64,000 bases of DNA from Phycisphaerales bacterium. GTDB lineage: Bacteria; Planctomycetota; Phycisphaerae; Phycisphaerales; UBA1924. The stretch covers positions 744,001 to 808,000 of the forward strand of contig JAJDDK010000006.1 of assembly GCA_029260345.1 (NCBI GenBank), given 5' to 3'. The translations under genes and the position numbers were made by a program. The notes beneath the pieces were generated by a model. It saw only the letters and a list, made by a program, of their open reading frames with translations, was not told the origin of the DNA and did no database searches. Of the stretch, positions 1 to 64,000 are shown one piece after another (position 1 is the first letter of the stretch; each line of letters opens with the position of its first letter).

Positions 1-133
1 TGCATTCACTTCCAAGCCAGACCGACGCCAAAGGCCCCGGCCTGTTCGTTGCGACCGGGCGTCGCGCTGTTCGTTAAGCAAGACCATTCACTGACAACAC
101 TCTCGAATTTACTCACACAGAGGAGCCAGAAAC

Positions 134-1630
134 GTGACGACGATGGCCACGCCAAAGACTGAACCGAAAACACCGCCTCACAAGGTAAAAGATCTTTCTC
201 TCGCCGATTGGGGTCGCAAGGAAATTCGCCTCGCTGAGCATGAGATGCCGGGCCTGATGGCTTGCCGCGCCGAACATGGCGGAACAAAGCCGCTCAAGGG
301 CGACCGCATCATGGGCTCGCTGCACATGACGGTGCAGACCGCAGTTCTGATCGAAACGCTGACGGCCTTGGGCGCTGATGTGCGATGGGCGTCATGCAAC
401 ATCTTCAGCACGCAGGATCACGCCGCGGCTGCGATCGCCGAGACCGGCGTTCCCGTGTTCGCCTGGAAGGGCGAAACGCTCGAGGAATATTGGTGGTGCA
501 CGCTTCAGGCGCTGACGTTCCCGGCGGATGAGAACGGCTCCAACGGGCCGTACACCATCGTCGATGATGGTGGCGATGCAACGCTGCTGATCATGGAAGG
601 CGTCAAGGCTGAAAAGGCATTCGAGAAGGACGGAACGCTGCCCGATCCGTCTTCGACGAAGAATGCGGAATTCAAGGTTGTGCTCTCCGTTCTGCGTGAG
701 AAGCTTCAGGAAGACCCGACGTTCTGGTCGCGCATGGCGCCGTACATTCGCGGCGTCAGTGAAGAGACCACAACCGGTGTGCTGCGCCTCTACCAATATG
801 AGCAAAAGGGCCAGCTCCCTTTCCCCGCGATCAATGTGAACGACTCCGTCACCAAGGCGAAGTTCGACAACATCTACGGTTGCCGCCACTCGCTCGTCGA
901 TGGCATCAGCCGCGCCACGGACGTCCTGCTTTCCGGCAAGAAGTGCATGGTGCTCGGCTACGGCGACGTGGGCAAGGGCTGCGCGCAGGCGTTTGTTGGC
1001 CAGAAGGCGCGTGTTTACGTCACTGAGATTGACCCGATCTGTGCACTGCAGGCATGCATGGATGGGTATGAAGTCACGACGATCGAGAAATTCCTTGAGA
1101 TCGGCGATGTCTTCATCACGGCGACGGGCAACAAGGACCTCATCACCGTCGATCACATGGCAAAGATGAAGGACAAGGCGATCATTGGCAACATCGGCCA
1201 CTTCGACAATGAGATCGACATGGCCGGCCTTGAGGAATGGGTTGCCGATGGGCGCGTGACGCGCATCAACATCAAGCCGCAAGTTGATGAGTTCGTGTTC
1301 AAAGCAGACCCCGGCAAGGGCATCAAGGCGCACAGCGTTCTTGTCTTGGCCGAAGGTCGATTGCTGAACCTCGGCTGCGCAACCGGTCACCCGTCGTTCG
1401 TGATGTCCAACAGCTTCACCAACCAGACATTGGCGCAGATTGAACTGTGGAAGAACGCCAACGGCTATGAGAACAAGGTCTATCGTTTGCCGAAGCACCT
1501 TGATGAGCAAGTCGCGCGCCTGCACCTCGACCAACTCGGCGCGACGCTGACGACACTGTCTAAAGAGCAGGCCGATTACATCGGCGTGCCGGTGGATGGA
1601 CCGTTCAAGAGCGATCACTACCGCTATTGA
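134..1630 (+). CDS. ahcY: Adenosylhomocysteinase (S-adenosyl-L-homocysteine hydrolase)
   Basis: Cytosolic NAD-dependent enzyme that splits S-adenosylhomocysteine into adenosine and homocysteine, relieving product inhibition of methyltransferases. The 498-residue product has the family landmarks: N-terminal substrate domain with [13 protein letters not shown] and [14 protein letters not shown], the [10 protein letters not shown] stretch and the NAD Rossmann motif GYGDVGKG, and it ends in the expected KSDHYRY. The GTG at 134 is preferred because AGGAG lies 8 bases upstream (121-125); an ATG at 143 is the alternative. metF follows 78 bases downstream on the same strand, so homocysteine production and methyl-folate supply are probably co-transcribed. 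Length is slightly above the usual ~470 because of a short Lys/Pro-rich N-terminal tail. Confidence 0.97.
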
Positions 1631-1708
1631 TCGAGTCGAAATGAACCGAAAGACTCGGGGGCGAAAGCCTCCGTGTCTTTTTCCGTCGACTCAAGTTCGG
1701 CAACGCCC

Positions 1709-2632
1709 ATGCACATCAACGACATCTTCAAAAAGCGACCGACCACGTTCAGCTTCGAGTTCTTCCCTCCGAAGACCGACGCCGGCGCCGAGAAGCTGTT
1801 TGCGACCATCAGCGAATTGCAGCCGCTGCGCCCCTCATTCGTCAGTGTCACGTACGGCGCCGGCGGGACGACGCGCGATGTGACGCGCCGACTGGTGCTG
1901 CGCATCATGCGCGAGACGGAGCTTGAGGTGACACCGCACTTGACGTGCGTCGGGCACACCGAAGCAGAGATTTACGACCTGATTGAGGACTACGCGAAGG
2001 CGGGCGTCTCGAATATTCTGGCGCTGGGCGGTGACCCGCCAGGGTCCGCGCCAAACTATAACCGTTCGCACGATGCGTTTCGATACGCTTCCACCCTCGT
2101 CGAATTTCTGCGGCAATTTCACAATCGCCACGGCGGGCAAGACATCGCCGATCAGCGCGGCTTCGGCATCGGTGTCGCCGGCTTCCCGGAAGGGCATCCC
2201 GCAACGCCAAACCGGCTCCTTGAGATTGAACATCTCAAGCGAAAAGTCGACGCCGGGGCGGATTATGTTGTCACGCAACTCTTCTTTGACAACCGCGACT
2301 TTTACGACTTCCGTGAGCGCTGCGAACTTGCGGGAATCACCGTGCCGATCATCGCCGGCATCATGCCGATCTCTTCCGGCAAGAACTTAAGACGCATGGC
2401 GGAACTCGCCTTGGGCGCCCGATATCCGGCGTCCCTGTTGCGAGCCATTAATCGCTGCGACGGTGACGAAGACGGCGTGAAGCGCGTTGGCCTGCACTGG
2501 GCGACGGAGCAGTGTCGTGACCTGCTTGATAACAACGTTCGGGGCATCCACTTTTACACCCTGAATTCTTCGACGGCGACGCGAGAGATCTACGCCAATC
2601 TGGGTGTGAAGGACTCGATTGCGCTCGCATGA
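1709..2632 (+). CDS. metF: Methylenetetrahydrofolate reductase
   Basis: FAD enzyme reducing 5,10-methylene-THF to 5-methyl-THF, the methyl donor for methionine synthesis. The 307-residue protein opens with the family signature FSFEFFPPKT, followed by VSVTYGAGG, HLTCVGHTEAEI, NILALGGDPP and QLFFDN, a TIM-barrel order typical of MetF. I chose the ATG at 1709 because the family starts only a few residues before the EFFPPK motif; an in-frame start at 1673 would add 12 unconserved residues. It follows ahcY, consistent with a methyl-cycle operon. Confidence 0.95.
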   Translation: MHINDIFKKRPTTFSFEFFPPKTDAGAEKLFATISELQPLRPSFVSVTYGAGGTTRDVTRRLVLRIMRETELEVTPHLTCVGHTEAEIYDLIEDYAKAGVSNILALGGDPPGSAPNYNRSHDAFRYASTLVEFLRQFHNRHGGQDIADQRGFGIGVAGFPEGHPATPNRLLEIEHLKRKVDAGADYVVTQLFFDNRDFYDFRERCELAGITVPIIAGIMPISSGKNLRRMAELALGARYPASLLRAINRCDGDEDGVKRVGLHWATEQCRDLLDNNVRGIHFYTLNSSTATREIYANLGVKDSIALA

Positions 2633-2868
2633 GCATATTCGGACGTATCAGCCCTCCTCGCGCTTCGACGTAGGGTCCCCTTCCATTTGATTCAAGCCTC
2701 ACACAGAACAGGGCTTTGGCTCCATTCTTGATGGGCCATTTGGCCGAATCCGGTATTTCTCTCTTCTCTCATCCTGAAACCTCGGGTAGATTCTCAAGAT
2801 GTAGATGCTGGGCTTTCGACCCAGACTGTCGTCGAGGAAGAGTCCGAGAGAAACGTGGGGATCAAATC

Positions 2869-4887
2869 ATGAGACCGAAATTTGCCCTGTCGGCGGCTGT
2901 GGCCGCTGTCACCGCGGTCACGTGTGCTACGCCGGCGCTTGCTGGCGGTCACAGTGTGGCTCGCGAATGGAATGAACAACTGCTCGCGGCGATCCGCAAG
3001 GATTTCGCCCGACCGACCGTTCACGCACGCAACCTGTTCCATATCTCTGTCGCCATGTGGGATGCATGGGCGGTGTACGACACGATCGCTGATCCATTCC
3101 TGATCGAGGAACGTCAGACCGTCAAGGACGTGCAGGCGGCGCGAGAGGAAGCCATCAGCTTTGCGGCTTACCGTGTGCTGAAATTCCGTTTCCAGAACTC
3201 GCCCGGCGCCGCAACGTCGTTGCCCGCGTTTGACGCGATGATGGACAGCCTTGGCTACGACAAGAACTTTACTTCGACGGTCGGCGATTCGCCGGCAGCC
3301 GTTGGCAATCGTTGCGCGACGGCCGTGCTCGCGTTTGGCGCGGCTGATAACTCAAACGAAGCCAATGGCTTCGTGAATCAGTTCTATGCGCCCGTCAATG
3401 AGCCGCTGGTTCCGCCATTGCCGGGCAACCCGGACATCACTGACCCGAATCGCTGGCAGCCGCTGGCGCTCGACTTTTTCGTCGATCAATCCGGCAACGT
3501 CATCATCGGCGGCTTCCCGGAAGCGCTCAGCCCGGAATGGGGCATCGTTTCTCCGTTCGGACTTGAGCCTGAGGATCTGACGATTTACCACCGCGACGGA
3601 TTCGACTATTGGGTCTATTACGATCCGGGTGATCCGCCGTACCACGGCACGGCGACGGAGCAGGAATACAAGGACGGCTTCGTCCGAGTTGTGGAGTATT
3701 CCAGCAAGCTGGATCCGGCGAGCGGCCAGACGATCGACATCGGCCCGGGCGCGCGCGGCAACAATACTCCTGGCACCAATGACGGCAACGGCTACGACAT
3801 GAACCCGGTGACGGGCATGCCATACACCCCGAATGTTGTTCCTGAAGGTGACTATTTCCGCGTCCTCGCAGAGTTCTGGGCGGACGGACCGGCGTCAGAG
3901 ACACCCCCCGGTCACTGGTTCACCATCGCGAATTACGTATCGGATCACCCGCTGGTCGTGAAGCAACTCAATGGCCAAGGGCCAGTTCTTGATGACCTCG
4001 AGTGGGACGTAAAGCTTTATTTGACGCTCGGTGGCACGATGCACGATGTGGCGATCGCCGCGTGGGGCGTCAAGGGCTGGTACGACTACATTCGTCCCGT
4101 ATCCGCCATTCGATTCATGGCTGATCTTGGTCAATCATCGGACCCGATGGGACCGTCCTATCACCCCGGCGGCATTCCGCTCGTCACTGATCTGGTTGAG
4201 GTCGTCACTTCGGCGACGACAGCACCCGGTGAGCGTCACGAGCATCTCGCTGGTGAAGAAGGCAAGATTGCCATCTATGCATGGAAGGGTCCGGACTTCA
4301 TCGGCAATCCGATGTTTGACACCGCTGGCGTGGACTGGATTCTCGCCGAAAACTGGTGGCCCTATCAGCGACCGAGCTTCGTTTCGCCGCCGTTCCCCGG
4401 CTATGTTTCCGGTCACAGCACGTACAGCCGCGCGGCTGCGGAAATGATGTCACGCTTCACCGGTTCAGAGTTCTTCCCCGGAGGCATGGGCGTCTTTGAT
4501 GCGCCGCAAAACGAATTCCTCGTTTTCGAGGAAGGTCCGAGCGTTGACATCGAATTGCAGTGGGCGAAGTACGCTGACGCGGCTGACGAGTGCAGCTTGT
4601 CACGCATCTACGGTGGTATTCACCCGCCGCAGGATGACATCCCAGGACGCCTCATGGGTCTTGAGATTGGACCCAATGGCTGGAATCACGCGCTCACGTA
4701 CTTCCTCGGCACGGCGATCTGCCCAGGCGACCTCAACGGCGACGGCATGATCAATGGTTCGGACCTCGCGACGCTGCTTGCGAACTGGGGTGGTTCATTG
4801 TCCATCGCTGATCTCAATGGCGACGGGATTGTGAACGGCACTGACCTCGCAGGTCTGCTTGCTGCGTGGGGCAATTCCTGCCCGTGA
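2869..4887 (+). CDS. Secreted vanadium-dependent haloperoxidase with C-terminal dockerin-like repeats
   Basis: 672 residues with a Sec signal peptide (residues 1-25, ending PALAGG). The PAP2/vanadium haloperoxidase signature is complete: KGWYDYIRP (Lys402, Arg409), VSGHS (Ser514, His516) and SRIYGGIH (Arg579, His585). The Lys-to-Arg spacing of 7 and the Arg-to-His spacing of 6 match vanadate-coordinating enzymes. Such enzymes oxidise halides with H2O2; related family members are acid phosphatases, so the chemistry is inferred. The last ~55 residues hold two dockerin-like repeats (DLNGDGMINGSDL and DLNGDGIVNGTDL, each followed by LLaxWG). The ATG at 2869 precedes a clean signal peptide; frames reaching back to 2716 would bury it. 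A strong terminator follows, so it is probably monocistronic. Confidence 0.9.
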   Translation: MRPKFALSAAVAAVTAVTCATPALAGGHSVAREWNEQLLAAIRKDFARPTVHARNLFHISVAMWDAWAVYDTIADPFLIEERQTVKDVQAAREEAISFAAYRVLKFRFQNSPGAATSLPAFDAMMDSLGYDKNFTSTVGDSPAAVGNRCATAVLAFGAADNSNEANGFVNQFYAPVNEPLVPPLPGNPDITDPNRWQPLALDFFVDQSGNVIIGGFPEALSPEWGIVSPFGLEPEDLTIYHRDGFDYWVYYDPGDPPYHGTATEQEYKDGFVRVVEYSSKLDPASGQTIDIGPGARGNNTPGTNDGNGYDMNPVTGMPYTPNVVPEGDYFRVLAEFWADGPASETPPGHWFTIANYVSDHPLVVKQLNGQGPVLDDLEWDVKLYLTLGGTMHDVAIAAWGVKGWYDYIRPVSAIRFMADLGQSSDPMGPSYHPGGIPLVTDLVEVVTSATTAPGERHEHLAGEEGKIAIYAWKGPDFIGNPMFDTAGVDWILAENWWPYQRPSFVSPPFPGYVSGHSTYSRAAAEMMSRFTGSEFFPGGMGVFDAPQNEFLVFEEGPSVDIELQWAKYADAADECSLSRIYGGIHPPQDDIPGRLMGLEIGPNGWNHALTYFLGTAICPGDLNGDGMINGSDLATLLANWGGSLSIADLNGDGIVNGTDLAGLLAAWGNSCP

Positions 4888-4912
4888 TCGCTTCAAGTTC
4901 TCAGTGACAAAC

Positions 4913-4955
4913 AAAGGGGCGGATCACGTGTTGATCCGCCCCTTTTTCTTTTTTT
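4913..4955 (+). terminator. Intrinsic terminator of the haloperoxidase gene
   Basis: A 14-bp stem (4913-4926 with 4932-4945, AAAGGGGCGGATCA and its complement) around a 5-base loop is followed by a T-rich run to about 4955. It lies 26 bases after the stop codon. Confidence 0.92.
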
Positions 4956-5000
4956 GAGATTGCTCAGAGGCACGACGTCTCGTTCGTCGCGTTCCAGGTT

Positions 5001-6158
5001 TTAATCTTTGATTTCGAGCCGCATTCGCCGAGCAAGCGCCGTTGAAATCGGCGGGTATTTCATGTCAATGCGCGAGCCGCGGAATTCTTCGGGCGAGTGT
5101 CCGATGCGCTCACCAATGAAATCGATCAGCTTGGAATAGAACGGAATGTGCGGCGTCACGGCGCCGGCGGCGCCCTGCCCGAGCGCGAATGGTTGCTCGG
5201 TGATTGGGAGCGCCTCGAACTCAAGATCAGACTCTCGCGCAATGTGCCGATGCGTCAGCCGATCACAAAGAAATGTGTCCGGCAGATCCTCGGTTCGGAT
5301 GTCTTCGTGGATGAACATGTCGAAGATCACGCGCTCTACCGGCGTCTCGAGCTGCACGTAAAACGTCGCAAAGTCATCCGCGGGCGAGGCATATCGCGAG
5401 AAGAGATGATGCAAGTACGAGCCAAAGACACAGTTCGTGCGTCCCTGATTGCCGACCGGACCGGCGGCGAGTTCGAACCGCTTGATGGCGCCCGCTTCGA
5501 CGACATCGATTTGCAAATCATCCGGCGAGCAGAAACGAGCGATCAGTTGCCGCTCACCCTCGGAGTCAGATTCGTTGGGATCCAGCGGCTCCTTTATGAA
5601 TTTCCGCGGCGCCCCTTCTTTGTCCTGAACTGTCTCATAGCTCAGAGGCCAGGGAATTTCACGCAAGCGGCGAAACCCGATGTATCCCGTCGTGTGCCCG
5701 ACATCGAGCATGGACGGGTCATCTGCCGCCGGAAAAAGAAAGACAGAGACAAATCGAACCGCCGCTTGAACTCCCCACACGGAACAGGCGCCTTCAAAGA
5801 GCTTGCGTCGAGCACGCTCGACTTCGCCGGCGGATGGGCCTTCGTTGCGGTTGGCCATGAGCATCGCGAGCGTCTTGCGATCACCGGTGCATCGCCGCAC
5901 CGCGGACTCAAACTCGCGAATGGCTTGCTTTGCCGTTTGGACTTGTTCTTTGGAAGCGCCTTTGTCAGCGCATGCCTGGATGAACTTGTTCATGCTTGCC
6001 GTCGCGGGCACATCGCTGACGGCGGCGCTCATGTCTTCGGAGCGGATGACGCGCGAAACACGCCATGCGAGGCCGCGATTCAATCCAAGGAACCGAGCTG
6101 AGTCACGGGTTTTGTTCGGGTCAGCGCCAGACGCGACCAGAAGGTCCGATAGCGCCAT
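5001..6158 (-). CDS. Unrecognised protein with a probable N-terminal HTH
   Basis: 385 residues from the ATG at 6158. I do not recognise the family with certainty. Residues ~1-40 contain ARFLGLNRGLAWRVSRVI, which reads like a helix-turn-helix, followed by a helical stretch and then a larger mixed alpha/beta domain without signal peptide or membrane segment. The frame stays open up to 6431, but its first ~65 codons look non-coding; a GTG at 6185 is another possible start and would extend the helical N-terminus. It is divergent from the PEP-CTERM gene at 6511, with an inverted repeat in the shared region (6410-6430). A DNA-binding regulator is a reasonable guess only. Confidence 0.6.
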   Translation of the reverse strand: MALSDLLVASGADPNKTRDSARFLGLNRGLAWRVSRVIRSEDMSAAVSDVPATASMNKFIQACADKGASKEQVQTAKQAIREFESAVRRCTGDRKTLAMLMANRNEGPSAGEVERARRKLFEGACSVWGVQAAVRFVSVFLFPAADDPSMLDVGHTTGYIGFRRLREIPWPLSYETVQDKEGAPRKFIKEPLDPNESDSEGERQLIARFCSPDDLQIDVVEAGAIKRFELAAGPVGNQGRTNCVFGSYLHHLFSRYASPADDFATFYVQLETPVERVIFDMFIHEDIRTEDLPDTFLCDRLTHRHIARESDLEFEALPITEQPFALGQGAAGAVTPHIPFYSKLIDFIGERIGHSPEEFRGSRIDMKYPPISTALARRMRLEIKD

Positions 6159-6510
6159 CCTGACGCCGTGAAAGGATCTGATCACCTGATCGATCGATTG
6201 AGGCTCAGGGCGATGGTTCGTCGGTGTGACTGCGGCTTTCGTTTCCAACGTGCTTCCCGATCTGCAAAATCCGCCTCTAGGCGAAGTGAATCCCCGATTT
6301 CCGCCCCCTGGCGACGCGCATGCGCCTTCCCAGGAATCGGTTGCGCGGGGTCGACAACTTCTAGGATAGCCGCATTTGCATTTGTCATCAGCAAGAATGA
6401 CTAAAAAAATGTCAAATTTGACGTTTGACATGACAATGAGGCCAAGCTACTTTTGAGTCTTGCTGGCCGAGGGCGCCAGTCACAGAACTCTCAATAAGAG
6501 GAGACGAGAC
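6159..6510. promoter_or_regulatory. Divergent intergenic region with 7-bp inverted repeat
   Basis: 352 bases separate two divergent genes. At 6410-6430 the arms TGTCAAA and TTTGACA flank TTTGACG, so the TTTGAC half-site occurs twice in direct and once in inverted orientation. The local sequence is much more AT-rich than its surroundings. This fits an operator/promoter; which protein binds is unknown. The rest of the interval shows nothing I can name. Confidence 0.5.
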
Positions 6511-7143
6511 ATGTTCAGCAAGCAGCTTTTGGCCTTGGGGATGGTTGGTGCGGCCGCGACTTCTTCGTTCGCTGCGTTCAACATCACACAGAGCTCGACC
6601 GCAACCACCTACAGCGGTTTCACGCTCAACTTTGATGAGCCCGGCACGCCGACCGGCGTGGTGCCCGCGAACACGTGGGAAGTCAGCCATGGCGTCAACA
6701 TCGGCGCCGGCGACGGCATTTCCTTCGTTGACGACAACGATGCGACGCAGGGCGGCTGGGGACTCGGCGATGGCAACTCATTCTTCGGAAACTTCGGCGT
6801 CTTCATGACGTTCGACTACGACGTGACCGAGTTGGCCTTTGAAATGTGGGACTCCTCTGGACCGCCGTCCCCCTTCGGTGGAGGCGCCGGCATCTTCTTG
6901 CTGAATGATGGCGTTGAAGTCGCCAATCTATTCGGCATCAACCCTGCCTTCGGCGGCATTGGTGACTCGTGGTTCAACGTGACCACCAGTGGCGGCATGG
7001 TCTTTGACGAGATCCGGATCCTCGGTTTCGGCTTGCCCGCATTTACGTTTGTTGACAATCTTTCCTGGAACGCCGTTCCGGCGCCCGGTTCAGCCGGCCT
7101 GTTCGGAATCGCCGCGCTCGTCGGCCTTCGCCGTCGTCGCTAA
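6511..7143 (+). CDS. Secreted PEP-CTERM-like protein
   Basis: 210 residues. The start at 6511 is set by AGGAG at 6498-6502 and by the signal peptide (residues ~1-21, ending SSFAAF). The mature part is Gly/Asp/Phe-rich and beta-like (FVDDNDATQGG, VFMTFDYDVTELAFEMWDSS), resembling structural exported proteins. The C-terminus has the sorting layout: a VPAPGS motif, a ~13-residue hydrophobic helix (AGLFGIAALVGL) and a terminal RRRR cluster. Such tails are known to be processed by exosortase at the cell envelope; no exosortase gene lies in this window. Specific function unknown. Confidence 0.8.
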   Translation: MFSKQLLALGMVGAAATSSFAAFNITQSSTATTYSGFTLNFDEPGTPTGVVPANTWEVSHGVNIGAGDGISFVDDNDATQGGWGLGDGNSFFGNFGVFMTFDYDVTELAFEMWDSSGPPSPFGGGAGIFLLNDGVEVANLFGINPAFGGIGDSWFNVTTSGGMVFDEIRILGFGLPAFTFVDNLSWNAVPAPGSAGLFGIAALVGLRRRR

Positions 7144-7294
7144 GTCGCTCATCATGCGGGATCCCGGACAAGGGTTGACCGGGAATTCCTGCTTCGTTGA
7201 AGCCGTTTACTCGTGCATCCGATCGCGCCTCCCAGGTCGGAGCAATTCAACCACCCTCTGTTGCTTCACCCCAAAGACGTAAGGAGAAATGCGC

Positions 7295-8515
7295 ATGAAT
7301 ATTTGTCGCGCATCCGGAATCGCGGCACTGTGTGCATTTGCGATTGGACACACTGCAATCGGTCAGACCGCCTCGTTTCGACTCATTGAAGGCGCCGGCT
7401 CGGCCAACGACATTACGCCGGATGGTCGCTGGATCGTTGGCGAGCGACCGATCGAAATCGGCGGAACGTATCGCTATGACGCATTGAACGATGTCCTTCA
7501 GCTGCTTCCTCCCGAAGGCCTTTCGGCCCGGGCCATTTCCGATGATGGCACGATCATTCTCGGAAGCATGCCTGATCCGGTCGTCGGCGCTGAAGTCGCC
7601 GCGATTTGGCGCGCGTCGACGAACCAATGGGAGTCCATCGGCGCCCTTCCGAACGCCGGCCAATGCCCGAGCATCAGCAACGGCTACGAGCTTACGGGTG
7701 ACGGTCAAACGGCCGTTGGATTGTCGTGGGATGGATGCAGCGGTCGCGGATTTGTGTGGACCGAAGACACAGGAATGGTTGAGCTTCAGCCAATGGCCAA
7801 CGGCGGCAATCGCGCTTCGGTGATTTCCGACGACGGCAGTGTCATCGGGGGATTTTCTCAGGGATCATTCTCGCGCACGCCAACGATTTGGAATTCATCG
7901 ATGCAGGGCCAGCTTCTGGACCCGCCGAGCGGTGACATCGTCGGTGAGATCCTCGGCATGAAAGAAGATGGGTCAATTCTCCTCGGCACGGCCGCGATCG
8001 ACCCAAAGAATGGCTCCACGCGCGCCGTAAAATGGACCACCGCCAATGGCTTTGAGCAAATTGGCAATGGCTCTTGGATTAGCGCGTGGTCCGGCAACGC
8101 CATGGACATCGCAAACGATGGCACCATTGTTGGATTCGATTTCTTCCTTGGAAATCGACTTGCATGGATCCAGCCCCAAGGCGAGGGAGACCTGATCCAA
8201 CTGGTGACGTTCGTCCAGACTCATGGCGGCACGATTCCTGGCGGTACGCAGTTGCACGTGCCACAGGCGATTACGCCCGACGGTTCCAGGATCATCGGTC
8301 ACACGGCTGGTCCCGGCGCCTGGATCATCGATATCGAATTGTCCCCGGCCTGCGCGGCGGACCTCAATGGCGACGGCGTCGTCAACGGCGCTGATCTCGC
8401 GTCTCTTCTCGCGTCGTGGAATGCCTCAAATTCCCCCGCCGACCTGAACGGCGATGGCATTGTCGACGGCGCTGACCTCGCGTCTCTTCTCGCACTCTGG
8501 AACATGAACTGCTGA
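7295..8515 (+). CDS. Secreted HAF-like repeat protein with dockerin-like C-terminus
   Basis: 406 residues. AAGGAG at 7281-7286 gives better spacing to the ATG at 7295 than to the one at 7289. A signal peptide (to about residue 24, TAIGQTA) precedes a body of recurring segments such as DITPDGRWIVG, AISDDGTIILG, VISDDGSVIGG and ITPDGSRIIG. These match the pattern of extracellular HAF-type repeat proteins, which probably form a beta-propeller-like fold. The last ~50 residues are two dockerin-like repeats (DLNGDGVVNGADL, DLNGDGIVDGADL). Extracellular or surface-attached; ligand unknown. A terminator follows. Confidence 0.82.
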   Translation: MNICRASGIAALCAFAIGHTAIGQTASFRLIEGAGSANDITPDGRWIVGERPIEIGGTYRYDALNDVLQLLPPEGLSARAISDDGTIILGSMPDPVVGAEVAAIWRASTNQWESIGALPNAGQCPSISNGYELTGDGQTAVGLSWDGCSGRGFVWTEDTGMVELQPMANGGNRASVISDDGSVIGGFSQGSFSRTPTIWNSSMQGQLLDPPSGDIVGEILGMKEDGSILLGTAAIDPKNGSTRAVKWTTANGFEQIGNGSWISAWSGNAMDIANDGTIVGFDFFLGNRLAWIQPQGEGDLIQLVTFVQTHGGTIPGGTQLHVPQAITPDGSRIIGHTAGPGAWIIDIELSPACAADLNGDGVVNGADLASLLASWNASNSPADLNGDGIVDGADLASLLALWNMNC

Positions 8516-8546
8516 TTGATCGGGAAGCTTGGTTCACTTTCTCCCC

Positions 8547-8585
8547 AGCAGGCGATCTTCTGACGAAGGTCTGCCTGCTTTTTTT
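8547..8585 (+). terminator. Intrinsic terminator
   Basis: Arms AGCAGGC (8547-8553) and GCCTGCT (8573-8579), with further pairing inside (ATCTTC/GAAGGT), lead into a run of T to 8585. It closes the HAF-like gene and sits just before the convergent mnmG. Confidence 0.88.
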
Positions 8586-8616
8586 ATTGATTTCAACAAA
8601 CCCGCGCACGTTCGCT

Positions 8617-10455
8617 TCACGACCGGCGTGATTCAAGCAGAATCAACGACAAATCCGAGGGTGTGACGCCCTCGAGACGGCTGGCCTGTCCAAACGTGTG
8701 CGGTTGAAATCGAGTCAGTGCTTCGCGAGCTTCCGTGCGAAGACCAACGACGCGGGAGAAATCCAGTCCGACTGGGATGCGGCGATGCTCCATCTCCGCG
8801 TGGCGGCGCACTTCAGCCCGCTGCCGCACGAGATAGCCTTCGTACTGCCGCTCCGTCAGCGCTGTAAAAAGCGATGCTGCGCGGTATTGCCCACCAATTG
8901 ATTCCACCAGATCTTCCGGTGAGAAACCAGGACGCTTGACGAGCGCCGAGAGACGTTCACCTTCAATCTTGGTCGAATCAATCAGCCCATTGATCTCGTT
9001 CATCTCTTTGTGGCGACGCGTCCAAACATCCCATCGAGCATCATCAATCAGTCCGAGTTCCCGGCCGAGTGGCGTCAATCGATCCGCTGCATTGTCCGCT
9101 CGCAAGGAGAGGCGGTGCTCCGCGCGGCTGGTGAACATGCGATACGGCTCGACCGGCGTCTTCGTCACCAAATCGTCCATCATGACGCCAATGAATGCTT
9201 CATCGCGCCCAAGCAACACAGGCGACTCGCCTCGCGCCAAACGGGATGCATTCAATCCAGCCAGAACGCCCTGGCCGGCGGCTTCTTCATAGCCGCTGGT
9301 GCCGTTGATCTGGCCTGCAAGAAACAGACCTGCGATGCGTTTGGTCATGCACGTCGCATCAATCTGGTGCGGCGGGACCATGTCATATTCAACGGCGTAC
9401 CCGGGGCGGAGAATCTCCGCGCGCTCACACCCGGGCAACCGACGAACGATCTCAGCTTGCACGGCGGCCGGAAGAGACGTCGAAATGCCATTGCAATACA
9501 CCGACTCATCGCGGTGTGACTCGGGCTCAAGGAACACGTGATGACTGTGCCGATCCTCGAATCGAACCACCTTGTCTTCAATTGATGGGCAGTATCGCGG
9601 GCCCGCCGAATCGATCTGGCCGTTGTACATCGGCGCCAGGTGAAGATTGTCACGGATGAGATCATGAATCTCTGCATTCGTCGATGTGATGCGGCACTCA
9701 ACTTGTTCGATCATTGGAAATTGCGTGGCCGCAGAATTCAAGCCTTCCAGAGTCAAATCACTGAATGGCTGTGGCGCCGCATCGCCGAGCTGCTGATCGA
9801 GTGATTCCCAATCAATGGTGCTGCGGCGCAATCGGGGCGGGGTGCCAGTCTTGAGTCGTGACAACACAAATCCAAGATCCCGAAGCGTCTCCGACATGGT
9901 GTTCGAAGCGGCTTCACCATGTCGACCTCCTGCGGTGCGTTCCTCGCCGCAATGCATTAAGCCGCGCATAAAGGTGCCGGTGGTCAGGACCACGGCCGGC
10001 GCTTCAAGTGTGCGCATGTCATCGGACCCATTACTGATACGAACGGTGACGCCTCGCACCCGCGCCTCGGTATGGAGGATGGACTCAACGCTGCCGGCGA
10101 TGACGGTGATTTCATCGCGACGGTAAAGCATGGACTGAATGACTTCGGCATAGGCGTGCTTATCGCACTGGCATCGTGGCCCGCGCACCGCCGGGCCGCG
10201 CGACGTGTTCAACATTTTGAACATGATGCCGGTGGCGTCTGCGGCAAGCCCCATGAGTCCGCCCAGGGCGTCGATCTCTCGAACAATCTGCCCCTTGGCA
10301 AGGCCGCCAATTGATGGATTACACGGCATCGCGCCCATCTTGGACGGGTCAAGCGTGACCAGCGCAACACTGGCGCCGGTATTGGCGGCGGCCCAGGCTG
10401 CTTCGGCGCCTGCATGCCCCCCACCGACCACAATGACATCAAATCGATCGATCAT
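8617..10455 (-). CDS. mnmG: tRNA uridine-5-carboxymethylaminomethyl modification enzyme MnmG (GidA)
   Basis: 612 residues, typical for the family. It acts with MnmE to place the carboxymethylaminomethyl group on U34 of certain tRNAs. The FAD-binding N-terminus VIVVGGGHAGAEAA, the GAMPCNPSIGG signature, the second conserved block around GTSGYEEAAGQG and TSRAEHRL, and the C-terminal helical domain with GLRTEAREAL and QASRLEGVTPSDL are all present. The partner mnmE is not in the window. The gene is divergent from the LuxR-type regulator; the promoter must lie in 10456-10854. Confidence 0.97.
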   Translation of the reverse strand: MIDRFDVIVVGGGHAGAEAAWAAANTGASVALVTLDPSKMGAMPCNPSIGGLAKGQIVREIDALGGLMGLAADATGIMFKMLNTSRGPAVRGPRCQCDKHAYAEVIQSMLYRRDEITVIAGSVESILHTEARVRGVTVRISNGSDDMRTLEAPAVVLTTGTFMRGLMHCGEERTAGGRHGEAASNTMSETLRDLGFVLSRLKTGTPPRLRRSTIDWESLDQQLGDAAPQPFSDLTLEGLNSAATQFPMIEQVECRITSTNAEIHDLIRDNLHLAPMYNGQIDSAGPRYCPSIEDKVVRFEDRHSHHVFLEPESHRDESVYCNGISTSLPAAVQAEIVRRLPGCERAEILRPGYAVEYDMVPPHQIDATCMTKRIAGLFLAGQINGTSGYEEAAGQGVLAGLNASRLARGESPVLLGRDEAFIGVMMDDLVTKTPVEPYRMFTSRAEHRLSLRADNAADRLTPLGRELGLIDDARWDVWTRRHKEMNEINGLIDSTKIEGERLSALVKRPGFSPEDLVESIGGQYRAASLFTALTERQYEGYLVRQRAEVRRHAEMEHRRIPVGLDFSRVVGLRTEAREALTRFQPHTFGQASRLEGVTPSDLSLILLESRRS

Positions 10456-10854
10456 GAACTCGGATCATATGCCCATTTCTCCCGAGATTTCCCATCTCGA
10501 TTCGGGGCTCCTCGCCCTCTTTGAGGGGGGGCATTGAACGAAAAATTTGGAATCGACAAGATCATTGTGAAGGCTGTATGTCGTTGTAAATCCTTGATTT
10601 TCAATAGAATAGGGGCTTGGACGCGAGGTTTTCGGACCTGCACCAGTACATTTGCCTTGTCCGATGCGCAGAAGGCGCCTATTGTCAGCAGAGATACGAC
10701 CGTTGATCGCCCTAAAAAAGGGGCATCAATCGGGAGGACTTCGCCCCACTCTTTGCGTATAGTTCCCGATAGTGAGGGTGTCGAACTGATTGGGTTCATT
10801 TGTTCGCCCCCCGTCACTTGCCTCCCCTTCACACCTTTTGCTTTGGAGAGCCCC
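10456..10854. other. Intergenic region between mnmG and the LuxR-type regulator
   Basis: About 400 bases without a convincing gene. A frame open from 10534 runs into the regulator but reads as non-coding. The stretch 10582-10610 (TTGTAA, then TAGAAT 15 bases later) could be a weak promoter for the plus-strand gene. No terminator or RNA structure that I can defend. Confidence 0.4.
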
Positions 10855-11502
10855 ATGACATTCAGCGGAACCAGCCACTCGATTCTCCCAGACGAAGCAT
10901 GTCGCCTTGCGTGCGATATCGCCGCCGTGAATATGGCGGTCTTTGATCAGTCCAATTCGTTGAAGCAGGCGAATGAACGATGGCTCCGAGATCACAACCT
11001 TGATATGGCTTCTGCCGCAGGCACACCCGCAATGCGCTGCTGGCCGGCCGACGACGCCAACGAGCGCGTCAGCATGATCAATCGTGCTCGCACGACCGGT
11101 GTCGCCATTCTGTTCCATGAGCAACACGACGGACGACGCGTCGAAACCGCCGTTGTGCCACTGGCCAGCGCCGATGTGATGCTGCTTAGCTCTGCCACCG
11201 GTTTTGATCGTTCTTCGTGGCCCACACGTCTGCCGCAGCCTGAACTCGTCGGCGGTGCCGCGGAAGCGTCGAACCGCGTTCAGAGCTTGAGCAAGCGTGA
11301 GCGTGAAGTCTTCGGACTTCTTGCGAGCGGCATGACGATCAAGCAGGTCGCGGAATCACTTGGCCGCAGCGAGAAGACGATTGAAGGCCATCGTGACTCG
11401 ATCTATCGAAAACTCAACGTCAGCAATCGCGCTGAGATCGCCATCCTCGCCATGGAAGCCGGGTTGATGCCGGCGCGTCGTTCCGCCACGATGGGTGGCT
11501 GA
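10855..11502 (+). CDS. LuxR-type HTH transcriptional regulator
   Basis: 215 residues from the ATG at 10855, preceded by GGAG at 10845-10848. The C-terminus (about residues 140-200) is a canonical GerE/Lux[39 protein letters not shown] and [11 protein letters not shown]. The N-terminal ~130 residues look PAS-like ([22 protein letters not shown]) but carry no phospho-acceptor receiver domain, so it is probably not a classical response regulator. Tryptophan 2,3-dioxygenase begins 44 bases after the stop on the same strand, making that gene a candidate target or operon partner. Confidence 0.85.
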
Positions 11503-11546
11503 ACAACGCGACCTGCCCGCGGGGGCGCTACCACGCGGGGACTGGC

Positions 11547-12404
11547 ATGACGCACCACAATCTTGAACCCGGCGTCCACACGGACCTCGCCGGAAAACTC
11601 ACCTATTCGCGTTACCTTGCGCTTGACGAACTGCTGTCGGCGCAACGACCGCTCTCGAATCCGCCGCACCACGACGAACTGTTGTTCATTATTCAACATC
11701 AGACGTCAGAGCTCTGGATGAAACTGATCATCCATGAGCTCAAGGCGGCGATTGCGTTCATCCGCGACGATGAGCTCGAGCCGAGTTTCAAAATCTTGGC
11801 GCGCGTCAAGCACATTCAGTCACAACTCTTCAATCAGTGGTCCGTCCTGGCGACGCTGACTCCGACTGAATACCTCCAGTTCCGTCACGTTCTGGGGCCC
11901 GCGAGCGGTTTTCAATCGGCGCAGTATCGCGCAATTGAATTCCTTCTGGGCAACAAGCAGGAAGCCATGTTGGCCGTTCACCAGCATGACCAAGCGGCGC
12001 TGCAAGAGCTCACTGAATTCCTGCATGCGCCAAGCTTGTATGACGAATTTCTTCGCCATTTGCATCGTCGCGGCCTTCCGATCCCGACTGACGTCGCGGA
12101 TCGAGACTTCTCGGAGATTCGACCGCCCGATGCGCGCGTGGTTGACGTGATCAAGACCATCTATGAGCGTCCGGAGGAATTCTGGGACTCGTATGAGATG
12201 GCGGAAAAGCTCGTTGATATCGAAGAGAGCATGCAGCTTTGGCGCTTCCGCCACATGAAAACGGTCGAGCGCATCATCGGCTTCAAGCGAGGCACAGGCG
12301 GCACCTCCGGCGTGAACTACTTGCGCCACATGGTGGATCATCGGTTCTTCCCGGAGCTGTTCGATGTGCGCACGCTCCTCGGTGAAGCGCCGCCGCAGTC
12401 CTGA
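11547..12404 (+). CDS. kynA: Tryptophan 2,3-dioxygenase
   Basis: Haem enzyme opening the indole ring of L-tryptophan to N-formylkynurenine, first step of the kynurenine pathway. The 285-residue protein shows [13 protein letters not shown], the [20 protein letters not shown] block with haem/substrate-pocket residues, [13 protein letters not shown], and the C-terminal [14 protein letters not shown] loop. Length and order match bacterial TDOs. No kynureninase or formamidase is nearby, so the pathway's later steps must be elsewhere. It follows a LuxR-type regulator and ends base-to-base against the convergent histidine kinase. Confidence 0.95.
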
Positions 12405-13250
12405 TCACCGAATGTCGCGTGTGGGAAGAACGATGGCGAAATCGCTCCCTTTTCCAACTTCACTATGCACTTCGATGCGCCCGCCATGCTCGGCTACGAG
12501 CCGGCGCGTGATCGCCAGGCCAAGGCCGGCGCCGCCCGATCGCGTGGAGAAATAAGGACTGAAGATCTGCGCAAGTTTGTCCTTGTCGATGCCCGGCCCG
12601 GTGTCGATCACATGCAGCACCGCAACGGGCTCGCCGCTCTCGATTCGGTTCTCAGTCCGAAGGATGAGTTCGTGCTTCGGCGCATTTGATTCACTGCGCG
12701 CTGCGCCCATCACCTGCACCGCATTCAGCATGAGATTGAGAACTGCCTGCTTCAAATGCTTCGGGTCCGCAAACGCATTGACGGCGCTTCCCTCTAATTC
12801 CAGCCGCAGCCGCACACCTTCGCTGGCGGCCTGCGGCGAATAGAAATCCGCCAATTCCTCGGCGAGCAGATTCAGATCCGTCGAACGCGGCTCTAATTGG
12901 ATCGAACCCGCAAGCCGCAAAAAGTCTTCAAGGATGTCGCGAAGTCGATCCACCTCGCGCCGCAACGCATCAATGCGGCGCGCAAGGCGCGATCGCTCAT
13001 TCGCATCAATGGGAAGCTCATTGATCGATTCGGCGATGAGCTGCGCATTGAGTCCGATCGTCGAGAGAGGATTCTTAATCTCGTGCGCGAGGCCCCCGGT
13101 CATCGAACCAAGCTGTGCGAGGCGTTCCGATTCCTGTTGGCGACGTTCGGCCCGCCGGGCGCGATCGGAGAACCGGCGCATGAGCGCCCACCCGATCGGA
13201 GCGCACAGCACAAGCGTCAGAATGACTCCAAGAAGTATTCCGAGATACAT
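12405..13250 (-). CDS. Membrane-bound sensor histidine kinase
   Basis: 281 residues. One N-terminal transmembrane segment (residues ~3-24) is followed by a basic linker and a HisKA dimerisation domain with the phospho-acceptor motif GGLAHEIKNPLSTI, then a HATPase domain: N-box LNLMLNAVQVM, G1 DTGPGID and G2 GGAGLGLAITRRLVAEHGG. There is almost no periplasmic sensor domain, so the signal is likely membrane- or protein-borne. No response regulator is adjacent, making it an orphan in this window. It lies 47 bases after the cold-shock gene on the same strand. Confidence 0.92.
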   Translation of the reverse strand: MYLGILLGVILTLVLCAPIGWALMRRFSDRARRAERRQQESERLAQLGSMTGGLAHEIKNPLSTIGLNAQLIAESINELPIDANERSRLARRIDALRREVDRLRDILEDFLRLAGSIQLEPRSTDLNLLAEELADFYSPQAASEGVRLRLELEGSAVNAFADPKHLKQAVLNLMLNAVQVMGAARSESNAPKHELILRTENRIESGEPVAVLHVIDTGPGIDKDKLAQIFSPYFSTRSGGAGLGLAITRRLVAEHGGRIEVHSEVGKGSDFAIVLPTRDIR

Positions 13251-13297
13251 CAGGGATGGAGAATACCAGTCCGGCGGCGTTCATCCCGCATCCGTAT

Positions 13298-13588
13298 TCA
13301 GCGGCGCGGGCTTCTGGCGTACCCAGGCTTCGGGCGCACCGTCACTTCGGGCGCATCGTCGCGCCGAATGGCTCTGGTGGCGAGCCAGCCTTTGTCCGTG
13401 AATTCCGCGTCATACTCGACGGTTGAACCGTCTTTCAGCACGCGGTAACCATCACCTTCGATCTTGGTGTAGTGGATAAAAATATCCTGACCATCAGGAC
13501 CGATGATAAATCCAAAGCCTTTTCGCGGATCGAACCACTTGACAACGCCTTCGACGTTTTCGATCCGTTTCTCTGATTCACTTGCCAT
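13298..13588 (-). CDS. Cold-shock domain protein
   Basis: 96 residues. The nucleic-acid-binding CSD occupies residues ~10-75: GVVKWFDPRKGFGFI contains RNP1-like KGFGFI, and DIFIHYTKI supplies RNP2 (DIFIHY). A C-terminal basic tail (RPKPGYARSPRR) extends beyond the standard ~67-residue CspA and may add RNA affinity. Expected role: RNA chaperone or antiterminator. Same strand as pnp and rpsO, but a strong terminator separates it from pnp. Confidence 0.93.
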   Translation of the reverse strand: MASESEKRIENVEGVVKWFDPRKGFGFIIGPDGQDIFIHYTKIEGDGYRVLKDGSTVEYDAEFTDKGWLATRAIRRDDAPEVTVRPKPGYARSPRR

Positions 13589-13780
13589 GGTGCGCCCCGG
13601 TGCGAGTCCCGCCGCCGCCGTCGCGCGCCCGCAACCGACGTGCGTCGATTTGGCGATGCGCGCTCATCCGTGAAGGCGGCGCTGCGAGTCGCCGTTCCAG
13701 TCCAAACCCACGTGCGCCCGCTCCGTTGGCGCAGCGCCGTTAGTCGTCGGTCGTCCGGAAAAATACGGCACTGACGACGA

Positions 13781-13813
13781 AAAAACGGCGATCGGTTCAA
13801 TCCCGATCGCCGT
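13781..13813 (-). terminator. Intrinsic terminator of pnp
   Basis: Perfect 11-bp stem ACGGCGATCGG (13785-13795) with CCGATCGCCGT (13803-13813), loop of 7. On the minus strand it ends in a run of T (complement of 13781-13785 and the A-rich bases before). Confidence 0.9.
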
Positions 13814-13874
13814 CACGTTATCAGTCCTCAGAGAGGGCGTCAACAAATTTCCGCAATCGACGCGACACGTCGAC

Positions 13875-16037
13875 TCAGGCGGAGGTGTCTGCCGTTTGTG
13901 GCTCTGATTCCTTCTTTTCGAGCAACGCCTTGCGGCTCAACTTGATACGACCCTGATCGTCCACATTGATGACCTTGACCGTGACCTCATCGCCCACCTT
14001 GACGACGTCACCGACGTTTTTCACGTACCCATCCGCAAGTTCGGAAATGTGGCACATGCCGTCGGTGCCCGGCGCGATCTCGACGAATGCACCGAAGTCT
14101 TTGACCGACACGACTTTACCGGTGTAAATCGAGCCGACTTTCACTTCAGCGCCCAGCGCTTCGACCTCGGACTTGGCGCCTTCGAGCGACGGGCCGTTCG
14201 CGCCGGCGATGGTGACGGCGCCGTCGTCGTCCACATCGATCGTGACGCCCCAGCGCTCCTGAATCGAGCGGATCGTCTTGCCACCGGGGCCGATGAGCTT
14301 GCCGATCTTCTCCGGGTCAATACGGACGGTCTCAAGGCGCGGCGCCAGCGGGCTGATCTGCTCACGCGGCGACGCAATGACGGCTTCCATCTGATCAATG
14401 ATCTGAATACGCGCCTTCTTGGCTCGTTCGAACGTGTCTCGAATTTCGTCGATCTTCAACCCGCGGGCTTTCAGATCGAGCTGAATGCCGGTGATGCCGT
14501 CGCGCGAACCGGACACCTTGAAGTCCATATCGCCGAAGAAGTCTTCTTCACCAATGATGTCGGTGACGTGAATCACTTTGCCGCTGTCGTCACTGAATCG
14601 ACCGACCGAAATGCCGGCGACGGTCGCACGAATCGGCACACCAGCGTCCATTAGCGCCAGGCAGCCGCCGCAGACCGAAGCCATCGACGACGAACCGTTG
14701 GATTCTGTAATGTCGCTGACTAGTCGAACGGTGTACGGGAAATCCGCCACGTCAGGCAGGATGCCCTGAAGTGAACGTTCTGCGAGCGCGCCGTGACCAA
14801 TCTCGCGACGGCCCGGACCCATGATGCGCCGAGCTTCACCGACGCAGAACGGCGGGAAGTTGTAGTGCAGGAAAAACTTCTTGGCGTATTCCGGCGTCAA
14901 TCCGTCAACGATCTGCTCATCGCGGCCCGTGCCAAGCGTGCACGTGACGATGGACTGCGTCTCGCCGCGCTGGAAGAACGCCGAGCCGTGCGTGCGCTCG
15001 AAGAGATTGACTTCCATTTCAAGCGGGCGGATTTCATCAAACGAACGGCCATCGGCGCGAATGCTCTTCTCAACGAGCAGCTTGCGTGAAGCCTTCTTTT
15101 CGAGCGTGCGGAACGCTTCCTTGGCCATCGCGCGGCGCTTGACGGACGTTCGCCAAATCTCCACACCTTGGTCCATCACTTCGGGGAAGTGGTCGTCAAG
15201 GAATTGTTTGCGGAGTTCCGAGATGCGCGTGCTTCGATCATCCTTGCCGGGGATCTGCCGCGCTTCGAGCATCGCTTTCTCGCACTCCTTGCGAGTCAGT
15301 TCAACAATGTCGTCGTCGGGAAGCAGAAGCGTGCCGGGAACTTTTTCCTGACCGGCCTGCTTCTGCAGTTCGTCAATGAGTTCGAGGATTTCAGCGATGT
15401 GCTTCTGACCAAATTCGATGGCTTCGAGCAGCACATCTTCAGGCACTTCCGCCGCGCCGACTTCGATCATGTTGATCCCGTCCTTGTGGCCGGAAAGCAC
15501 GAGATCAAAATCGGAATAGGCGAGCTGCGACACCGTCGGGTTCAGAACGAACTGCGGGCCGTCGTCCGTGAAGATGCGGCCGACGCGAATCGTTGCAATC
15601 GGCCCGTCAAACGGCGCGTTGGAAAGGGCCAAAGCCGCTGAAGCCGCGGTGCCGGCGAGCACATCAGTGTCGTTCTCGCCGTCGTGGCTCATCACCCAGC
15701 ACTGGATCTGCACTTCATCGACAAATCCGTCGGGAAAGAGCGGCCGGATCGGGCGATCGATCAGACGCATCGTGAGAATTTCCTTCTCATTCGGCGCGCC
15801 TTCTCGCTTGCGGAAACCGCCGGGGAACTTGCCCGCGGCGCTGGTGCGCTCGCGGTAGTCCACCTGCATGGGGAAGAAGTCCAGCCCTTCGCGGGGCTCA
15901 GCACGCACGACAGTCGCCAGAACCGTGCTGCCGCCATAGCTCGCCATCACGGCGCTCGAGGCGAGTCTTGCGATGCGACCGGTTTCAAAACTCAGCGTGC
16001 GTCCGCCGATTTCCTTTTCAACGCGGATCGATTTCAT
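13875..16037 (-). CDS. pnp: Polyribonucleotide nucleotidyltransferase (PNPase)
   Basis: Phosphorolytic 3'-5' exoribonuclease, a trimer and usual degradosome part. The 720-residue protein has two RNase PH domains (first with TVVRAEPREGLDFFPMQVDYRE, second with GTGRDEQIVDGL and PGRREIGHGALAERSL), a KH domain (KIGKLIGPGGKTIRSIQ) and a C-terminal S1 domain (YTGKVVSVKDFGAFVEI). The start at 16037 has GGAG 9-12 bases upstream and is the family start; an earlier in-frame start at 16094 adds unconserved residues. It follows rpsO, the order conserved in many bacteria, though here a terminator lies between them. Confidence 0.97.
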   Translation of the reverse strand: MKSIRVEKEIGGRTLSFETGRIARLASSAVMASYGGSTVLATVVRAEPREGLDFFPMQVDYRERTSAAGKFPGGFRKREGAPNEKEILTMRLIDRPIRPLFPDGFVDEVQIQCWVMSHDGENDTDVLAGTAASAALALSNAPFDGPIATIRVGRIFTDDGPQFVLNPTVSQLAYSDFDLVLSGHKDGINMIEVGAAEVPEDVLLEAIEFGQKHIAEILELIDELQKQAGQEKVPGTLLLPDDDIVELTRKECEKAMLEARQIPGKDDRSTRISELRKQFLDDHFPEVMDQGVEIWRTSVKRRAMAKEAFRTLEKKASRKLLVEKSIRADGRSFDEIRPLEMEVNLFERTHGSAFFQRGETQSIVTCTLGTGRDEQIVDGLTPEYAKKFFLHYNFPPFCVGEARRIMGPGRREIGHGALAERSLQGILPDVADFPYTVRLVSDITESNGSSSMASVCGGCLALMDAGVPIRATVAGISVGRFSDDSGKVIHVTDIIGEEDFFGDMDFKVSGSRDGITGIQLDLKARGLKIDEIRDTFERAKKARIQIIDQMEAVIASPREQISPLAPRLETVRIDPEKIGKLIGPGGKTIRSIQERWGVTIDVDDDGAVTIAGANGPSLEGAKSEVEALGAEVKVGSIYTGKVVSVKDFGAFVEIAPGTDGMCHISELADGYVKNVGDVVKVGDEVTVKVINVDDQGRIKLSRKALLEKKESEPQTADTSA

Positions 16038-16230
16038 ATTGGATTGCTCCTGCAAAATGGGATGCGCCCAACGCATGGCTCGGACGGCACTCAAGCCAAG
16101 GACGCGGAGATGTCATGGATGATGTCGAATCATCGCAAGAGGCAGGAGGCCGAAGGCAAAACAATTGCTGTGCCCTTGGCCTGCTGCCGCCACGGAATTC
16201 GACTCGTCCGGTGACCAGCCGTCAGATACA

Positions 16231-16263
16231 AAAACGAAACGGAGGCGCGCTGACGCCTCCGTT
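16231..16263 (-). terminator. Intrinsic terminator of rpsO
   Basis: 10-bp perfect stem AACGGAGGCG (16238-16247) with CGCCTCCGTT (16254-16263), loop of 6, followed on the minus strand by TTTCGTTTTTG. It separates rpsO from pnp and may allow partial read-through. Confidence 0.85.
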
Positions 16264-16270
16264 CGATGAA

Positions 16271-16540
16271 TTACTTTCGCAGGCCAAGCTGCTTGATCAA
16301 GCCCTGGTAGCGGCTCTGATCATTCTTGGCGAGATAGCGGAGCAGGCGATTGCGCTGTCCGACCATCTTCAGCAAACCGCGGCGGCTGCTGAAGTCGTGC
16401 TTGTGATCTTTCAGGTGACCTGATAGGTGATTGATGCGTTCGGTGAGCAGCGCGATCTGAACTTCGGGGGAACCCGTGTCGGAATCGTGCTTGCGGTGCG
16501 CGGCGATGATTTCGGCGCGCTCTTCAAGAGCCAATGCCAT
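16271..16540 (-). CDS. rpsO: Small ribosomal subunit protein uS15
   Basis: 89 residues, exactly the family length. Hallmarks are [43 protein letters not shown] and LLRYLAKND. It binds the central domain of 16S rRNA. The ATG at 16540 is the conserved start; the upstream extension to 16615 is not conserved. Genetic order rpsO-pnp (minus strand) is a widely conserved pair. Confidence 0.97.
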
Positions 16541-16705
16541 GCGTTCTTCTGCCTTCGAGTCCTTGGGTGATTCAATCAGCCGCCGAGGGACCGAACCCAG
16601 CGACCGAATCGGCAAGTCTAAGGCGTCCGATCGGGGACTTCAACTTGGCCATGCCTTAAGACACGATCCTCCAGCCGCGATTCCGGACGGTACTCTCTGG
16701 GCCTC

Positions 16706-17956
16706 ATGGAGCTATCCCGACGCGTTCGATCACTGCCGAGTTCCTCCACCCTCGCCGTCCTCGGGCGGGCCCGCCAGTTGCGGGCAGAGGGCGTGGACGT
16801 ATTGACGTTCGCGGCAGGCGAACCGGATTTTGACACCCCGGCAAGCATCATCAAGGCCGCTGAAGTGGCCATGGAGACGGGCCGCACGCGATATGCCCCT
16901 GTCCCCGGCGACCCGGACGCCCGCAGCGCCATCGCCCACAAGATCACGCGCGAGAACCACATCCCGGATGTCACGAGCGACCATGTCGTCATCTCCACTG
17001 GCGGCAAGCATGCGCTCTATTTGCTTTTTCAGAGCCTTCTGGATCCGCCACTCGCCGGGCAGGAAGCGCCTGATGTGCTGCTCCCGACACCGGCATGGGT
17101 GAGCTACGCCCCGCAAATTCGCCTTGCTGGCGGTCGAGTAGTTGAAATTCCGACCACGCCGGAATCCGGATTCAAGATGACGCCGGCGCAATTGGAAGCT
17201 TCCATAACGCCGAATTCGCGAATCCTTGTATTCAATTCACCGAGCAACCCGTGCGGCGTCACCTACACCCCCGAAGAAGTCGAAGCGCTCGCCGCCGTCG
17301 TCGCGCGAGAGACCGCGCGCACGGCGCCAAATCTTGTTGTGATTACAGATGAGATCTACGAGAAGCTGATTTACGGCGGCATGACGCATCGCTCCTTCGG
17401 CGCCTGCGCCGGTGTGTCCGAGCAAACCATCACCGTGAATGGGCTGTCCAAGGCGTACGCCATGACTGGCTGGCGTGTTGGATACATCGCTGGCTCTGGT
17501 GAGTTTGGCCGCACTGCGGCGTCCGCCGTCGCCAAGATGCAGAGTCAGACGACGACTTGCATTCCTGCGTTTATCTATCCGACAATCCGTGTCGCATTGG
17601 AAGAATGCCATGACGAAGTGGAAACGATGCGGCTTGCGTTTGAACGCCGCGCTGATCTGATCGATGCCCGGATCAAGAACATACCTGGCCTCGTGTGCCC
17701 GAAACCAACCGGCGCGTTTTATGTCTTCCCAGATGTGTCAGCACATTTTGGTCGCTCGAGCGCTGGCGGACGTAGACTTGAATCCGCCCTGGATTTCGCC
17801 GAAGCGCTTCTCTTGGAGCATCACCTCGCAGCCGTTCCGGGTGAGGATTTCCTCGGCTGCGGTCGCCGCTGCGTACGGTTCAGTTTCGCGTGCTCCGAAG
17901 AACAGATTGAAGCGGGCATGGATCGACTCGAAGCGTTTATCGAAGGGCTGCGCTAA
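16706..17956 (+). CDS. Class I/II pyridoxal-phosphate aminotransferase (aspartate aminotransferase type)
   Basis: 416 residues of the fold-type I, AspB-like subgroup. Motifs: TFAAGEPDFDTP near the N-terminus, PLP-contact SNPCGVTY, VITDEIYEKL with the pyridine-N Asp, and the Schiff-base lysine in NGLSKAYAMTGWRVGY; Arg in CVRFSFA is the likely carboxylate binder. Probably aspartate/2-oxoglutarate transamination, but prephenate or other specificities cannot be excluded from sequence. It is divergent from rpsO and its stop overlaps the convergent membrane-protein gene by 4 bases. Confidence 0.92.
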   Translation: MELSRRVRSLPSSSTLAVLGRARQLRAEGVDVLTFAAGEPDFDTPASIIKAAEVAMETGRTRYAPVPGDPDARSAIAHKITRENHIPDVTSDHVVISTGGKHALYLLFQSLLDPPLAGQEAPDVLLPTPAWVSYAPQIRLAGGRVVEIPTTPESGFKMTPAQLEASITPNSRILVFNSPSNPCGVTYTPEEVEALAAVVARETARTAPNLVVITDEIYEKLIYGGMTHRSFGACAGVSEQTITVNGLSKAYAMTGWRVGYIAGSGEFGRTAASAVAKMQSQTTTCIPAFIYPTIRVALEECHDEVETMRLAFERRADLIDARIKNIPGLVCPKPTGAFYVFPDVSAHFGRSSAGGRRLESALDFAEALLLEHHLAAVPGEDFLGCGRRCVRFSFACSEEQIEAGMDRLEAFIEGLR

Positions 17957-18462
17957 CCGGACGTGCTCGGCGCTTGCCGTTCTATTTCTTGAAGTCGAAG
18001 GTCTTCATCGGTGACCGGTGACGTAATAATCGTCCTGTCGCCAATGCTCGCCAGACCCGCCGGGCGCCCAATTTCATCGAGCGCACGCAACAACTCGTCA
18101 TCTGACATTCGAACCTCTGCGGACGCAACGCGAACGGTTTGGATAGACGCCAGCGTCAGCGGCGGATTGCCAGTAAATATCTCAACCTGAACGCGTCGGT
18201 TGATTGCATCATTGGCTTCGACGGTGGACGTCGGACCAGAAGCAATCGAGGTCGGCGCCGGCCGTGGCGCCAACAAACTTTGGCTTCCGACCCAGATTCC
18301 AGCAGCGCCAACCGCAAGAAGGACAGAAGCAACCATTGCACGCCGCTGCACGCGACGACGATGCGCCCGTCGAACTACGACCTGCGCGAGCTGCTGGCGC
18401 ATCGCGTCGCGCCGCGCCTCCCCTTCTGCAGAAAGCCGATCGAGTTCATTCAGGGGCATCAT
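17953..18462 (-). CDS. Single-pass membrane protein, possible anti-sigma factor
   Basis: 169 residues. GAGGAG lies 4 bases before the ATG at 18462, inside the end of the upstream sigma gene (17-base overlap), which indicates translational coupling. The cytoplasmic N-terminus is basic and helical (RRDAMRQQLAQVVVRRAHRRR), then one membrane helix (around residues 43-60) and a ~100-residue extracytoplasmic domain with no recognisable fold. Position directly after an ECF-like sigma factor suggests a regulator of that factor, but no ZAS zinc motif is visible. Confidence 0.65.
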   Translation of the reverse strand: MMPLNELDRLSAEGEARRDAMRQQLAQVVVRRAHRRRVQRRAMVASVLLAVGAAGIWVGSQSLLAPRPAPTSIASGPTSTVEANDAINRRVQVEIFTGNPPLTLASIQTVRVASAEVRMSDDELLRALDEIGRPAGLASIGDRTIITSPVTDEDLRLQEIERQAPSTSG

Positions 18463-19024
18463 GTCGCTCCTCAAGCTGGGCGCGAAGCGTCTGCATCGTG
18501 CGCCGCAATCGGCCGTCCGCGGCGCCCGGTCCAATCCCGAATCGCCGCCCGATCGCATTTAGTTTCATTCCAGTACGAAATCGAACATTCAGAAGATCAA
18601 AGGCACCATGATCAAGTGAGGCGATTTCATTTCGCATTGACTCAACGAGATCATTCAATTCAACGGCGCCACGCACATCGGATGATGCGTCTGCCGCGAC
18701 ACGCAGTTCACGAAGACGTCGGCGACGCTCCATCCGCAAGTAGTCGTAGGCCGTCGTCATGGCGACGCGGCTCAGCCACGCGTCGAGTTCGTCCTCGGTG
18801 CGCATCGGTTTGATGTGACGAATCACGCGCATCATCGTGTCCTGAACGAGATCGAGCGCCGTCGCCTCATCCACTCCCGTGCGCCGGCGGAGCTTTCGAT
18901 ACACCTCATCGAACTTTGCGTCGTAGAGACGCCCAAACGCCTCCACATGCGCGTTCGTATCGGACGAAGCCGACGCGATCGCTGAAGTAATCTCATACAC
19001 GTCGTGCAATGGGCGCTCCCACAA
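18446..19024 (-). CDS. ECF-like sigma-70 family RNA polymerase sigma factor
   Basis: 192 residues. Region 2 is seen in AFGRLYDAKFDEVYRKLRRR, ATALDLVQDTMMRVIRHI and DAWLSRVAMTTAYDYLR; region 4 in LNVRFRTGMKLNAIGRRFGIGPGA followed by a basic recognition helix. The start is unsettled: TTG at 19024 or GTG at 19000 are both possible. The gene lies between the STN-like gene (33-base gap) and the overlapping membrane protein, suggesting one three-gene transcription unit controlling envelope functions. Confidence 0.82.
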   Translation of the reverse strand: MWERPLHDVYEITSAIASASSDTNAHVEAFGRLYDAKFDEVYRKLRRRTGVDEATALDLVQDTMMRVIRHIKPMRTEDELDAWLSRVAMTTAYDYLRMERRRRLRELRVAADASSDVRGAVELNDLVESMRNEIASLDHGAFDLLNVRFRTGMKLNAIGRRFGIGPGAADGRLRRTMQTLRAQLEERHDAPE

Positions 19025-19057
19025 GCCGGCGAAAAGTTCGATGCGTTCCCCATCACT

Positions 19058-20017
19058 TTATTTGCCGCCGCCAGTGATCTTCGAGAGATAGTCCCGGGCG
19101 TCCTTCAAACGCATGGAAAGCTGCCGCAATTCCTCTTGGGCGATCTGATGCTCGGCCTCCGCCTCCACCAGTTCCAATTCCGCCTCGCCTATCCAGGATT
19201 CTGCGGCGACCGGCGACATGGCGCCCGATTTGAGCTGCGCCTGCGCATCGTCCGACTTGGCCACAAACGCCTTTCGAGCGACTTCTTCGCGTTTCTGTGC
19301 GACGCGAAGCCGCGCCTGAGTCTCGATCAATTGTGATTCAAGCGATCGAATCAGAGCGCCGAATGAGTCGGCCTCGGAGGAGGATCGGCTGGTGTCACCA
19401 CGCAGTTGTCCAAGCGTCTTGTCCACGAGTTGAAGCTGCGCTTCGGTGCCGCGAACGATGAGAAGCGATGTGGGCTCGTGAAACCGAATGGTTGATTCCA
19501 CAGGGAACGTCGCCAGCGCGACTTGAACCGCGCCAAGGACATCGTCGGCGCTTCGGTTTGAGGAGATTGTTTCAGTCAGACTCCAAACCGAACTTTGCAG
19601 TTCGCCCCAGCGGCTGCGCGTGGACACCTCATACTTGACCCGAACTGCCGGATCCCATGAGCCGGACACACCGATGGGAGCAATTCCAATTCGCGCTTCT
19701 CGGCCATCGGGCAGCTCAGCGGTTCCTTCGAGAAGTCGCATCGCCGCCTCCAGTGTGATGTTGCGGAGCTGCATGGGCGGGATCGGGAATGACGCCGCAT
19801 CCTGTGGCGACACGACATTGGCGCCAGGGTGTGCGGTGCGAACGGCCTCGAGAAACGCGTTCAACTCACCGCCGGGAAAGTCCAGATTGAACAGGGGCGG
19901 CGAATTCGTCGGTTGCCGGCCGTCCTGTCCGGGCGCTTGGGCAAACAAAGGCGCCGCGCATGCAGAAGCGATTGAGACAAGGACAAAGATCTTTGCCAAG
20001 TGGCGACGTGTGAGCAT
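19058..20017 (-). CDS. Exported protein with secretin-N-like domain and C-terminal coiled coil
   Basis: 319 residues. Signal peptide (residues ~1-27, APLFAQAPG). Residues ~40-190 resemble a secretin/TonB short N-terminal (STN) and N-domain arrangement: ITLEAAMRLLEG and the recurring LIVRGTEAQLQLVDKTLGQL motif, which is the classic secretin N-domain ending. The remainder (from ~220) is a long heptad-rich coiled coil (QLIETQARLRVAQKREEVARK). No secretin pore domain is present. The ATG at 20017 has GGAG with good spacing; a TTG at 20035 is less likely. It heads the putative operon with the sigma factor. Confidence 0.65.
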   Translation of the reverse strand: MLTRRHLAKIFVLVSIASACAAPLFAQAPGQDGRQPTNSPPLFNLDFPGGELNAFLEAVRTAHPGANVVSPQDAASFPIPPMQLRNITLEAAMRLLEGTAELPDGREARIGIAPIGVSGSWDPAVRVKYEVSTRSRWGELQSSVWSLTETISSNRSADDVLGAVQVALATFPVESTIRFHEPTSLLIVRGTEAQLQLVDKTLGQLRGDTSRSSSEADSFGALIRSLESQLIETQARLRVAQKREEVARKAFVAKSDDAQAQLKSGAMSPVAAESWIGEAELELVEAEAEHQIAQEELRQLSMRLKDARDYLSKITGGGK

Positions 20018-20171
20018 GAGTGAACTCCAATTCAAAGTGCGGCCGGAGGACGACGCCCGCCCTCACCAAGAAGTTGAACGGCGCCAGTCTCAAAATTTCG
20101 CGCGAATTTGAGTTTTGAATTCGCCCGCGTGGGGCTCGCGGCTGGGGCCGACATCTCTATACTCCCCCCCT

Positions 20172-21288
20172 ATGCACTTTGACTCACACAAAACCGTCAT
20201 TGAAGACCTTGAGGCGCGGATCTTGACAATCCGCGACTCTCTTTAACTGGGACACCAAGACCTCCCGCTTGGCTGAGCTTGAAGCGCGCATGGGCGCCGC
20301 GGACTTCTGGGATTCACCGGATGACGCTCAGGATGTCGTCAAAGAGTTGAAGATCATCAAGGCCCAACTCACCCCGCTCCGCGAGGCGTCCGACACGCTC
20401 GACGAGGCCAAAGTCGCCTACGAACTCTCCAAGGAATCAGGCGACGCCGATCTGCTTACCGAAGCCGACGAGCAGCTTTACACCCTTCAAGAGACGATGG
20501 ATTCTCTTGAAATCCGCTCGCTTCTCTCCGGCAAGCACGATCATCGTGATTGCTTCATGACCATCAGCGCCGGCGACGGCGGGACCGAGGCCAACGACTG
20601 GGCCGAAATGCTCTTTCGCATGTACCTCAAATTCTTCGACAAGCACCCCGAGTGGAAAATCGAAGAACTCGCCATGCAGCATGCGACGGAAGTCGGCATT
20701 GACTCCGTCACGCTGCACGTCACCGGCCCGTTCGCTTACGGCTACCTCTCCACCGAGCGCGGCACGCACCGCCTAGCCCGCGTCAGCCCATTCAATGCCC
20801 AAGGCAAACGCCAGACGTCGTTCGCCACGGTGGACATCACGCCCGAGTTTGAAGACACGGCGCTGGAGATCCCGGACAAAGACCTCGACATCATGTACTT
20901 CGCGCGGTCGAGCGGACCAGGCGGGCAGAACGTCAACAAGGTGGCGTCCGCCTGCCGCGTGACGCACAAGCCGACCGGCATCGCGGTGGTGGCGAGCACA
21001 TACCGAGATCAGCCGCAGAACAAACGTCAGGCGATGAACATCCTGATGGCGAAGCTTGAGCAGATCGAGGAAGAAAAGCGCGCCAAGGAATTGGCCGACG
21101 TGACGGGCGGCGCGGTGGATCGTGGCTGGGGCACGCAGATTCGCTCGTACGTCATCTATGACAATCGAGTGAAGGACCATCGCACCGGGTACGAAGTGGG
21201 CAATCCGCAGGTCGTGCTTGATGGGCACTTGCAGGGATTTATTGACGCAGAATTGATGCGTCGCCGCAAGGAAAAAGGGAAGGGTTAG
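20172..21288 (+). CDS. prfB: Peptide chain release factor 2, with +1 frameshift at CTT-TAA-C
   Basis: RF2 releases peptides at UGA/UAA. The zero frame from ATG 20172 runs 24 codons to TAA at 20244-20246; skipping T20244 (CTT then AAC) joins it to the body, giving 371 residues. The spliced junction RDSL-NWDTKTSRLAELEARM aligns with the RF2 N-terminal helix around the E. coli frameshift site. The body contains SPF (VSPFNAQGKR), the stop-codon reader of RF2, and the catalytic GGQ (SSGPGGQNVNK). Unlike the usual CUU-UGA-C, the internal stop here is UAA, and no Shine-Dalgarno-like stimulator precedes it. A sequencing indel in the T run is the alternative. A TTG-initiated shorter protein from 20269 would lack the first helix. 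Confidence 0.9.
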
Positions 21289-21455
21289 GGCGAAGCCGAC
21301 GGTTGGAAAATGATTTTGTTCTAACCGACCGGTCCAAGTAGGCTGTAAAGCTTTGATGTTGAAGTGCTGACGGCTCCAAGAGCCAGCAACGCTTCGAATG
21401 CGAGAACCGCAACGGCGGCGCGCAACCTTCGTGCCGATCTGCTGAGGATTTGATC

Positions 21456-21800
21456 ATGTGGGGTGGCTCATCACACTTCGCAGGAGGAGGCTCCGCCGCC
21501 CGGCCATCAAGTGAGCAAGAGCGATTGGCGCAAGCGCGCTTGCCAGGTCCGAAGACATGGGTGCTCGTCGCCTCTTTTCTGGGGTTTGATGCACTGTTCA
21601 TTGGCTCCGGGGTTGCTTTGATTTGGAAGCCGGCGATGCCGCTTGAGCGAATCGGCGGATGGGTGCTTGTGATTAGCGGCGCCATCTTGTTTATGTTCGG
21701 CGTGGCTTATCTGGTGCGCATCTGGTGCTCCGCTCGCGCACAGTCGCAGTCGCTATTTTGTGCGAATGACCACGACCACGAAACGCCCGATTCGATCTGA
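21456..21800 (+). CDS. Small two-helix membrane protein
   Basis: 114 residues with two predicted membrane helices (WVLVASFLGFDALFIGSGVAL and GGWVLVISGAILFMFGVAYL, residues ~32-55 and ~68-90) and a Gly/Ser-rich, then His/Asp-rich hydrophilic end. A GAGGA lies about 8 bases before the ATG. The 3' end overlaps dapL by 35 bases in another frame, which is unusual and lowers confidence in the last ~12 residues. I do not recognise a family. Confidence 0.55.
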   Translation: MWGGSSHFAGGGSAARPSSEQERLAQARLPGPKTWVLVASFLGFDALFIGSGVALIWKPAMPLERIGGWVLVISGAILFMFGVAYLVRIWCSARAQSQSLFCANDHDHETPDSI

Positions 21801-22956
21801 GCGTCTCGGCGCTCTGCCGCCATACCTCTTTGCCGAGATCGACCGCAAAAAGCGAGCGAAGATTGCCGCCGGCGCGGATGTCATCAATCTCGGTGTTGGT
21901 GATCCCGATCGCCCCACGCCCACGTTCATTATCGAAGCGCTCCAGAAAGCCGCGATGGACCCGCGCACGCACCCCTACTCCCCCGGGCGTGGCTATCCCG
22001 AATTCCGCCAGGCCGCCGCGACGTTTATGAAGAAGCGCTTCGGCGTCGATGCGGACGCTGACAAGCACATCACAACATTGCTCGGCTCCAAGGACGGCAT
22101 CTCGCATTTGCCCGCCGCCGTGCTGAACCCCGGTGATGTCATTTGTGCGCCGGACCCCGGCTATCCCGTCTATTCCAGCGGCGCCCTCTTCAATGGCGCC
22201 GAAACGCACCACATGCCGCTGACCGCTAAGACCGGATGGACCCCCGTCTTCGAAGACATTCCTGCCGACGTGCGCGACCGCGCCCGACTTCTTTGGGCGA
22301 ACTATCCGAACAACCCGACCGGCGCGACGGTCGAATTGTCGTTCTTCGACACCATGGCGCAGTTCTGCAATGAGCACGACATCATCGCCTGCTCCGACCA
22401 CGCCTACAGCGAGGTCTATTTCGAGGAAGCCCCGCCGTCGTTCTGGCAGTCGAAGCACGTGAATCTCGATGAAACTCACGCCATTGAGTTCCACTCGCTT
22501 TCCAAGACGTTCAACATGACCGGCTGGCGCATCGCGTTCGCCGTCGGCCATCCCGAAGTGATCAGCGCCCTCGCCGCAGCGAAAGACAACCACGATTCCG
22601 GCGTCTTTGGCGCCGTGCAACTCGCCGGAGCGGAAGCGCTCAACCAGTACGACCACCCGGACGTCGTCGCGATGCGTGAGGTCTACCGCGAGCGGCGCGA
22701 TGCGCTGACGCCGGGTCTGCGCGCCATGGGCTGCGAAGTCGATCCGCCCCGCGCCGGATTTTTCTGCTGGGCCAAGTGCCCGCAGGGTGTGGATTCAATG
22801 TCCTTTGCGACCCGCTGCCTCGAAGAAGCCAACGTGGTGGTGATTCCGGGCGCCGGCTTCAGCAAGCACACAGGGAACTGGTTCCGCATCGCGCTGACCG
22901 TTGAGGCTGAACGCATCACCGAAGCGGTGGAGCGCATGAAGCGCCTCAATTGGTGA
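21766..22956 (+). CDS. dapL: LL-diaminopimelate aminotransferase
   Basis: 396 residues. DapL converts tetrahydrodipicolinate to LL-diaminopimelate in one step, bypassing succinylated or acetylated intermediates. Motifs of the family: LGVGDPDRPTP, PGYPVYSSGALFNG, NYPNNPTGA, SDHAYSEVYF and the PLP lysine in FHSLSKTFNMTGWR. The ATG at 21766 is preferred over GTG at 21760. DapF, the next enzyme toward meso-diaminopimelate, is also in this window (45994-46878), which supports the DapL pathway for lysine and cell wall. Confidence 0.92.
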   Translation: MTTTTKRPIRSERLGALPPYLFAEIDRKKRAKIAAGADVINLGVGDPDRPTPTFIIEALQKAAMDPRTHPYSPGRGYPEFRQAAATFMKKRFGVDADADKHITTLLGSKDGISHLPAAVLNPGDVICAPDPGYPVYSSGALFNGAETHHMPLTAKTGWTPVFEDIPADVRDRARLLWANYPNNPTGATVELSFFDTMAQFCNEHDIIACSDHAYSEVYFEEAPPSFWQSKHVNLDETHAIEFHSLSKTFNMTGWRIAFAVGHPEVISALAAAKDNHDSGVFGAVQLAGAEALNQYDHPDVVAMREVYRERRDALTPGLRAMGCEVDPPRAGFFCWAKCPQGVDSMSFATRCLEEANVVVIPGAGFSKHTGNWFRIALTVEAERITEAVERMKRLNW

Positions 22957-22981
22957 CCCCACCGTTGATCTCTTGATCCAC

Positions 22982-23015
22982 AAAAAAAGCCCGGAAGCAA
23001 CGGCTCCCGGGCTTT
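22982..23015 (-). terminator. Intrinsic terminator of sod, possibly bidirectional
   Basis: AAAGCCCGG (22986-22994) pairs with CCGGGCTTT (23007-23015). On the minus strand the stem is followed by a run of T. It lies between convergent dapL and sod and may serve both, though the plus-strand tail (TTTCATTG) is weak. Confidence 0.82.
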
Positions 23016-23044
23016 CATTGTTGATTCAACAAATTCGCTTTGCG

Positions 23045-23689
23045 TCAGGCCTTCGCCTTCGCAAAGTTTTTCCCCACCTGATCCCAGTTCACGACGTTCC
23101 AGAAAGCGCTGATGTAATCAGGGCGCTTGTTCTGATAGTTCAGGTAATACGCGTGCTCCCACACGTCGAGACCGAGGATCGGTGTCCCGCCGCAACCAGC
23201 TTCGTCACCAATCGCGCCGGCCATGAGCGGGCTGTCCTGATTCGCCGTTGAGCAAACCTTGACCCCGCCATCTTTGACGCACAACCACGCCCAGCCGGAG
23301 CCGAACCGATTTGCCGCGGCGTTGGCAAACTCTTCCTTGAATTTGTCGAACGATCCGAACGCCTTGTCGATCGCGGCGGCCAGATCACCACTCGGCTTGC
23401 CACCACCGCCCTTGGACGGCGGCGCCATGACCGTCCAGAACAAACTGTGGTTCACATGCCCACCGATGTTGTTGCGAACGGCCGTTCGCTTGTCGGCCGA
23501 AACATCACCTAGATTCCGGGCGACGTCCTCCGGCTTCATGTCCGCGAATTTCGTGCCTTCCAAGGCGGCATTCGCCTTCGCGACGTACCCCGCATGGTGC
23601 TTGTCGTGATGGATCTCCATCGTCTTGGCGTCGATGTGCGGCTCAAGTGCATTCTTGGGATACGGCAGATCGGGAAGCGTAAAAGCCAT
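23045..23689 (-). CDS. sodA: Superoxide dismutase, Fe/Mn family (probably Mn)
   Basis: 214 residues. Dismutes superoxide in the cytosol (no signal peptide). Metal ligands are visible: His in [13 protein letters not shown], His in [10 protein letters not shown], Asp and His in [10 protein letters not shown]. The Gln in TANQDSPLM and [10 protein letters not shown] are usual for Mn or cambialistic enzymes rather than strict Fe forms; metal choice is inferred. Single gene flanked by a terminator downstream and a 549-base upstream region. Confidence 0.95.
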
Positions 23690-24238
23690 GGCAGCAGCTC
23701 CTCTCCGTTGGAAAAAGGGTCAATGGTCACCGTCCCGGATGGCCCCGACCCGTGCAATCTCAAGGGGCCCAATCCCGGAACTGAGGGGAGCATATCCACG
23801 TGCGGCGTCAACACCAGATTTGGGTCCAAAAGCAGTGAACGGCCGGTATTTCCACCCAAAGCGAAGCCCTGCGGGGGTCCAACCCGAGACCCCGCACCAG
23901 AACCCCGAAAAACACGGATGAACGTCCCGATAAGTAGCAAGATTTACACAGTCACATAAGCATCCTCGTGATTTTGTTAGAATCGTTCCAATATCGGAAA
24001 CACTTTCCCCACTTTGACGTATCAAAGATGACAGATGAACAGACCACGCACCCAATCAGGGATTCTCCGACGGCTGGAGCCTTTGTGGTCCTGATCGCTG
24101 AGGTGGGCCGATTCCTTTCAGCCGCCAACCGCTCCGAAACTTGATGCAACCGAGGCTTGAACCGCCTAATCGCGGGACCGGACGCATCTGACCCCTCACG
24201 AAACGACGAAACAACGTCCTTGCAGGACGAGAAGCATC
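23690..24238. other. Long divergent intergenic region
   Basis: 549 bases between sod (minus) and the sigma factor gene (plus). No frame reads as protein, and I see no tRNA or convincing hairpin. The AT-rich part at 23935-24010 is the best place for promoters. Such length before a sigma factor gene may reflect multiple promoters or an untranslated leader. Confidence 0.4.
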
Positions 24239-25312
24239 ATGATCTCACAGGATCGCACATCTCGATCTCCCTTGTCTCAGGCCAACCGCCGACGTGTGGG
24301 CGTGAAGCGCGCTTCCACGCGCAGCCGCACCAGTCGGTCGTTCAGCCCCGCTGACGAAGCCGCGCTCAAGCGGATTATGGAGAAGGAGCAGGACTACATC
24401 CCCAGTGATGTCTTCCTGCAGGCCGACGCCGAGCAAGTCATTTATGACGACGCTCCGGATGTCCAGAAGCCGGACACCAGTTGGTACCACCCGGTGATGG
24501 ATGACCTCTCCGGCGGCGAGCGCCCGCGGAACTCCTCGAATTCGCAGGTGCTGCTGACCGCGGCCGAAGAGCGCGTGCTGTTCCTCCAGTTCAATTACTC
24601 GCGGTATCGCATTCGCGAGATCCAGAAGGACATCTGGGCCACGCCGGATCGCACGCCGACCGAAGACCAGGCTCGCGAACTGCTTCGCTGGAACGAAGTC
24701 GCCGAGCGCATGCGCGAACAGATCGCCAACACCAACTTGGCGCTCGTGCTCGCCATGGCCAAGCGCACACGTTTGAGTGAAGTCGATTTCGCCGAAATGG
24801 TCTCGGAAGGCAACATGGCCCTGCTTCGCGCCGTCGATAAGTTCGACGCGGAGCGCGGCTTCAAGTTTTCGACGTATGCCTGCCGCGCCATTCTCAAGGC
24901 GTTCAGCCGTCAGGGTATGAAGCAGACGAAGCATCGCCAGCGATTCCCCGCGGAATTTGATCCGAAGCTTCAGAAGTCGGATTACCTGGAGACGCGACGA
25001 CGCGAGCGCGTTCGCGATGACGCGGCAGAAGTCCGTCGCATCGTGACGGAGAACAAGGCCGAATTGTCGGAAATCGAGCGCACGGTGATCGAACATCGGT
25101 TCGGCATCGAACAGCCGTTGCAGAACGACAAGCCGCTCACCCTTGAGCAGATCGGCAAGATGATCGGTGTAACCAAGGAACGCGTTCGCCAGATCCAGAA
25201 CAAGGCGCTCACCAAGATTCGCGAGCAACTGCTCGAGGTCGAAGAAGGGCCGAAGCGCGATGAGACGCTCAAGGACGACGACGCGATGATCACTGGCTAC
25301 GGCCTGAACTAA
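24239..25312 (+). CDS. RpoD-family sigma-70 factor (group 2/3)
   Basis: 357 residues. Region 2: NTNLALVLAMAKRTRL, MVSEGNMALLRAVDKFDAERGFKFSTYACRAIL; region 4: LSEIERTVIEHRFG, LTLEQIGKMIGVTKERVRQIQNKALTKIRE. The normal WWIRQAI of region 2.4 is replaced by CRAILKAFSRQ and region 3 is short, so promoter selectivity is likely to differ from housekeeping RpoD. The ~95-residue basic N-terminus lacks region 1.1. Monocistronic: terminator 30 bases downstream. This resembles planctomycete-lineage alternative sigma factors. Confidence 0.9.
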   Translation: MISQDRTSRSPLSQANRRRVGVKRASTRSRTSRSFSPADEAALKRIMEKEQDYIPSDVFLQADAEQVIYDDAPDVQKPDTSWYHPVMDDLSGGERPRNSSNSQVLLTAAEERVLFLQFNYSRYRIREIQKDIWATPDRTPTEDQARELLRWNEVAERMREQIANTNLALVLAMAKRTRLSEVDFAEMVSEGNMALLRAVDKFDAERGFKFSTYACRAILKAFSRQGMKQTKHRQRFPAEFDPKLQKSDYLETRRRERVRDDAAEVRRIVTENKAELSEIERTVIEHRFGIEQPLQNDKPLTLEQIGKMIGVTKERVRQIQNKALTKIREQLLEVEEGPKRDETLKDDDAMITGYGLN

Positions 25313-25342
25313 GCCAGATTCTTCAATTCAAACGACTCACCA

Positions 25343-25368
25343 CGCCCGAAGCAATTCGGGCGTTTTTT
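25343..25368 (+). terminator. Intrinsic terminator of the sigma factor gene
   Basis: CGCCCGAA (25343-25350) and TTCGGGCG (25355-25362) with a GCAA loop, followed by TTTTTT (25363-25368). The T run ends at the stop of the convergent gene. Confidence 0.92.
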
Positions 25369-25762
25369 ATGCGCTCGAAGCAGTGTCAATTCCAAGCGCA
25401 GTTCGCACTTTATCCATCGTCGCAGGATCACGAATGTCGCGTTTGCCAAATCCCGGCGCCGCCCCGGCTTGCACGGCGGACTCCTGCGCATCGGCATAAT
25501 TGCTGATAAGCATGATCGGCGCCGTGATCCCTTTGGCTCGCAGCGACGCCAACAACGGAACGCCTTCAGCAAATTCAAAGCGACCGTCCAGCACGCGATT
25601 CACCAGGAGCAAATTCGATTCGTTGAGATGTTTTTGAAGGGCCCTGTCTGAATTGACTCGTTCAACCTCGGCGCCTGACGCCGCTTGTTTCACCAGCCGC
25701 GAAAGGCTGAATGAATCCGCCATGCAATGACCGACCAGCAGCACCAGCGGTTTTGCGCTCAT
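25367..25762 (-). CDS. Receiver-like protein lacking the usual phospho-acceptor Asp
   Basis: 131 residues that fit a CheY-like fold: beta1 PLVLLVGHCMADS, beta3 NLLLVNRVLDG, beta4 APIMLISNY (Ser at the Thr/Ser position) and beta5 with the conserved Lys in APGFGKRDI. The residue after beta3 that is normally Asp is Asn in VNRV, and the acidic pair after beta1 is missing, so classical phosphorylation seems unlikely. Its ATG overlaps the tilS stop (ATGA at 25759-25762), so the two are translationally coupled. Confidence 0.65.
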   Translation of the reverse strand: MSAKPLVLLVGHCMADSFSLSRLVKQAASGAEVERVNSDRALQKHLNESNLLLVNRVLDGRFEFAEGVPLLASLRAKGITAPIMLISNYADAQESAVQAGAAPGFGKRDIRDPATMDKVRTALGIDTASSA

Positions 25763-26802
25763 TCCGAATCCCTTTCGCTCTCCTTCAACATCGTCACAAG
25801 TCCAGCGCCGACGACCACGGAAACCTCTTCTGGCCAGTGGAACTCGCGGACATGTTGATGGTGATCACAAACCGCGTCGATCGCTTTCTCAATCTCGCGG
25901 CGCGGAAGGCGATCGGCGCCCGCATCTCCCGCAAGCCGGCGAAATGCGGCTCGAAGACCTTCCCCAATCACAATGCGACGTTCGCAGGTCAAATTCCTTC
26001 GAGGCCATGCAAACTCGTCACCAAAGACGAGTCGCGCCCGGTCTTCCACCACCCGGGCGGCGTCAGCGATGATCGACGCCGCATCAGCCGACTTGCGGCT
26101 CACGTTCGGCACAATGCGCCTCAACTCGGGCAGCACATGCAATCGCACGGCGGCACGCCGGCGCGAGTCATCAAAGTTGGTCGCATCTTCGCTTGGCACA
26201 ATGCCGGCAACGCGGCAAATCCGGCGAGCGTCCGCGTGACTGACCGCGAGCATCGGGCGAATGAGCCTGACGCCCCCATTGCCCAGCAGTCGCAATGACG
26301 CGGCGCCACGAAGGCCCTTCAGCCCGGCGCCGCGCCCAAGCGCCAGAAGGATCGATTCGAGTTGATCGTCGGCATGGTGTCCCGTGGCGACGAACGCACA
26401 CTTGCATTCCATCGCCATGGCTTCAAGCGCTGCGTACCGAACGGACCTCGCCCCCGATTCTGTATTGCCGCTGGGAATCACGACATCACGAATGACACAC
26501 GGCAGTTGCAAGCCATCCGCAAGCGTCTTGACCGCATCCCGATCAGCATGGGAGTCAGCCGCCGGTCGCATGTCGTGCACGACATGGCCAAGGACAATCT
26601 GTGACGAAGCCTTTGACGCGAGGGCCAGCGCTAATGCCGCAGAATCAGCCCCGCCGGAACAGGCGACGAGCGTGCGGCCGGCGCCCGAAAGCGAACGCCA
26701 AGCGCTGACGACGGCTTTGGCCGCGCCGTCGGCCCGAATCCCGTCCAGATCAATGCCGTCGACAGCCTGCACGTCGCCGGAATGGGCAAAATTGGCCGTC
26801 AT
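25759..26802 (-). CDS. tilS: tRNA(Ile)-lysidine synthase
   Basis: 347 residues from the ATG at 26802 (alternative start 26847). It adds lysine to C34 of the AUA-reading tRNA-Ile using ATP. The PP-loop SGGADSAALALAL (around residues 47-60), HVVHDMRPAADSHAD, ATGHHADDQLESILL and the VRLHVLPELRRI motif identify the family. It is on the short side, with a reduced C-terminal domain. Overlaps the receiver-like gene by 4 bases and is divergent from the membrane coiled-coil gene. Confidence 0.9.
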   Translation of the reverse strand: MTANFAHSGDVQAVDGIDLDGIRADGAAKAVVSAWRSLSGAGRTLVACSGGADSAALALALASKASSQIVLGHVVHDMRPAADSHADRDAVKTLADGLQLPCVIRDVVIPSGNTESGARSVRYAALEAMAMECKCAFVATGHHADDQLESILLALGRGAGLKGLRGAASLRLLGNGGVRLIRPMLAVSHADARRICRVAGIVPSEDATNFDDSRRRAAVRLHVLPELRRIVPNVSRKSADAASIIADAARVVEDRARLVFGDEFAWPRRNLTCERRIVIGEGLRAAFRRLAGDAGADRLPRREIEKAIDAVCDHHQHVREFHWPEEVSVVVGAGLVTMLKESERDSE

Positions 26803-26867
26803 GCCCAAATCATACCGATGCAGAATGGCACAACGGTCGCTGATCATGCGCGCTGATGGAGGAGCTT

Positions 26868-27431
26868 GTGCCGCCCGTGGGGTCAACAAATCCGATGCTG
26901 ACACTGTCCATGGCGCCTTCAGGAGACGCCGGCGCTGGTTTCTTTCCCGACATGCTCATGGTCGGCGGGGTGCTGATCATCACCGTCTGCGTCTTCAGCA
27001 TGCTCCGCAAGAAACTGAAGAAACACAGCCGCCGCCCCGCGATTGCCCGCGCCAACAGCGACCGACGCCGCGAGGTGGTCACTGAAGAGCACGCCGCTCG
27101 TCAGTCCATCGAATCCGTGGTTGTCGAGGCTGAGGCCCTCGTGCGGCGTCTGGCGGCCCACTTGGACGCCAAGTCCGCACGACTCGAAACTCTCATCCGC
27201 CAGGCCGACGAGCGATTGGCGCGTCTGGAAAGTCACGGAGCAGAGCCTGCCCCCTCGCCGAAGTCGCAACGGCACGATTCCTCGCCGCACTTCGAGAGCA
27301 AGATCGTCGATTCCATCAGCCGCGATGTGTATCGACTGGCCGACGAAGGTCTTGCGTCAATCGAAATCGCGCAGCGCCTGTCCGAAGGCGTCGGCAAAGT
27401 CGAATTGATTCTGGCGCTTCGCGAGAACTGA
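26868..27431 (+). CDS. Membrane-anchored coiled-coil protein with DUF2802/DUF6115-like C-terminus
   Basis: 187 residues from GTG 26868, chosen because GGAGGAG (26858-26864) precedes it; an ATG at 26856 would put that sequence inside the gene. One membrane helix (FFPDMLMVGGVLIITVCVF, residues ~25-44), a basic segment, a coiled coil (residues ~80-125, EALVRRLAAHLDAKSARLETL) and a final helix-turn-helix-like motif VYRLADEGLASIEIAQRLSEG then VELILALR. That last motif is what DUF2802/DUF6115 proteins end with. Function unknown. Confidence 0.7.
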   Translation: MPPVGSTNPMLTLSMAPSGDAGAGFFPDMLMVGGVLIITVCVFSMLRKKLKKHSRRPAIARANSDRRREVVTEEHAARQSIESVVVEAEALVRRLAAHLDAKSARLETLIRQADERLARLESHGAEPAPSPKSQRHDSSPHFESKIVDSISRDVYRLADEGLASIEIAQRLSEGVGKVELILALREN

Positions 27432-27435
27432 TCGT

Positions 27436-28329
27436 TCATTCGCCGGACGTTGAACGCACTTCGATGCTTCCGTTGCTCGTCGAAACAACCGACTTCGGTC
27501 CGTGATCGGTGAATCGAAGAACCGCATGATTCTTCCGCGAGCTGAGGTGCTTGACGTTTGACGGCGTGTCCATCGAGATGCGACCGTTGCTCGTATCGAG
27601 CACCAGTTCACCTTCAAAGTGCTCATTGATCACCAAGCGAACGCCGCCGTTGGACGTATCCACGCGCACCGGTCCGCGCGAGCGGTCGGAAAGCTCAATG
27701 TTCACACCGCCGTTGGACGTATCGACGTCAACGGAGCCGGTGACATCAATGACGCGAATGCGGCCATTGCTCGTATCCGCAACGACGGAGCCATCAATTC
27801 GTTCAAACGTCAGTGCCCCATTGCTGGTGTCCGCATGCACATCACCGGCATGATCAACGATCGTGATGGCGCCATTCGAGGTATCAAGCACGGCTTCACC
27901 CTCAAGACCCTTGATCTTGAGTGACCCATTGCTCGAATCCAGCACGATGCCGTAGGCGCCCGGCGTCACGATCTCGAAGGAGCACCCTTCGCGATTCATG
28001 CGCTTGCCTTCCGGCCACTCAACTCGAACCACGAGCAATCCCGTATCGTCATGTTCTGCGATGATGCGCGTCGCCTGAAGCCGCTCTTCCGAGCGAGCCT
28101 TCACGATGGCCGTGATCTGAACATCCGGGACGTCGGCCTTCTCGACAGCGATCTTGCCGTTGTGCGTCTTGACCTTGATCCCCATACCGTCGAAGTGCTC
28201 CGCCTGAAGCACCCGAGTCTCTTCATAGAGTGGGCCCCAGCCGGTGCAGCTCGAGAGCGTCGTCAACGTCGCCAGTGCGGCCAGCCCCGCCAGACGCACT
28301 CCATTTCGTCCCATCGTCACCCGTTTCAT
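27436..28329 (-). CDS. Lipoprotein with DUF4097-type DTSNG beta repeats
   Basis: 297 residues. Start at 28329 with GGAGG just upstream. Signal peptide ends in the lipobox LSSC (around residue 28), so it is membrane-anchored. From residue ~130 to the end the motif D-T/S-S-N-G recurs about eight times every 20-28 residues (DSSNGSLKI, DTSNGAITI, DTSNGALTF, DTSNGRIRV, DTSNGGVNI, DTSNGGVRL, DTSNGRISM, STSNGSIEV), as in DUF4097 right-handed beta-helix-like proteins. Function unknown. It follows the ureohydrolase by 55 bases on the same strand. Confidence 0.85.
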   Translation of the reverse strand: MKRVTMGRNGVRLAGLAALATLTTLSSCTGWGPLYEETRVLQAEHFDGMGIKVKTHNGKIAVEKADVPDVQITAIVKARSEERLQATRIIAEHDDTGLLVVRVEWPEGKRMNREGCSFEIVTPGAYGIVLDSSNGSLKIKGLEGEAVLDTSNGAITIVDHAGDVHADTSNGALTFERIDGSVVADTSNGRIRVIDVTGSVDVDTSNGGVNIELSDRSRGPVRVDTSNGGVRLVINEHFEGELVLDTSNGRISMDTPSNVKHLSSRKNHAVLRFTDHGPKSVVSTSNGSIEVRSTSGE

Positions 28330-28384
28330 CGCATGCCTCCTCAAGTCGGTGTATCCCCTCATTCCGGGAATCGTTTCGGGTCTT

Positions 28385-29359
28385 TCAGCGGTCTCCACGG
28401 GCGGCGTCCAGGCACAGCAGTTCAAACATGACGTGCGCTGCGAGCAGAGCCGTAATGCCCGTCGGATCGCGATCCGGGAGCACCTCCACCACATCGGCGC
28501 CGACCAGGTTGACCCCACGAAGCATCCGCAGCGCGTCAAGGATTTCAGCGGATGTAAAGCCCCCGACGCTGGGCGTCCCCGTCCCGGGCGCAAACGCGGG
28601 ATCGACGACATCGATATCGAATGAGACGTACGCCTCCTCCGCCGCAATTTCGCTCAAGAAATCCTTGAGACGAACCGGGCCATCATTCCGCCAATCCGAG
28701 TACGTCACCACGCGCACGCCTTGATCAATCGCGTAATGCAAATCATCCGCGCGATTCAGCGGCCCCTTGACGCCAATCGAAATCATGCGCTGCGGATCGA
28801 CAATGCCTTCCTCAAAGGCGCGCCGAAACACCGAACCGTGCTGATGCTTCTCGCCCCAGATCTCATCGACCGTGTCAATGTGGCTGTCGAAGTGAATGAG
28901 CGCAAGCCCTCCGTTCGGCTTGCCGCGACGACGCCACGTGGCGCGCAGGTTCGCCAGCGCAATCGAATGATCGCCCCCCACCGCCATCAGCTTGGTCGAT
29001 TTCGGTTCGCCGAGCTGCTCCGCCCATTCACAAACGGTGTCTTGCGTTTCTTTGCAGGAGTACGGCCGCACCGGCGCATCACCCGCATCAGCAAGACTCA
29101 TCACGTCCGTCAGCGTGACCCCATGCTCAACATGGTGCGGCTTCACATACTGCGAAGCATCACGAACCGCGCGCGGTCCGAATCGGGCGCCGGGGCGATA
29201 CGTGACGCCGCCGTCATACGGCACCCCATAAATCACCCAATCAACTGGCTGGTTGGCGTTGTTCACCTCTGAAATGAGCGGATAGCGGCAAAACGTGGAG
29301 ACACCGGCAAAGCGAGGAAACTTTCGAGCGTCCGGAAGGACGGTTTTTCGATCAGTCAT
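28385..29359 (-). CDS. speB: Ureohydrolase (agmatinase/arginase family)
   Basis: 324 residues. Dinuclear-manganese hydrolase releasing urea from a guanidino compound. Metal ligands: GGDHS, DSHIDT (normally DAHxD; Ser replaces Ala) and SFDIDVVDPAFAPGTGTP. The N-terminal GVPYDGGVTYRPGARFGPRAVR is characteristic of agmatinase-type enzymes, though guanidinobutyrase and some arginases share it, so substrate is open. If it uses arginine it would provide ornithine for the succinyltransferase cluster 4 kb away. The symbol is tentative. Confidence 0.85.
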   Translation of the reverse strand: MTDRKTVLPDARKFPRFAGVSTFCRYPLISEVNNANQPVDWVIYGVPYDGGVTYRPGARFGPRAVRDASQYVKPHHVEHGVTLTDVMSLADAGDAPVRPYSCKETQDTVCEWAEQLGEPKSTKLMAVGGDHSIALANLRATWRRRGKPNGGLALIHFDSHIDTVDEIWGEKHQHGSVFRRAFEEGIVDPQRMISIGVKGPLNRADDLHYAIDQGVRVVTYSDWRNDGPVRLKDFLSEIAAEEAYVSFDIDVVDPAFAPGTGTPSVGGFTSAEILDALRMLRGVNLVGADVVEVLPDRDPTGITALLAAHVMFELLCLDAARGDR

Positions 29360-29493
29360 ACGGTGCAATCTACCCAGACGATTGATGGAATGGGAGTCCA
29401 CCCATTCTGAGATTGGGGCTTTTTTCGATGAATCTGCCAAGTACCATGTGATGGTGCTCCAGCACAACGTACGGCCTTGAACCGGGAGGCGAC

Positions 29494-31164
29494 ATGGCGA
29501 CACGACGTGAGTTTCTTGGCACGGGTATGAGCGCCGTCGCGCTCGGAATGCTTGGTAAGCGGGTGTACGCCGCGAATTCACCATGCGATGGGACCGGCGC
29601 CAATCCACTCAGACTGACAGACCCTGTACGCCGTGTCGCAACCCAAGTGCCCGGTTTCGAATTTGACGGCATTCCGTTTGAGCGCGACTGGAGCGGCGAT
29701 CGCTTGCCGCATCCAACGTACGGGCTTCTGAATCGCACGCCATCGTCAACCGAAGAGGTCGATGTCGTCGTGATTGGCGGCGGACTTTCAGGATTGACGT
29801 CGGCCTATCTGCTTCGCGATCTCAACCCGGTGGTGCTCGAATACAATCATCGTTTCGGCGGCCAGGCCCAAGGCGAACAGTGGAAGCAGGCGCAGTACCC
29901 GATCGGAAGCGCCTACGTCATCACACCAGACCAAGGTTCGTTCCTCGGCAACCTGTACAGCGAACTCGGGATGGATGTGGCGCACCGCTTCCAGGCCGGA
30001 GTCGATGATCCGATCGAAGTCGCGGGCCAGATTCTCTACGACTTCTGGACGGGATCCGCGAAGTCACCCAAAGAAGCCGCGTTGTATGCGCAGTTCGCGG
30101 ATGTCGTGGACTCCATTGCATTTGGAATGTATCCCGATATCCCGCGCCCAAATAATGGTCCGCTCCCGCCGTTCATCCTTGACATGGACACACGCACGTT
30201 TCAGCAAGACATTGAAATGCGCATGGGTGGCCCGCTTCCACCATTGCTCGCGGGCGCGGTGCAGGCGTATTGCTATTCCTCATTCGGCGCCGGCATGGAA
30301 GAGATCTCCGCGGTAGGCGGCTGGAACTTCCTCGCGGCTGAAGAATACGGCCGCTGGGTCATGCCCGGTGGCAACGCATTCATCGCACGCCAGCTCTGGA
30401 AAGCGCTCGCGAAGCGGTCTATCGATCAGGGCAAGTGCATGCTCCGAGCCGGCTGCAAGGTCTTCGATGTCCGCTTGACGGCTCGCGGGGCGCTCGTGTC
30501 ATACGAAGATGAAGTTGGCGGAATTTACACCATCTCGGCGAAGAAAGTCATCGTTTCATGCCCGAAGTATGTGGCGAAGTATTTCCTTGCGGATCTGCCA
30601 AACGACGAAGACAAACAGTTCGCTTTTCATTCGCTGCACTACCGCTCCTACGTGGTCGCCAATGTGCTGATGAATGTGCCGTTGCCGCGCGATCAATATG
30701 ACGTATTCCTGCTTCGCGATGGGAACTTCCCAACGGAGCCGCTCGAAGCGGAAGCGCAAAATCTGGCGAGCGATGTGCTCAACGGCATGTACGCCCAGCC
30801 CGAAGTGCAATCACAAGGTGTCATTTCCATCTTCTACCCGTTGCCATGGGATGGCGCACGATTCTCGCTGATTGTTGACACCGCATGGCAGGACTACGCC
30901 GCGAATCTGGCGCCGCAAATTCACTACATGCTGAATGTGCTTGGCCTCCAGCCACGCGACATTGATCGCGTGCGCATGACGCGCTGGGGCCATGCCATGC
31001 CCGTGCACCAGAACATCATCGCCAACGGGATCGTGGATGACCTCCGCCGACCCATGGAAGACACGATTTACTTCGTCGAGCAGGACAACTGGGCCTTGCC
31101 CGCCGTCGAAAACTGCCTCATCGACGCTGATATTTATACAAGCCTGTTGCGCGACAGCCTGTAG
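29494..31164 (+). CDS. Tat-exported FAD-dependent oxidoreductase (amine-oxidase-like)
   Basis: 556 residues. The N-terminus TRREFLGTGMSAVALGML is a twin-arginine signal with an ATG preceded by GGGAGG. The dinucleotide-binding motif VVVIGGGLSGLTSAYLLRDLN lies at residues ~90-110, followed by GGQAQGEQW. The C-terminal part contains MTRWGHAMPVHQN and EQDNWALPAVENCL, reminiscent of flavin amine oxidases and related desaturases. Exported and folded with its cofactor; substrate unknown. Confidence 0.82.
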   Translation: MATRREFLGTGMSAVALGMLGKRVYAANSPCDGTGANPLRLTDPVRRVATQVPGFEFDGIPFERDWSGDRLPHPTYGLLNRTPSSTEEVDVVVIGGGLSGLTSAYLLRDLNPVVLEYNHRFGGQAQGEQWKQAQYPIGSAYVITPDQGSFLGNLYSELGMDVAHRFQAGVDDPIEVAGQILYDFWTGSAKSPKEAALYAQFADVVDSIAFGMYPDIPRPNNGPLPPFILDMDTRTFQQDIEMRMGGPLPPLLAGAVQAYCYSSFGAGMEEISAVGGWNFLAAEEYGRWVMPGGNAFIARQLWKALAKRSIDQGKCMLRAGCKVFDVRLTARGALVSYEDEVGGIYTISAKKVIVSCPKYVAKYFLADLPNDEDKQFAFHSLHYRSYVVANVLMNVPLPRDQYDVFLLRDGNFPTEPLEAEAQNLASDVLNGMYAQPEVQSQGVISIFYPLPWDGARFSLIVDTAWQDYAANLAPQIHYMLNVLGLQPRDIDRVRMTRWGHAMPVHQNIIANGIVDDLRRPMEDTIYFVEQDNWALPAVENCLIDADIYTSLLRDSL

Positions 31165-31193
31165 ACCGCGCCACAACGCGATACGATCGGAGT

Positions 31194-31958
31194 ATGTCGG
31201 CAACGGCCTCGATTGATCGACTCTCCATCCGCGCGGCGCCGCAAACGCGTCCGACGATGTATCAATCGTGGGGATCATTGCTCTTCATGCACTGGCCGAT
31301 CGACGCATCGGCATTGCGCCCCCTCCTGCCGGATGGCGTTGAGATCGACGAGTTTGATGGCACGGCTTGGATCGGCGTCGTGCCGTTCACCATGTGGGGC
31401 ATACGAAAAGCACGAATGCCCGCCATCCCCGGCCTGAGCGCGTTCCACGAACTCAACGTGCGCACGTATGTGCATCGGGACGGTGTGCCGGGCGTGTGGT
31501 TCTTTTCGCTTGATGCGCCCAAACGCATTCCGGTGAAAGTGGCGCGGGCCGCGTTCTCGCTTCCTTACTATTTGTCTCAGCTCTCGTTGAAGCGTAATGG
31601 CGACACGATTGACTATTCGTCAAAGCGAATCCATCGCGGCGCCCCAGAGGCAACCTTCAACGCTCGCTGGACCATTGGCGATCCACTGCCCGAAGCGCAG
31701 CCGGATTCGCTCGAGTTTTTCCTGACAGAGCGCTATTGCCTGTACGCCCAAAGCCGCCGCGGCATCGTGCGTGCACAAATCTGGCACAAACCGTGGCCAT
31801 TGCAGAATGCAACACTGCATTCGTATTCATCCACCATGATTCAGGCGATTGGAGCGCCGGAGCCGCAAACTCAACCGGTTGTGCATTACGCGGACGAATT
31901 GCACGTGAACATTTGGTCGCCTCGATTGGTGGCGGGAGTCAACGGCGCCACGCGATGA
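31194..31958 (+). CDS. DUF2071 (YqjF-like) protein
   Basis: 254 residues. Hallmarks: QSWGSLLFMHWPIDASALRPLLP, TAWIGVVPFTMWGIR, ELNVRTYVHRDGVPGVWFFSLDA and LTERYCLYAQS. DUF2071 proteins are related to acetoacetate decarboxylase-like folds, but no reaction is established. Its last bases overlap the start of the TauE-like gene (ATGA at 31955-31958), implying a coupled pair with the transporter, and it follows the FAD oxidoreductase by 29 bases, so all three may form an operon. Confidence 0.88.
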   Translation: MSATASIDRLSIRAAPQTRPTMYQSWGSLLFMHWPIDASALRPLLPDGVEIDEFDGTAWIGVVPFTMWGIRKARMPAIPGLSAFHELNVRTYVHRDGVPGVWFFSLDAPKRIPVKVARAAFSLPYYLSQLSLKRNGDTIDYSSKRIHRGAPEATFNARWTIGDPLPEAQPDSLEFFLTERYCLYAQSRRGIVRAQIWHKPWPLQNATLHSYSSTMIQAIGAPEPQTQPVVHYADELHVNIWSPRLVAGVNGATR

Positions 31959-32743
31959 CCGAAGCCATTGTCATTGCGGTCGCGCTGATTGCCGCGTGTC
32001 TGACACTTTTCAGCGGCTTTGGCCTTGGCACGCTCTTAATGCCGGCGTTCGCACTCGTGTACCCGGTCGAAATTGCGATCGCTGCGACCGCTGTCGTGCA
32101 TCTCGCAAACAACGTTTTCAAATTGGTTCTGGTCGGCAAATGGGCCGATTGGCGCGTTGTCGCACGATTCGCGCCGCCCGCCATCATCGCGGCGTTCATC
32201 GGCGCCTGGCTCCTCGGCCTCATTTCTGATGTTGGACCGCTGGCGACGTATCAACTCGGGCCGCGCGAAGCGCAGGTGACCATCGTCAAGATTGTCATCG
32301 GCGTTCTCATTCTTGCTTTCACCGTGATCGAAGCGGCGCCGGCCGTAAAGCGACTCGCAATCCCACTGAAATGGATGCCCCTCGGCGGCGCTCTGTCTGG
32401 TTTCTTCGGTGGCGTCTCCGGCCACCAAGGCGCCTTGCGCACGGCGTTTCTCGTGCGTGCGAATCTTAGCAAGGAACAGCTCATCGGCACGATGGCCGTG
32501 TGCTCGCTGGCGGTCGATCTTGCTCGAACGGCGGTCTACAGCGCCACGTTTGTGCAGCAGGATTGGGCTTCACTACGAAATAGCGGCGCGTTGTGGTTGA
32601 TCCTGGGGGCGATGTTCGCTGCGTTTGTCGGGTCCGTCGTTGGTGCGCGGCTCGTGAAGAAGATCACGATTGAATCATTGCAGCGGTTTATCGCCGCCAT
32701 GCTCGGGTTGATCGGCGTCGCGCTGATCGCCGGCGTCGTCTGA
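31955..32743 (+). CDS. TauE/SafE-family membrane permease
   Basis: 262 residues with about eight hydrophobic helices. TauE/SafE proteins export sulfite or organosulfur anions. The two-half architecture is visible: LFSGFGLGTLLMPAFALVYP in the first half and GFFGGVSGHQGALRTAFLV in the second. The start at 31955 is fixed by overlap with the preceding stop. Substrate unknown; coupling to DUF2071 is the only context clue. The 3' end overlaps the convergent zinc-ribbon gene by 69 bases. Confidence 0.85.
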   Translation: MTEAIVIAVALIAACLTLFSGFGLGTLLMPAFALVYPVEIAIAATAVVHLANNVFKLVLVGKWADWRVVARFAPPAIIAAFIGAWLLGLISDVGPLATYQLGPREAQVTIVKIVIGVLILAFTVIEAAPAVKRLAIPLKWMPLGGALSGFFGGVSGHQGALRTAFLVRANLSKEQLIGTMAVCSLAVDLARTAVYSATFVQQDWASLRNSGALWLILGAMFAAFVGSVVGARLVKKITIESLQRFIAAMLGLIGVALIAGVV

Positions 32744-33139
32744 AGCCTCTGATCCTTTGATCCGCATCAATTTCATTTGCTCGGCGAAAAGATGTGTGAG
32801 ATTAACGCCGCATTCTGGGCAGCGCTCTTGTGATGATTCTGAAAGTTCATAGCCGCACTCAGGACAATATGGACGATTGCTTGGAATGCATAGGTTTACC
32901 AATGCTTCACCCGAGAAGAGTAGGTAGAGTCCAAGCACAAACTGAATCAAATATCCAATCCCGTGCACTCCGAACATCGTCCAAAATCCTTGACCCATCC
33001 CGGCTGCGCCTACAGCCCTTAATTGAAAATTTGTTTGGACTATGTATCCAACCAATTGAGCCAAATCAGGAATCGAAAATCCAATAAATAGCACTCCAAC
33101 AATCTTGAGCATCAACCGAAACCATGTCTTGTGTTTCAT
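32675..33139 (-). CDS. Two-helix membrane protein with C-terminal zinc ribbon
   Basis: 154 residues. Two membrane helices (around residues 10-32 and 55-80) precede a zinc ribbon CPECGYELSESSQERCPECG at residues ~92-111, which would bind one zinc through four cysteines. The stretch is visibly less GC-rich than its neighbours, and the end overlaps the permease by 69 bases in opposite direction, so the last ~23 residues may be fortuitous. Directly downstream of astD in the opposite sense of reading order (same strand, 8-base gap). Function unknown. Confidence 0.65.
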   Translation of the reverse strand: MKHKTWFRLMLKIVGVLFIGFSIPDLAQLVGYIVQTNFQLRAVGAAGMGQGFWTMFGVHGIGYLIQFVLGLYLLFSGEALVNLCIPSNRPYCPECGYELSESSQERCPECGVNLTHLFAEQMKLMRIKGSEASDDAGDQRDADQPEHGGDKPLQ

Positions 33140-33147
33140 GACATGAT

Positions 33148-34755
33148 TCAGTCTACCCACGAATCCTCAAACGTCATCCCCGGGCTCACCGCCGCCGCCG
33201 CGGAATTCTCAATCATGCTCGCCACCGGATACGCGCAGTAATCCACACTGAACGCGCCCGCCGGGCGATGATTGCCCGAGATCCCCAGCCCGCCGAACGG
33301 CAGCTTGCCGCTGGCGCCCGCCGTGCCCGTGTTCACATTCACGCAGCCCGCCTTCGCGTCAACAAGAAATCGCTCGGCAAGTTCAGCATTGCGTGTGAAG
33401 ATGGACGCCGCAAGCCCGTATCGCGTCGCGTTGGCCTGCTTGATTGCATCGTCGTAGCTCGACACAACGGAAACGCGCACCACCGGCCCGAAGACTTCAA
33501 TGTCGCAGCCTGCGTCTTTGCCTGCTCCCTCTCCCCCCGGGAGAGGGCCGGCGTGAGGGGTTCCCCAAGTCTCACTCGTAAATCGATCAACACGCACCAC
33601 GCCCGGTGAAATGAAGTATCCGCCCTCACCGTTGGGCACATCATCAATGGCGCGCGGCGCCAGCAACAGTTCCCCGCCAGCTTTGTCGAGATCGTCAGCG
33701 AATCGAAGCGCCGCCTGCCGCGCCTCTTCGCGAATAATCGGCCCAATGAACACCGGCGGGTCCGCATCCGGCGCCCCGATGCTCACATTGCTGCCAATCT
33801 TTACCAGCGCATCAAGAAATCGATCCGCAACCTTCTCGTGCACAATGATCCGCCGCGTGCACGTGCAGCGCTGTCCGGTCGTGTTAAATGCCGCGCGTCC
33901 GCACTCGAGCACCGCCTGCCGAATGTCAGCGTCATCCATCACGATCGCCGGATTGCTGCCGCCGAGCTCCAGCGCGACAATCCGACCCGGCAGATCCAGA
34001 TTCGCTTCGAGAATCTTTCGCCCGACCGGCCACGATCCGGTGAACAAAACACCATCAATGTCGGGATGCGTGGTGAGTGCAACCGAAGGCTCAACAGCGC
34101 CCTGAACCACATTCACCACGCCCTTCGGCGCGCCGATCGAATCCAGCGCCTCCTGAAACAATTCTCCAAGAAGCTGCCCCACCGCCGGCGTCTTGTCACT
34201 CGGCTTCAGCACAATCGTGTTGCCCAGCAGCAGCGCCGGCACAATGTGGCCGTTCGGCAAGTGCGCCGGGAAATTAAACGGCCCGATGACGGCCATCACG
34301 CCGTGCGGCCGAAACCGGCAGACCCCGCGCCGCGTATCCGTGAGCCGCAGGTCGAATTCCGATACACGCTTCAAGGCGCCCGTCGGCGAATCATCCAGCG
34401 TGATGTCCACCTTGCCGCCGAGGATGCCGGCTTCCTGCTTCGATTCCCATTCTGCTTTGCCAACCTCGTCGCGAATGAGCGCCGTAATGGCGTCCACGCG
34501 AGCAGCGCAAATCTTCTGGTACTCGCGCAGCGCTTCGATGCGTTTCTCAATCGGCGTCCGTGACCACGCAGGCAATGCCGCACGGGCCGCCGCGACAGCG
34601 CGATCAACATGTGCCACGTTCGGCGTGCCCGCCCACACGGTCTCCGCCGGGCGTGCAGGGTTGTGCGACCGCAGCGAATCACCACGGAGCGGCACAAACT
34701 CACCAGCAATCAGGTCACATGGATCGTGTGTAAGAGAAGGGTGACGAATCGTCAC
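33148..34755 (-). CDS. astD: N-succinylglutamate 5-semialdehyde dehydrogenase
   Basis: 535 residues from GTG 34755, two bases after the astA stop with GAGG upstream. NAD-dependent oxidation of succinylglutamate semialdehyde to succinylglutamate. Family motifs: GVMAVIGPFNFPAHLPNGHI, LLGNTIVLKPSDKTP, LFTGSWPVGRKI, ALELGGSNPAIV (catalytic Glu) and NTTGQRCTCTRR (catalytic Cys). Compared with ordinary AstD it carries about 20 extra residues (TWGTPHAGPLPGGEGAGKDA) just before DIEVFGP, encoded by a palindromic repeat. Fourth gene of the M20-aminotransferase-astA-astD operon. Confidence 0.93.
   Translation of the reverse strand: MTIRHPSLTHDPCDLIAGEFVPLRGDSLRSHNPARPAETVWAGTPNVAHVDRAVAAARAALPAWSRTPIEKRIEALREYQKICAARVDAITALIRDEVGKAEWESKQEAGILGGKVDITLDDSPTGALKRVSEFDLRLTDTRRGVCRFRPHGVMAVIGPFNFPAHLPNGHIVPALLLGNTIVLKPSDKTPAVGQLLGELFQEALDSIGAPKGVVNVVQGAVEPSVALTTHPDIDGVLFTGSWPVGRKILEANLDLPGRIVALELGGSNPAIVMDDADIRQAVLECGRAAFNTTGQRCTCTRRIIVHEKVADRFLDALVKIGSNVSIGAPDADPPVFIGPIIREEARQAALRFADDLDKAGGELLLAPRAIDDVPNGEGGYFISPGVVRVDRFTSETWGTPHAGPLPGGEGAGKDAGCDIEVFGPVVRVSVVSSYDDAIKQANATRYGLAASIFTRNAELAERFLVDAKAGCVNVNTGTAGASGKLPFGGLGISGNHRPAGAFSVDYCAYPVASMIENSAAAAVSPGMTFEDSWVD
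33527..33547. repeat. Palindromic repeat inserted inside astD
   Basis: CCCTCTCCC (33527-33535) and GGGAGAGGG (33539-33547) around CCC, with flanking GGCGTGAGGGGTTCCCC to 33564. The same palindrome, CCTTCTCCC/GGGAGAAGG, occurs after fumC (59426-59446). Here it is in frame and codes for Pro/Gly-rich residues. Confidence 0.8.
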
Positions 34756-34757
34756 GG

Positions 34758-35924
34758 TCAGGACCTCGCTTTTGATTTCTTTGCAGAACGTGCAGGCTTC
34801 TTCGCGGCTGATTTCGATTTCTTCGCGCCGCCCGAAGGCGCGCCAACCGGCGTGAATCCGGCTTCGTCTCCGGGTCTGGCGCCGAGCGCTTCCAGAACGG
34901 CGAGCGGCACACGCAGCGTTTCGCCATCGAGCGCGTAATCCGTCCAAAAGCAGCGGAATTCATTCGGCCCGGGCGATGACTCGTCATAGCTCACAAACCC
35001 GACGCCATCGGCAGCGCCGTCCAACGGCTTTCCGAATGGAAGACGACGCGTGTCTCGAACCAACGCAATCGCATCCGTCTTGGCTTCAAGGTGCGGCCCG
35101 GCATCAAACGGGTCCACAATGTTGCGATACGCAAAGCCGAGACGCTCAAGCATCTTCCGCGCCGGGATGGTGTCCGTGCCGACCTTCCCCACGAGCGCCC
35201 GCGCTTCCGGCGGCAACAGTGTCAGGTAAATCTCTTCTTTCGGAAGCAGCGACGTCATGAACTCGCGCGACTTCTGGCAGAATCGATCCGCTTCGTCGTA
35301 CGTGAGGTTGATGAACCGGCGCCCGAAATACTCCCAAAAAGTGTTGCGTCCATCGGGCGTCAGCGGCGCCATCATTTCTGCGAGGATGCGATCCTGAAAG
35401 CGCTCGCGATGCAATCCGACGTAGTGGAATCGCACCAGGCTGAGCTGCTTGCCGACTTTCTCTGGATGGCGCCGGAAACTCGGGCCGACAATGAGGCCGC
35501 CGATTTCTGTCGGACCGGATTCATCAAGAATGAGCTGCGCCGTCACGTGCGTCGCGCCGCCCTGCAAATCCTGACTGAAAAACTCGCGCTTGCTGAGGCG
35601 CATCGAGACATTCGGCTTGCCGGGGCCGCCCATCTGCGCCACAAGTCCAGACGTGCCGATGATGTTGCCGGTGTCGAGATCCTCCGACACAAACATGAAT
35701 TGCGGCGCCGAACCGGCCGCGCCGCCAAGCGACGCCAGTTCCGGATCATCCTCCGCACTGCGCGGCGGTTCCCCATTGCGCACCATTTCGAAAGATTGGC
35801 GGCTCCAGCGAAGTTTGTCGTTAATGACATCGCGGTCCGCCGGCAAATTGATGAAATGAACCATCTTCGCCAGCTTCAGCAGGACATCCAGATCGCTCGG
35901 CTTTCCCTGCCTGATGAGGAACAT
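34758..35924 (-). CDS. astA: Arginine/ornithine N-succinyltransferase
   Basis: 388 residues. Transfers succinyl from succinyl-CoA to the alpha-amino group of arginine (and, in some homologues, ornithine). Clear AstA features: NLPADRDVINDKL, IGGLIVGPSFRRHP, LVRFHYVGLHRERFQDRILAEM, FWEYFGRRFINLTYDEADRF and SREFMTSLLPKEEIY. A Lys/Ser/Ala-rich tail (last ~25 residues) extends the usual C-terminus and resembles histone-like basic tails. GGAG stands 9 bases before the ATG. Gap of 23 bases to the aminotransferase and 2 bases to astD. Confidence 0.94.
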   Translation of the reverse strand: MFLIRQGKPSDLDVLLKLAKMVHFINLPADRDVINDKLRWSRQSFEMVRNGEPPRSAEDDPELASLGGAAGSAPQFMFVSEDLDTGNIIGTSGLVAQMGGPGKPNVSMRLSKREFFSQDLQGGATHVTAQLILDESGPTEIGGLIVGPSFRRHPEKVGKQLSLVRFHYVGLHRERFQDRILAEMMAPLTPDGRNTFWEYFGRRFINLTYDEADRFCQKSREFMTSLLPKEEIYLTLLPPEARALVGKVGTDTIPARKMLERLGFAYRNIVDPFDAGPHLEAKTDAIALVRDTRRLPFGKPLDGAADGVGFVSYDESSPGPNEFRCFWTDYALDGETLRVPLAVLEALGARPGDEAGFTPVGAPSGGAKKSKSAAKKPARSAKKSKARS

Positions 35925-35947
35925 GCCACACGGCTCCGATCATTCAT

Positions 35948-37417
35948 TCAAAGTTGCGCGGCCTGCTTGGCCATGGCGCGTTCGACGACTTCAAACACGG
36001 GGGCCCACTGATCTTCACGCATCACGCCAAGCGGCGGCAACATGCGCACGTGGTACGGATCATGGCCGCAGTAGAACGTGATCACGCCCTCGTCATACAG
36101 CGTGCGGCACAGGTTCACGATCGGATCCTTCTTTCCGCCGAACGGCGTGAAGCGCATCATGCCGCCGCAGCCATCCACGATGTCCAGAATTCGATCATTC
36201 TGCGGGAACCACTCGGGATGCTTTACAGCGATAGCGCGAATGCCATCCCGGAAAAGCTTGTGATGTCGCGCGTTGCTGCCATTCTCACCGTAGTAATCAC
36301 CGTCGCGCAGCCGCTCGATTATGCGGTGACCAACGCGCAGACCGACGGATGAACCGAGGAACGTGCCTGACAACAATCCCGGCTTCGGGTTGTAATCCGC
36401 TGTGTACAGCGCAGCGCACACTTGCGTCATCTTGCCGACCGTGCACAGATTGATGTAGTCGCCGAGTTCCAGCGTCTCAAACGCGAACATCTGATCCGTG
36501 CGTCCAAAAGTCTGCACTTCATCCGCCCACACAGCAATCTCATTCGCCTTGCACACTTCCATGAGCGCCTTGTGGAACGCTCGCGGCGCCGTGCGGAATC
36601 CGCCTTCACCCTGCACGAGCTCAAAGATGAAGCATGCGTGTTGCTTGGGGTAGCGATTGATGTACTGCTCGAGATGCCAGAGGCACATATCGATGTAGCG
36701 CGTTTCACCGGAAACATCACCGGCGCTCAAACGCTTCGCTGCCGCCGCATCATAGAACGGCATGTAGTCCACCATGGCGTTGAGCGGGAGGCCAACACGC
36801 CCTGCCGCGGAATCGCCGATCTGCGCCATCGTCCACGTGCGGCCCATGAAGCAATCCTGGAACGCGATCACACGGCTCGCCGGACTGTGCTTCTGAAACG
36901 CCACCTTCAAGGCGTTTTCGTTCGCCATTGCGCCGGAATTGCAAAGAAACGCATGCTTGAGTTTGCTGCTGCGCGACGCCTGCGCGACGAGCGCCTCAGC
37001 GAACCGGATCGCTTCTTCGTTCATCTGCAGGTTGCCCTGCATCACGGTGTCCGCCATGGCGCCTTCGAGCGCAACGCCGACGAGATCGGGATCAGAGTGC
37101 CCAAAGAACTGCACCCCGATGCCGGAAATCATGTCAAACTTCACCGAGCCATCGGCCAGTTCGACCAGCGGGCCATTGCCAATGCCGGAGCCAACGTACG
37201 GGTAGTACAAGCCGCGCCCGCGCACTTCAGAGGCATCCGCCAGTAGCTGGTCGTATTCAATTTTGCGATCCGCACGAGCCGGACGAACACCGGTCAGCTC
37301 CGACTGCGCCGATTTCAGTTCATCAACGATGTTGTTGATTGAATCGCGAATCGTCGTATTGGAGCGCAATGTCTCGCCTGCGAGTTGTTCCATCGACGCC
37401 GCCGTTCCGTTCGCCAT
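35948..37417 (-). CDS. Class III PLP aminotransferase, probable succinylornithine transaminase
   Basis: 489 residues. Fold-type I subgroup II: FLCNSGAMANENALKVAF (PLP phosphate contact), FIFELVQGEGGFRTAP, WADEVQTFGRTDQMFAFE (Asp contacting the pyridine N) and the Schiff-base lysine in LCTVGKMTQ. A ~35-residue helical N-terminal extension is unusual. Between an M20 peptidase and astA, it most likely performs the AstC step (succinylornithine to succinylglutamate semialdehyde), but it is divergent from AstC/ArgD, so the function is contextual inference. Confidence 0.85.
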   Translation of the reverse strand: MANGTAASMEQLAGETLRSNTTIRDSINNIVDELKSAQSELTGVRPARADRKIEYDQLLADASEVRGRGLYYPYVGSGIGNGPLVELADGSVKFDMISGIGVQFFGHSDPDLVGVALEGAMADTVMQGNLQMNEEAIRFAEALVAQASRSSKLKHAFLCNSGAMANENALKVAFQKHSPASRVIAFQDCFMGRTWTMAQIGDSAAGRVGLPLNAMVDYMPFYDAAAAKRLSAGDVSGETRYIDMCLWHLEQYINRYPKQHACFIFELVQGEGGFRTAPRAFHKALMEVCKANEIAVWADEVQTFGRTDQMFAFETLELGDYINLCTVGKMTQVCAALYTADYNPKPGLLSGTFLGSSVGLRVGHRIIERLRDGDYYGENGSNARHHKLFRDGIRAIAVKHPEWFPQNDRILDIVDGCGGMMRFTPFGGKKDPIVNLCRTLYDEGVITFYCGHDPYHVRMLPPLGVMREDQWAPVFEVVERAMAKQAAQL

Positions 37418-37462
37418 CACGCACCGTCCTTCGATTGTGCCGCACGCGGGCGGCGCGAACCA

Positions 37463-38698
37463 TCACCCGGCCAGCGCGCCCGACGCGATTCGTGAAAGCA
37501 AAAGGGCGAACAACTGGCACCGCTGTACGAGGCTGGAGAGATCTATCCATTCGTCGGGGGTATGCAGTCCCCCGCCGCGCACCCCAAGTGTATCGATCGT
37601 AGGCAGGCCCGCCTGTTGCAGGATGTTGCCATCGCAGACGCCTCCGGTGCGCGCAAACGGCAGATCCTGATCCAACGAGTTGGCGCATTCCCGGGCCAGT
37701 CCGGCCAGCCGCTCGACGGCCTCCGTCAGGGGCTTCGCCGGGCGATTGAAGCTGCGTTTAATTTCAATAGCGGGCATTGTGTTGGGCGCCGTCGCGAGGG
37801 CGTCGATCATGGCGCTCAACTCGTCCGCAATCTCCGGCGTCGGATACCGGACGTTCCCCCAGGCACGGGCGTGATCGGGCACGGCGTTCGTCGCGTCGCC
37901 ACCTCGCACAGGACCAACCGAAACGACGCGACCCTTTGAGTAATCCGGCATTTTCGAGATTTCGACCAGCGTCTTCGCCAGCGCCGTCACCGCGGACACG
38001 CCCTTCTCCGGCGCCCGACCAACGTGCGAAGACCGTCCGAATGCTTCGATGAGAAATTGCCCGCTCCCGCCGCGCTCAATCGCGAGTTCTCCACCGGGAA
38101 GGGCCGGCTCCGTGCAAAGCCCGATGTCGTGCTCAGCCGCGGCGGCGCTCAGAGCGCTCTCGCTGTGGTACGAGCCTGTCTCTTCATCGCTGTTGAAGAA
38201 ATACGTCCATGACACGCGGATGCCGGCGGCTTCGAGCGCTTCAAGCGCGTGCAGCGCGATGACAATGCCGCCCTTCATGTCCACCACGCCTGGGCCAACG
38301 GCGGACTTTCCGTCAGGGGCCATGCTCAGCTCACGAAAATTGCCTTCAGGATCAAAGACTGTGTCGAGGTGTGACGCCAGAAGTATGCGCGGCAACTCTC
38401 CAACCGCGCGGCTGCACACCACACTCGCCGGAATCGCGGCGTTTGGCTCCGTCGTGCGCCCGCCGTGCCAGAGCCAATCCGGCGACGGATCACCGGGAAC
38501 CGTGCGCACATCCACACCCATCGGACGCAGCCGATCCAGCACAAGCCCACGAAACTCGTCAAGCCCGGGCGTGTGATTCCACCCCGTCGGAATGGCGACG
38601 TAGCGCGTGAGATCGTGCAGCATGGCATCATGCCGCGCGCTGATGTCCTGACAGAGTCGGATTTCGGATTCAGTCAGCGCGAAGCCGCGAGTGGTCAT
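37463..38698 (-). CDS. M20-family metallopeptidase, possible desuccinylase
   Basis: 411 residues. Dizinc amidohydrolase motifs: ASHLDTVFDPEG (His/Asp), GPGVVDMKGG (bridging Asp), FNSDEETGS (Glu-Glu general base) and RSSHVGRAPEKG in the lid domain. M20 members include carboxypeptidase G2, ArgE and DapE. As first gene of the ast cluster it could remove succinate from succinylglutamate, replacing AstE, which is absent. ATG 38698 is taken; GTG 38707 is possible. No signal peptide. Confidence 0.85.
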   Translation of the reverse strand: MTTRGFALTESEIRLCQDISARHDAMLHDLTRYVAIPTGWNHTPGLDEFRGLVLDRLRPMGVDVRTVPGDPSPDWLWHGGRTTEPNAAIPASVVCSRAVGELPRILLASHLDTVFDPEGNFRELSMAPDGKSAVGPGVVDMKGGIVIALHALEALEAAGIRVSWTYFFNSDEETGSYHSESALSAAAAEHDIGLCTEPALPGGELAIERGGSGQFLIEAFGRSSHVGRAPEKGVSAVTALAKTLVEISKMPDYSKGRVVSVGPVRGGDATNAVPDHARAWGNVRYPTPEIADELSAMIDALATAPNTMPAIEIKRSFNRPAKPLTEAVERLAGLARECANSLDQDLPFARTGGVCDGNILQQAGLPTIDTLGVRGGGLHTPDEWIDLSSLVQRCQLFALLLSRIASGALAG

Positions 38699-38737
38699 AG
38701 TGGACACTGTATCGGCGAGGTCAAATGCGGATCGTCG

Positions 38738-39481
38738 CTATTCAGCCGAAATCTTTGCCTTCTCTTTTTTGCGGCGGACCTCGCGGGCACGCACTCGGAT
38801 GTTCACAATCTCGACGGCGAGCGAGAACGCGAGGGCGAAATAGACGTAACCGCGCGGGATGTGCTCACCCAGCCCATCCGCCACCAGCAGCACGCCGACC
38901 AGCAGCATAAATGCCAGCGCCAAAACCTTCGTCGTCGGGTGTTTCTCAAGGAAATTGCTGATCCAGTCCGCGAAGAGCATCATGATCAGCACGGCGATGA
39001 CGATCGCAGCGACCATGATCCAGAGAATGTCCGTCAGTCCAACCGCGGTCAAGATTGAATCCAGCGAAAAGATGGCGTCGAACAGAAGTATCTGCGCAAT
39101 CGCGCTCGCCATGGACGCTACGCGAGGTTCTTTCGACTCCAGAATCTTTCCTTCGACTTTCTCGTGCAGCTCCTTCGTCGCCTTGGCGATGAGAAACGCG
39201 CCACCGACGAGCAGAATGATGTCTTTCGTTGAAATCTCACGGCCAAAGAGTTCGAAGAGCGCGCCTTCAAGCTTGGTCAGCCACGCGATGCCGAAAAGCA
39301 TTGCGATGCGCATGAACATCGCCAGCCCGAGCCCCAGTCGGCGCGCAAACGACTGGCGCTCTGGAGGGAGCTTTGCCGTCACCACGGCAATCACGACGAT
39401 GTTGTCTATGCCGAGGATGACTTCAAGCGCTAGCAGTGACGCGAACGCAGCGACAATATTGAGAAGGCTGGTCGGTTCCAT
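38738..39481 (-). CDS. TerC-family integral membrane protein
   Basis: 247 residues with seven or so membrane helices. Family signatures: ALEVILGIDNIVVIAVVTAKLP and LLFDAIFSLDSILTAVGL, each with acidic residues in the membrane that are thought to bind metal ions. TerC proteins are linked to tellurite resistance and manganese export. It precedes the M20 gene by 39 bases on the same strand and may be co-transcribed with the ast cluster, though a functional tie is not obvious. Confidence 0.9.
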   Translation of the reverse strand: MEPTSLLNIVAAFASLLALEVILGIDNIVVIAVVTAKLPPERQSFARRLGLGLAMFMRIAMLFGIAWLTKLEGALFELFGREISTKDIILLVGGAFLIAKATKELHEKVEGKILESKEPRVASMASAIAQILLFDAIFSLDSILTAVGLTDILWIMVAAIVIAVLIMMLFADWISNFLEKHPTTKVLALAFMLLVGVLLVADGLGEHIPRGYVYFALAFSLAVEIVNIRVRAREVRRKKEKAKISAE

Positions 39482-39507
39482 GTCGACTCAAGCGTATCAC
39501 GCGGCTC

Positions 39508-40005
39508 TCAAACTGCTGGACGCCCGCCGGCGCGGCGCCATGCCGAAAGCTGCCCCAGATGCGTCGCCTCGTGCGTCGTCATGAGATAGAAAGCGGCATG
39601 CGCCACCGTCGGGAAGCGCTCGCGCCATCGATCAACGCCGATCGGATCGTGCAAGACCACCGGATCGACGCGCCCCATCGTTGCTGCCAGTTCATCGTGC
39701 ACGCGAAAATAGTCGCCAACGATCGATTCCTTCGTGCCATACACCGACATGTCGCTCAGCGGCTTCGAATCCTTTCCGAACGGGTGGTCCTTCGGATCGT
39801 CCGGTTTGAAACGCGAGAGCATCGCCGTCAGCACGGGCGGATACGCCGATAGATGCCCGAGCACCCACGCCGGATGATTCATGACCACGCCACGAACCGG
39901 TTGCGCGACCATGTCTGGATCGGAAAGATCGGCGGTCATGCGCGCGGCGTAATCGCGGTGTTGTGACCAGGAGCGAAGGAGAAGGTCAACCAGGTTGGCA
40001 TTCAT
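39508..40005 (-). CDS. DinB-like metal-binding protein
   Basis: 165 residues. Four-helix-bundle DinB/YfiT pattern with the metal-binding histidines in NHPAWVLGHLSAYPP and THEATHLGQLSAWRRA. GAGGAG is 9 bases before the ATG at 40005 but adjacent to the ATG at 40014, so I take the inner one. Members act as thiol-transferases or have unknown roles. Stand-alone gene, 26 bases upstream of terC on the same strand. Confidence 0.85.
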   Translation of the reverse strand: MNANLVDLLLRSWSQHRDYAARMTADLSDPDMVAQPVRGVVMNHPAWVLGHLSAYPPVLTAMLSRFKPDDPKDHPFGKDSKPLSDMSVYGTKESIVGDYFRVHDELAATMGRVDPVVLHDPIGVDRWRERFPTVAHAAFYLMTTHEATHLGQLSAWRRAGGRPAV

Positions 40006-40191
40006 CGAAACCATCTCCTCACCATTTGAAGTTCAATTCGCCGTATGAATCGCCGCGATTGGCATGATCACCTCAGCGCCACTCCAGAATCAAGTGGGAA
40101 AGTCAGATCAGCCGACCAAGATATCGTCAGCCCGGCTTTTCACAGACGCCCCGGAGGTGTCTGCACCCGCTTTTCCGCACAGGGGTTCAAC

Positions 40192-40785
40192 ATGTTCACT
40201 CGCATTTTGCTCGCCGGCTTGATCGGCGGCGTCGCCATGTTCATCTTCGGCGCCGCAACGCATTTAACGCTTCCCGCGACGATGTTCGGCGTCCATTCAT
40301 TACCGAATGATGCGGAGCTGACCACGCCAATCAGGGGTGCAGGTCTCGAACACGGCTTCTATGTTTTTCCGGCAACAGAGCCCGGGCTGGAGAAAGACCC
40401 GGAGGCGCTGAAAGAGTGGACGACTCGCATGAAGGCGGGCCCCATCGGCGTTGTCATCTATGACCCAGCCGGGCAGACGCCCATGTCGCCCATGCAATTG
40501 CTGATCGAGTTCATCACGAACGCGCTCGCGGCGACGCTCGGCGCCTTCATTGCGCAACGTATCGTCAAGGGATTTGGCCGAAGGTTCTTGATCCTGACGC
40601 TGCTCGGTCCAATCTCCTGGCTCACCATCAGCGCGCCGCACTGGAATTGGTACCACTTCCCCGCTGACTTCACGATCGCGTCCCTTGCGGAAGAGACGCT
40701 CGCGTGGATGGTCACCGCGATCGCCATTTCAATCGTCCTGGCGTGGAAGAAGAAGTCACCATCGCCAGTCGCCGACGAACGCTAA
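40192..40785 (+). CDS. Integral membrane protein of unknown function
   Basis: 197 residues with an N-terminal hydrophobic helix (RILLAGLIGGVAMFIFGAATHL), a ~75-residue polar domain and three further membrane helices. AGGGG precedes the ATG at 40192; the frame from 40045 adds a non-coding-looking extension. The pattern of one helix, a soluble domain and three helices recalls small heavy-metal or stress-related membrane proteins, but I do not recognise the family. Overlaps the BLUF gene by 4 bases at the 3' ends. Confidence 0.7.
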   Translation: MFTRILLAGLIGGVAMFIFGAATHLTLPATMFGVHSLPNDAELTTPIRGAGLEHGFYVFPATEPGLEKDPEALKEWTTRMKAGPIGVVIYDPAGQTPMSPMQLLIEFITNALAATLGAFIAQRIVKGFGRRFLILTLLGPISWLTISAPHWNWYHFPADFTIASLAEETLAWMVTAIAISIVLAWKKKSPSPVADER

Positions 40786-41222
40786 GCGCCGGCGCACACC
40801 GCAAGCTGCGATTGAAATTCAACCAGGCTCTTGTGGGTGACCTCTGCGCTCGTCGTTTCGGCGAATCTATCCAGAAACTCACGGATAGGCCGGAATTCGT
40901 TCGGCGCCATTGCCTCAGCCATATCCAGATTATGGAGCGCCATCGTCCAATCCGGAAACACGCGCCGAGTGTCTTGCTCGTACAGCAGCCGCTCGATGCA
41001 CGCATGCCGCGGATCCTGTGTAATTGATCGGTACAGCGCGTCGATTTCGAGGCGTCGCCCTTCTATCACTTGCAGAAACGAACCGTCCGAATAGAGAAGA
41101 ACCCCGGTCACGCCGCGCACAAGATTCGCGCGCGCCGCCGCTTGCCCCAACTCTTCAAGTGAGTCGGACGTGAACGCTTCCAGCGCGGTGGACACATAGA
41201 GCAGTCGGACGAGATGCATCAT
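40782..41222 (-). CDS. BLUF-domain blue-light receptor 1
   Basis: 146 residues; the FAD-binding BLUF domain is nearly the whole protein. All spectroscopically important positions are present at AppA spacing: Tyr9, Asn33, Gln51, Trp92 and Met94 (Tyr-Asn 24, Asn-Gln 18, Gln-Trp 41, Trp-Met 2). Conserved text: RLLYVSTA, GVTGVLLYSDGSFLQVIEG, DPRHACIE, FPDWTMAL. A short C-terminal helix pair could pass the signal to a partner. No effector domain is attached. A lipoprotein gene and a second BLUF gene lie upstream. Confidence 0.93.
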   Translation of the reverse strand: MMHLVRLLYVSTALEAFTSDSLEELGQAAARANLVRGVTGVLLYSDGSFLQVIEGRRLEIDALYRSITQDPRHACIERLLYEQDTRRVFPDWTMALHNLDMAEAMAPNEFRPIREFLDRFAETTSAEVTHKSLVEFQSQLAVCAGA

Positions 41223-41368
41223 GGATCTCTGGCCCCATCTGGATTCGTGCGAGCGTCAAACCACCCATTGGCAGTTACCGGTCGTGATCCTGCGGCGTAC
41301 GAATTCGCCGCTGAAACGCCGCATCGACTATTCCGCGAATCACCTTCGCAAAACTGCGAACACCAAAT

Positions 41369-41896
41369 TCAGTTGGTGGATTCAATCCGTCCGGTAGCTT
41401 GATCCATGATTCGATACACATAGCCTTCGTAGAACCAGACACGCAACGAAGTGTCGCCATGACCGTAGGTCCAGCGATTCGCATCCTGCAGCGCCGACCA
41501 ATAATCAAAGCTGTCGCCGTCCATTCCGATCGGCGGGAACTGCGTATCCCACCACGGATACTCGCGCGGCCAACCGATCGCCGCAACGACCTGCGGCATT
41601 GTCATGCGAAGTTGAACCTGCTGCTCACGAATGGCTTCAACGACTTTCTGCGGCCAGCTCGGATGGCGCTTTAAAATTTCCTCCCGCAGCTCGTCGACAT
41701 AGGCAGCGCGCCCGCCAGCGTCGAACGCCGAATCCGGGCCGCGATTCACCCATCGCATCTGCTCAAAGAGTTTCTGATCGGACGCCCCCTCGATCTGCTG
41801 CGGCGAAAGCGTCGAGACACAACCAAACGGCGCCGCGGCGACGGCCAGTGCGAATGTCATTCGAACAACCGCCTTCAGCCTGAATCCAATCACCAT
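41369..41896 (-). CDS. Probable lipoprotein between two BLUF genes
   Basis: 175 residues. GGAGG 12 bases before the ATG at 41896. The signal peptide ends with APFGC, a lipobox-like site at about residue 26. The mature part is helical (LREEILKRHPSWPQKVVEAI) followed by a beta/aromatic segment (WPREYPWWDTQFPPIG, LRVWFYEGYVYRIMD) similar to small outer-membrane-assembly lipoprotein folds, but no family is clear. The frame upstream to 42163 looks non-coding. Confidence 0.7.
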   Translation of the reverse strand: MVIGFRLKAVVRMTFALAVAAAPFGCVSTLSPQQIEGASDQKLFEQMRWVNRGPDSAFDAGGRAAYVDELREEILKRHPSWPQKVVEAIREQQVQLRMTMPQVVAAIGWPREYPWWDTQFPPIGMDGDSFDYWSALQDANRWTYGHGDTSLRVWFYEGYVYRIMDQATGRIESTN

Positions 41897-42116
41897 TGCT
41901 GCACCTCCGACGCGGATTCTGTTATGGGCTGACCGGAATGGTTTTGGGACGACGGTAGCGGGTTGTTTTTCTCGCTTCCGCCCTTTCCAGCTTGCAAATC
42001 GTAGTCCCGGTCGGATTACACCGCGGCTGGGTCGAATACAGGCGCCGAGGGGTTCAAGGCCATTCGGAACCCTGCCGATTCTGACCTCTTCCGGCCCCCA
42101 GTGGAGCGCACGACTG

Positions 42117-42569
42117 ATGAACGCCCCCGAACCTCCATTGCTGCGCATTGTGTATTTGAGCACGGCGATGGAGAGCTACACGCCTCAATCGTTGCAGGCG
42201 TTCTCAGACGACATCTGCACGCGCAACCGAGCCACGAACATCACCGGCGCCATGGCGTTTAATGGCGGCAACTTTCTTCAGGTGATCGAAGGTCCAGCCT
42301 ACGTCGTTGATGATCTTTTTGAGAAGATCAGCGCCGATCCCAGACACGCATTCATTGATGTGCTTCAGCGAGATATTGTCGAGCAGCGCATCTTTGCGGA
42401 TTATGGCCTTGAATTGTGCAGCTTCGGCGACACCCCCGCCGCGTCGCAGCAGGAATTTCGAACGATCCGCGAATTCCTGAATCATTGCCCCGGCATGACG
42501 CCCGACCTGATCACGCGCGGCTTAATGGGATTCTTCATCGAACGCGTCGGCCGCATCCGCGCGGCGTAA
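42117..42569 (+). CDS. BLUF-domain protein 2, Trp and Met switch positions replaced
   Basis: 150 residues. BLUF landmarks: RIVYLSTAMESY, NITGAMAFNGGNFLQVIEG and DPRHAFIDVL. Tyr13, Asn37 and Gln55 keep the flavin-binding geometry (24 and 18 residues apart, as in BLUF 1). At Gln+41 the expected Trp is Tyr96 and at Gln+43 the expected Met is Leu98 (FADYGLEL). It probably binds FAD but may signal differently from BLUF 1. Divergent from the lipoprotein gene. Confidence 0.9.
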   Translation: MNAPEPPLLRIVYLSTAMESYTPQSLQAFSDDICTRNRATNITGAMAFNGGNFLQVIEGPAYVVDDLFEKISADPRHAFIDVLQRDIVEQRIFADYGLELCSFGDTPAASQQEFRTIREFLNHCPGMTPDLITRGLMGFFIERVGRIRAA

Positions 42570-42583
42570 CGCGCCGGTGGCAA

Positions 42584-42781
42584 TCAGCTCATGTCCGGCC
42601 GCTCGTTGCCGTCATCGTCGTAGCGCACCCAGGCGAAATACGCGAACGTGCCATACAGCACGAGCGCGACGGCGATGCCGAATCCAACGCCGATGATGTA
42701 CCCGACAACAAATGTCGCGACCGTGAAGATCGCGAGCAGCCACCACATGTCGCGGAATGCGCCGAACAATCGATTCTTCAT
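42584..42781 (-). CDS. Small two-helix membrane protein
   Basis: 65 residues. Hydrophobic segments WWLLAIFTVATFVVGYIIGVG and IAVALVLYGTFAYFAWV with an acidic tail (DDDGNERPDMS). GAGG precedes the ATG at 42781. It starts 7 bases after the NmrA-like gene ends, probably co-transcribed. No family recognised. Confidence 0.65.
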   Translation of the reverse strand: MKNRLFGAFRDMWWLLAIFTVATFVVGYIIGVGFGIAVALVLYGTFAYFAWVRYDDDGNERPDMS

Positions 42782-42788
42782 CGTGGCC

Positions 42789-43715
42789 TCATGATACGGA
42801 CCACAGCGGCTTGCGTGGGCGATCACCGGTTTGTTCGATCGATTGGGCATAGTCCTCGATGCGCATTGTTGGCTTCCCTAAAATGTCCCAGGTTTCGGTC
42901 GCCTCAAAACCGGCGGTGCGTTCGAAGGTCGCCTGAAGCAGATCTGCTCCATATCGAGGTTGAGCAAACAGGAGACCTGCCGCGCGCAATGCGAGTCGAG
43001 GCATTGGAGCCGGGAGAAGCTTGGGTGAATGGGCCCGAGCAAACCGCTTGGTCGCTTCTCCCAAGGAAACCCCTTCCGGCCCTTGCACAATGAATTGTCG
43101 ATTGCGAGCGGCGCTGCATTTCATCGCAGCCGCCACTTGATTGCCGAAATCTGCGCCAGCGATCCACCACAACGGATCGGTCGGCGCCGCCAACAACGAG
43201 ATGAATCGCCACTGCACAAACAGGGCCAGATTCTCCATAAACCACGTTGGTTTGAAAATGGTCCAATCCAACCCACTCTCGCGAACCCGTTGATCCGTTT
43301 CCTCTTTGCGACGAAGCGACCACCACTGGTGGGCGGGGTCGTTCACTTCAATGGCGGAAAGCCGCAAGATGTGAGGAACGCCCGCGCGCCTTGCCGCACG
43401 GAGAACAAGCGCCGTTCCGTCACGGTCAGGATCAAAATTCACGCGTTGCGAAAATGGTGTGTTGAGATTGACATACACCGAGTCGGCGCCGTCCATGGCG
43501 CGCACCAGCGATTCTTCATCGTGAAGATTGCCATGGATCAGTTGAATTGAGCCGGGAAGCAATCGACGGGCGCGATCGATATCACGAACGAATGCAGTCG
43601 TCTTCAGACATTCGTCCGCGACACAGGCACGGGCCACCGGCCGCCCGAGCATGCCGGTGGCGCCAATAAGCAGCACGCGCCGCGGCACGATTCCCTCGAT
43701 GGTGTTCTGGCTCAT
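42789..43715 (-). CDS. NmrA/atypical SDR family NAD(P)-binding protein
   Basis: 308 residues. Rossmann N-terminus VLLIGATGMLGRPVA (GxxGxxG), followed by FVRDIDRARRL, LIHGNLHDEESLVRAMDGADSVYVNL and GLDWTIFKPTWFMENL, the typical NmrA/HSCARG-like order. The catalytic YxxxK of classical SDRs is absent, suggesting a sensor or atypical reductase. Cytosolic. Gene pair with the small membrane protein. Confidence 0.88.
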   Translation of the reverse strand: MSQNTIEGIVPRRVLLIGATGMLGRPVARACVADECLKTTAFVRDIDRARRLLPGSIQLIHGNLHDEESLVRAMDGADSVYVNLNTPFSQRVNFDPDRDGTALVLRAARRAGVPHILRLSAIEVNDPAHQWWSLRRKEETDQRVRESGLDWTIFKPTWFMENLALFVQWRFISLLAAPTDPLWWIAGADFGNQVAAAMKCSAARNRQFIVQGPEGVSLGEATKRFARAHSPKLLPAPMPRLALRAAGLLFAQPRYGADLLQATFERTAGFEATETWDILGKPTMRIEDYAQSIEQTGDRPRKPLWSVS

Positions 43716-43776
43716 GTCAGAAGACTACGGCAACCATCGAACACCCGACTTGCCGCCTGCTTTGGGGCCACCCCCT

Positions 43777-44033
43777 ATGTCCACCATCCGACTCGAAGCC
43801 TTCAGCGACGCCGTCACCGCCATTGTCATCACGATCATGGTGCTGGAGTTTCGAGTCCCGCACGGGACGATCCTCAAAGGAAAGGCGTCCGTGGTTTGCT
43901 ACCCCGCAACGACTCTGCTGGCGTGGGTGACCCCATGAATTTCCATTGCAATCTATGTTGCCATGGCAATGATTGGCTGGTTCCTGACAGGCGCATAGAG
44001 CGGCTGAAGCGGATGCCATCGCTACAAGCATGA
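43777..44033 (+). pseudogene. Decayed TMEM175 (DUF1211) potassium-channel gene
   Basis: The frame from ATG 43777 starts with the TMEM175 signature RLEAFSDAVTAIVITIMVLE and VPHGT, then jumps straight to what is normally the last helices (ALKGKA.. ending LLAWVTP). An in-frame TGA at 43936-43938 sits where the family has Trp; reading on gives ISIAIYVAMAMIGW, and a one-base shift restores the canonical PDRRIERLK end (stop 44031-44033). So there are three lesions: an internal deletion of roughly 100 residues, a nonsense change and a frameshift. Not functional. Confidence 0.85.
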
Positions 44034-44034
44034 C

Positions 44035-44844
44035 TCATCGCCCCGGCATCTTCGGTCGCGGCTGCGCCTCCGGCTTCTTACCATCGCGCAGCGCGTAATC
44101 CAGCCACGCTAGCACGCCGCCCCACATCATCTCGGTCATTTCGGCCCGCTCCGGGTGCAGCATCGACGACCCATGCACACCCCGCGGCGCCACCATGAAG
44201 TACACATCATGGTCGATGAACATGAACGACTGCTCCTGCACCGCGGGTCGGCGCATTTCAATGGCGGGGCGAGCCGCGAAAATCGGAACGCTCACATTCT
44301 CAATGGAGTCCTCAGGCTGGCACTCGAGAACGGGCCCGCCCGACGCCGGCGAAAACGCGAGAATCGCGTTGACGTCATCCGGCCGATTCGCGGCAAGTTG
44401 GAACACTAGCGCGCCGGAGTAACTGCTCCCCCACGCCGCGAGCTTGCCGGTGAAGCCCTGATCGCGCGCGTACGTCACCGCGGCGTCAAGATCCGGCAGT
44501 GCATCGCAGTAGCCGTATTCGTTGTTCTCGATAGCACTCGCCGTGCGATTGGATGATCCGTACGTGTCGCCACCATTGCGCTGGTCGATGGCAAGGACGT
44601 GGTAGCCGGATTCCACCAGCTTCGGCGCGATGAAATCGCTGTACTCGCCGCGCGCATTGCTGGCGCCCTGGTGGAACAGCAGAATGATCGGGGCGTCCTT
44701 CGGTGCGTCGGCTTCGTAGAGATCGCCGTGGATGGTGACGCCGTCAAAGGTGTCGAAGGAGACTTCGGTCGGTTCTGCCGTTGCAGCGCCAATGAAGCCC
44801 AATGAACAAATGATTGTTGCTGCCGCCATGATTCGTCGTGTCAT
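44035..44844 (-). CDS. Secreted alpha/beta hydrolase
   Basis: 269 residues. Signal peptide (residues ~1-23, GAATAEP). Core beta strand and nucleophile elbow: IILLFHQGASN, VLAIDQRNGG, AAWGSSYSGALV (Ser in GxSxxG context), and C-terminal APRGVHGSSML with the His. Similar to dienelactone-hydrolase/peptidase-like exported hydrolases; substrate unknown. Stop lies one base from the end of the TMEM175 pseudogene. Confidence 0.85.
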   Translation of the reverse strand: MTRRIMAAATIICSLGFIGAATAEPTEVSFDTFDGVTIHGDLYEADAPKDAPIILLFHQGASNARGEYSDFIAPKLVESGYHVLAIDQRNGGDTYGSSNRTASAIENNEYGYCDALPDLDAAVTYARDQGFTGKLAAWGSSYSGALVFQLAANRPDDVNAILAFSPASGGPVLECQPEDSIENVSVPIFAARPAIEMRRPAVQEQSFMFIDHDVYFMVAPRGVHGSSMLHPERAEMTEMMWGGVLAWLDYALRDGKKPEAQPRPKMPGR

Positions 44845-44893
44845 CGTTCTCTCCGCAGATTGCCAGTGTCACGCCTGATACCGGTCGTCGTCA

Positions 44894-45439
44894 TTAATGA
44901 TTCATCCACTCCGACCTCAGCAGCCCGTACCGCGCATCATCGTGATACTGCCCCCACTTCAGATCATGCTTACGCAGCACTCCTTCCCGAGTGAACCCGA
45001 GCTTCTCCAGCAGTTTGACTGACGCCGTGTTCGTCGTCCAGCACCCGGCGAAAATCTTGTTGACCAGCATCGATTCGAATCCGAATCGCACCAAAGCGCT
45101 CGTGGCCTCGAACGCATATCCATTTCCGCGATATTGCTTTCCCATGGCATACCCCAGCTCCGCGCGGTTGTCGCGCTGATCGCGTTTGAGCATGGTGTCG
45201 CCGATGACCTCGCCACTCTCAGCCAGGCAGATCACGAACGCGTACTTCGTCTCTTCATCAAGTCCGATCGCACAGTCGCGCACCCATTTCTCGGCGTATT
45301 CAATCGGATACGGCGCCGGGATGCCCACCATGCACCACGCCATCTCCGGCGAATCGCAAAAGGCGTGAATGGCCGCGACGTCATTCAGCGTCGGCGGGCG
45401 CAGCAACAATCGCTCGGTCTGAATCTCAAGCCTGTTCAC
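44894..45439 (-). CDS. GNAT-family N-acetyltransferase (RimJ/RimL type)
   Basis: 181 residues from GTG 45439 with AGGAG 8-12 bases upstream. RimJ/RimL layout: ERLLLRPPTLNDVAAI, GEVIGDTML, AELGYAMGKQYRGNGYAFEATSALVRFGFE (acetyl-CoA loop) and TASVKLLEKLGFTREG. The first 14 bases overlap the upstream GNAT gene in another frame, so the pair is coupled. Substrate (often ribosomal-protein N-termini or amino-acid-like compounds) unknown. Confidence 0.88.
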   Translation of the reverse strand: MNRLEIQTERLLLRPPTLNDVAAIHAFCDSPEMAWCMVGIPAPYPIEYAEKWVRDCAIGLDEETKYAFVICLAESGEVIGDTMLKRDQRDNRAELGYAMGKQYRGNGYAFEATSALVRFGFESMLVNKIFAGCWTTNTASVKLLEKLGFTREGVLRKHDLKWGQYHDDARYGLLRSEWMNH

Positions 45440-45986
45440 GTGAACGCTCCTGCCACTGTTCTCGGGTGAGAATGTACCCATCCGCATCGATGTCCTCATC
45501 ATTCTTGCGGCAGGCGCCGCACACCACGCCAAGCGACTCAAACTCAAGCTTCTGAAGCACGCGCGATGACGCCGGATTGCGCAGCATCGCATGCGCCGTG
45601 ATGCGCTCAAACCCAAGCGATAGAAACCCATAGGTCACCATCGCCCCTGCGGCTTCCGTCGCATACCCGGCGCCCCACCACTGACGCCCAATCGCGTAAC
45701 CAAGCTCGCCTCGGGCGCCGTCATCATGAAACGCAAATCCGATTGACCCGACGAGCGTGCCGTCATCACGCCGCTCGATGAAACGAACGAAGCCCGTGTC
45801 ATCCGCATGCGTTGTCGCGAATCGTTTTATCGCCGCGATCGCATCATCCCGCGTGTACGGGTGCGGGATCGTCAGCGTGTTCGCTGCGATCTCCGGGTCG
45901 TTCAAAACGGCGGGGAGCTGCGCAATATGGCGCGCGGTTGGTTCGCACAGTTGTAGTCGCGGCGTGAGAATCTCTGGCGCATTCAT
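45426..45986 (-). CDS. GNAT-family N-acetyltransferase (RimJ/RimL type)
   Basis: 186 residues. Motifs: TPRLQLCEPTARHIAQL, GTLVGSIGFAF, ELGYAIGRQWWGAGYATEAAGAMVTYGF and NPASSRVLQKLEFE. Only moderately similar to the neighbour it overlaps (14 bases), so old duplication is possible. C-terminal GACRKNDEDIDADG is an unusual acidic tail. GGAG lies 9 bases before the ATG, and dapF ends 7 bases upstream. Confidence 0.88.
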   Translation of the reverse strand: MNAPEILTPRLQLCEPTARHIAQLPAVLNDPEIAANTLTIPHPYTRDDAIAAIKRFATTHADDTGFVRFIERRDDGTLVGSIGFAFHDDGARGELGYAIGRQWWGAGYATEAAGAMVTYGFLSLGFERITAHAMLRNPASSRVLQKLEFESLGVVCGACRKNDEDIDADGYILTREQWQERSREQA

Positions 45987-45993
45987 GGCGACG

Positions 45994-46878
45994 TCACTCC
46001 GGCCAGTCGCCCGAGAAGATCTCCTCAGCGGGACCAGTCATGAAAACGTGATTCGACGCTTCTTCCCAGCGGATGCGTAAATCGCCGCCGGGAAGGTGGA
46101 GCGTTGCGTCTCTTGAAAGTCGACCGGACAGAGCGCCCGCGACCAGCACAGCGCACGCGCCGGTGCCGCAGGCGAGCGTGCGACCACTCCCCCGCTCCCA
46201 CGTCCGCATCGTGCCCTCAGTTGGCGATTGCGTGTGGACAAAATGGGCGTTCACGCGGCGCGGGAAAGCGCTGTGCCGCTCCAGACGCGGGCCATGCTTC
46301 AGCAGGAGCTCATCACCCGGATCTTCATCAAAGAACACCACCATGTGCGGATTACCCATTGAGACGAAGATCGCATTGAAGTCATCAACGCGCCATTCAG
46401 TCGCGTCCGCCACTTGGCCGCCAGCCGTAACTTTGGACTGATCCACCGGGATCTTCGCGAGCTCAAGAATCGGCGCGCCCATGTTGACCGTCGCATGGGT
46501 CACGATGCCGCCCTCGCTGTGAACCTGAATCGGCAGCACCCCCGCGCCGGTCTCGACGTGAATCTTGCCATCGATCGGTCGCACGTGCTCACGATCCACC
46601 GCGAGCTTAGCAACGCAGCGCACGCCGTTGCCGCACATTTCGCCTTCGGATCCGTCCGCATTGAACATGCGCATGCGCGCCTGCGCGCTGCGCCCGGCGC
46701 CCTCCGGAGTTGGCGCACTGACGAGAATCAAGCCGTCCGAACCAACACCGCGATGGCGATCGCTCATGCGCTCTGACAACTCAGGCAAATCAGTGCGGAT
46801 CGCCAGAGCCGGCTCGGCAAACGCATCGAGGTAGAGGTAATCATTCCCGATGCCGTGCATTTTCGTGAAACGAATCAT
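45994..46878 (-). CDS. dapF: Diaminopimelate epimerase
   Basis: 294 residues. Converts LL- to meso-diaminopimelate for lysine and peptidoglycan. Active-site cysteines appear in EMCGNGVRCVA and LACGTGACAVL; KMHGIGNDYLYLD at the start and SMGNPHMVVF are also diagnostic. The ATG at 46878 lies within the end of the M48 gene (38-base overlap). Together with dapL elsewhere in the window it supports the aminotransferase route. Confidence 0.96.
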   Translation of the reverse strand: MIRFTKMHGIGNDYLYLDAFAEPALAIRTDLPELSERMSDRHRGVGSDGLILVSAPTPEGAGRSAQARMRMFNADGSEGEMCGNGVRCVAKLAVDREHVRPIDGKIHVETGAGVLPIQVHSEGGIVTHATVNMGAPILELAKIPVDQSKVTAGGQVADATEWRVDDFNAIFVSMGNPHMVVFFDEDPGDELLLKHGPRLERHSAFPRRVNAHFVHTQSPTEGTMRTWERGSGRTLACGTGACAVLVAGALSGRLSRDATLHLPGGDLRIRWEEASNHVFMTGPAEEIFSGDWPE

Positions 46879-48391
46879 CAATGTGCGCCGTTGGTGTTGA
46901 GATGAATTCGATGCCCGGCTCTAAAGGCGTCTGCGTCCAGACCCAGACGTCAAATAGAGTAGCCGCGCCGAACGCGAGAAGCCCGGCAGCGATGGTGAGT
47001 CGAACGAATCGGCCCGATCGACTGGCGGGGACCTTGTCGACCGGCAACCCGATGATGCGCCGAATGCGCCGGCACCGATCCGCGATGCTCCCGTGCCGCC
47101 AACTGAACTTTCCCTGCGGAATGTGGTTCAGGCGAGCGACCTTTTCAAGGGCGCCGGCCATCCCTTCGGCGGCTGTGGTTGTTACCTCGAGCGAAGGATG
47201 GGGCGCTGCACGCGTCAATCCGCTGGCGTCCTGCACGGCGAAGGCGTCTGCCTCGCGTTCAAACGTGCGGCTGGCAAATCCAAACATCATGAACGCGAAC
47301 GTGATTGCAATGAGAAACGCCCCGATGTCGAAAGCATCGGCGAGGCCTCCTGAAAGCATTTCACGTCCATGAAGCCATTGCATCGCCCAGCTCATTCCCC
47401 ACGTGGCAAGCCCCAGCGATGCGATGAGCGCCCCAAGCAGCCACGGCAAATGTCGCTTTCGCACATGGCCAACTTCATGCGCCATCACCGCATCGAGTTC
47501 ATTCGCCGGCAATCGCTCGATCAGCGCGTCGGTCAGAAGGACGTACCGTAGCCTCGGAATCACGCCGATCACGGCGCCGTTCAGAATCACGCCGCGCGTG
47601 TGCCACACGCGAATGCCGCCCGTGCGAACGCGATGACGATTGCACATCGCCGTGAGCCGATCCCGCAACTCGCCGGGCGGAAGCGGTGTCGTTTCCCACA
47701 GCGCCAGCAATATCGGCGGTGAGCAGATCAGTACGAGCGCGGCGCCGCAGAGCTGAAGCCCCGCAAGCGCGAGCATGGTGGATTCGCTGTCCTCGGGCCA
47801 CGGAAACAGATCCCAACGGTCCACCGCGAAACTGACCGTCTCCCCCCACAGCAGAATGAGCGCAATAGGGAGCAGCGCCGCAAACATGGAATATCGGAGT
47901 TTTTCCCACGTGTACGCCGCACGCCGCGGGAAGGCGTGGATCGGCCGCCCGGTGTCGAGCGAACGAAGCATGGATGCCTCATGAAGGCGACGATCGATGG
48001 GATAGAACGACCACCATGTCGCGGCGTAGGCAAGGATCGGCGGCGCGCACACAATGATCTCATCAAGTCCGATCCAGTCGCCAATGGCGGTTCGCACAGC
48101 GCCGATCCAGTCGAAGGCAAAAACGAAGGCGACGAAGATCAAACCAATGAAGATCCTGGAGAGGCTCACCGTGATATCGGCGCGGCGCATGGCGCGCATA
48201 CTGCCGGTGCGATCAAGCTGTCGTCCGAAACAAATCAGCGCTATGTGAACCATGATGGCGATAATCGCCAAAGCGCCCAGGAGGGCTCCGCCAACGAGGG
48301 CGAACGTCGCATGAGTGGTGCGCTCGAGCGCACCAAACGCGTCATATCCGACCAAGCTCAGAACAATGATGAGGACCAGCGGATGCAGCAT
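46841..48391 (-). CDS. M48 (Ste24/HtpX-like) membrane metallopeptidase
   Basis: 516 residues. Multi-pass N-terminus (six or more helices in residues 1-230), then the zinc-site HEVGH at 305-309 (AHEVGHVRKRH) and the third ligand in EREADAFA. A helix-turn after this and one last membrane helix near the C-terminus (FVRLTIAAGLLAFGAATLF). Possibly quality control of membrane proteins. Its ATG overlaps the lipoprotein stop by one base (TGATG at 48389-48393), showing coupling. Confidence 0.9.
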   Translation of the reverse strand: MLHPLVLIIVLSLVGYDAFGALERTTHATFALVGGALLGALAIIAIMVHIALICFGRQLDRTGSMRAMRRADITVSLSRIFIGLIFVAFVFAFDWIGAVRTAIGDWIGLDEIIVCAPPILAYAATWWSFYPIDRRLHEASMLRSLDTGRPIHAFPRRAAYTWEKLRYSMFAALLPIALILLWGETVSFAVDRWDLFPWPEDSESTMLALAGLQLCGAALVLICSPPILLALWETTPLPPGELRDRLTAMCNRHRVRTGGIRVWHTRGVILNGAVIGVIPRLRYVLLTDALIERLPANELDAVMAHEVGHVRKRHLPWLLGALIASLGLATWGMSWAMQWLHGREMLSGGLADAFDIGAFLIAITFAFMMFGFASRTFEREADAFAVQDASGLTRAAPHPSLEVTTTAAEGMAGALEKVARLNHIPQGKFSWRHGSIADRCRRIRRIIGLPVDKVPASRSGRFVRLTIAAGLLAFGAATLFDVWVWTQTPLEPGIEFISTPTAHIDDSFHENARHRE

Positions 48392-49860
48392 CAGCGTGGC
48401 CGCGAAATCTCGCCCAGATCAATGCGGGCGCCGCCTGGCTGGTAGTAATCGGCGTTGAGCGTGTTATTCGAAATTGTTGTCAGGACAATGCACGACCTGC
48501 CGAATCGATCGGCGTACTCAAGATCGCCATGACCGGGGCCGGCATACTGGCTGTTGCGCGATTTCTGCACATGGAAGTGGTAGTGAAACAGGCTGATCGC
48601 GCCGGCTTCGAGCATTTCTGGTGACGCCACAAAACGTGTGTCGTTGATGCGCTGCGTCGGTCGGGGCGGATACAGAATCGCGACGAAACCATTGCCGACG
48701 GAATCGATCACACCGCCGTATTCCGTCGTCGTGTCGCCCTGATCGCGCGCTGTCTGCTCAAAGAAATCGATTGCCATGTTCGGATCTTCAACCGCTCGGG
48801 CCGCGATGAGCAGCAGGACCGCATCGCCCCAAGAGAGCCGATCGCGCCAGGCACTGAGCGTTTCTCGCTGATCGCCATTGAAATCGACATAGCCGTCTGT
48901 GCGCTGATGGTGCTTGCGGCTTTCGAGTTCTGCATCCAGTCGGCTCAACAATTCCTCACGGGATGCGTGAATCCAGGACGGTTCATTCACCGTGGCCCAG
49001 TAGACGCCGACGACATGGCGAATTGCGAAGCCCTCAAGTTGTTGGTCATTGAGCGTGTTGATCGCTGCGGCGGCCGCGGTCCAAAACTCGGCGTTCTCAG
49101 CTTTGCGCATGGTTCGCAGCCAATCGAGCTGTTCCGATGTGCGAGGCACAATCATCAGGTCATTGGCGCCCGCGAGGAGATCTTCGAGGAGCGCATCGCC
49201 GTCCGCGCTTGACGTGTCGGACACCAGCAGAGCACGTGACTGTGAACCATCCGTATCAATGCGCTGAAGCAATGCCCATGCGTCCATCCGCGCACGATCA
49301 CCGAAGAAACGATCTTCCTGCGGCGTCGAGAAGACGCGATACACCGTTGCTTCAACCGTTTCATCAGGGAAGAGCGCATCAAGGGCGGCGCGCTCCGGAC
49401 GATTGGCATCGGTGGGCTCAACAACAGGCCGTGACCAGCTCCGGACCAAGGCCGGCGCCATTTCCGTCCAAGACCCTTCGGCAGCCAAGTCTGAAATGAT
49501 CTCTATGACTTCCCAGTCCGTCTCCGTGGGAAGCATGAGCGCGAGCATCCGCGAGGTGTCCGCAGGATCTGATTCGAGAAGCGCCGTGATTGCATCAATT
49601 CGAATGACATTCGGCTCGCTCCGCCGCCACGCATATTTCTTGAGCGCTTCTCGCCCCTCGTCGACGGAAATCGTCCCGTCGTCCATTTGCGTCACGATGA
49701 TCTCGATGGCGCGGCGCCGGTCGTTTTTCGTGAGCTCCTGATCTGACAAAGCGGTAACCGGATCGTTCGAGACAGAAGAGTGTGTCTCGCAGCCGCCGAC
49801 GAACACGGTCATTGCAATAGTGAGGGTCCAGAATCGGGGAGCGTGGTTGAATCCGTTCAT
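48391..49860 (-). CDS. Large lipoprotein of unknown function coupled to the M48 protease
   Basis: 489 residues. The lipobox VGGC at about residue 24 follows a hydrophobic signal (TLTIAMTVFV). The middle is rich in helices and acidic residues without a known family. The last ~90 residues contain HYHFHVQKSRNSQYAGPGHGDLEYADR, with two histidines followed by GPGxGD; this recalls a JAMM-like H-x-H...S/P-x-x-D arrangement, though not convincingly. Translational coupling to the M48 protease suggests a partner or substrate adaptor at the membrane. Confidence 0.75.
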   Translation of the reverse strand: MNGFNHAPRFWTLTIAMTVFVGGCETHSSVSNDPVTALSDQELTKNDRRRAIEIIVTQMDDGTISVDEGREALKKYAWRRSEPNVIRIDAITALLESDPADTSRMLALMLPTETDWEVIEIISDLAAEGSWTEMAPALVRSWSRPVVEPTDANRPERAALDALFPDETVEATVYRVFSTPQEDRFFGDRARMDAWALLQRIDTDGSQSRALLVSDTSSADGDALLEDLLAGANDLMIVPRTSEQLDWLRTMRKAENAEFWTAAAAAINTLNDQQLEGFAIRHVVGVYWATVNEPSWIHASREELLSRLDAELESRKHHQRTDGYVDFNGDQRETLSAWRDRLSWGDAVLLLIAARAVEDPNMAIDFFEQTARDQGDTTTEYGGVIDSVGNGFVAILYPPRPTQRINDTRFVASPEMLEAGAISLFHYHFHVQKSRNSQYAGPGHGDLEYADRFGRSCIVLTTISNNTLNADYYQPGGARIDLGEISRPR

Positions 49861-49959
49861 GCCCCAAGAATAGCCGCTCCGCGCCAATGACTGAATCCGA
49901 GGTGATTGTTGGCCGCAGGCCTCGATTGGACTAGGATTGCGCCTTCTCATGGAGCGCTG

Positions 49960-50223
49960 ATGACCCAGACCGCCACGACACCGAAATCGACCGACGATCT
50001 CCAGACCCGTGTGGAGCGAGTTCTGGAGTTGATCCGCCCGGCGATTCAGAGCGACGGCGGGGATATTGAACTGGTCAGCGTCGGTGATGATGGCGTCGTC
50101 CGAATTCGCTTTCACGGCGCCTGCATTGGCTGCCCGTCAAGCAACATGACGTTGAAGCTCGGGATCGAAGAGAACCTCAGGAAAAATATTGCCGGGGTCA
50201 CGGAAGTCATCGCCGTCGACTAG
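49960..50223 (+). CDS. NifU C-terminal domain (NFU) iron-sulfur scaffold protein
   Basis: 87 residues. The conserved scaffold motif is in FHGACIGCPSSNMTLKLGIEENL, where CxxC binds or transfers a 4Fe-4S cluster. Preceding IRPAIQSDGGDIELV is typical. GGAG (49951-49954) sits 5 bases before the ATG at 49960. Stand-alone gene in the divergent space between the lipoprotein and csrA. Confidence 0.93.
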   Translation: MTQTATTPKSTDDLQTRVERVLELIRPAIQSDGGDIELVSVGDDGVVRIRFHGACIGCPSSNMTLKLGIEENLRKNIAGVTEVIAVD

Positions 50224-50370
50224 CGTTCGCTAAGTCTGGCGCGGCCTGGCGAACCAGCGCAAGTCCTGCGCCAAACACATTTTCGGACGCACTTTTTTTG
50301 TTTCTTTCCGATCGTAAACTCTGCTAGTCTACGCGCGGTGGTTTCTTACGGTGGGGGCCAGGCATAGGCC

Positions 50371-50394
50371 TAGGAAGGACAGGAGGTCCTGCGC
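50371..50394 (+). promoter_or_regulatory. csrA Shine-Dalgarno hairpin with GGA loop (putative CsrA autoregulatory site)
   Basis: AGGAC (50376-50380), loop AGGAG (50381-50385), GTCCT (50386-50390). The Shine-Dalgarno AGGAGG (50381-50386) is 8 bases before the ATG. GGA in a loop, preceded by ACA, matches known CsrA sites; a second AGGA occurs at 50372-50375. Confidence 0.6.
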
Positions 50395-50613
50395 ATGCTC
50401 GTGATTACACGGCGCGAAGGCGAAGAGGTGGTCATCGGTGATCCTCGGAATCCGGTCGGCGTTGTTCGCATCGCCGGGATTCGTGGCGATCGTGTGCGGC
50501 TCGCGTTTGATTTTCCGCGCGAAGTAGATGTGCATCGTCGAGAAATCGCGTTGCAAATTCTCGCTGAAGATCAGTCGGAGGACGCCGCGGCGGTCAATGC
50601 CGGCGCCAGCTGA
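50395..50613 (+). CDS. csrA: Carbon storage regulator CsrA
   Basis: 72 residues. RNA-binding dimer that alters translation of target mRNAs at GGA motifs. Motifs: MLVITRREGEEVVIGD and the RNA-contact end VDVHRREIALQI. The family standard is ~60 residues; here the C-terminus has a short acidic extension. An SD hairpin in the leader suggests autoregulation. Convergent with the TolC gene 25 bases away. Confidence 0.96.
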   Translation: MLVITRREGEEVVIGDPRNPVGVVRIAGIRGDRVRLAFDFPREVDVHRREIALQILAEDQSEDAAAVNAGAS

Positions 50614-50637
50614 ACCGCTTTCACATCTTCAGAGTGA

Positions 50638-52326
50638 TTAATTCGCGCCGCTGTCGCCGTACGCCATCGGCCCGGGGGATTTGTCGTCGCGCGGATCGAG
50701 CGGTTGCCAATCGACCCTCGCGGCGCCGAGCATCGTTCCGGTCGCGAACGCGAGATCGACTTTGCCGACCTCGTATTCCACAATGGCGCGAATCTCAGAA
50801 AGCTGCGCATCGGCCAGGCGCGTCGCAGCTTCGAGCACATCATTGCTCGTGCTGCGGCCGACATCGAATTGACGTTGCTCGGCTTCGAGGGTGCGAGCCG
50901 CGAGCAGCGCCGATTGGGACGCGGCCATGATGCGCTGCCAGCCGGAATCGATGTTGTCAATGGCGTCGAGCACTTCTTGCGTGATCGCAAGTTCACGCGC
51001 ATCCACCGTCGCAAGTCGCTGGAGCCGCACGAGAATGGCCTGTTGAACACGCGACTTCGCGGCCATATTGCCGATCGGGATCTCCGCCGTCAGACCGAGG
51101 ATCCAGTCATCAAACTCTGCGGTTCGGAGCTGATCGAGCGCGGCGCTTGTTGAACTGCCAAGGCCGTTGAGGCGATAGGTGTAATCCACGGAGAACAAAG
51201 GCAGGGCGCGATTGCGCTCAAATGCGATTGTGCTTTCGTCAATGGCGAGCTGGAGTTCAAGCTCAAGCATTTCCATGCGGTTTGCAATGCCTTGCGTGAC
51301 AAGTTCGTCAGCTTCGAACCCGTATTGGCCCGGGTCCGGGAGGCTCTCTGTCTCCAGCATGATCGGCGTATCAAGATTGAGCCCGGGCAAGTGAATCAGT
51401 CGCTTGAGTTCGCGCTGGCGAAGCCGCACTTCGTTTTGAGCGACGATGATGGCTTCAAGACGCTGCGCCAGCCCTTCCTCAGCACGGAGCACTTCGATCT
51501 CCGCCACATCACCGGCACGCACGCGTCTCTCGGCTCGCTCGAGTTGCGCCATGGCGAGTTCGTATTGCTGCTGCGTGACAAGCAGCGCTTGACGAGCGGC
51601 ATACAAACGCCAGTACGCGCGATCCGACGTGGCGACCTGTCGAATGATTTCGAGCTTTGTTCGCGCTTCGGAGATGCCTTCGTTGAGTGCGGCGACGCGA
51701 AGTTGGTAGGTATTCGCTCGCCGACCGGCGCCTCGAAGCAATGGCTGCGAAATCGAAATCGCGGCGTCAGCCGTAAACGACGGATTCAGCGTTGAAAACT
51801 GATTGTTCGTTTCCGTCTTGTCGAAAGGCAGTCGTACGGTCACTTCACCGCCCGTGCGCAGCGGAATTCGCACGCCGAGATCGGCGTTGATTTGGTCAAC
51901 CTGGCTGCCGACGAGTGAAGTCGCCGTCGGCTGATCAAGGTTGGTGAACTGCAAATTTGCAAAGAAGACGGCTTCCCAGCGAGCTTCTTCAGCGCTGACA
52001 TTCTCATTGGCGATGGCCGGATCAATGAGCGCGACGCGCAAGTCGAGATTGTTCTCCAGCGTCCAGGCTCTGATTTGTTCAATCGTCACCGGCATCGTCG
52101 CCAAGCCTTCGAACGGATTGGGCGGCTCAGGGCGCTCGCCTTCGGCGAGGGGCGCCTCGGGAAGTCGCTGCGCGTTGATCTCCAGCGGCTCAATATTTCG
52201 AACCAAATTGCGGGGAATCTCCGGGCCGTAGTCCGCAGGGATGGTGCGGAACGGATTGTTGCAGCCGGAGAGCGCCGCTGTCGCCGCGACCACCGCCGTG
52301 GTCACGGCCCACGTGAGTTTATTCAT
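50638..52326 (-). CDS. TolC-family outer-membrane efflux lipoprotein
   Basis: 562 residues. Lipobox LSGC (about residue 22) after a signal peptide. Two OEP domains of long helices and strands: NLDLRVALIDPAIANENVSAEE, DAAISISQPLLRGAGRR, YWRLYAARQALLVTQQQYELA and GRSTSNDVLEAATRLADAQL. Forms the outer-membrane duct for the adjacent ABC pump; start overlaps the permease end by 8 bases. Confidence 0.9.
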   Translation of the reverse strand: MNKLTWAVTTAVVAATAALSGCNNPFRTIPADYGPEIPRNLVRNIEPLEINAQRLPEAPLAEGERPEPPNPFEGLATMPVTIEQIRAWTLENNLDLRVALIDPAIANENVSAEEARWEAVFFANLQFTNLDQPTATSLVGSQVDQINADLGVRIPLRTGGEVTVRLPFDKTETNNQFSTLNPSFTADAAISISQPLLRGAGRRANTYQLRVAALNEGISEARTKLEIIRQVATSDRAYWRLYAARQALLVTQQQYELAMAQLERAERRVRAGDVAEIEVLRAEEGLAQRLEAIIVAQNEVRLRQRELKRLIHLPGLNLDTPIMLETESLPDPGQYGFEADELVTQGIANRMEMLELELQLAIDESTIAFERNRALPLFSVDYTYRLNGLGSSTSAALDQLRTAEFDDWILGLTAEIPIGNMAAKSRVQQAILVRLQRLATVDARELAITQEVLDAIDNIDSGWQRIMAASQSALLAARTLEAEQRQFDVGRSTSNDVLEAATRLADAQLSEIRAIVEYEVGKVDLAFATGTMLGAARVDWQPLDPRDDKSPGPMAYGDSGAN

Positions 52327-53560
52327 GTCGGAGGGCCTCGATCGGATCCAGTCGTGCAGCTTTGATGGCGGGGAACATACCAAAGATCACACCGACGCCC
52401 GCAGAAAAGATAAATGCGAGCGCAATTGCCCATGGCGGAATGTTTGCATGTTCGAGCGGTGTATCCGGCATGTTTTGCAGCGCCAATGTCAGGGCCTGCC
52501 CAATGACAAGTCCAATCAATCCGCCGACCATGCAAAGCACGACCGCTTCAACAAGGAATTGCATCAGAATAATGCCCGGTCGCGCGCCGACCGCCTTGCG
52601 CAAACCAATCTCGCGTGTGCGCTCACTCACCGAAACAAGCATGATGTTCATGATCCCGATGCCGCCGACCAGAAGCGAAATGCTCACAATGCCGCCGGCG
52701 ACGGCCGTCATGCCCGCCGCGATGCCTTTGAATTGGTCAATCGCCTGTTGTGTGGCAAAGATGAAGAACGTGTCGTCTTCACCCGGCTCAAGCCCGCGCA
52801 GATTGCGCAAGGTAAATCGAATCTGCGCTTCGGCTTCGTCTGCCTCGTCCGGGTTGGTCATCTGGGCGAACGCATCGCGAATCCAAAGACCGTTGTCGAT
52901 CTTCATAGATGTGGACAGCGGCGTGAACACTTCGCTGCGGACATCGCCGCCGCCAAACATCGGCGACAATTGCTTCGTCTCCACCACGCCGACGATCAAA
53001 AACCGCAGGTTGTCGATGAGGATGTAGTCACCCACCGGGTCACGGTCGAGATTCAATTCCTCGATCGCCTCATCGTTGACGATGCAGACGTATCGCATTT
53101 CTTCTTCATCGATGCGATTGAACTGGCGGCCGATGATGACGTGACGGTCCTGAATGTCGTGCCAGTCAGGCCAGATGCCCGTGACGAGCACGCCTTCCTT
53201 CACGAACTCGCCGACACGTATGGAATAGCTGTTGTAGTACCGCGGCGTGATGCGCTCGACGGCCGGGCAATGCTCGCGAATGGCCTCAATTTCAGGGATC
53301 GTCAACTGAACTTGTCGCCAGCTGATGCGGTTTTGCATGGACTCTGGCACCGTTCCATCAAGGAACATGGTTCGAGCGCCAAAGGTCTCAAATTCAGTCA
53401 GCACGTAATTCTGGAGTCCCGTGAGTGCAGCGATCACCGCCGTCACGGAGCCAACACCGATGATGATGCCGAGCGCCGTCAGAAGCGCGCGCATTTTGTT
53501 CGCCCAAATCTGCCCGAGCGCAAGCACGACGGTTTGAAGGATCACGCGGAAGACCATCAT
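52319..53560 (-). CDS. MacB-like ABC transporter permease
   Basis: 413 residues. One N-terminal helix (residues ~20-45), a large MacB periplasmic domain and three C-terminal helices in FtsX style. Family text: [54 protein letters not shown] and [14 protein letters not shown]. Acts with the ATPase encoded just upstream (ATGA overlap 53557-53560) and the TolC-like protein; likely mechanotransmission rather than classical transport. Confidence 0.93.
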
Positions 53561-54363
53561 GATGTCGCCTCCACGGGATGTTGACTGACCTCATCGGCCA
53601 AGTCGCTCAATCGCTCCGCCGCCTGATTGACCCACTCCCGGTGAATTGGGTCCTGCGCCGTTGGAAGGTCGGAACGAATGCGGCCGTCGTATAAACGAAT
53701 GATTCGCGCCGCGTGCCCAGCGACATCTTCTTCATGTGTGACGATGACGATGGTCTGCCCTTCGTCGTGAAGCTGCCGGAAGAGTCCGATGATTTCGTCG
53801 CTCGTGACGGAATCAAGGTTGCCGGTCGGTTCATCCGCAAGCAGGATGCTCGGCGACGTCACCAGGGCACGCGCCACGGCGACGCGCTGGCGCTGGCCGC
53901 CGGACAACTGGTTCGGCCGATGATGCTGCCGATCCGCGAGCCCCACGCGGTCGAGCGCGCGTTTAGCGGCGCGGCGGGCGCCGAGCCAGTTCGCCTTCGA
54001 ATACAGCAGCGGAAGCATGACATTCTTCAACGCTGAAGCACGAGGCAAGAGTTCAAAAGTCTGAAATACAAACCCGATTTCGACATTGCGCACGTTGGCG
54101 AGTTCGCCTGCGCCCATCTTTTCAACAGGTTTGCCGTTCAGCAAATACGAGCCGCTTGTGGGTCGGTCGAGGCATCCGAGCACATTCATGAGTGTGGATT
54201 TGCCTGATCCGGACGGCCCCATGATCGCGACAAATTCGTTCTTCTGAATGGTCATGTCGACGCCGCGCAGCGCATGCACGCGCTCGACGCCCATCTTGTA
54301 GACCTTCTTCAGTCGACGAATCTCAATCGCGGACATGCGTGCACTCGTCATGGGGTTCATCAT
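53557..54363 (-). CDS. MacB/LolD-type ABC transporter ATPase
   Basis: 268 residues. Walker [11 protein letters not shown]-loop [10 protein letters not shown], signature [16 protein letters not shown], Walker [13 protein letters not shown] and H-loop VTHEEDV. The C-terminal ~35 residues ([19 protein letters not shown]) are an addition beyond the core. The start overlaps the adaptor stop (ATGA at 54360-54363), so adaptor, ATPase, permease and TolC form a single coupled operon. Confidence 0.95.
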
Positions 54364-55721
54364 TGCGACGCGCGCGTCGCTACGACGTCGCCGGTGGAGT
54401 CTGTGCTGGAGTCAGCCGCGTCGCCTTCTGCCTCATCAGCGACGGTTGTCTCTGATTCTTCCGTGGCGCTCGACGCGTAAATGTCACGGATCGCTTCTTC
54501 GTGCTTGATATTCTGGAGCGTCGCCCACGGACCAACCACCAGCACATCGCCCGGAGAAAGCCCGCCGATGATCGCCGTATTGCGCAGATCACTGGATCCG
54601 ATCGTGACCGGAGTGGCGATCGCTTTGCCATTGACGTTTCGATACACGATTCGGACGAACGTCTTATTCGGGTCCACTTCCGGCGATTTCTCAAGGCCCG
54701 CCGGCAATTCATCGACGCGCATGTCAAGCACGGCCTGACTTGGCGCCAGAATGACGTCCTCGATCGTTTCGACTTCAATATCCACGTTGGCCGTCAGCCC
54801 CGAAAAGATCGTGCGATCATCTTTCGGAATCAGCCGCACTTCAGTTTCAAAGAATTTCGAGCGGTCGGTCGCAAAGGAATGCTGGAGTGCGACTTTCTTA
54901 ACCACGCCTTCGAAAACTTCATTCGAATACGCATTGATATAAATGCGAGCGGCCTGTCCCTCTTGCACGGGCGCCACATCGCTTTCGTCCACTTCCGTCT
55001 TGACGATGAGTTCCGACAAGTCGGCCACTTCAAGAATCACTGTGCCCGCGTTGTTCATGGTGCCGGTCACCACCACTTCGCCAACTTCGGCATTCAGCTT
55101 CGTGACGTATCCATTGATCGGCGAGCGAATTTCGGCATACCGCAAGTTCTCTTCGATACGGGCCACTTCCGCACGCGCCGCCTCCACGTTCTGCTCGGCG
55201 GCGTCGCGATCCGACTCGGCGCCCTTCATGCGCGCATCCGCCGAATCCAGTTCGGACTTGCTCACATCGCTGGTCTTGTAGAGCGACTCCATTCGCTCCC
55301 AATCGACGACCGTATTGGTGTACGCCGCACGAGCGCCCGCCAGTCTCGCGATAGCGGCGCCAAGATTCGCACGAGCCGATTCGAGCGTCGCGCGAAGATC
55401 GCGATCGTCCAGCTTGACGACAATGTCGCCAGGGACAACGCGATCGCCCTCCTCAAATGGCAACTCCATGATTTGTGCCGAAATGCGGGCTGAAATCTGC
55501 ACCCGTCGAACGGGCTCAATCTCGCCGGGCGCCGTGATCGTGCGCACAAGTCGACCAGGCTCAACGGTGTGCAATCGGACTTCAGTTCCGAACTCTCCGT
55601 TCGAAGCTTGCATGACCTCTTTGATCTGCGGGTACAAGAACAAGCCGGCGCCGCCAATGACCAGCGCCAGAACAATGAATGAACCGAGGATCCACTTCAG
55701 GACTTTCCACACGCCGCCCAT
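54360..55721 (-). CDS. MacA/HlyD-like periplasmic adaptor (RND-type membrane fusion protein)
   Basis: 453 residues. N-terminal membrane helix (residues ~8-30), lipoyl half-motifs ([31 protein letters not shown] and [23 protein letters not shown]), a long alpha-hairpin between them, then beta-barrel and membrane-proximal domains. Ends with an acidic, Thr/Ser-rich tail. AGGTGG precedes the ATG at 55721. First gene of the tripartite pump operon. Confidence 0.92.
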
Positions 55722-56026
55722 TTCCACCTCAATCTGATGAATCCGTGTTCCCGCAGCGCTTCAAACTCGGCGCAGCGCCCTGCTCCATCGGTACCCGGCT
55801 CATCCGTTCGGGTTGCGTCCGGGGGTCCTCAGGCATGTCGTCTTGTGGGGATTCGCGTTACGGCTCTTTCACCGGCCCCACCTCCGGAGACTGTAGGCCA
55901 CGGAGAAGATCGGCGTGGCGCCTCATCACTCGTGATTCCGAGCCGGCGCACGAAGACCACCCCGCCATCACGGTCGATGCGGCGCCACTTCAGGTTCAAC
56001 ACAAATTGAGAATGTGTCGCGACGAG
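55722..56026. other. Intergenic region before the efflux operon
   Basis: 305 bases downstream of the chemoreceptor gene and upstream of the adaptor gene, both on the minus strand. It should contain the efflux promoter. No open frame, hairpin or repeat stands out. Confidence 0.4.
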
Positions 56027-57769
56027 TCAGCGAAGGCGGAATCGCCCGACGAGCTCTTGGAGGCGATCGCTCTTCACTGACAATTTTGCTGCGGCCAAAG
56101 CAGCCTCACGGGCGCCAACGGCGGATTCGTTCGTCACGTAATTGATCTGCTCGACCGTGCGAGAAACTTGCGTGCTGGATGCGGACTGCTGGTCCGCCGC
56201 CGCCGCGATGGACTGAATCATCCCCGCGATGGATTGAGAATCCTGCACTATTTGCGCGAGCGCTCGCCCCGCCTCTTCCGCCAACGAGACGCCTTCCTCA
56301 ACAGTTCGCTGTCCAGCCTGCATTCGGTCAACCGCTCGCGTCGTGTCGCGCTGAATTGTGCGAATCGAATCTGCGACCTCCTCTGTCGCCCGAGTCGTTC
56401 GTTCGGCGAGCTTGCGCACCTCATCAGCGACCACCGCGAATCCGCGGCCGTGCTCACCCGCCCGTGCCGCCTCAATGGAAGCGTTCAGTGCAAGGAGATT
56501 CGTCTGGTCTGCGATCTCATTGATGACACCAATGATGGTCTCGATCTCTTCGCCACGGCGGCAAAGCTCCGTGACGGCTGCGGCGGTCTCTTCGACCTGT
56601 GAACTGATCGCCCGCATGCCCGTCACCGTCCGCGAGACCACTTCACCACCGGACGTCGCATCGCGCCCGGCACCCGTGGCCTTGCGTGAAGCCTCCGACG
56701 CCATCGAAGCAACGTCCCCAACGGATCGAGCCATTTCGTCAACCGCAGCCGCAACTTGGCCGCTCTGACGCTGCTGGTGCTCCATGCCCAGTGCAATCTC
56801 TTCCGACGAAGCCGCGATCTGTGAGGAGGCGGACGCGACATCATTGGCGGCGCCCTTCACCAATCCAACCAGCTCCGCCAGAGACTGCTGCATGTCATTC
56901 ATGGACGTTGTCAATCGCCCAAGTTCATCGTCAGAAAGCGACTTCAGCGGCGTCCCGCTCAAATCCCCGTCCGCGATCTGACGGGCTCGTTCCAGCATGG
57001 CTTTCAGCGGGCGTCCGACAAACCGCGAAACCAGCAGGAAATAGATCAAGAGCGAGCCGCCCACCGTCGGCGCCGCGATCACGGCCCCCTTGGCGAGAAA
57101 CGATGCAGACTGCTGATCCAGCGCGGCGAGCGGAATCTGCACTTCAAAAGCGCCGGGCGCCTCTCCGACGGACCACCCCTCCATCGCGAAGCCATATCGA
57201 TCCAGCCCATCGCTGTTGGCATCGTTAACCGGATCGCCGGCCTGTCCGTGACACGACAAGCACGATGCATCAACCTTCATCGCGCGCAGGTAGTGCACCG
57301 TGTTGGTGCGCGTGTTGACGGCGTAAAGCTCATCGGCGCCGACAGCGCGCCGGCGAGCCGCGAGCGCTCGAAGCAAGTCTTCACGAAATCGGCCGCGGGC
57401 AATATCAGGGTCGGACGACGGCCGGTGACGCGCATTGCGAGCGATGAGCGCTGCAATCTGGAAGTCCCATTCCTGCCGGCGCATTGATTCGCGAATGACC
57501 GGCGCCGATTCTCGAAAATGTATCGCGGCAAAGTCGGTGGACGTGGTTTCGACCGTCTGGCCCGCGCGGGCGTTGGCCCCTTCCATCATGGCCATGGATT
57601 CCGCCGCGACGGTGGTCATCATGCGCGCCTTGTCGACTGCTGACTCAACCGCCGTGGCGCGATGTTCGCGCGCCGATTCGTAACTCACGATGGCGACAGT
57701 CGCCACCAGCAGCGCGGCCATCGTGGCCACCAGCTTCACCGTGAGTCGAATGTTTCGGAGTCGTTTCAT
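56027..57769 (-). CDS. Methyl-accepting chemotaxis protein with c-type haem-binding sensor domain
   Basis: 580 residues. Membrane helix 1 at ~9-29, an extracytoplasmic Tll0287-like (DUF3365) domain with one covalent haem site CLSCH at 170-174, helix 2 around 225-250, HAMP, and an MCP signalling domain with the tip [41 protein letters not shown]. Haem suggests sensing of redox state or a gas ligand such as NO/O2. AGGA precedes the ATG at 57769. Stand-alone, divergent from fumC. Confidence 0.92.
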
Positions 57770-57951
57770 CGTCGATCCTGTATGGGCGCACTGGCCGCCA
57801 TTCCCCATTGCGGGGAGTCCCAGAAAACCATCGGTCCGGCCGGCGCCCGTCTGGAGCGCAACGACGCGATCGGGCTCTTGCTGCGGCGCCGCACGCGCCG
57901 CAGAGGTCCGCGATAATCTGGCCGGTTCACCGCAGCGAAAGGATCGATTCG

Positions 57952-59424
57952 ATGAGTCCCACGACCGCCAGCGCTCCCACCCGCACCGAACGCGACTCCA
58001 TGGGCGAAATGTCCGTCCCCGCCGACGCCCTCTATGGCGCCTCGACCCAGCGGGCCGTCCTGAATTTTCCGATCTCAGGGCGACCCGTCCCGTTCGCCAT
58101 CGTGGAGGCGTACGCCGCGATCAAAAAGGCAGCGGCCAAGGTGAACTCTGACCTCGACCGCTTGGACAGGGACCGCGCGAACTCAATCGAACGCGCCTGC
58201 GATGTCATCAGCGCCGGCCTCACCGAACACGGCGGCTGGGCGCGGCACTTTCCGGTGGACATTTTCCAGACCGGCTCCGGCACCAGCACCAACATGAACG
58301 CTAACGAGGTCATCGCCAACCTCATTTGCCTCGAGCGCGGCGCCCCGATCGGCTCCACCAAGGACGCCGCGTACCTCGACGCCGGCGGCGTCCATCCCAA
58401 CGACCACGTCAACATGGGGCAGTCGTCCAACGACACTTTCCCCACCGCCATGCACGTCGCGGCCGCCGTGGCGATTCATCGTGAGTTGCTCCCAGCCGTC
58501 CAGCGCATGGCCGCAAAGCTGGAAGCGCACGCGAAGTCGTGGGACCGCATCGTCAAGATCGGGCGCACGCACCTGCAGGATGCCACGCCGATTCGTCTCG
58601 GGCAGGAATTCGGCGGCTACGCGGCACAGATGCGCCACGCTGAGCGCCGACTCCATCGCGCGATGGAATCACTGGCTGAACTCGCTCTTGGCGGCACCGC
58701 CGTCGGCACCGGCATCAACACACACCCGGATTTTGGTGCCCGCGTCGCGAAGGAGTTGACCGCCGCGTATTCAAAGAATGGCGACGGGCCGAAGTTCCGC
58801 GAAGCCGCGAATCATTGCGAAGCCCAGCACACGAAGGACGCATTTGTTGAAGCGTCCGGCGTCCTCAAAGCAATCGCCGTTTCACTCACCAAAATCGCCA
58901 ACGACATTCGCCTCATGGGTATGGGCCCCCGTTGCGGCATCGGCGAACTCAAACTTCCCGCCGTGCAGCCGGGGTCGTCGATCATGCCGGGCAAAGTGAA
59001 CCCGGTGATCTGCGAAGCGGTGATGATGCTCGCGTGTCAGGTGATCGGCAATGACGCCGCGATCACGACCGGCGGCCTCGGCGGCGTTGGTTCGCTGCTC
59101 GAACTCAACGTCGCGATGCCGATGATGGCGGACAATCTTCTGTACTCGATTCAAATCCTCGCCAACGGCTGCGACGTCTTTACGAAGAACCTGCTCGAAG
59201 ACCTCGAACCGGATGAGGCTCGCTGCAAGGAACTCATCGAATTGAGTCTTGCCATGTGTACGAGTCTGGCGCCGGTGATCGGATACGACCAAGCTGCGGC
59301 TCTCGCAAAGCAGGCATTTAAGGAAGGCCGCACCGTGCGCGAAGTGGCGCTCGAGAAAAAAGTGCTGCCAGCGGCTGAACTCGAAACACTGCTCGACCCC
59401 ATGAGCATGACCGAGCCGAGCTAA
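57952..59424 (+). CDS. fumC: Class II fumarate hydratase
   Basis: 490 residues. Interconverts fumarate and malate, no iron-sulfur cluster. Signature [11 protein letters not shown] with the catalytic Ser; also [38 protein letters not shown] and [20 protein letters not shown] sequence lies 8-11 bases before the ATG at 57952. A palindromic repeat begins two bases after the stop. Confidence 0.96.
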
Positions 59425-59425
59425 C

Positions 59426-59469
59426 CCTTCTCCCCCCGGGAGAAGGTGGCATCCCGACTTGTCGGGATG
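59426..59469. repeat. Double-hairpin repeat downstream of fumC
   Basis: CCTTCTCCC/GGGAGAAGG (59426-59446, loop CCC) followed by CATCCCGA/TCGGGATG (59450-59469, loop CTTG). No T run. It shares its first palindrome with the element inside astD at 33527-33547. A transcript-end role is possible. Confidence 0.75.
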
Positions 59470-59661
59470 ACGGATGAGGGGTCTGGCGGCAAAGGTTGGA
59501 ATCGCTATTCCTCTCAGTCGAGGAAGGCGCCAATTAGCCTACTTCCTAACCAGAATCTTCACGATTTCTCCGCACGGTCTCGCCCAAAACATCGCTTACC
59601 TCTGACATCAGCCCCTTGATCGCGGTGCGTCCCCCGCGATCCATTGCGCCGGAGACTAACG

Positions 59662-60420
59662 ATGTTCCGCATGACCTCCCTTGCCATCGCCCTTGCATTT
59701 ACCACATCCGCCGGCGCCGGCTACCTGATTCAAATCGACACCGACGGCGCCGACAACGGCCCGATCACCTTCAGCCCGAACTTCAATTTCGGCGGCGACA
59801 CGATGAACACATCGACCTCGGTCGCCGCGACCGCCTTCGGCACGACGCCGGGCGACAGCATCTTCGGCGGCGATGGCGTCAGCCAGCCTGACACATACGT
59901 CTACGTCTACAACCCGCCCGCGCACACGGACAATCTCGTTATTCCTTTTGGGACTCCTCTTGGTGAAGGCAACTTCGGCACGGGCGTGGTCGGCGGCGGC
60001 AATGGCGTCTACCGCGTGTACGCGCTGTGGCCGTTCACCGAGAACGTGTCAGGCGGCTTGACGACCTATGACGTTGTCGCACCGGGTGACAACTTCAGCG
60101 TTTCGCTCAACCAGAACAATCGCGGCAACGCGTGGGTCCTTCTCGGCACGATCAATTACACCGGTGGCGTGATCACCGTGCGCCAGACCTCGACGACCAA
60201 CTCGTTCATATCGATGCGCGCCTTCGGCATGCTCTTCGAACGCGTCGTCGCTCCGTGCGCAGGCGACTTGAACAACGACGGAGTCACAAACGGCGAAGAC
60301 CTCGCCCAGATGCTCGCCGTGTGGAACACGAACAACGCGATCGCTGATCTGAACAGCGATGGCGTCGTGGACGGCGCCGACCTCGCGGCATTGCTGGCGA
60401 CGTGGGGTCAGTGCGTTTGA
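59662..60420 (+). CDS. Secreted dockerin-like protein
   Basis: 252 residues. Signal peptide (to ~residue 19, TSAGAG). The body is Gly/Asn/Thr-rich and beta-like (NFGGDTMNTSTS, NQNNRGNAWVLLGTINYTGG), with no recognised domain. The last ~55 residues form two dockerin-like repeats (DLNNDGVTNGEDL, DLNSDGVVDGADL). The first has DLNND rather than DLNGD. GGAG precedes the ATG at 59662. Confidence 0.8.
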   Translation: MFRMTSLAIALAFTTSAGAGYLIQIDTDGADNGPITFSPNFNFGGDTMNTSTSVAATAFGTTPGDSIFGGDGVSQPDTYVYVYNPPAHTDNLVIPFGTPLGEGNFGTGVVGGGNGVYRVYALWPFTENVSGGLTTYDVVAPGDNFSVSLNQNNRGNAWVLLGTINYTGGVITVRQTSTTNSFISMRAFGMLFERVVAPCAGDLNNDGVTNGEDLAQMLAVWNTNNAIADLNSDGVVDGADLAALLATWGQCV

Positions 60421-60434
60421 GATGATGTGATTGT

Positions 60435-60512
60435 GTGTGCCACTGCTCCTGAGCAGTGCTCCCCCCTGACAACGGAATCATTCCCAACCACTACTTGAGA
60501 GCAGTGGCACAC
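60435..60512. repeat. Perfect 14-bp inverted repeat between two dockerin genes
   Basis: GTGTGCCACTGCTC (60435-60448) and GAGCAGTGGCACAC (60499-60512) are exact reverse complements. The left arm also pairs locally with GAGCAGTG (60451-60458). No terminal T run. It looks like a mobile palindromic (REP-like) element and may also end the two convergent transcripts. Confidence 0.75.
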
Positions 60513-60606
60513 GACTCTCTTGCCATGGTCACGCCAAGGGTGGGGCCATGTTTTCACGTACAACCTTTAAACGCATGGCCTCCCGGAGGACCGGGTGTTA
60601 ATCGTA

Positions 60607-61434
60607 TCAAGAATCGCACATTCCCCATGTGCTGAGCAGCGATGCCAGATCCGCCCCGTCAACGACATCATCGCCTGTGAGATCCGCGACGCCCGCGCCC
60701 GATCCCCAATTGGAAAGCAACGTCGCGAGATCCGAGCCATCAACGATGCCATCGCCGTTGAAGTCTGCGGGGCACGCTGCGATTTCAGCAAACTCAAAGA
60801 CGATTTTCGGCAGCAGTTCGGTCGGCGGCGGAAAGAGGAGATAGAACTCAGATGCATTGACGAGATAAAAATCCAGGTTCGGCGCTGACGGGTTGTCGAG
60901 ACTCAAACGAAGGAAGACGTAGCCTCCCTCACCGATGGAGTCGTATGCGTCGTTCATATACGCCGCCAGAGCCCCACTCCCCGCCATCGAAGTCTCGACT
61001 GTCACCTGAAAATTCGATGGCGTGTTGTCATTGCTCATGAAGTCATTCTGAAGCAACGTCACTCCATCTCTCTCATCGAGTGTGCCGGAGAAGTAATCGC
61101 TAGTGGGGACAGTCGGCTCAATGCGGGGCGTGAGGCCGTACAGGTCAACTCCGATAAACGATGTTGACGCTATCCGCGTTGCCTCTAGGACAAGACGTGC
61201 GGACTCAATCACCACCGCCCCTTCCGGTCGAGGCGGCAGCGCGAACGGCATCACTATCGAGCGCAAAATCCCACCGTTGATGCCGACCTGATACGACGTC
61301 CCCCCGGCTTGCGTTCCAGTGATATCGCCGGTGCTGTAAATCTCTGCATCGGCGGTATGCGCTGAAATTTCATCCGCATTTGCCAAGGCAGCAGCCACAA
61401 GCAAACCGGCCGCTGCAATCATTGTTCGGATCAT
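60607..61434 (-). CDS. Secreted dockerin-like protein
   Basis: 275 residues. Signal peptide (AAAGLLVAAALANADE). A jelly-roll-like beta domain spans residues ~35-215 (TSYQVGINGGILRSIVMPFAL, VVIESARLVLEAT, YVFLRLSLDN), then two dockerin-like repeats (DFNGDGIVDGSDL, DLTGDDVVDGADL). The second repeat has TGDD for NGDG, so one calcium loop may be weakened. Convergent with the other dockerin gene across the inverted repeat. Confidence 0.82.
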   Translation of the reverse strand: MIRTMIAAAGLLVAAALANADEISAHTADAEIYSTGDITGTQAGGTSYQVGINGGILRSIVMPFALPPRPEGAVVIESARLVLEATRIASTSFIGVDLYGLTPRIEPTVPTSDYFSGTLDERDGVTLLQNDFMSNDNTPSNFQVTVETSMAGSGALAAYMNDAYDSIGEGGYVFLRLSLDNPSAPNLDFYLVNASEFYLLFPPPTELLPKIVFEFAEIAACPADFNGDGIVDGSDLATLLSNWGSGAGVADLTGDDVVDGADLASLLSTWGMCDS

Positions 61435-61810
61435 CGTGATCGTTCTCCTAAGTTCAGTTTGACCTTGAATAATGGTAAAGGATGAGTCGGAATCTCAACG
61501 AAAATTTTGAGTATTTTGCGAACTTATCAGTGTTTCCGGCTCGCCCCAATGGGGCGCCGGAACGTTGCCACGAGTGAAGCGATCCCGGCAACGCCGGGAG
61601 AGCGCAACTCGTGGATGTGATCGATTGAGAAATCAAGCCCCGGAGGGGCGCAGGAACGCTTCGCGATCGCCGACTCCATCGCCCCTTCGGGGCTCAAATA
61701 CAATGAAAAACAAAGAGGATTAATGTAAGCATTCCACGGGTTCCGACCCGGCGCGCCGAGACTCCATTCGTGGCAACAATCCAACGCTCCTTCGGGGCTT
61801 GCTTCATCAC
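61435..61810. other. Gene-free region with palindromic array
   Basis: 376 bases between a dockerin gene (its start at 61434) and the DUF4279-like gene (ends 61811). The first ~90 bases are AT-rich and hold the dockerin gene promoter; the remainder is the palindromic array described separately. No protein frame is credible. Confidence 0.6.
61534..61798. repeat. Array of GC-rich palindromes (intergenic repeat element)
   Basis: Hairpins: TTCCGGC...GCCGGAA (61534-61562) enclosing CGCCCC-AAT-GGGGCG; CCACGAGT (61568-61575) with ACTCGTGG (61607-61614) enclosing TCCCGGC-AAC-GCCGGGA (61583-61599); GCCCC-GGA-GGGGC (61637-61649); GCCCC-TTC-GGGGC (61681-61693); and an imperfect copy at 61786-61798. It resembles GCCCC/GGGGC palindromic elements widespread in planctomycete intergenic DNA. 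Confidence 0.75.
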
Positions 61811-62203
61811 TTATTCGGAACAGCTGTAAAAACTGACTTCTACTCCAACGCCAATGCTGCTCAATTTCTTTACTGACTCTGCGTCAATCTGCAGAAAACT
61901 TGCCGCGGCTTCAGGTTTAATATGAACTGCAAGGTCGATAGTTTTCTCGATCCGGCGCCAAATCACCATGTATTCGGGCGAAAGATTCTCAACTGATTGA
62001 ACCAACACTCTGCAGGCGTCAATGAGTGTCGACCCGTCCGACACGAGAATGTTCGCTCGATGGCGATCATTCACGCGCCCAAAAATAACATCGCCTCTCG
62101 CAAATTCTCGACAAAGCTCAAAGCCTAGATTTTCTGCAAGCGAATCGGCATCAAACTCGCCCGCCACTCGAAGCACTGCGCTCTGAATTCTGTATTCCCT
62201 CAC
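61811..62203 (-). CDS. DUF4279-like protein
   Basis: 130 residues. Text such as VLRVAGEFDADSLAENLGFE, GDVIFGRV and QIDAESVKKLSSIGVGVEVSFYS fits DUF4279, a small mixed alpha/beta family often seen near toxin/immunity loci. Its GTG (62203) overlaps the stop of the E2 gene by 4 bases (GTGA). Lower GC than its neighbours suggests recent acquisition. Function unknown. Confidence 0.6.
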   Translation of the reverse strand: MREYRIQSAVLRVAGEFDADSLAENLGFELCREFARGDVIFGRVNDRHRANILVSDGSTLIDACRVLVQSVENLSPEYMVIWRRIEKTIDLAVHIKPEAAASFLQIDAESVKKLSSIGVGVEVSFYSCSE

Positions 62204-63540
62204 CCCCGCGCCGGCCCCAGCAGCGACTCCGGCGCCCCCTGCAGCAGATCAATCACATACTGCAGGAACCGCGCGCCTTCGGCGCCGTCCACCACGCGGT
62301 GGTCACACGCCAGGCTCAGCGGCATGAGTTTGCCGACGAACATGCCGCCGTTGCGGACGACGACGCCTTCGCGCACGCGGCCGACCGCGAGAATCGCGAC
62401 TTCCGGATAATTGATCACCGGCGTTGCGAAGCGGCCCGCATACGAACCAACGTTGCTGATGGTGAATGTTGAACCCGCGAGGCGCTCGCGCGGGATGGAG
62501 CGGTTGCGCGCCATCTGCGCGAGCTCAGTCACATGGCGGCCGAGTTCGAGCACGCCGAGTGCATCGGAGTCCGGGATCACCGGCACGTTCAGGCCGTGCT
62601 CGGTGTCCGTCGCGATGCCAAGGTGGACGGAGGAGTGCCGCAGGATCTCGCCGGCTTCGTCATCAACCGTCGCGTTGAGTGACGGGAACTCCCTCAGCCC
62701 GCGGCACACGGCGGACATCACAAACGGCAGGAACGAAAGCTTTTCGCCGCTGGCGCCGGCTGTCTGCTTGCGCACGCGGTCGAGCGCTGACGCATCCGCC
62801 TCGTCCATGACGTTGAAGTGAACGGCGGTGTCGATGGACTGACGCAAACGCTGTGCAATCGTGCGGCGTGTTCCACGGAACGGAATGCGCTGCGTTTCGC
62901 CCGCGCGCGGCGCCGGGATGCGGGCCGGCGGCGCTGATGTTCCCGTCGAGCCATTCGTCGAAGGTGCGGGTGCGCGTGACGGGCCCCTGCTTGGTGCAGG
63001 AGCTGCTTTCACGCCTCCACCCTGTGCGGCGGATCGAACATCTTTTTCCGTCACGCGCCCCGCAAGTCCGGAACCGTTGATTGAATTGATGTCAACGCCA
63101 AGATCGCGCGCCAGCCGGCGCACGGCCGGGGTCGCGAGCGCCTTGCCGTCGCTCTTGAAGAGAGGTTCATTTGAAACGGCGCCCACGACCGTGCCAGCGT
63201 CCTCACGCTCTTCAGGAGCCGCAGCCTTGGGCTCAGCCTTCTTCGCGGCTTGCACCCCGCCGTTCTTCGGCGCGACGCCCTTGCCGCCCTGATACGTCAC
63301 CAAGACTTCACCGACATTGAGGATCTCGCCCTCTTTGCCATGCAGCGTTTCGATAACGCCCGCGCGAGGGCTGGGCACCTCGACGAGGGCCTTGTCCGTC
63401 TCCATCTCAGCGAGCGTCTGGTGCTCCTCGACGGTGTCGCCAGGCTTCACCTTCCACTTGATCAGCTCGGCCTCATGCACGCCCTCGCCGAGATCAGGCA
63501 GGATGAACACGTTCGGGTCGGATGAGGTCTGATGTGCCAT
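62200..63540 (-). CDS. Dihydrolipoamide acyltransferase (E2) of a 2-oxoacid dehydrogenase complex
   Basis: 446 residues. One lipoyl domain with the lipoylation Lys in EMETDKALVEVPSP (residues ~45-58), a Pro/Ala-rich linker, an E3/E1-binding domain (ATPAVRRLARDLGVDINSINGSG and AGRVTEKDV) and a catalytic domain with DHRVVDGA. Branched-chain or pyruvate E2 cannot be told apart; E1 and E3 are not nearby. The ATG at 63540 is the conserved start. Confidence 0.94.
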   Translation of the reverse strand: MAHQTSSDPNVFILPDLGEGVHEAELIKWKVKPGDTVEEHQTLAEMETDKALVEVPSPRAGVIETLHGKEGEILNVGEVLVTYQGGKGVAPKNGGVQAAKKAEPKAAAPEEREDAGTVVGAVSNEPLFKSDGKALATPAVRRLARDLGVDINSINGSGLAGRVTEKDVRSAAQGGGVKAAPAPSRGPSRAPAPSTNGSTGTSAPPARIPAPRAGETQRIPFRGTRRTIAQRLRQSIDTAVHFNVMDEADASALDRVRKQTAGASGEKLSFLPFVMSAVCRGLREFPSLNATVDDEAGEILRHSSVHLGIATDTEHGLNVPVIPDSDALGVLELGRHVTELAQMARNRSIPRERLAGSTFTISNVGSYAGRFATPVINYPEVAILAVGRVREGVVVRNGGMFVGKLMPLSLACDHRVVDGAEGARFLQYVIDLLQGAPESLLGPARG

Positions 63541-63667
63541 GACGTCTCGCTGCGTTGCTTGTGGAAAATTGAGTCCGCGACAGCGGCAGAAACACCGCAA
63601 CGGCGCCCGCTGACCCCTCAGAATAGCCCCCGCCGATGGGCCGAACAAATACCCTGCCCTGAAACGC

Positions 63668-64000
63668 TCACCGCCGCGCTGAGCCGCTCTTCGCTGTTTC
63701 CAGCGCTTCCGAGCCGATATCGCGCCGGTATTGCATACCGTCGAAATGAATGGCCTCGCACGCCTGATTGGCGAGATCCCTCGCCGTCGCCAGATCGGAC
63801 CCGAGCGCCGTGACTCCGAGTACGCGTCCGCCCGAAGTCACGACTTTTCCGGTCTTGTCCTTCGTGGTTCCCGCGTGGAAGACCTGCACGTCGCCGACAG
63901 CCGCTGCATTGTCGAGGCCGGTGATCGCGAATCCCGTCTCCGGCTTTTCCGGATACCCGCGGCTCGCTAGAACGACCGTACACGCCGTGCGTGAATCCCA
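63668..64000 (-). CDS. purD: Phosphoribosylamine-glycine ligase, C-terminal part (runs off the window)
   Basis: 110 residues visible; the 5' part lies beyond 64000. C-terminal ATP-grasp features: VVLASRGYPEKPETG, QVFHAGTTKDKTGKVVTSGGRVLGVTALG and YRRDIG, the classical PurD end. It catalyses glycinamide ribonucleotide formation in purine synthesis. Confidence 0.92.
   Translation of the reverse strand, partial: WDSRTACTVVLASRGYPEKPETGFAITGLDNAAAVGDVQVFHAGTTKDKTGKVVTSGGRVLGVTALGSDLATARDLANQACEAIHFDGMQYRRDIGSEALETAKSGSARR

Follow-up and report, generated by a model that had tools for sequence, protein, structure and literature searches.

A putative upstream hairpin at a UAA-bearing prfB frameshift site in a Phycisphaerales bacterium and its relatives

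Frameshifting in the RF2 gene prfB is the textbook example of programmed +1 slipping, and its canonical form is reportedly that of E. coli. We examined a prfB locus in a 64,000-nt stretch of DNA from a Phycisphaerales bacterium (contig JAJDDK010000006.1, positions 744,001 to 808,000; hereafter the window, whose own numbering we use). It resembles the canonical cassette in its leader of about 25 codons, its CUU slip codon, the stop followed by C, the RF2 main frame in +1 and the presence of tRNA-Leu(GAG). It differs from that cassette in having UAA for UGA, in lacking the SD-like AGGGGG three nt upstream of CUU and in carrying a covarying hairpin there. UGA is read only by RF2, whereas UAA is read by both RF1 and RF2.

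The slip site and its stop codon among relatives

From ATG 20172, 24 sense codons, the last of them CTT (20241-20243), lead to TAA (20244-20246) and a C. The elements of the shift cassette itself are as follows.

20172..20246, plus strand: prfB leader open reading frame, 24 codons and a TAA stop, MHFDSHKTVIEDLEARILTIRDSL followed by the stop (from the ORF reading and relatives)
20241..20247, plus strand: slip site CTT-TAA-C (C follows the stop in 102/102 family genes with CTT-stop)
20245..21288, plus strand: RF2 main frame after the +1 slip, first codon AAC, stop TAG at 21286-21288 (from the ORF, profile and alignment)

Reading TAAC as one step gives a product of 371 amino acids in which the SPF and GGQ motifs are present. 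This joined product matched the NCBIfam prfB model TIGR00020 with 410 bits against a cut-off of 370, over profile positions 2-352 of 353, and its alignment with E. coli RF2 runs ungapped through the junction. The sequence, the profile match and the gap-free alignment thus bear out the claim of an earlier note on this DNA, namely that a 24-codon leader ends in CTT-TAA-C and that a +1 slip there would give full-length RF2.

In order to place the site among its relatives, we surveyed overlapping sets of 120 family genomes, 40 relatives, 101 class genomes and 109 phylum genomes, and inspected the slip site of 294 distinct prfB loci, with identical 750-nt copies counted once. The tree and the covariation analysis used the 194 shift genes of family, order and class. 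One locus is incomplete (L032), one was not recognised as RF2 (L205), and one with TTT-TGA at its start codon was counted as in-frame (L252); a further locus has two tandem CTTTGA and was scored at the second, and its stem count is out of register (L213). Genes left out despite an RF2 match were mostly partial; they come from G061 in the family, from G277 and G305 in the class, and from G172, G188, G198, G200, G213 and G229 in the phylum. L428-L431 (from G121, G094, G201 and G180) were read and stand outside the counts.

Aligning prfB of relatives at this codon, the check that the earlier note had proposed, revealed TAA to be common in the clade rather than a peculiarity of this one genome. 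Among 109 distinct prfB genes of the window's family, 102 have CTT-stop-C, with 82 TAA, 20 TGA and no TAG. The remaining seven comprise five in frame without a shift, one cut off, and one with GTT-TAA-A (L278), which is kept outside the 102 shift genes; in this last gene GTT-TAA-A stands for CTT-TRA-C and one stem pair is broken, pointing to a failing or altered site or to an assembly error. The rest of the order has 15 shift genes (7 TAA, 8 TGA) and two in frame, and the rest of the class 77 shift genes (4 TAA, 73 TGA) and one in frame. In the rest of the phylum there are 64 shift genes (1 TAA, 63 TGA), 25 genes scored without a shift and one not recognised. TAG was found at the shift stop in none of the 258 shift genes of family, order, class and phylum. 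The 80 nearest public records, many of which are apparently the same genomes as those surveyed, include 77 with the shift (41 TAA, 36 TGA). Three such prfB genes close to that of the window (L321, L333 and L374) come from records titled Vicinamibacteraceae, Cyanobacteria and Limnohabitans, and are probably from mislabelled metagenome bins.

On the tree of the 194 genes the stop codon changed at least 15 times, with about 4.5 changes from TGA to TAA, about 10.5 from TAA to TGA and never one to TAG. It had been proposed that the Asn codon following the slip, in place of Asp, fits a UGA-to-UAA transition. Asn and Asp do track UAA and UGA, but with so many changes a single recent UGA-to-UAA transition does not account for the pattern. 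In the excerpts of a survey of more than 12,000 genomes that we consulted (Prince 2025, PMC12421855), TAA is found in 1.4% of the 8,164 motif-bearing genomes and is judged not broadly fixed in clades, and the texts returned by our literature search, as far as they were accessible, contain no mention of a UAA fixed in Planctomycetota. All 80 nearest public records are MAG or uncultured, which may explain why a RefSeq survey missed this clade.

Two readings would make the shift itself illusory. That the site reflects an error in sequencing or assembly, or decay of prfB, has nothing in its favour beyond the unusual codon. It is refuted by the comparison, and we give it practically no weight: the same CTT-TAA is found in 82 of 102 family genes with RF2 otherwise intact, including four single-contig genomes (G052, G082, G122 and G124), and a read error can therefore be ruled out. 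The other reading, raised by the earlier note, is that translation of RF2 starts internally, at TTG 20269 or a later ATG, and that the leader is irrelevant; an open frame of 339 amino acids does begin at this TTG. Yet the leader is conserved as protein, its last ten residues being recognisable in most class genes read, and it is fused in frame with RF2 in 5/109 family genes and in 8/204 genes of family, order and class. A start at TTG 20269 is for these reasons disfavoured. The RF2 profile, moreover, begins inside the leader, with position 2 of 353 at residue 11, and internal initiation appears very improbable. Nor could a start be borrowed from further up, since a main-frame stop, TGA 20224-20226, lies just upstream of the slip site. 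Comparison thus establishes the predicted prfB +1 site with UAA.

The hairpin upstream of the slip site

The earlier note reported no SD-like stimulator upstream, and duplex energies agree. The best anti-SD duplex of the 15 nt before CTT has a median of +0.2 kcal/mol in the 102 family genes, compared with -10.7 kcal/mol for the E. coli motif, -5.8 kcal/mol in 64 other planctomycete genes and -4.0 kcal/mol in the class outside the window's order. Bases -12 to -8 before the stop read AAGGA, AGGGA, CAGGA, AGGGG and similar in the rest of the phylum (CGGGA in 8/64), CGGGA in 52/77 genes of the class outside the order, and CGCGA (93/102) or CGTGA (8/102) in the window's family. With the CGTGAC arm, present in 10 genes of which eight belong to the family, the duplex is about -3.7 kcal/mol, so that loss of the SD is incomplete there. 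The genome's 16S 3' end is canonical (GGATCACCTCCTTTCT), ruling out loss of the anti-SD as the cause. Sparse use of SD sequences across the lineage was considered as another possible cause: an SD duplex of -4 kcal/mol or lower precedes 38% of 50 ATG open reading frames in the window versus 29% of positions inside genes.

SD-like sequence is missing from 86/93 UAA genes versus 39/101 UGA genes. We considered whether UAA arose because the SD was lost, but the association was not significant in independent pairs on the tree (median p 0.5). UAA also stands beside an SD-like or partly SD-like arm in two genes, CGGGAC in L157 and AAGGAG in L091 (outside the class), and thus does not require SD loss.

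The absence of an SD-like sequence is only part of the picture: what the earlier note overlooked is a covarying hairpin in its place, made up of the following parts.

20211..20213, plus strand: lower stem, 5' strand GAG, pairing with 20237-20239 (from the fold)
20215..20221, plus strand: hairpin 5' arm CGCGGAT (from the fold and covariation)
20222..20228, plus strand: 7-nt loop CTTGACA, containing the main-frame stop TGA 20224-20226 (from the sequence)
20229..20235, plus strand: hairpin 3' arm ATCCGCG, coinciding in part with where canonical sites have the SD-like sequence (from covariation and the duplex scan)
20237..20239, plus strand: lower stem, 3' strand CTC, running into the E-site codon TCT at 20238-20240 (from the fold)

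The predicted fold, GAG-G-CGCGGAU-CUUGACA-AUCCGCG-A-CUC, has an energy of -14.4 kcal/mol (20200-20243) and a z of -2.67, and 1/200 shuffles was as good; in a 151-nt fold the hairpin persists with a z of only -1.94. Relative to the stop, the 7-bp stem and its 7-nt loop span -29 to -9, the 3' arm occupying -15 to -9 and the lower stem -7 to -5, while the E. coli SD-like hexamer lies at -12 to -7. No known RNA family was found in Rfam at E up to 1 in 19000-22000.

All seven pairs are present in 101/102 family genes (L252 left out), 13/15 other genes of the order, 53/77 of the class and 1/64 of the phylum, and in 72 of the 77 shift genes among the 80 nearest public records. The three-pair lower stem is complete in 99/102 family genes, 10/15 other order genes and 12/14 genes of family f68, as compared with 4/63 remaining class genes and 7/64 other phylum genes. 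In the groups where it is mostly complete (the window's family, the order and f68) the arm is nearly always CGCG or CGTG, a distribution that fits a stem extended where the SD was lost. Families f66 and f74 are predicted to shift without the stem: all seven of their genes have 0-2 pairs, and AAGGAC, AGGGAC or CGGGAC precedes the E-site codon. Weak stems occur in part of f7, f67, f71, f77 and f80. Outside the class, one gene of family f64 (L234) has a full CCCGGAT/ATCCGGG stem, and the element may thus reach beyond the class.

The loop has regularities of its own. A stop codon of the RF2 main frame falls within it in 83/102 family, 13/15 other order and 12/77 other class genes, and the loop Leu, present in 67/102 family genes, is always TTG or TTA, with TTG at 5% elsewhere in the gene. 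The loop stop may keep out ribosomes that have entered the main frame beforehand; alternatively, the sequence of the loop may be what counts. Different hairpins were seen in two other places: folding E. coli K-12 prfB (L432) gave GGAACG-CTCCGA-CGTTCT just upstream of the SD-like sequence, and in class family f74 (L107, L111, L112 and L115) we noted by eye GAGCGC/GCGCTC upstream of the SD-like sequence, matched as GAGCGT/ACGCTC in L111. Hairpins beside the SD in prfB sites may be more widespread than described.

Two of the seven stem pairs, (-28,-10) and (-25,-13) relative to the stop, join synonymous third codon positions. Across the 194 genes these two rank first and second in mutual information among 231 third-position pairs, at 0.677 and 0.327 bits, with the next at 0.316. 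On the tree they co-changed 7.0 and 6.4 times, which is 13.9-fold and 10.3-fold what is expected; of the 136 tested pairs, no other with at least three co-changes reached so high a ratio. Pairing was kept in all co-changes of the first pair and in 6.0 of 6.4 of the second. Ranked simply by how many pairing co-changes they show, the two come first and fourth of the 136, since rapidly evolving sites also change together by chance. G-C, C-G, A-U and G-U all occur at the covarying pairs; covariation is open to these two pairs only, as the peptide largely fixes the remaining five. Codon use in the family is skewed relative to the rest of the gene, with GCG in 101/102 versus 32%, CGG in 99/102 versus 23%, CTT in 102/102 versus 6% and GAG in 101/101 versus 72%. 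Finally, all seven pairs occur in 167/194 shift genes and in 0/8 in-frame genes (Fisher p 4e-7, uncorrected for kinship). Each of these in-frame genes, which come from family, order and class, forms between 2 and 6 pairs, and in six of the eight the Ala required by the stem is Glu. Taken together, the comparison strongly supports the hairpin as a selected RNA structure.

These data bear on two further explanations of the conserved nucleotides. One holds that selection acts on the nascent leader peptide (ARIxxIRDSL) or on codon choice, and that the hairpin is a by-product of near-palindromic Arg-Ile...Ile-Arg coding. The leader peptide is indeed highly conserved and the amino acids largely set five of the seven pairs, but the free third positions covary and the stem codons are far from the gene background. 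Furthermore, in L044, L048 and L056 the compensatory change to CGCGCAT/ATGCGCG preserves the pair while altering the peptide, from Ile to Met, and in-frame homologues keep much of the peptide and not the full stem. We consider this explanation quite unlikely. We also regard as unlikely, if somewhat less so, that the shift is real and needs no stimulator, with the hairpin serving another use such as mRNA stability or attenuation at its U-rich tail, where RF2-dependent release would lead to RNA polymerase termination. A terminator-like scan did pick the hairpin with ACTCTCTTTA (1 found, 0.5 expected by shuffles), and the tail is weakly U-rich. However, this tail belongs to the shift cassette and is found without the hairpin: the E-site codon before CTT is TCT in 36/64 other planctomycete genes, and none of these 36 forms the full stem. 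The 22/102 family genes in which TCG interrupts the U tract all keep the full stem. The stem also adjoins the shift site, with constant spacing, at the position expected of the SD duplex.

Release factors and feedback

UAA is also an RF1 codon and the genome encodes a full-length RF1, so that RF2 need not be the only factor in the feedback. The earlier note argued that UAA would change the feedback logic; it may do so, although RF2 still reads this stop. The RF1 product has 364 amino acids, with PAT and GGQ seen by eye; its best NCBIfam model is RF1, at 374.6 bits, below the model's cut-off of 400. A further GGQ protein of the genome, the third, is short and, judging from its size, may be ArfB.

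Several observations nevertheless make RF2 feedback with a UAA sensor plausible. The lack of TAG among the 194 genes, despite about 10 changes from TAA to TGA, suggests that readability by RF2 was kept. K-12 RF2, with Thr at position 246, leaves UAA mainly to RF1, whereas the RF2 studied here has Ala or Ser at this position, in UAA and UGA genes alike. Stop use in the window (34 TGA, 10 TAA and 4 TAG in 48 likely open reading frames) suggests much RF2 and little RF1. RF2 rather than RF1 would presumably be the main reader of this UAA.

Proposed mechanism and its meaning

We propose, with a probability of roughly 0.7, that the locus is a +1 frameshift cassette for RF2 autoregulation, where an mRNA hairpin behind the ribosome would act as stimulator instead of the SD/anti-SD duplex. 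The ribosome would translate through the hairpin until CUU reached the P site, with UAA in the A site. Were RF2 plentiful, termination would follow at UAA; were it scarce, the ribosome would wait and the hairpin could refold at the mRNA exit. The refolded 3' arm would sit where the SD/anti-SD helix lies in E. coli, with the lower stem reaching the E-site codon. Refolding would pull the mRNA back, tRNA-Leu(GAG) would slip from CUU to UUU, AAC would be read next and RF2 would be made. This tRNA slips from CUU to UUU in E. coli (PMC13245932), and two tRNA-Leu(GAG) genes were found among the 13 long tRNA genes whose anticodons were read, of 53 in the genome. We infer that the shift occurs at CTT-TAA-C, and the position and covariation of the hairpin make it the likely stimulator.

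Engineered systems offer the closest parallel. The excerpts of Cho 2013 (PMC3639245) ask whether a hairpin acting in cis might do the work of the SD duplex, and those of Huang 2018 (PMC6321510) describe an engineered upstream hairpin that, in an E. coli 70S system, stimulates +1 shifting at CUUUGA about 60% as strongly as the SD does, more weakly with a destabilised stem and only without RF2. Like those hairpins, as presented there, ours is a stable stem directly 5' of the slip site in place of SD/anti-SD. By the same excerpts, the Huang 2018 stem is an engineered, GC-rich 12-bp stem with a UGCG loop, in contrast to the natural, evolutionarily conserved stem of 7 bp plus a 3-bp lower stem found here with UAA. 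The prfB hairpin looks like a natural case of an upstream-hairpin +1 stimulator. According to the excerpts of Prince 2025 (PMC12421855), nearly all shift-using bacteria have one mechanism with an SD-like stimulator, and the accessible parts of the texts in our literature search describe no natural upstream hairpin for prfB.

Structure within the mRNA is also used at other recoding sites. Barley yellow dwarf virus and gene 60 represent other kinds of event, namely -1 shifting and bypassing, and are not known to involve release-factor feedback. Both share with our locus a structure in the mRNA upstream of the recoding site, in the form of 5' stem-loops (gene 60 take-off; excerpts of PMC5009743).

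Extending this reading from the locus to the class, we think it slightly better than an even bet that in most families of Phycisphaerae the SD/anti-SD stimulator has been joined or supplanted by a cis mRNA hairpin in the exit path. In the window's order and in f68, the SD would have been lost in nearly all genes, most of them having a stem extended three pairs into the E-site codon, whose refolding would pull the mRNA and drive the slip. The sensor stop could then switch back and forth between UGA and UAA in evolution, and RF2 synthesis would come to depend on how much RF1 and RF2 together are available. Tools that detect prfB shifts by an SD and CTTTGA may miss these genes. If true, a clade with a covarying hairpin in the place of the SD would let one test in nature whether +1 slipping can be driven by any duplex located at the mRNA exit, an idea for which the accessible portions of the literature we searched describe tests only with engineered hairpins. 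The natural UGA/UAA pairs in otherwise like cassettes would likewise make the role of RF1 in the feedback testable.
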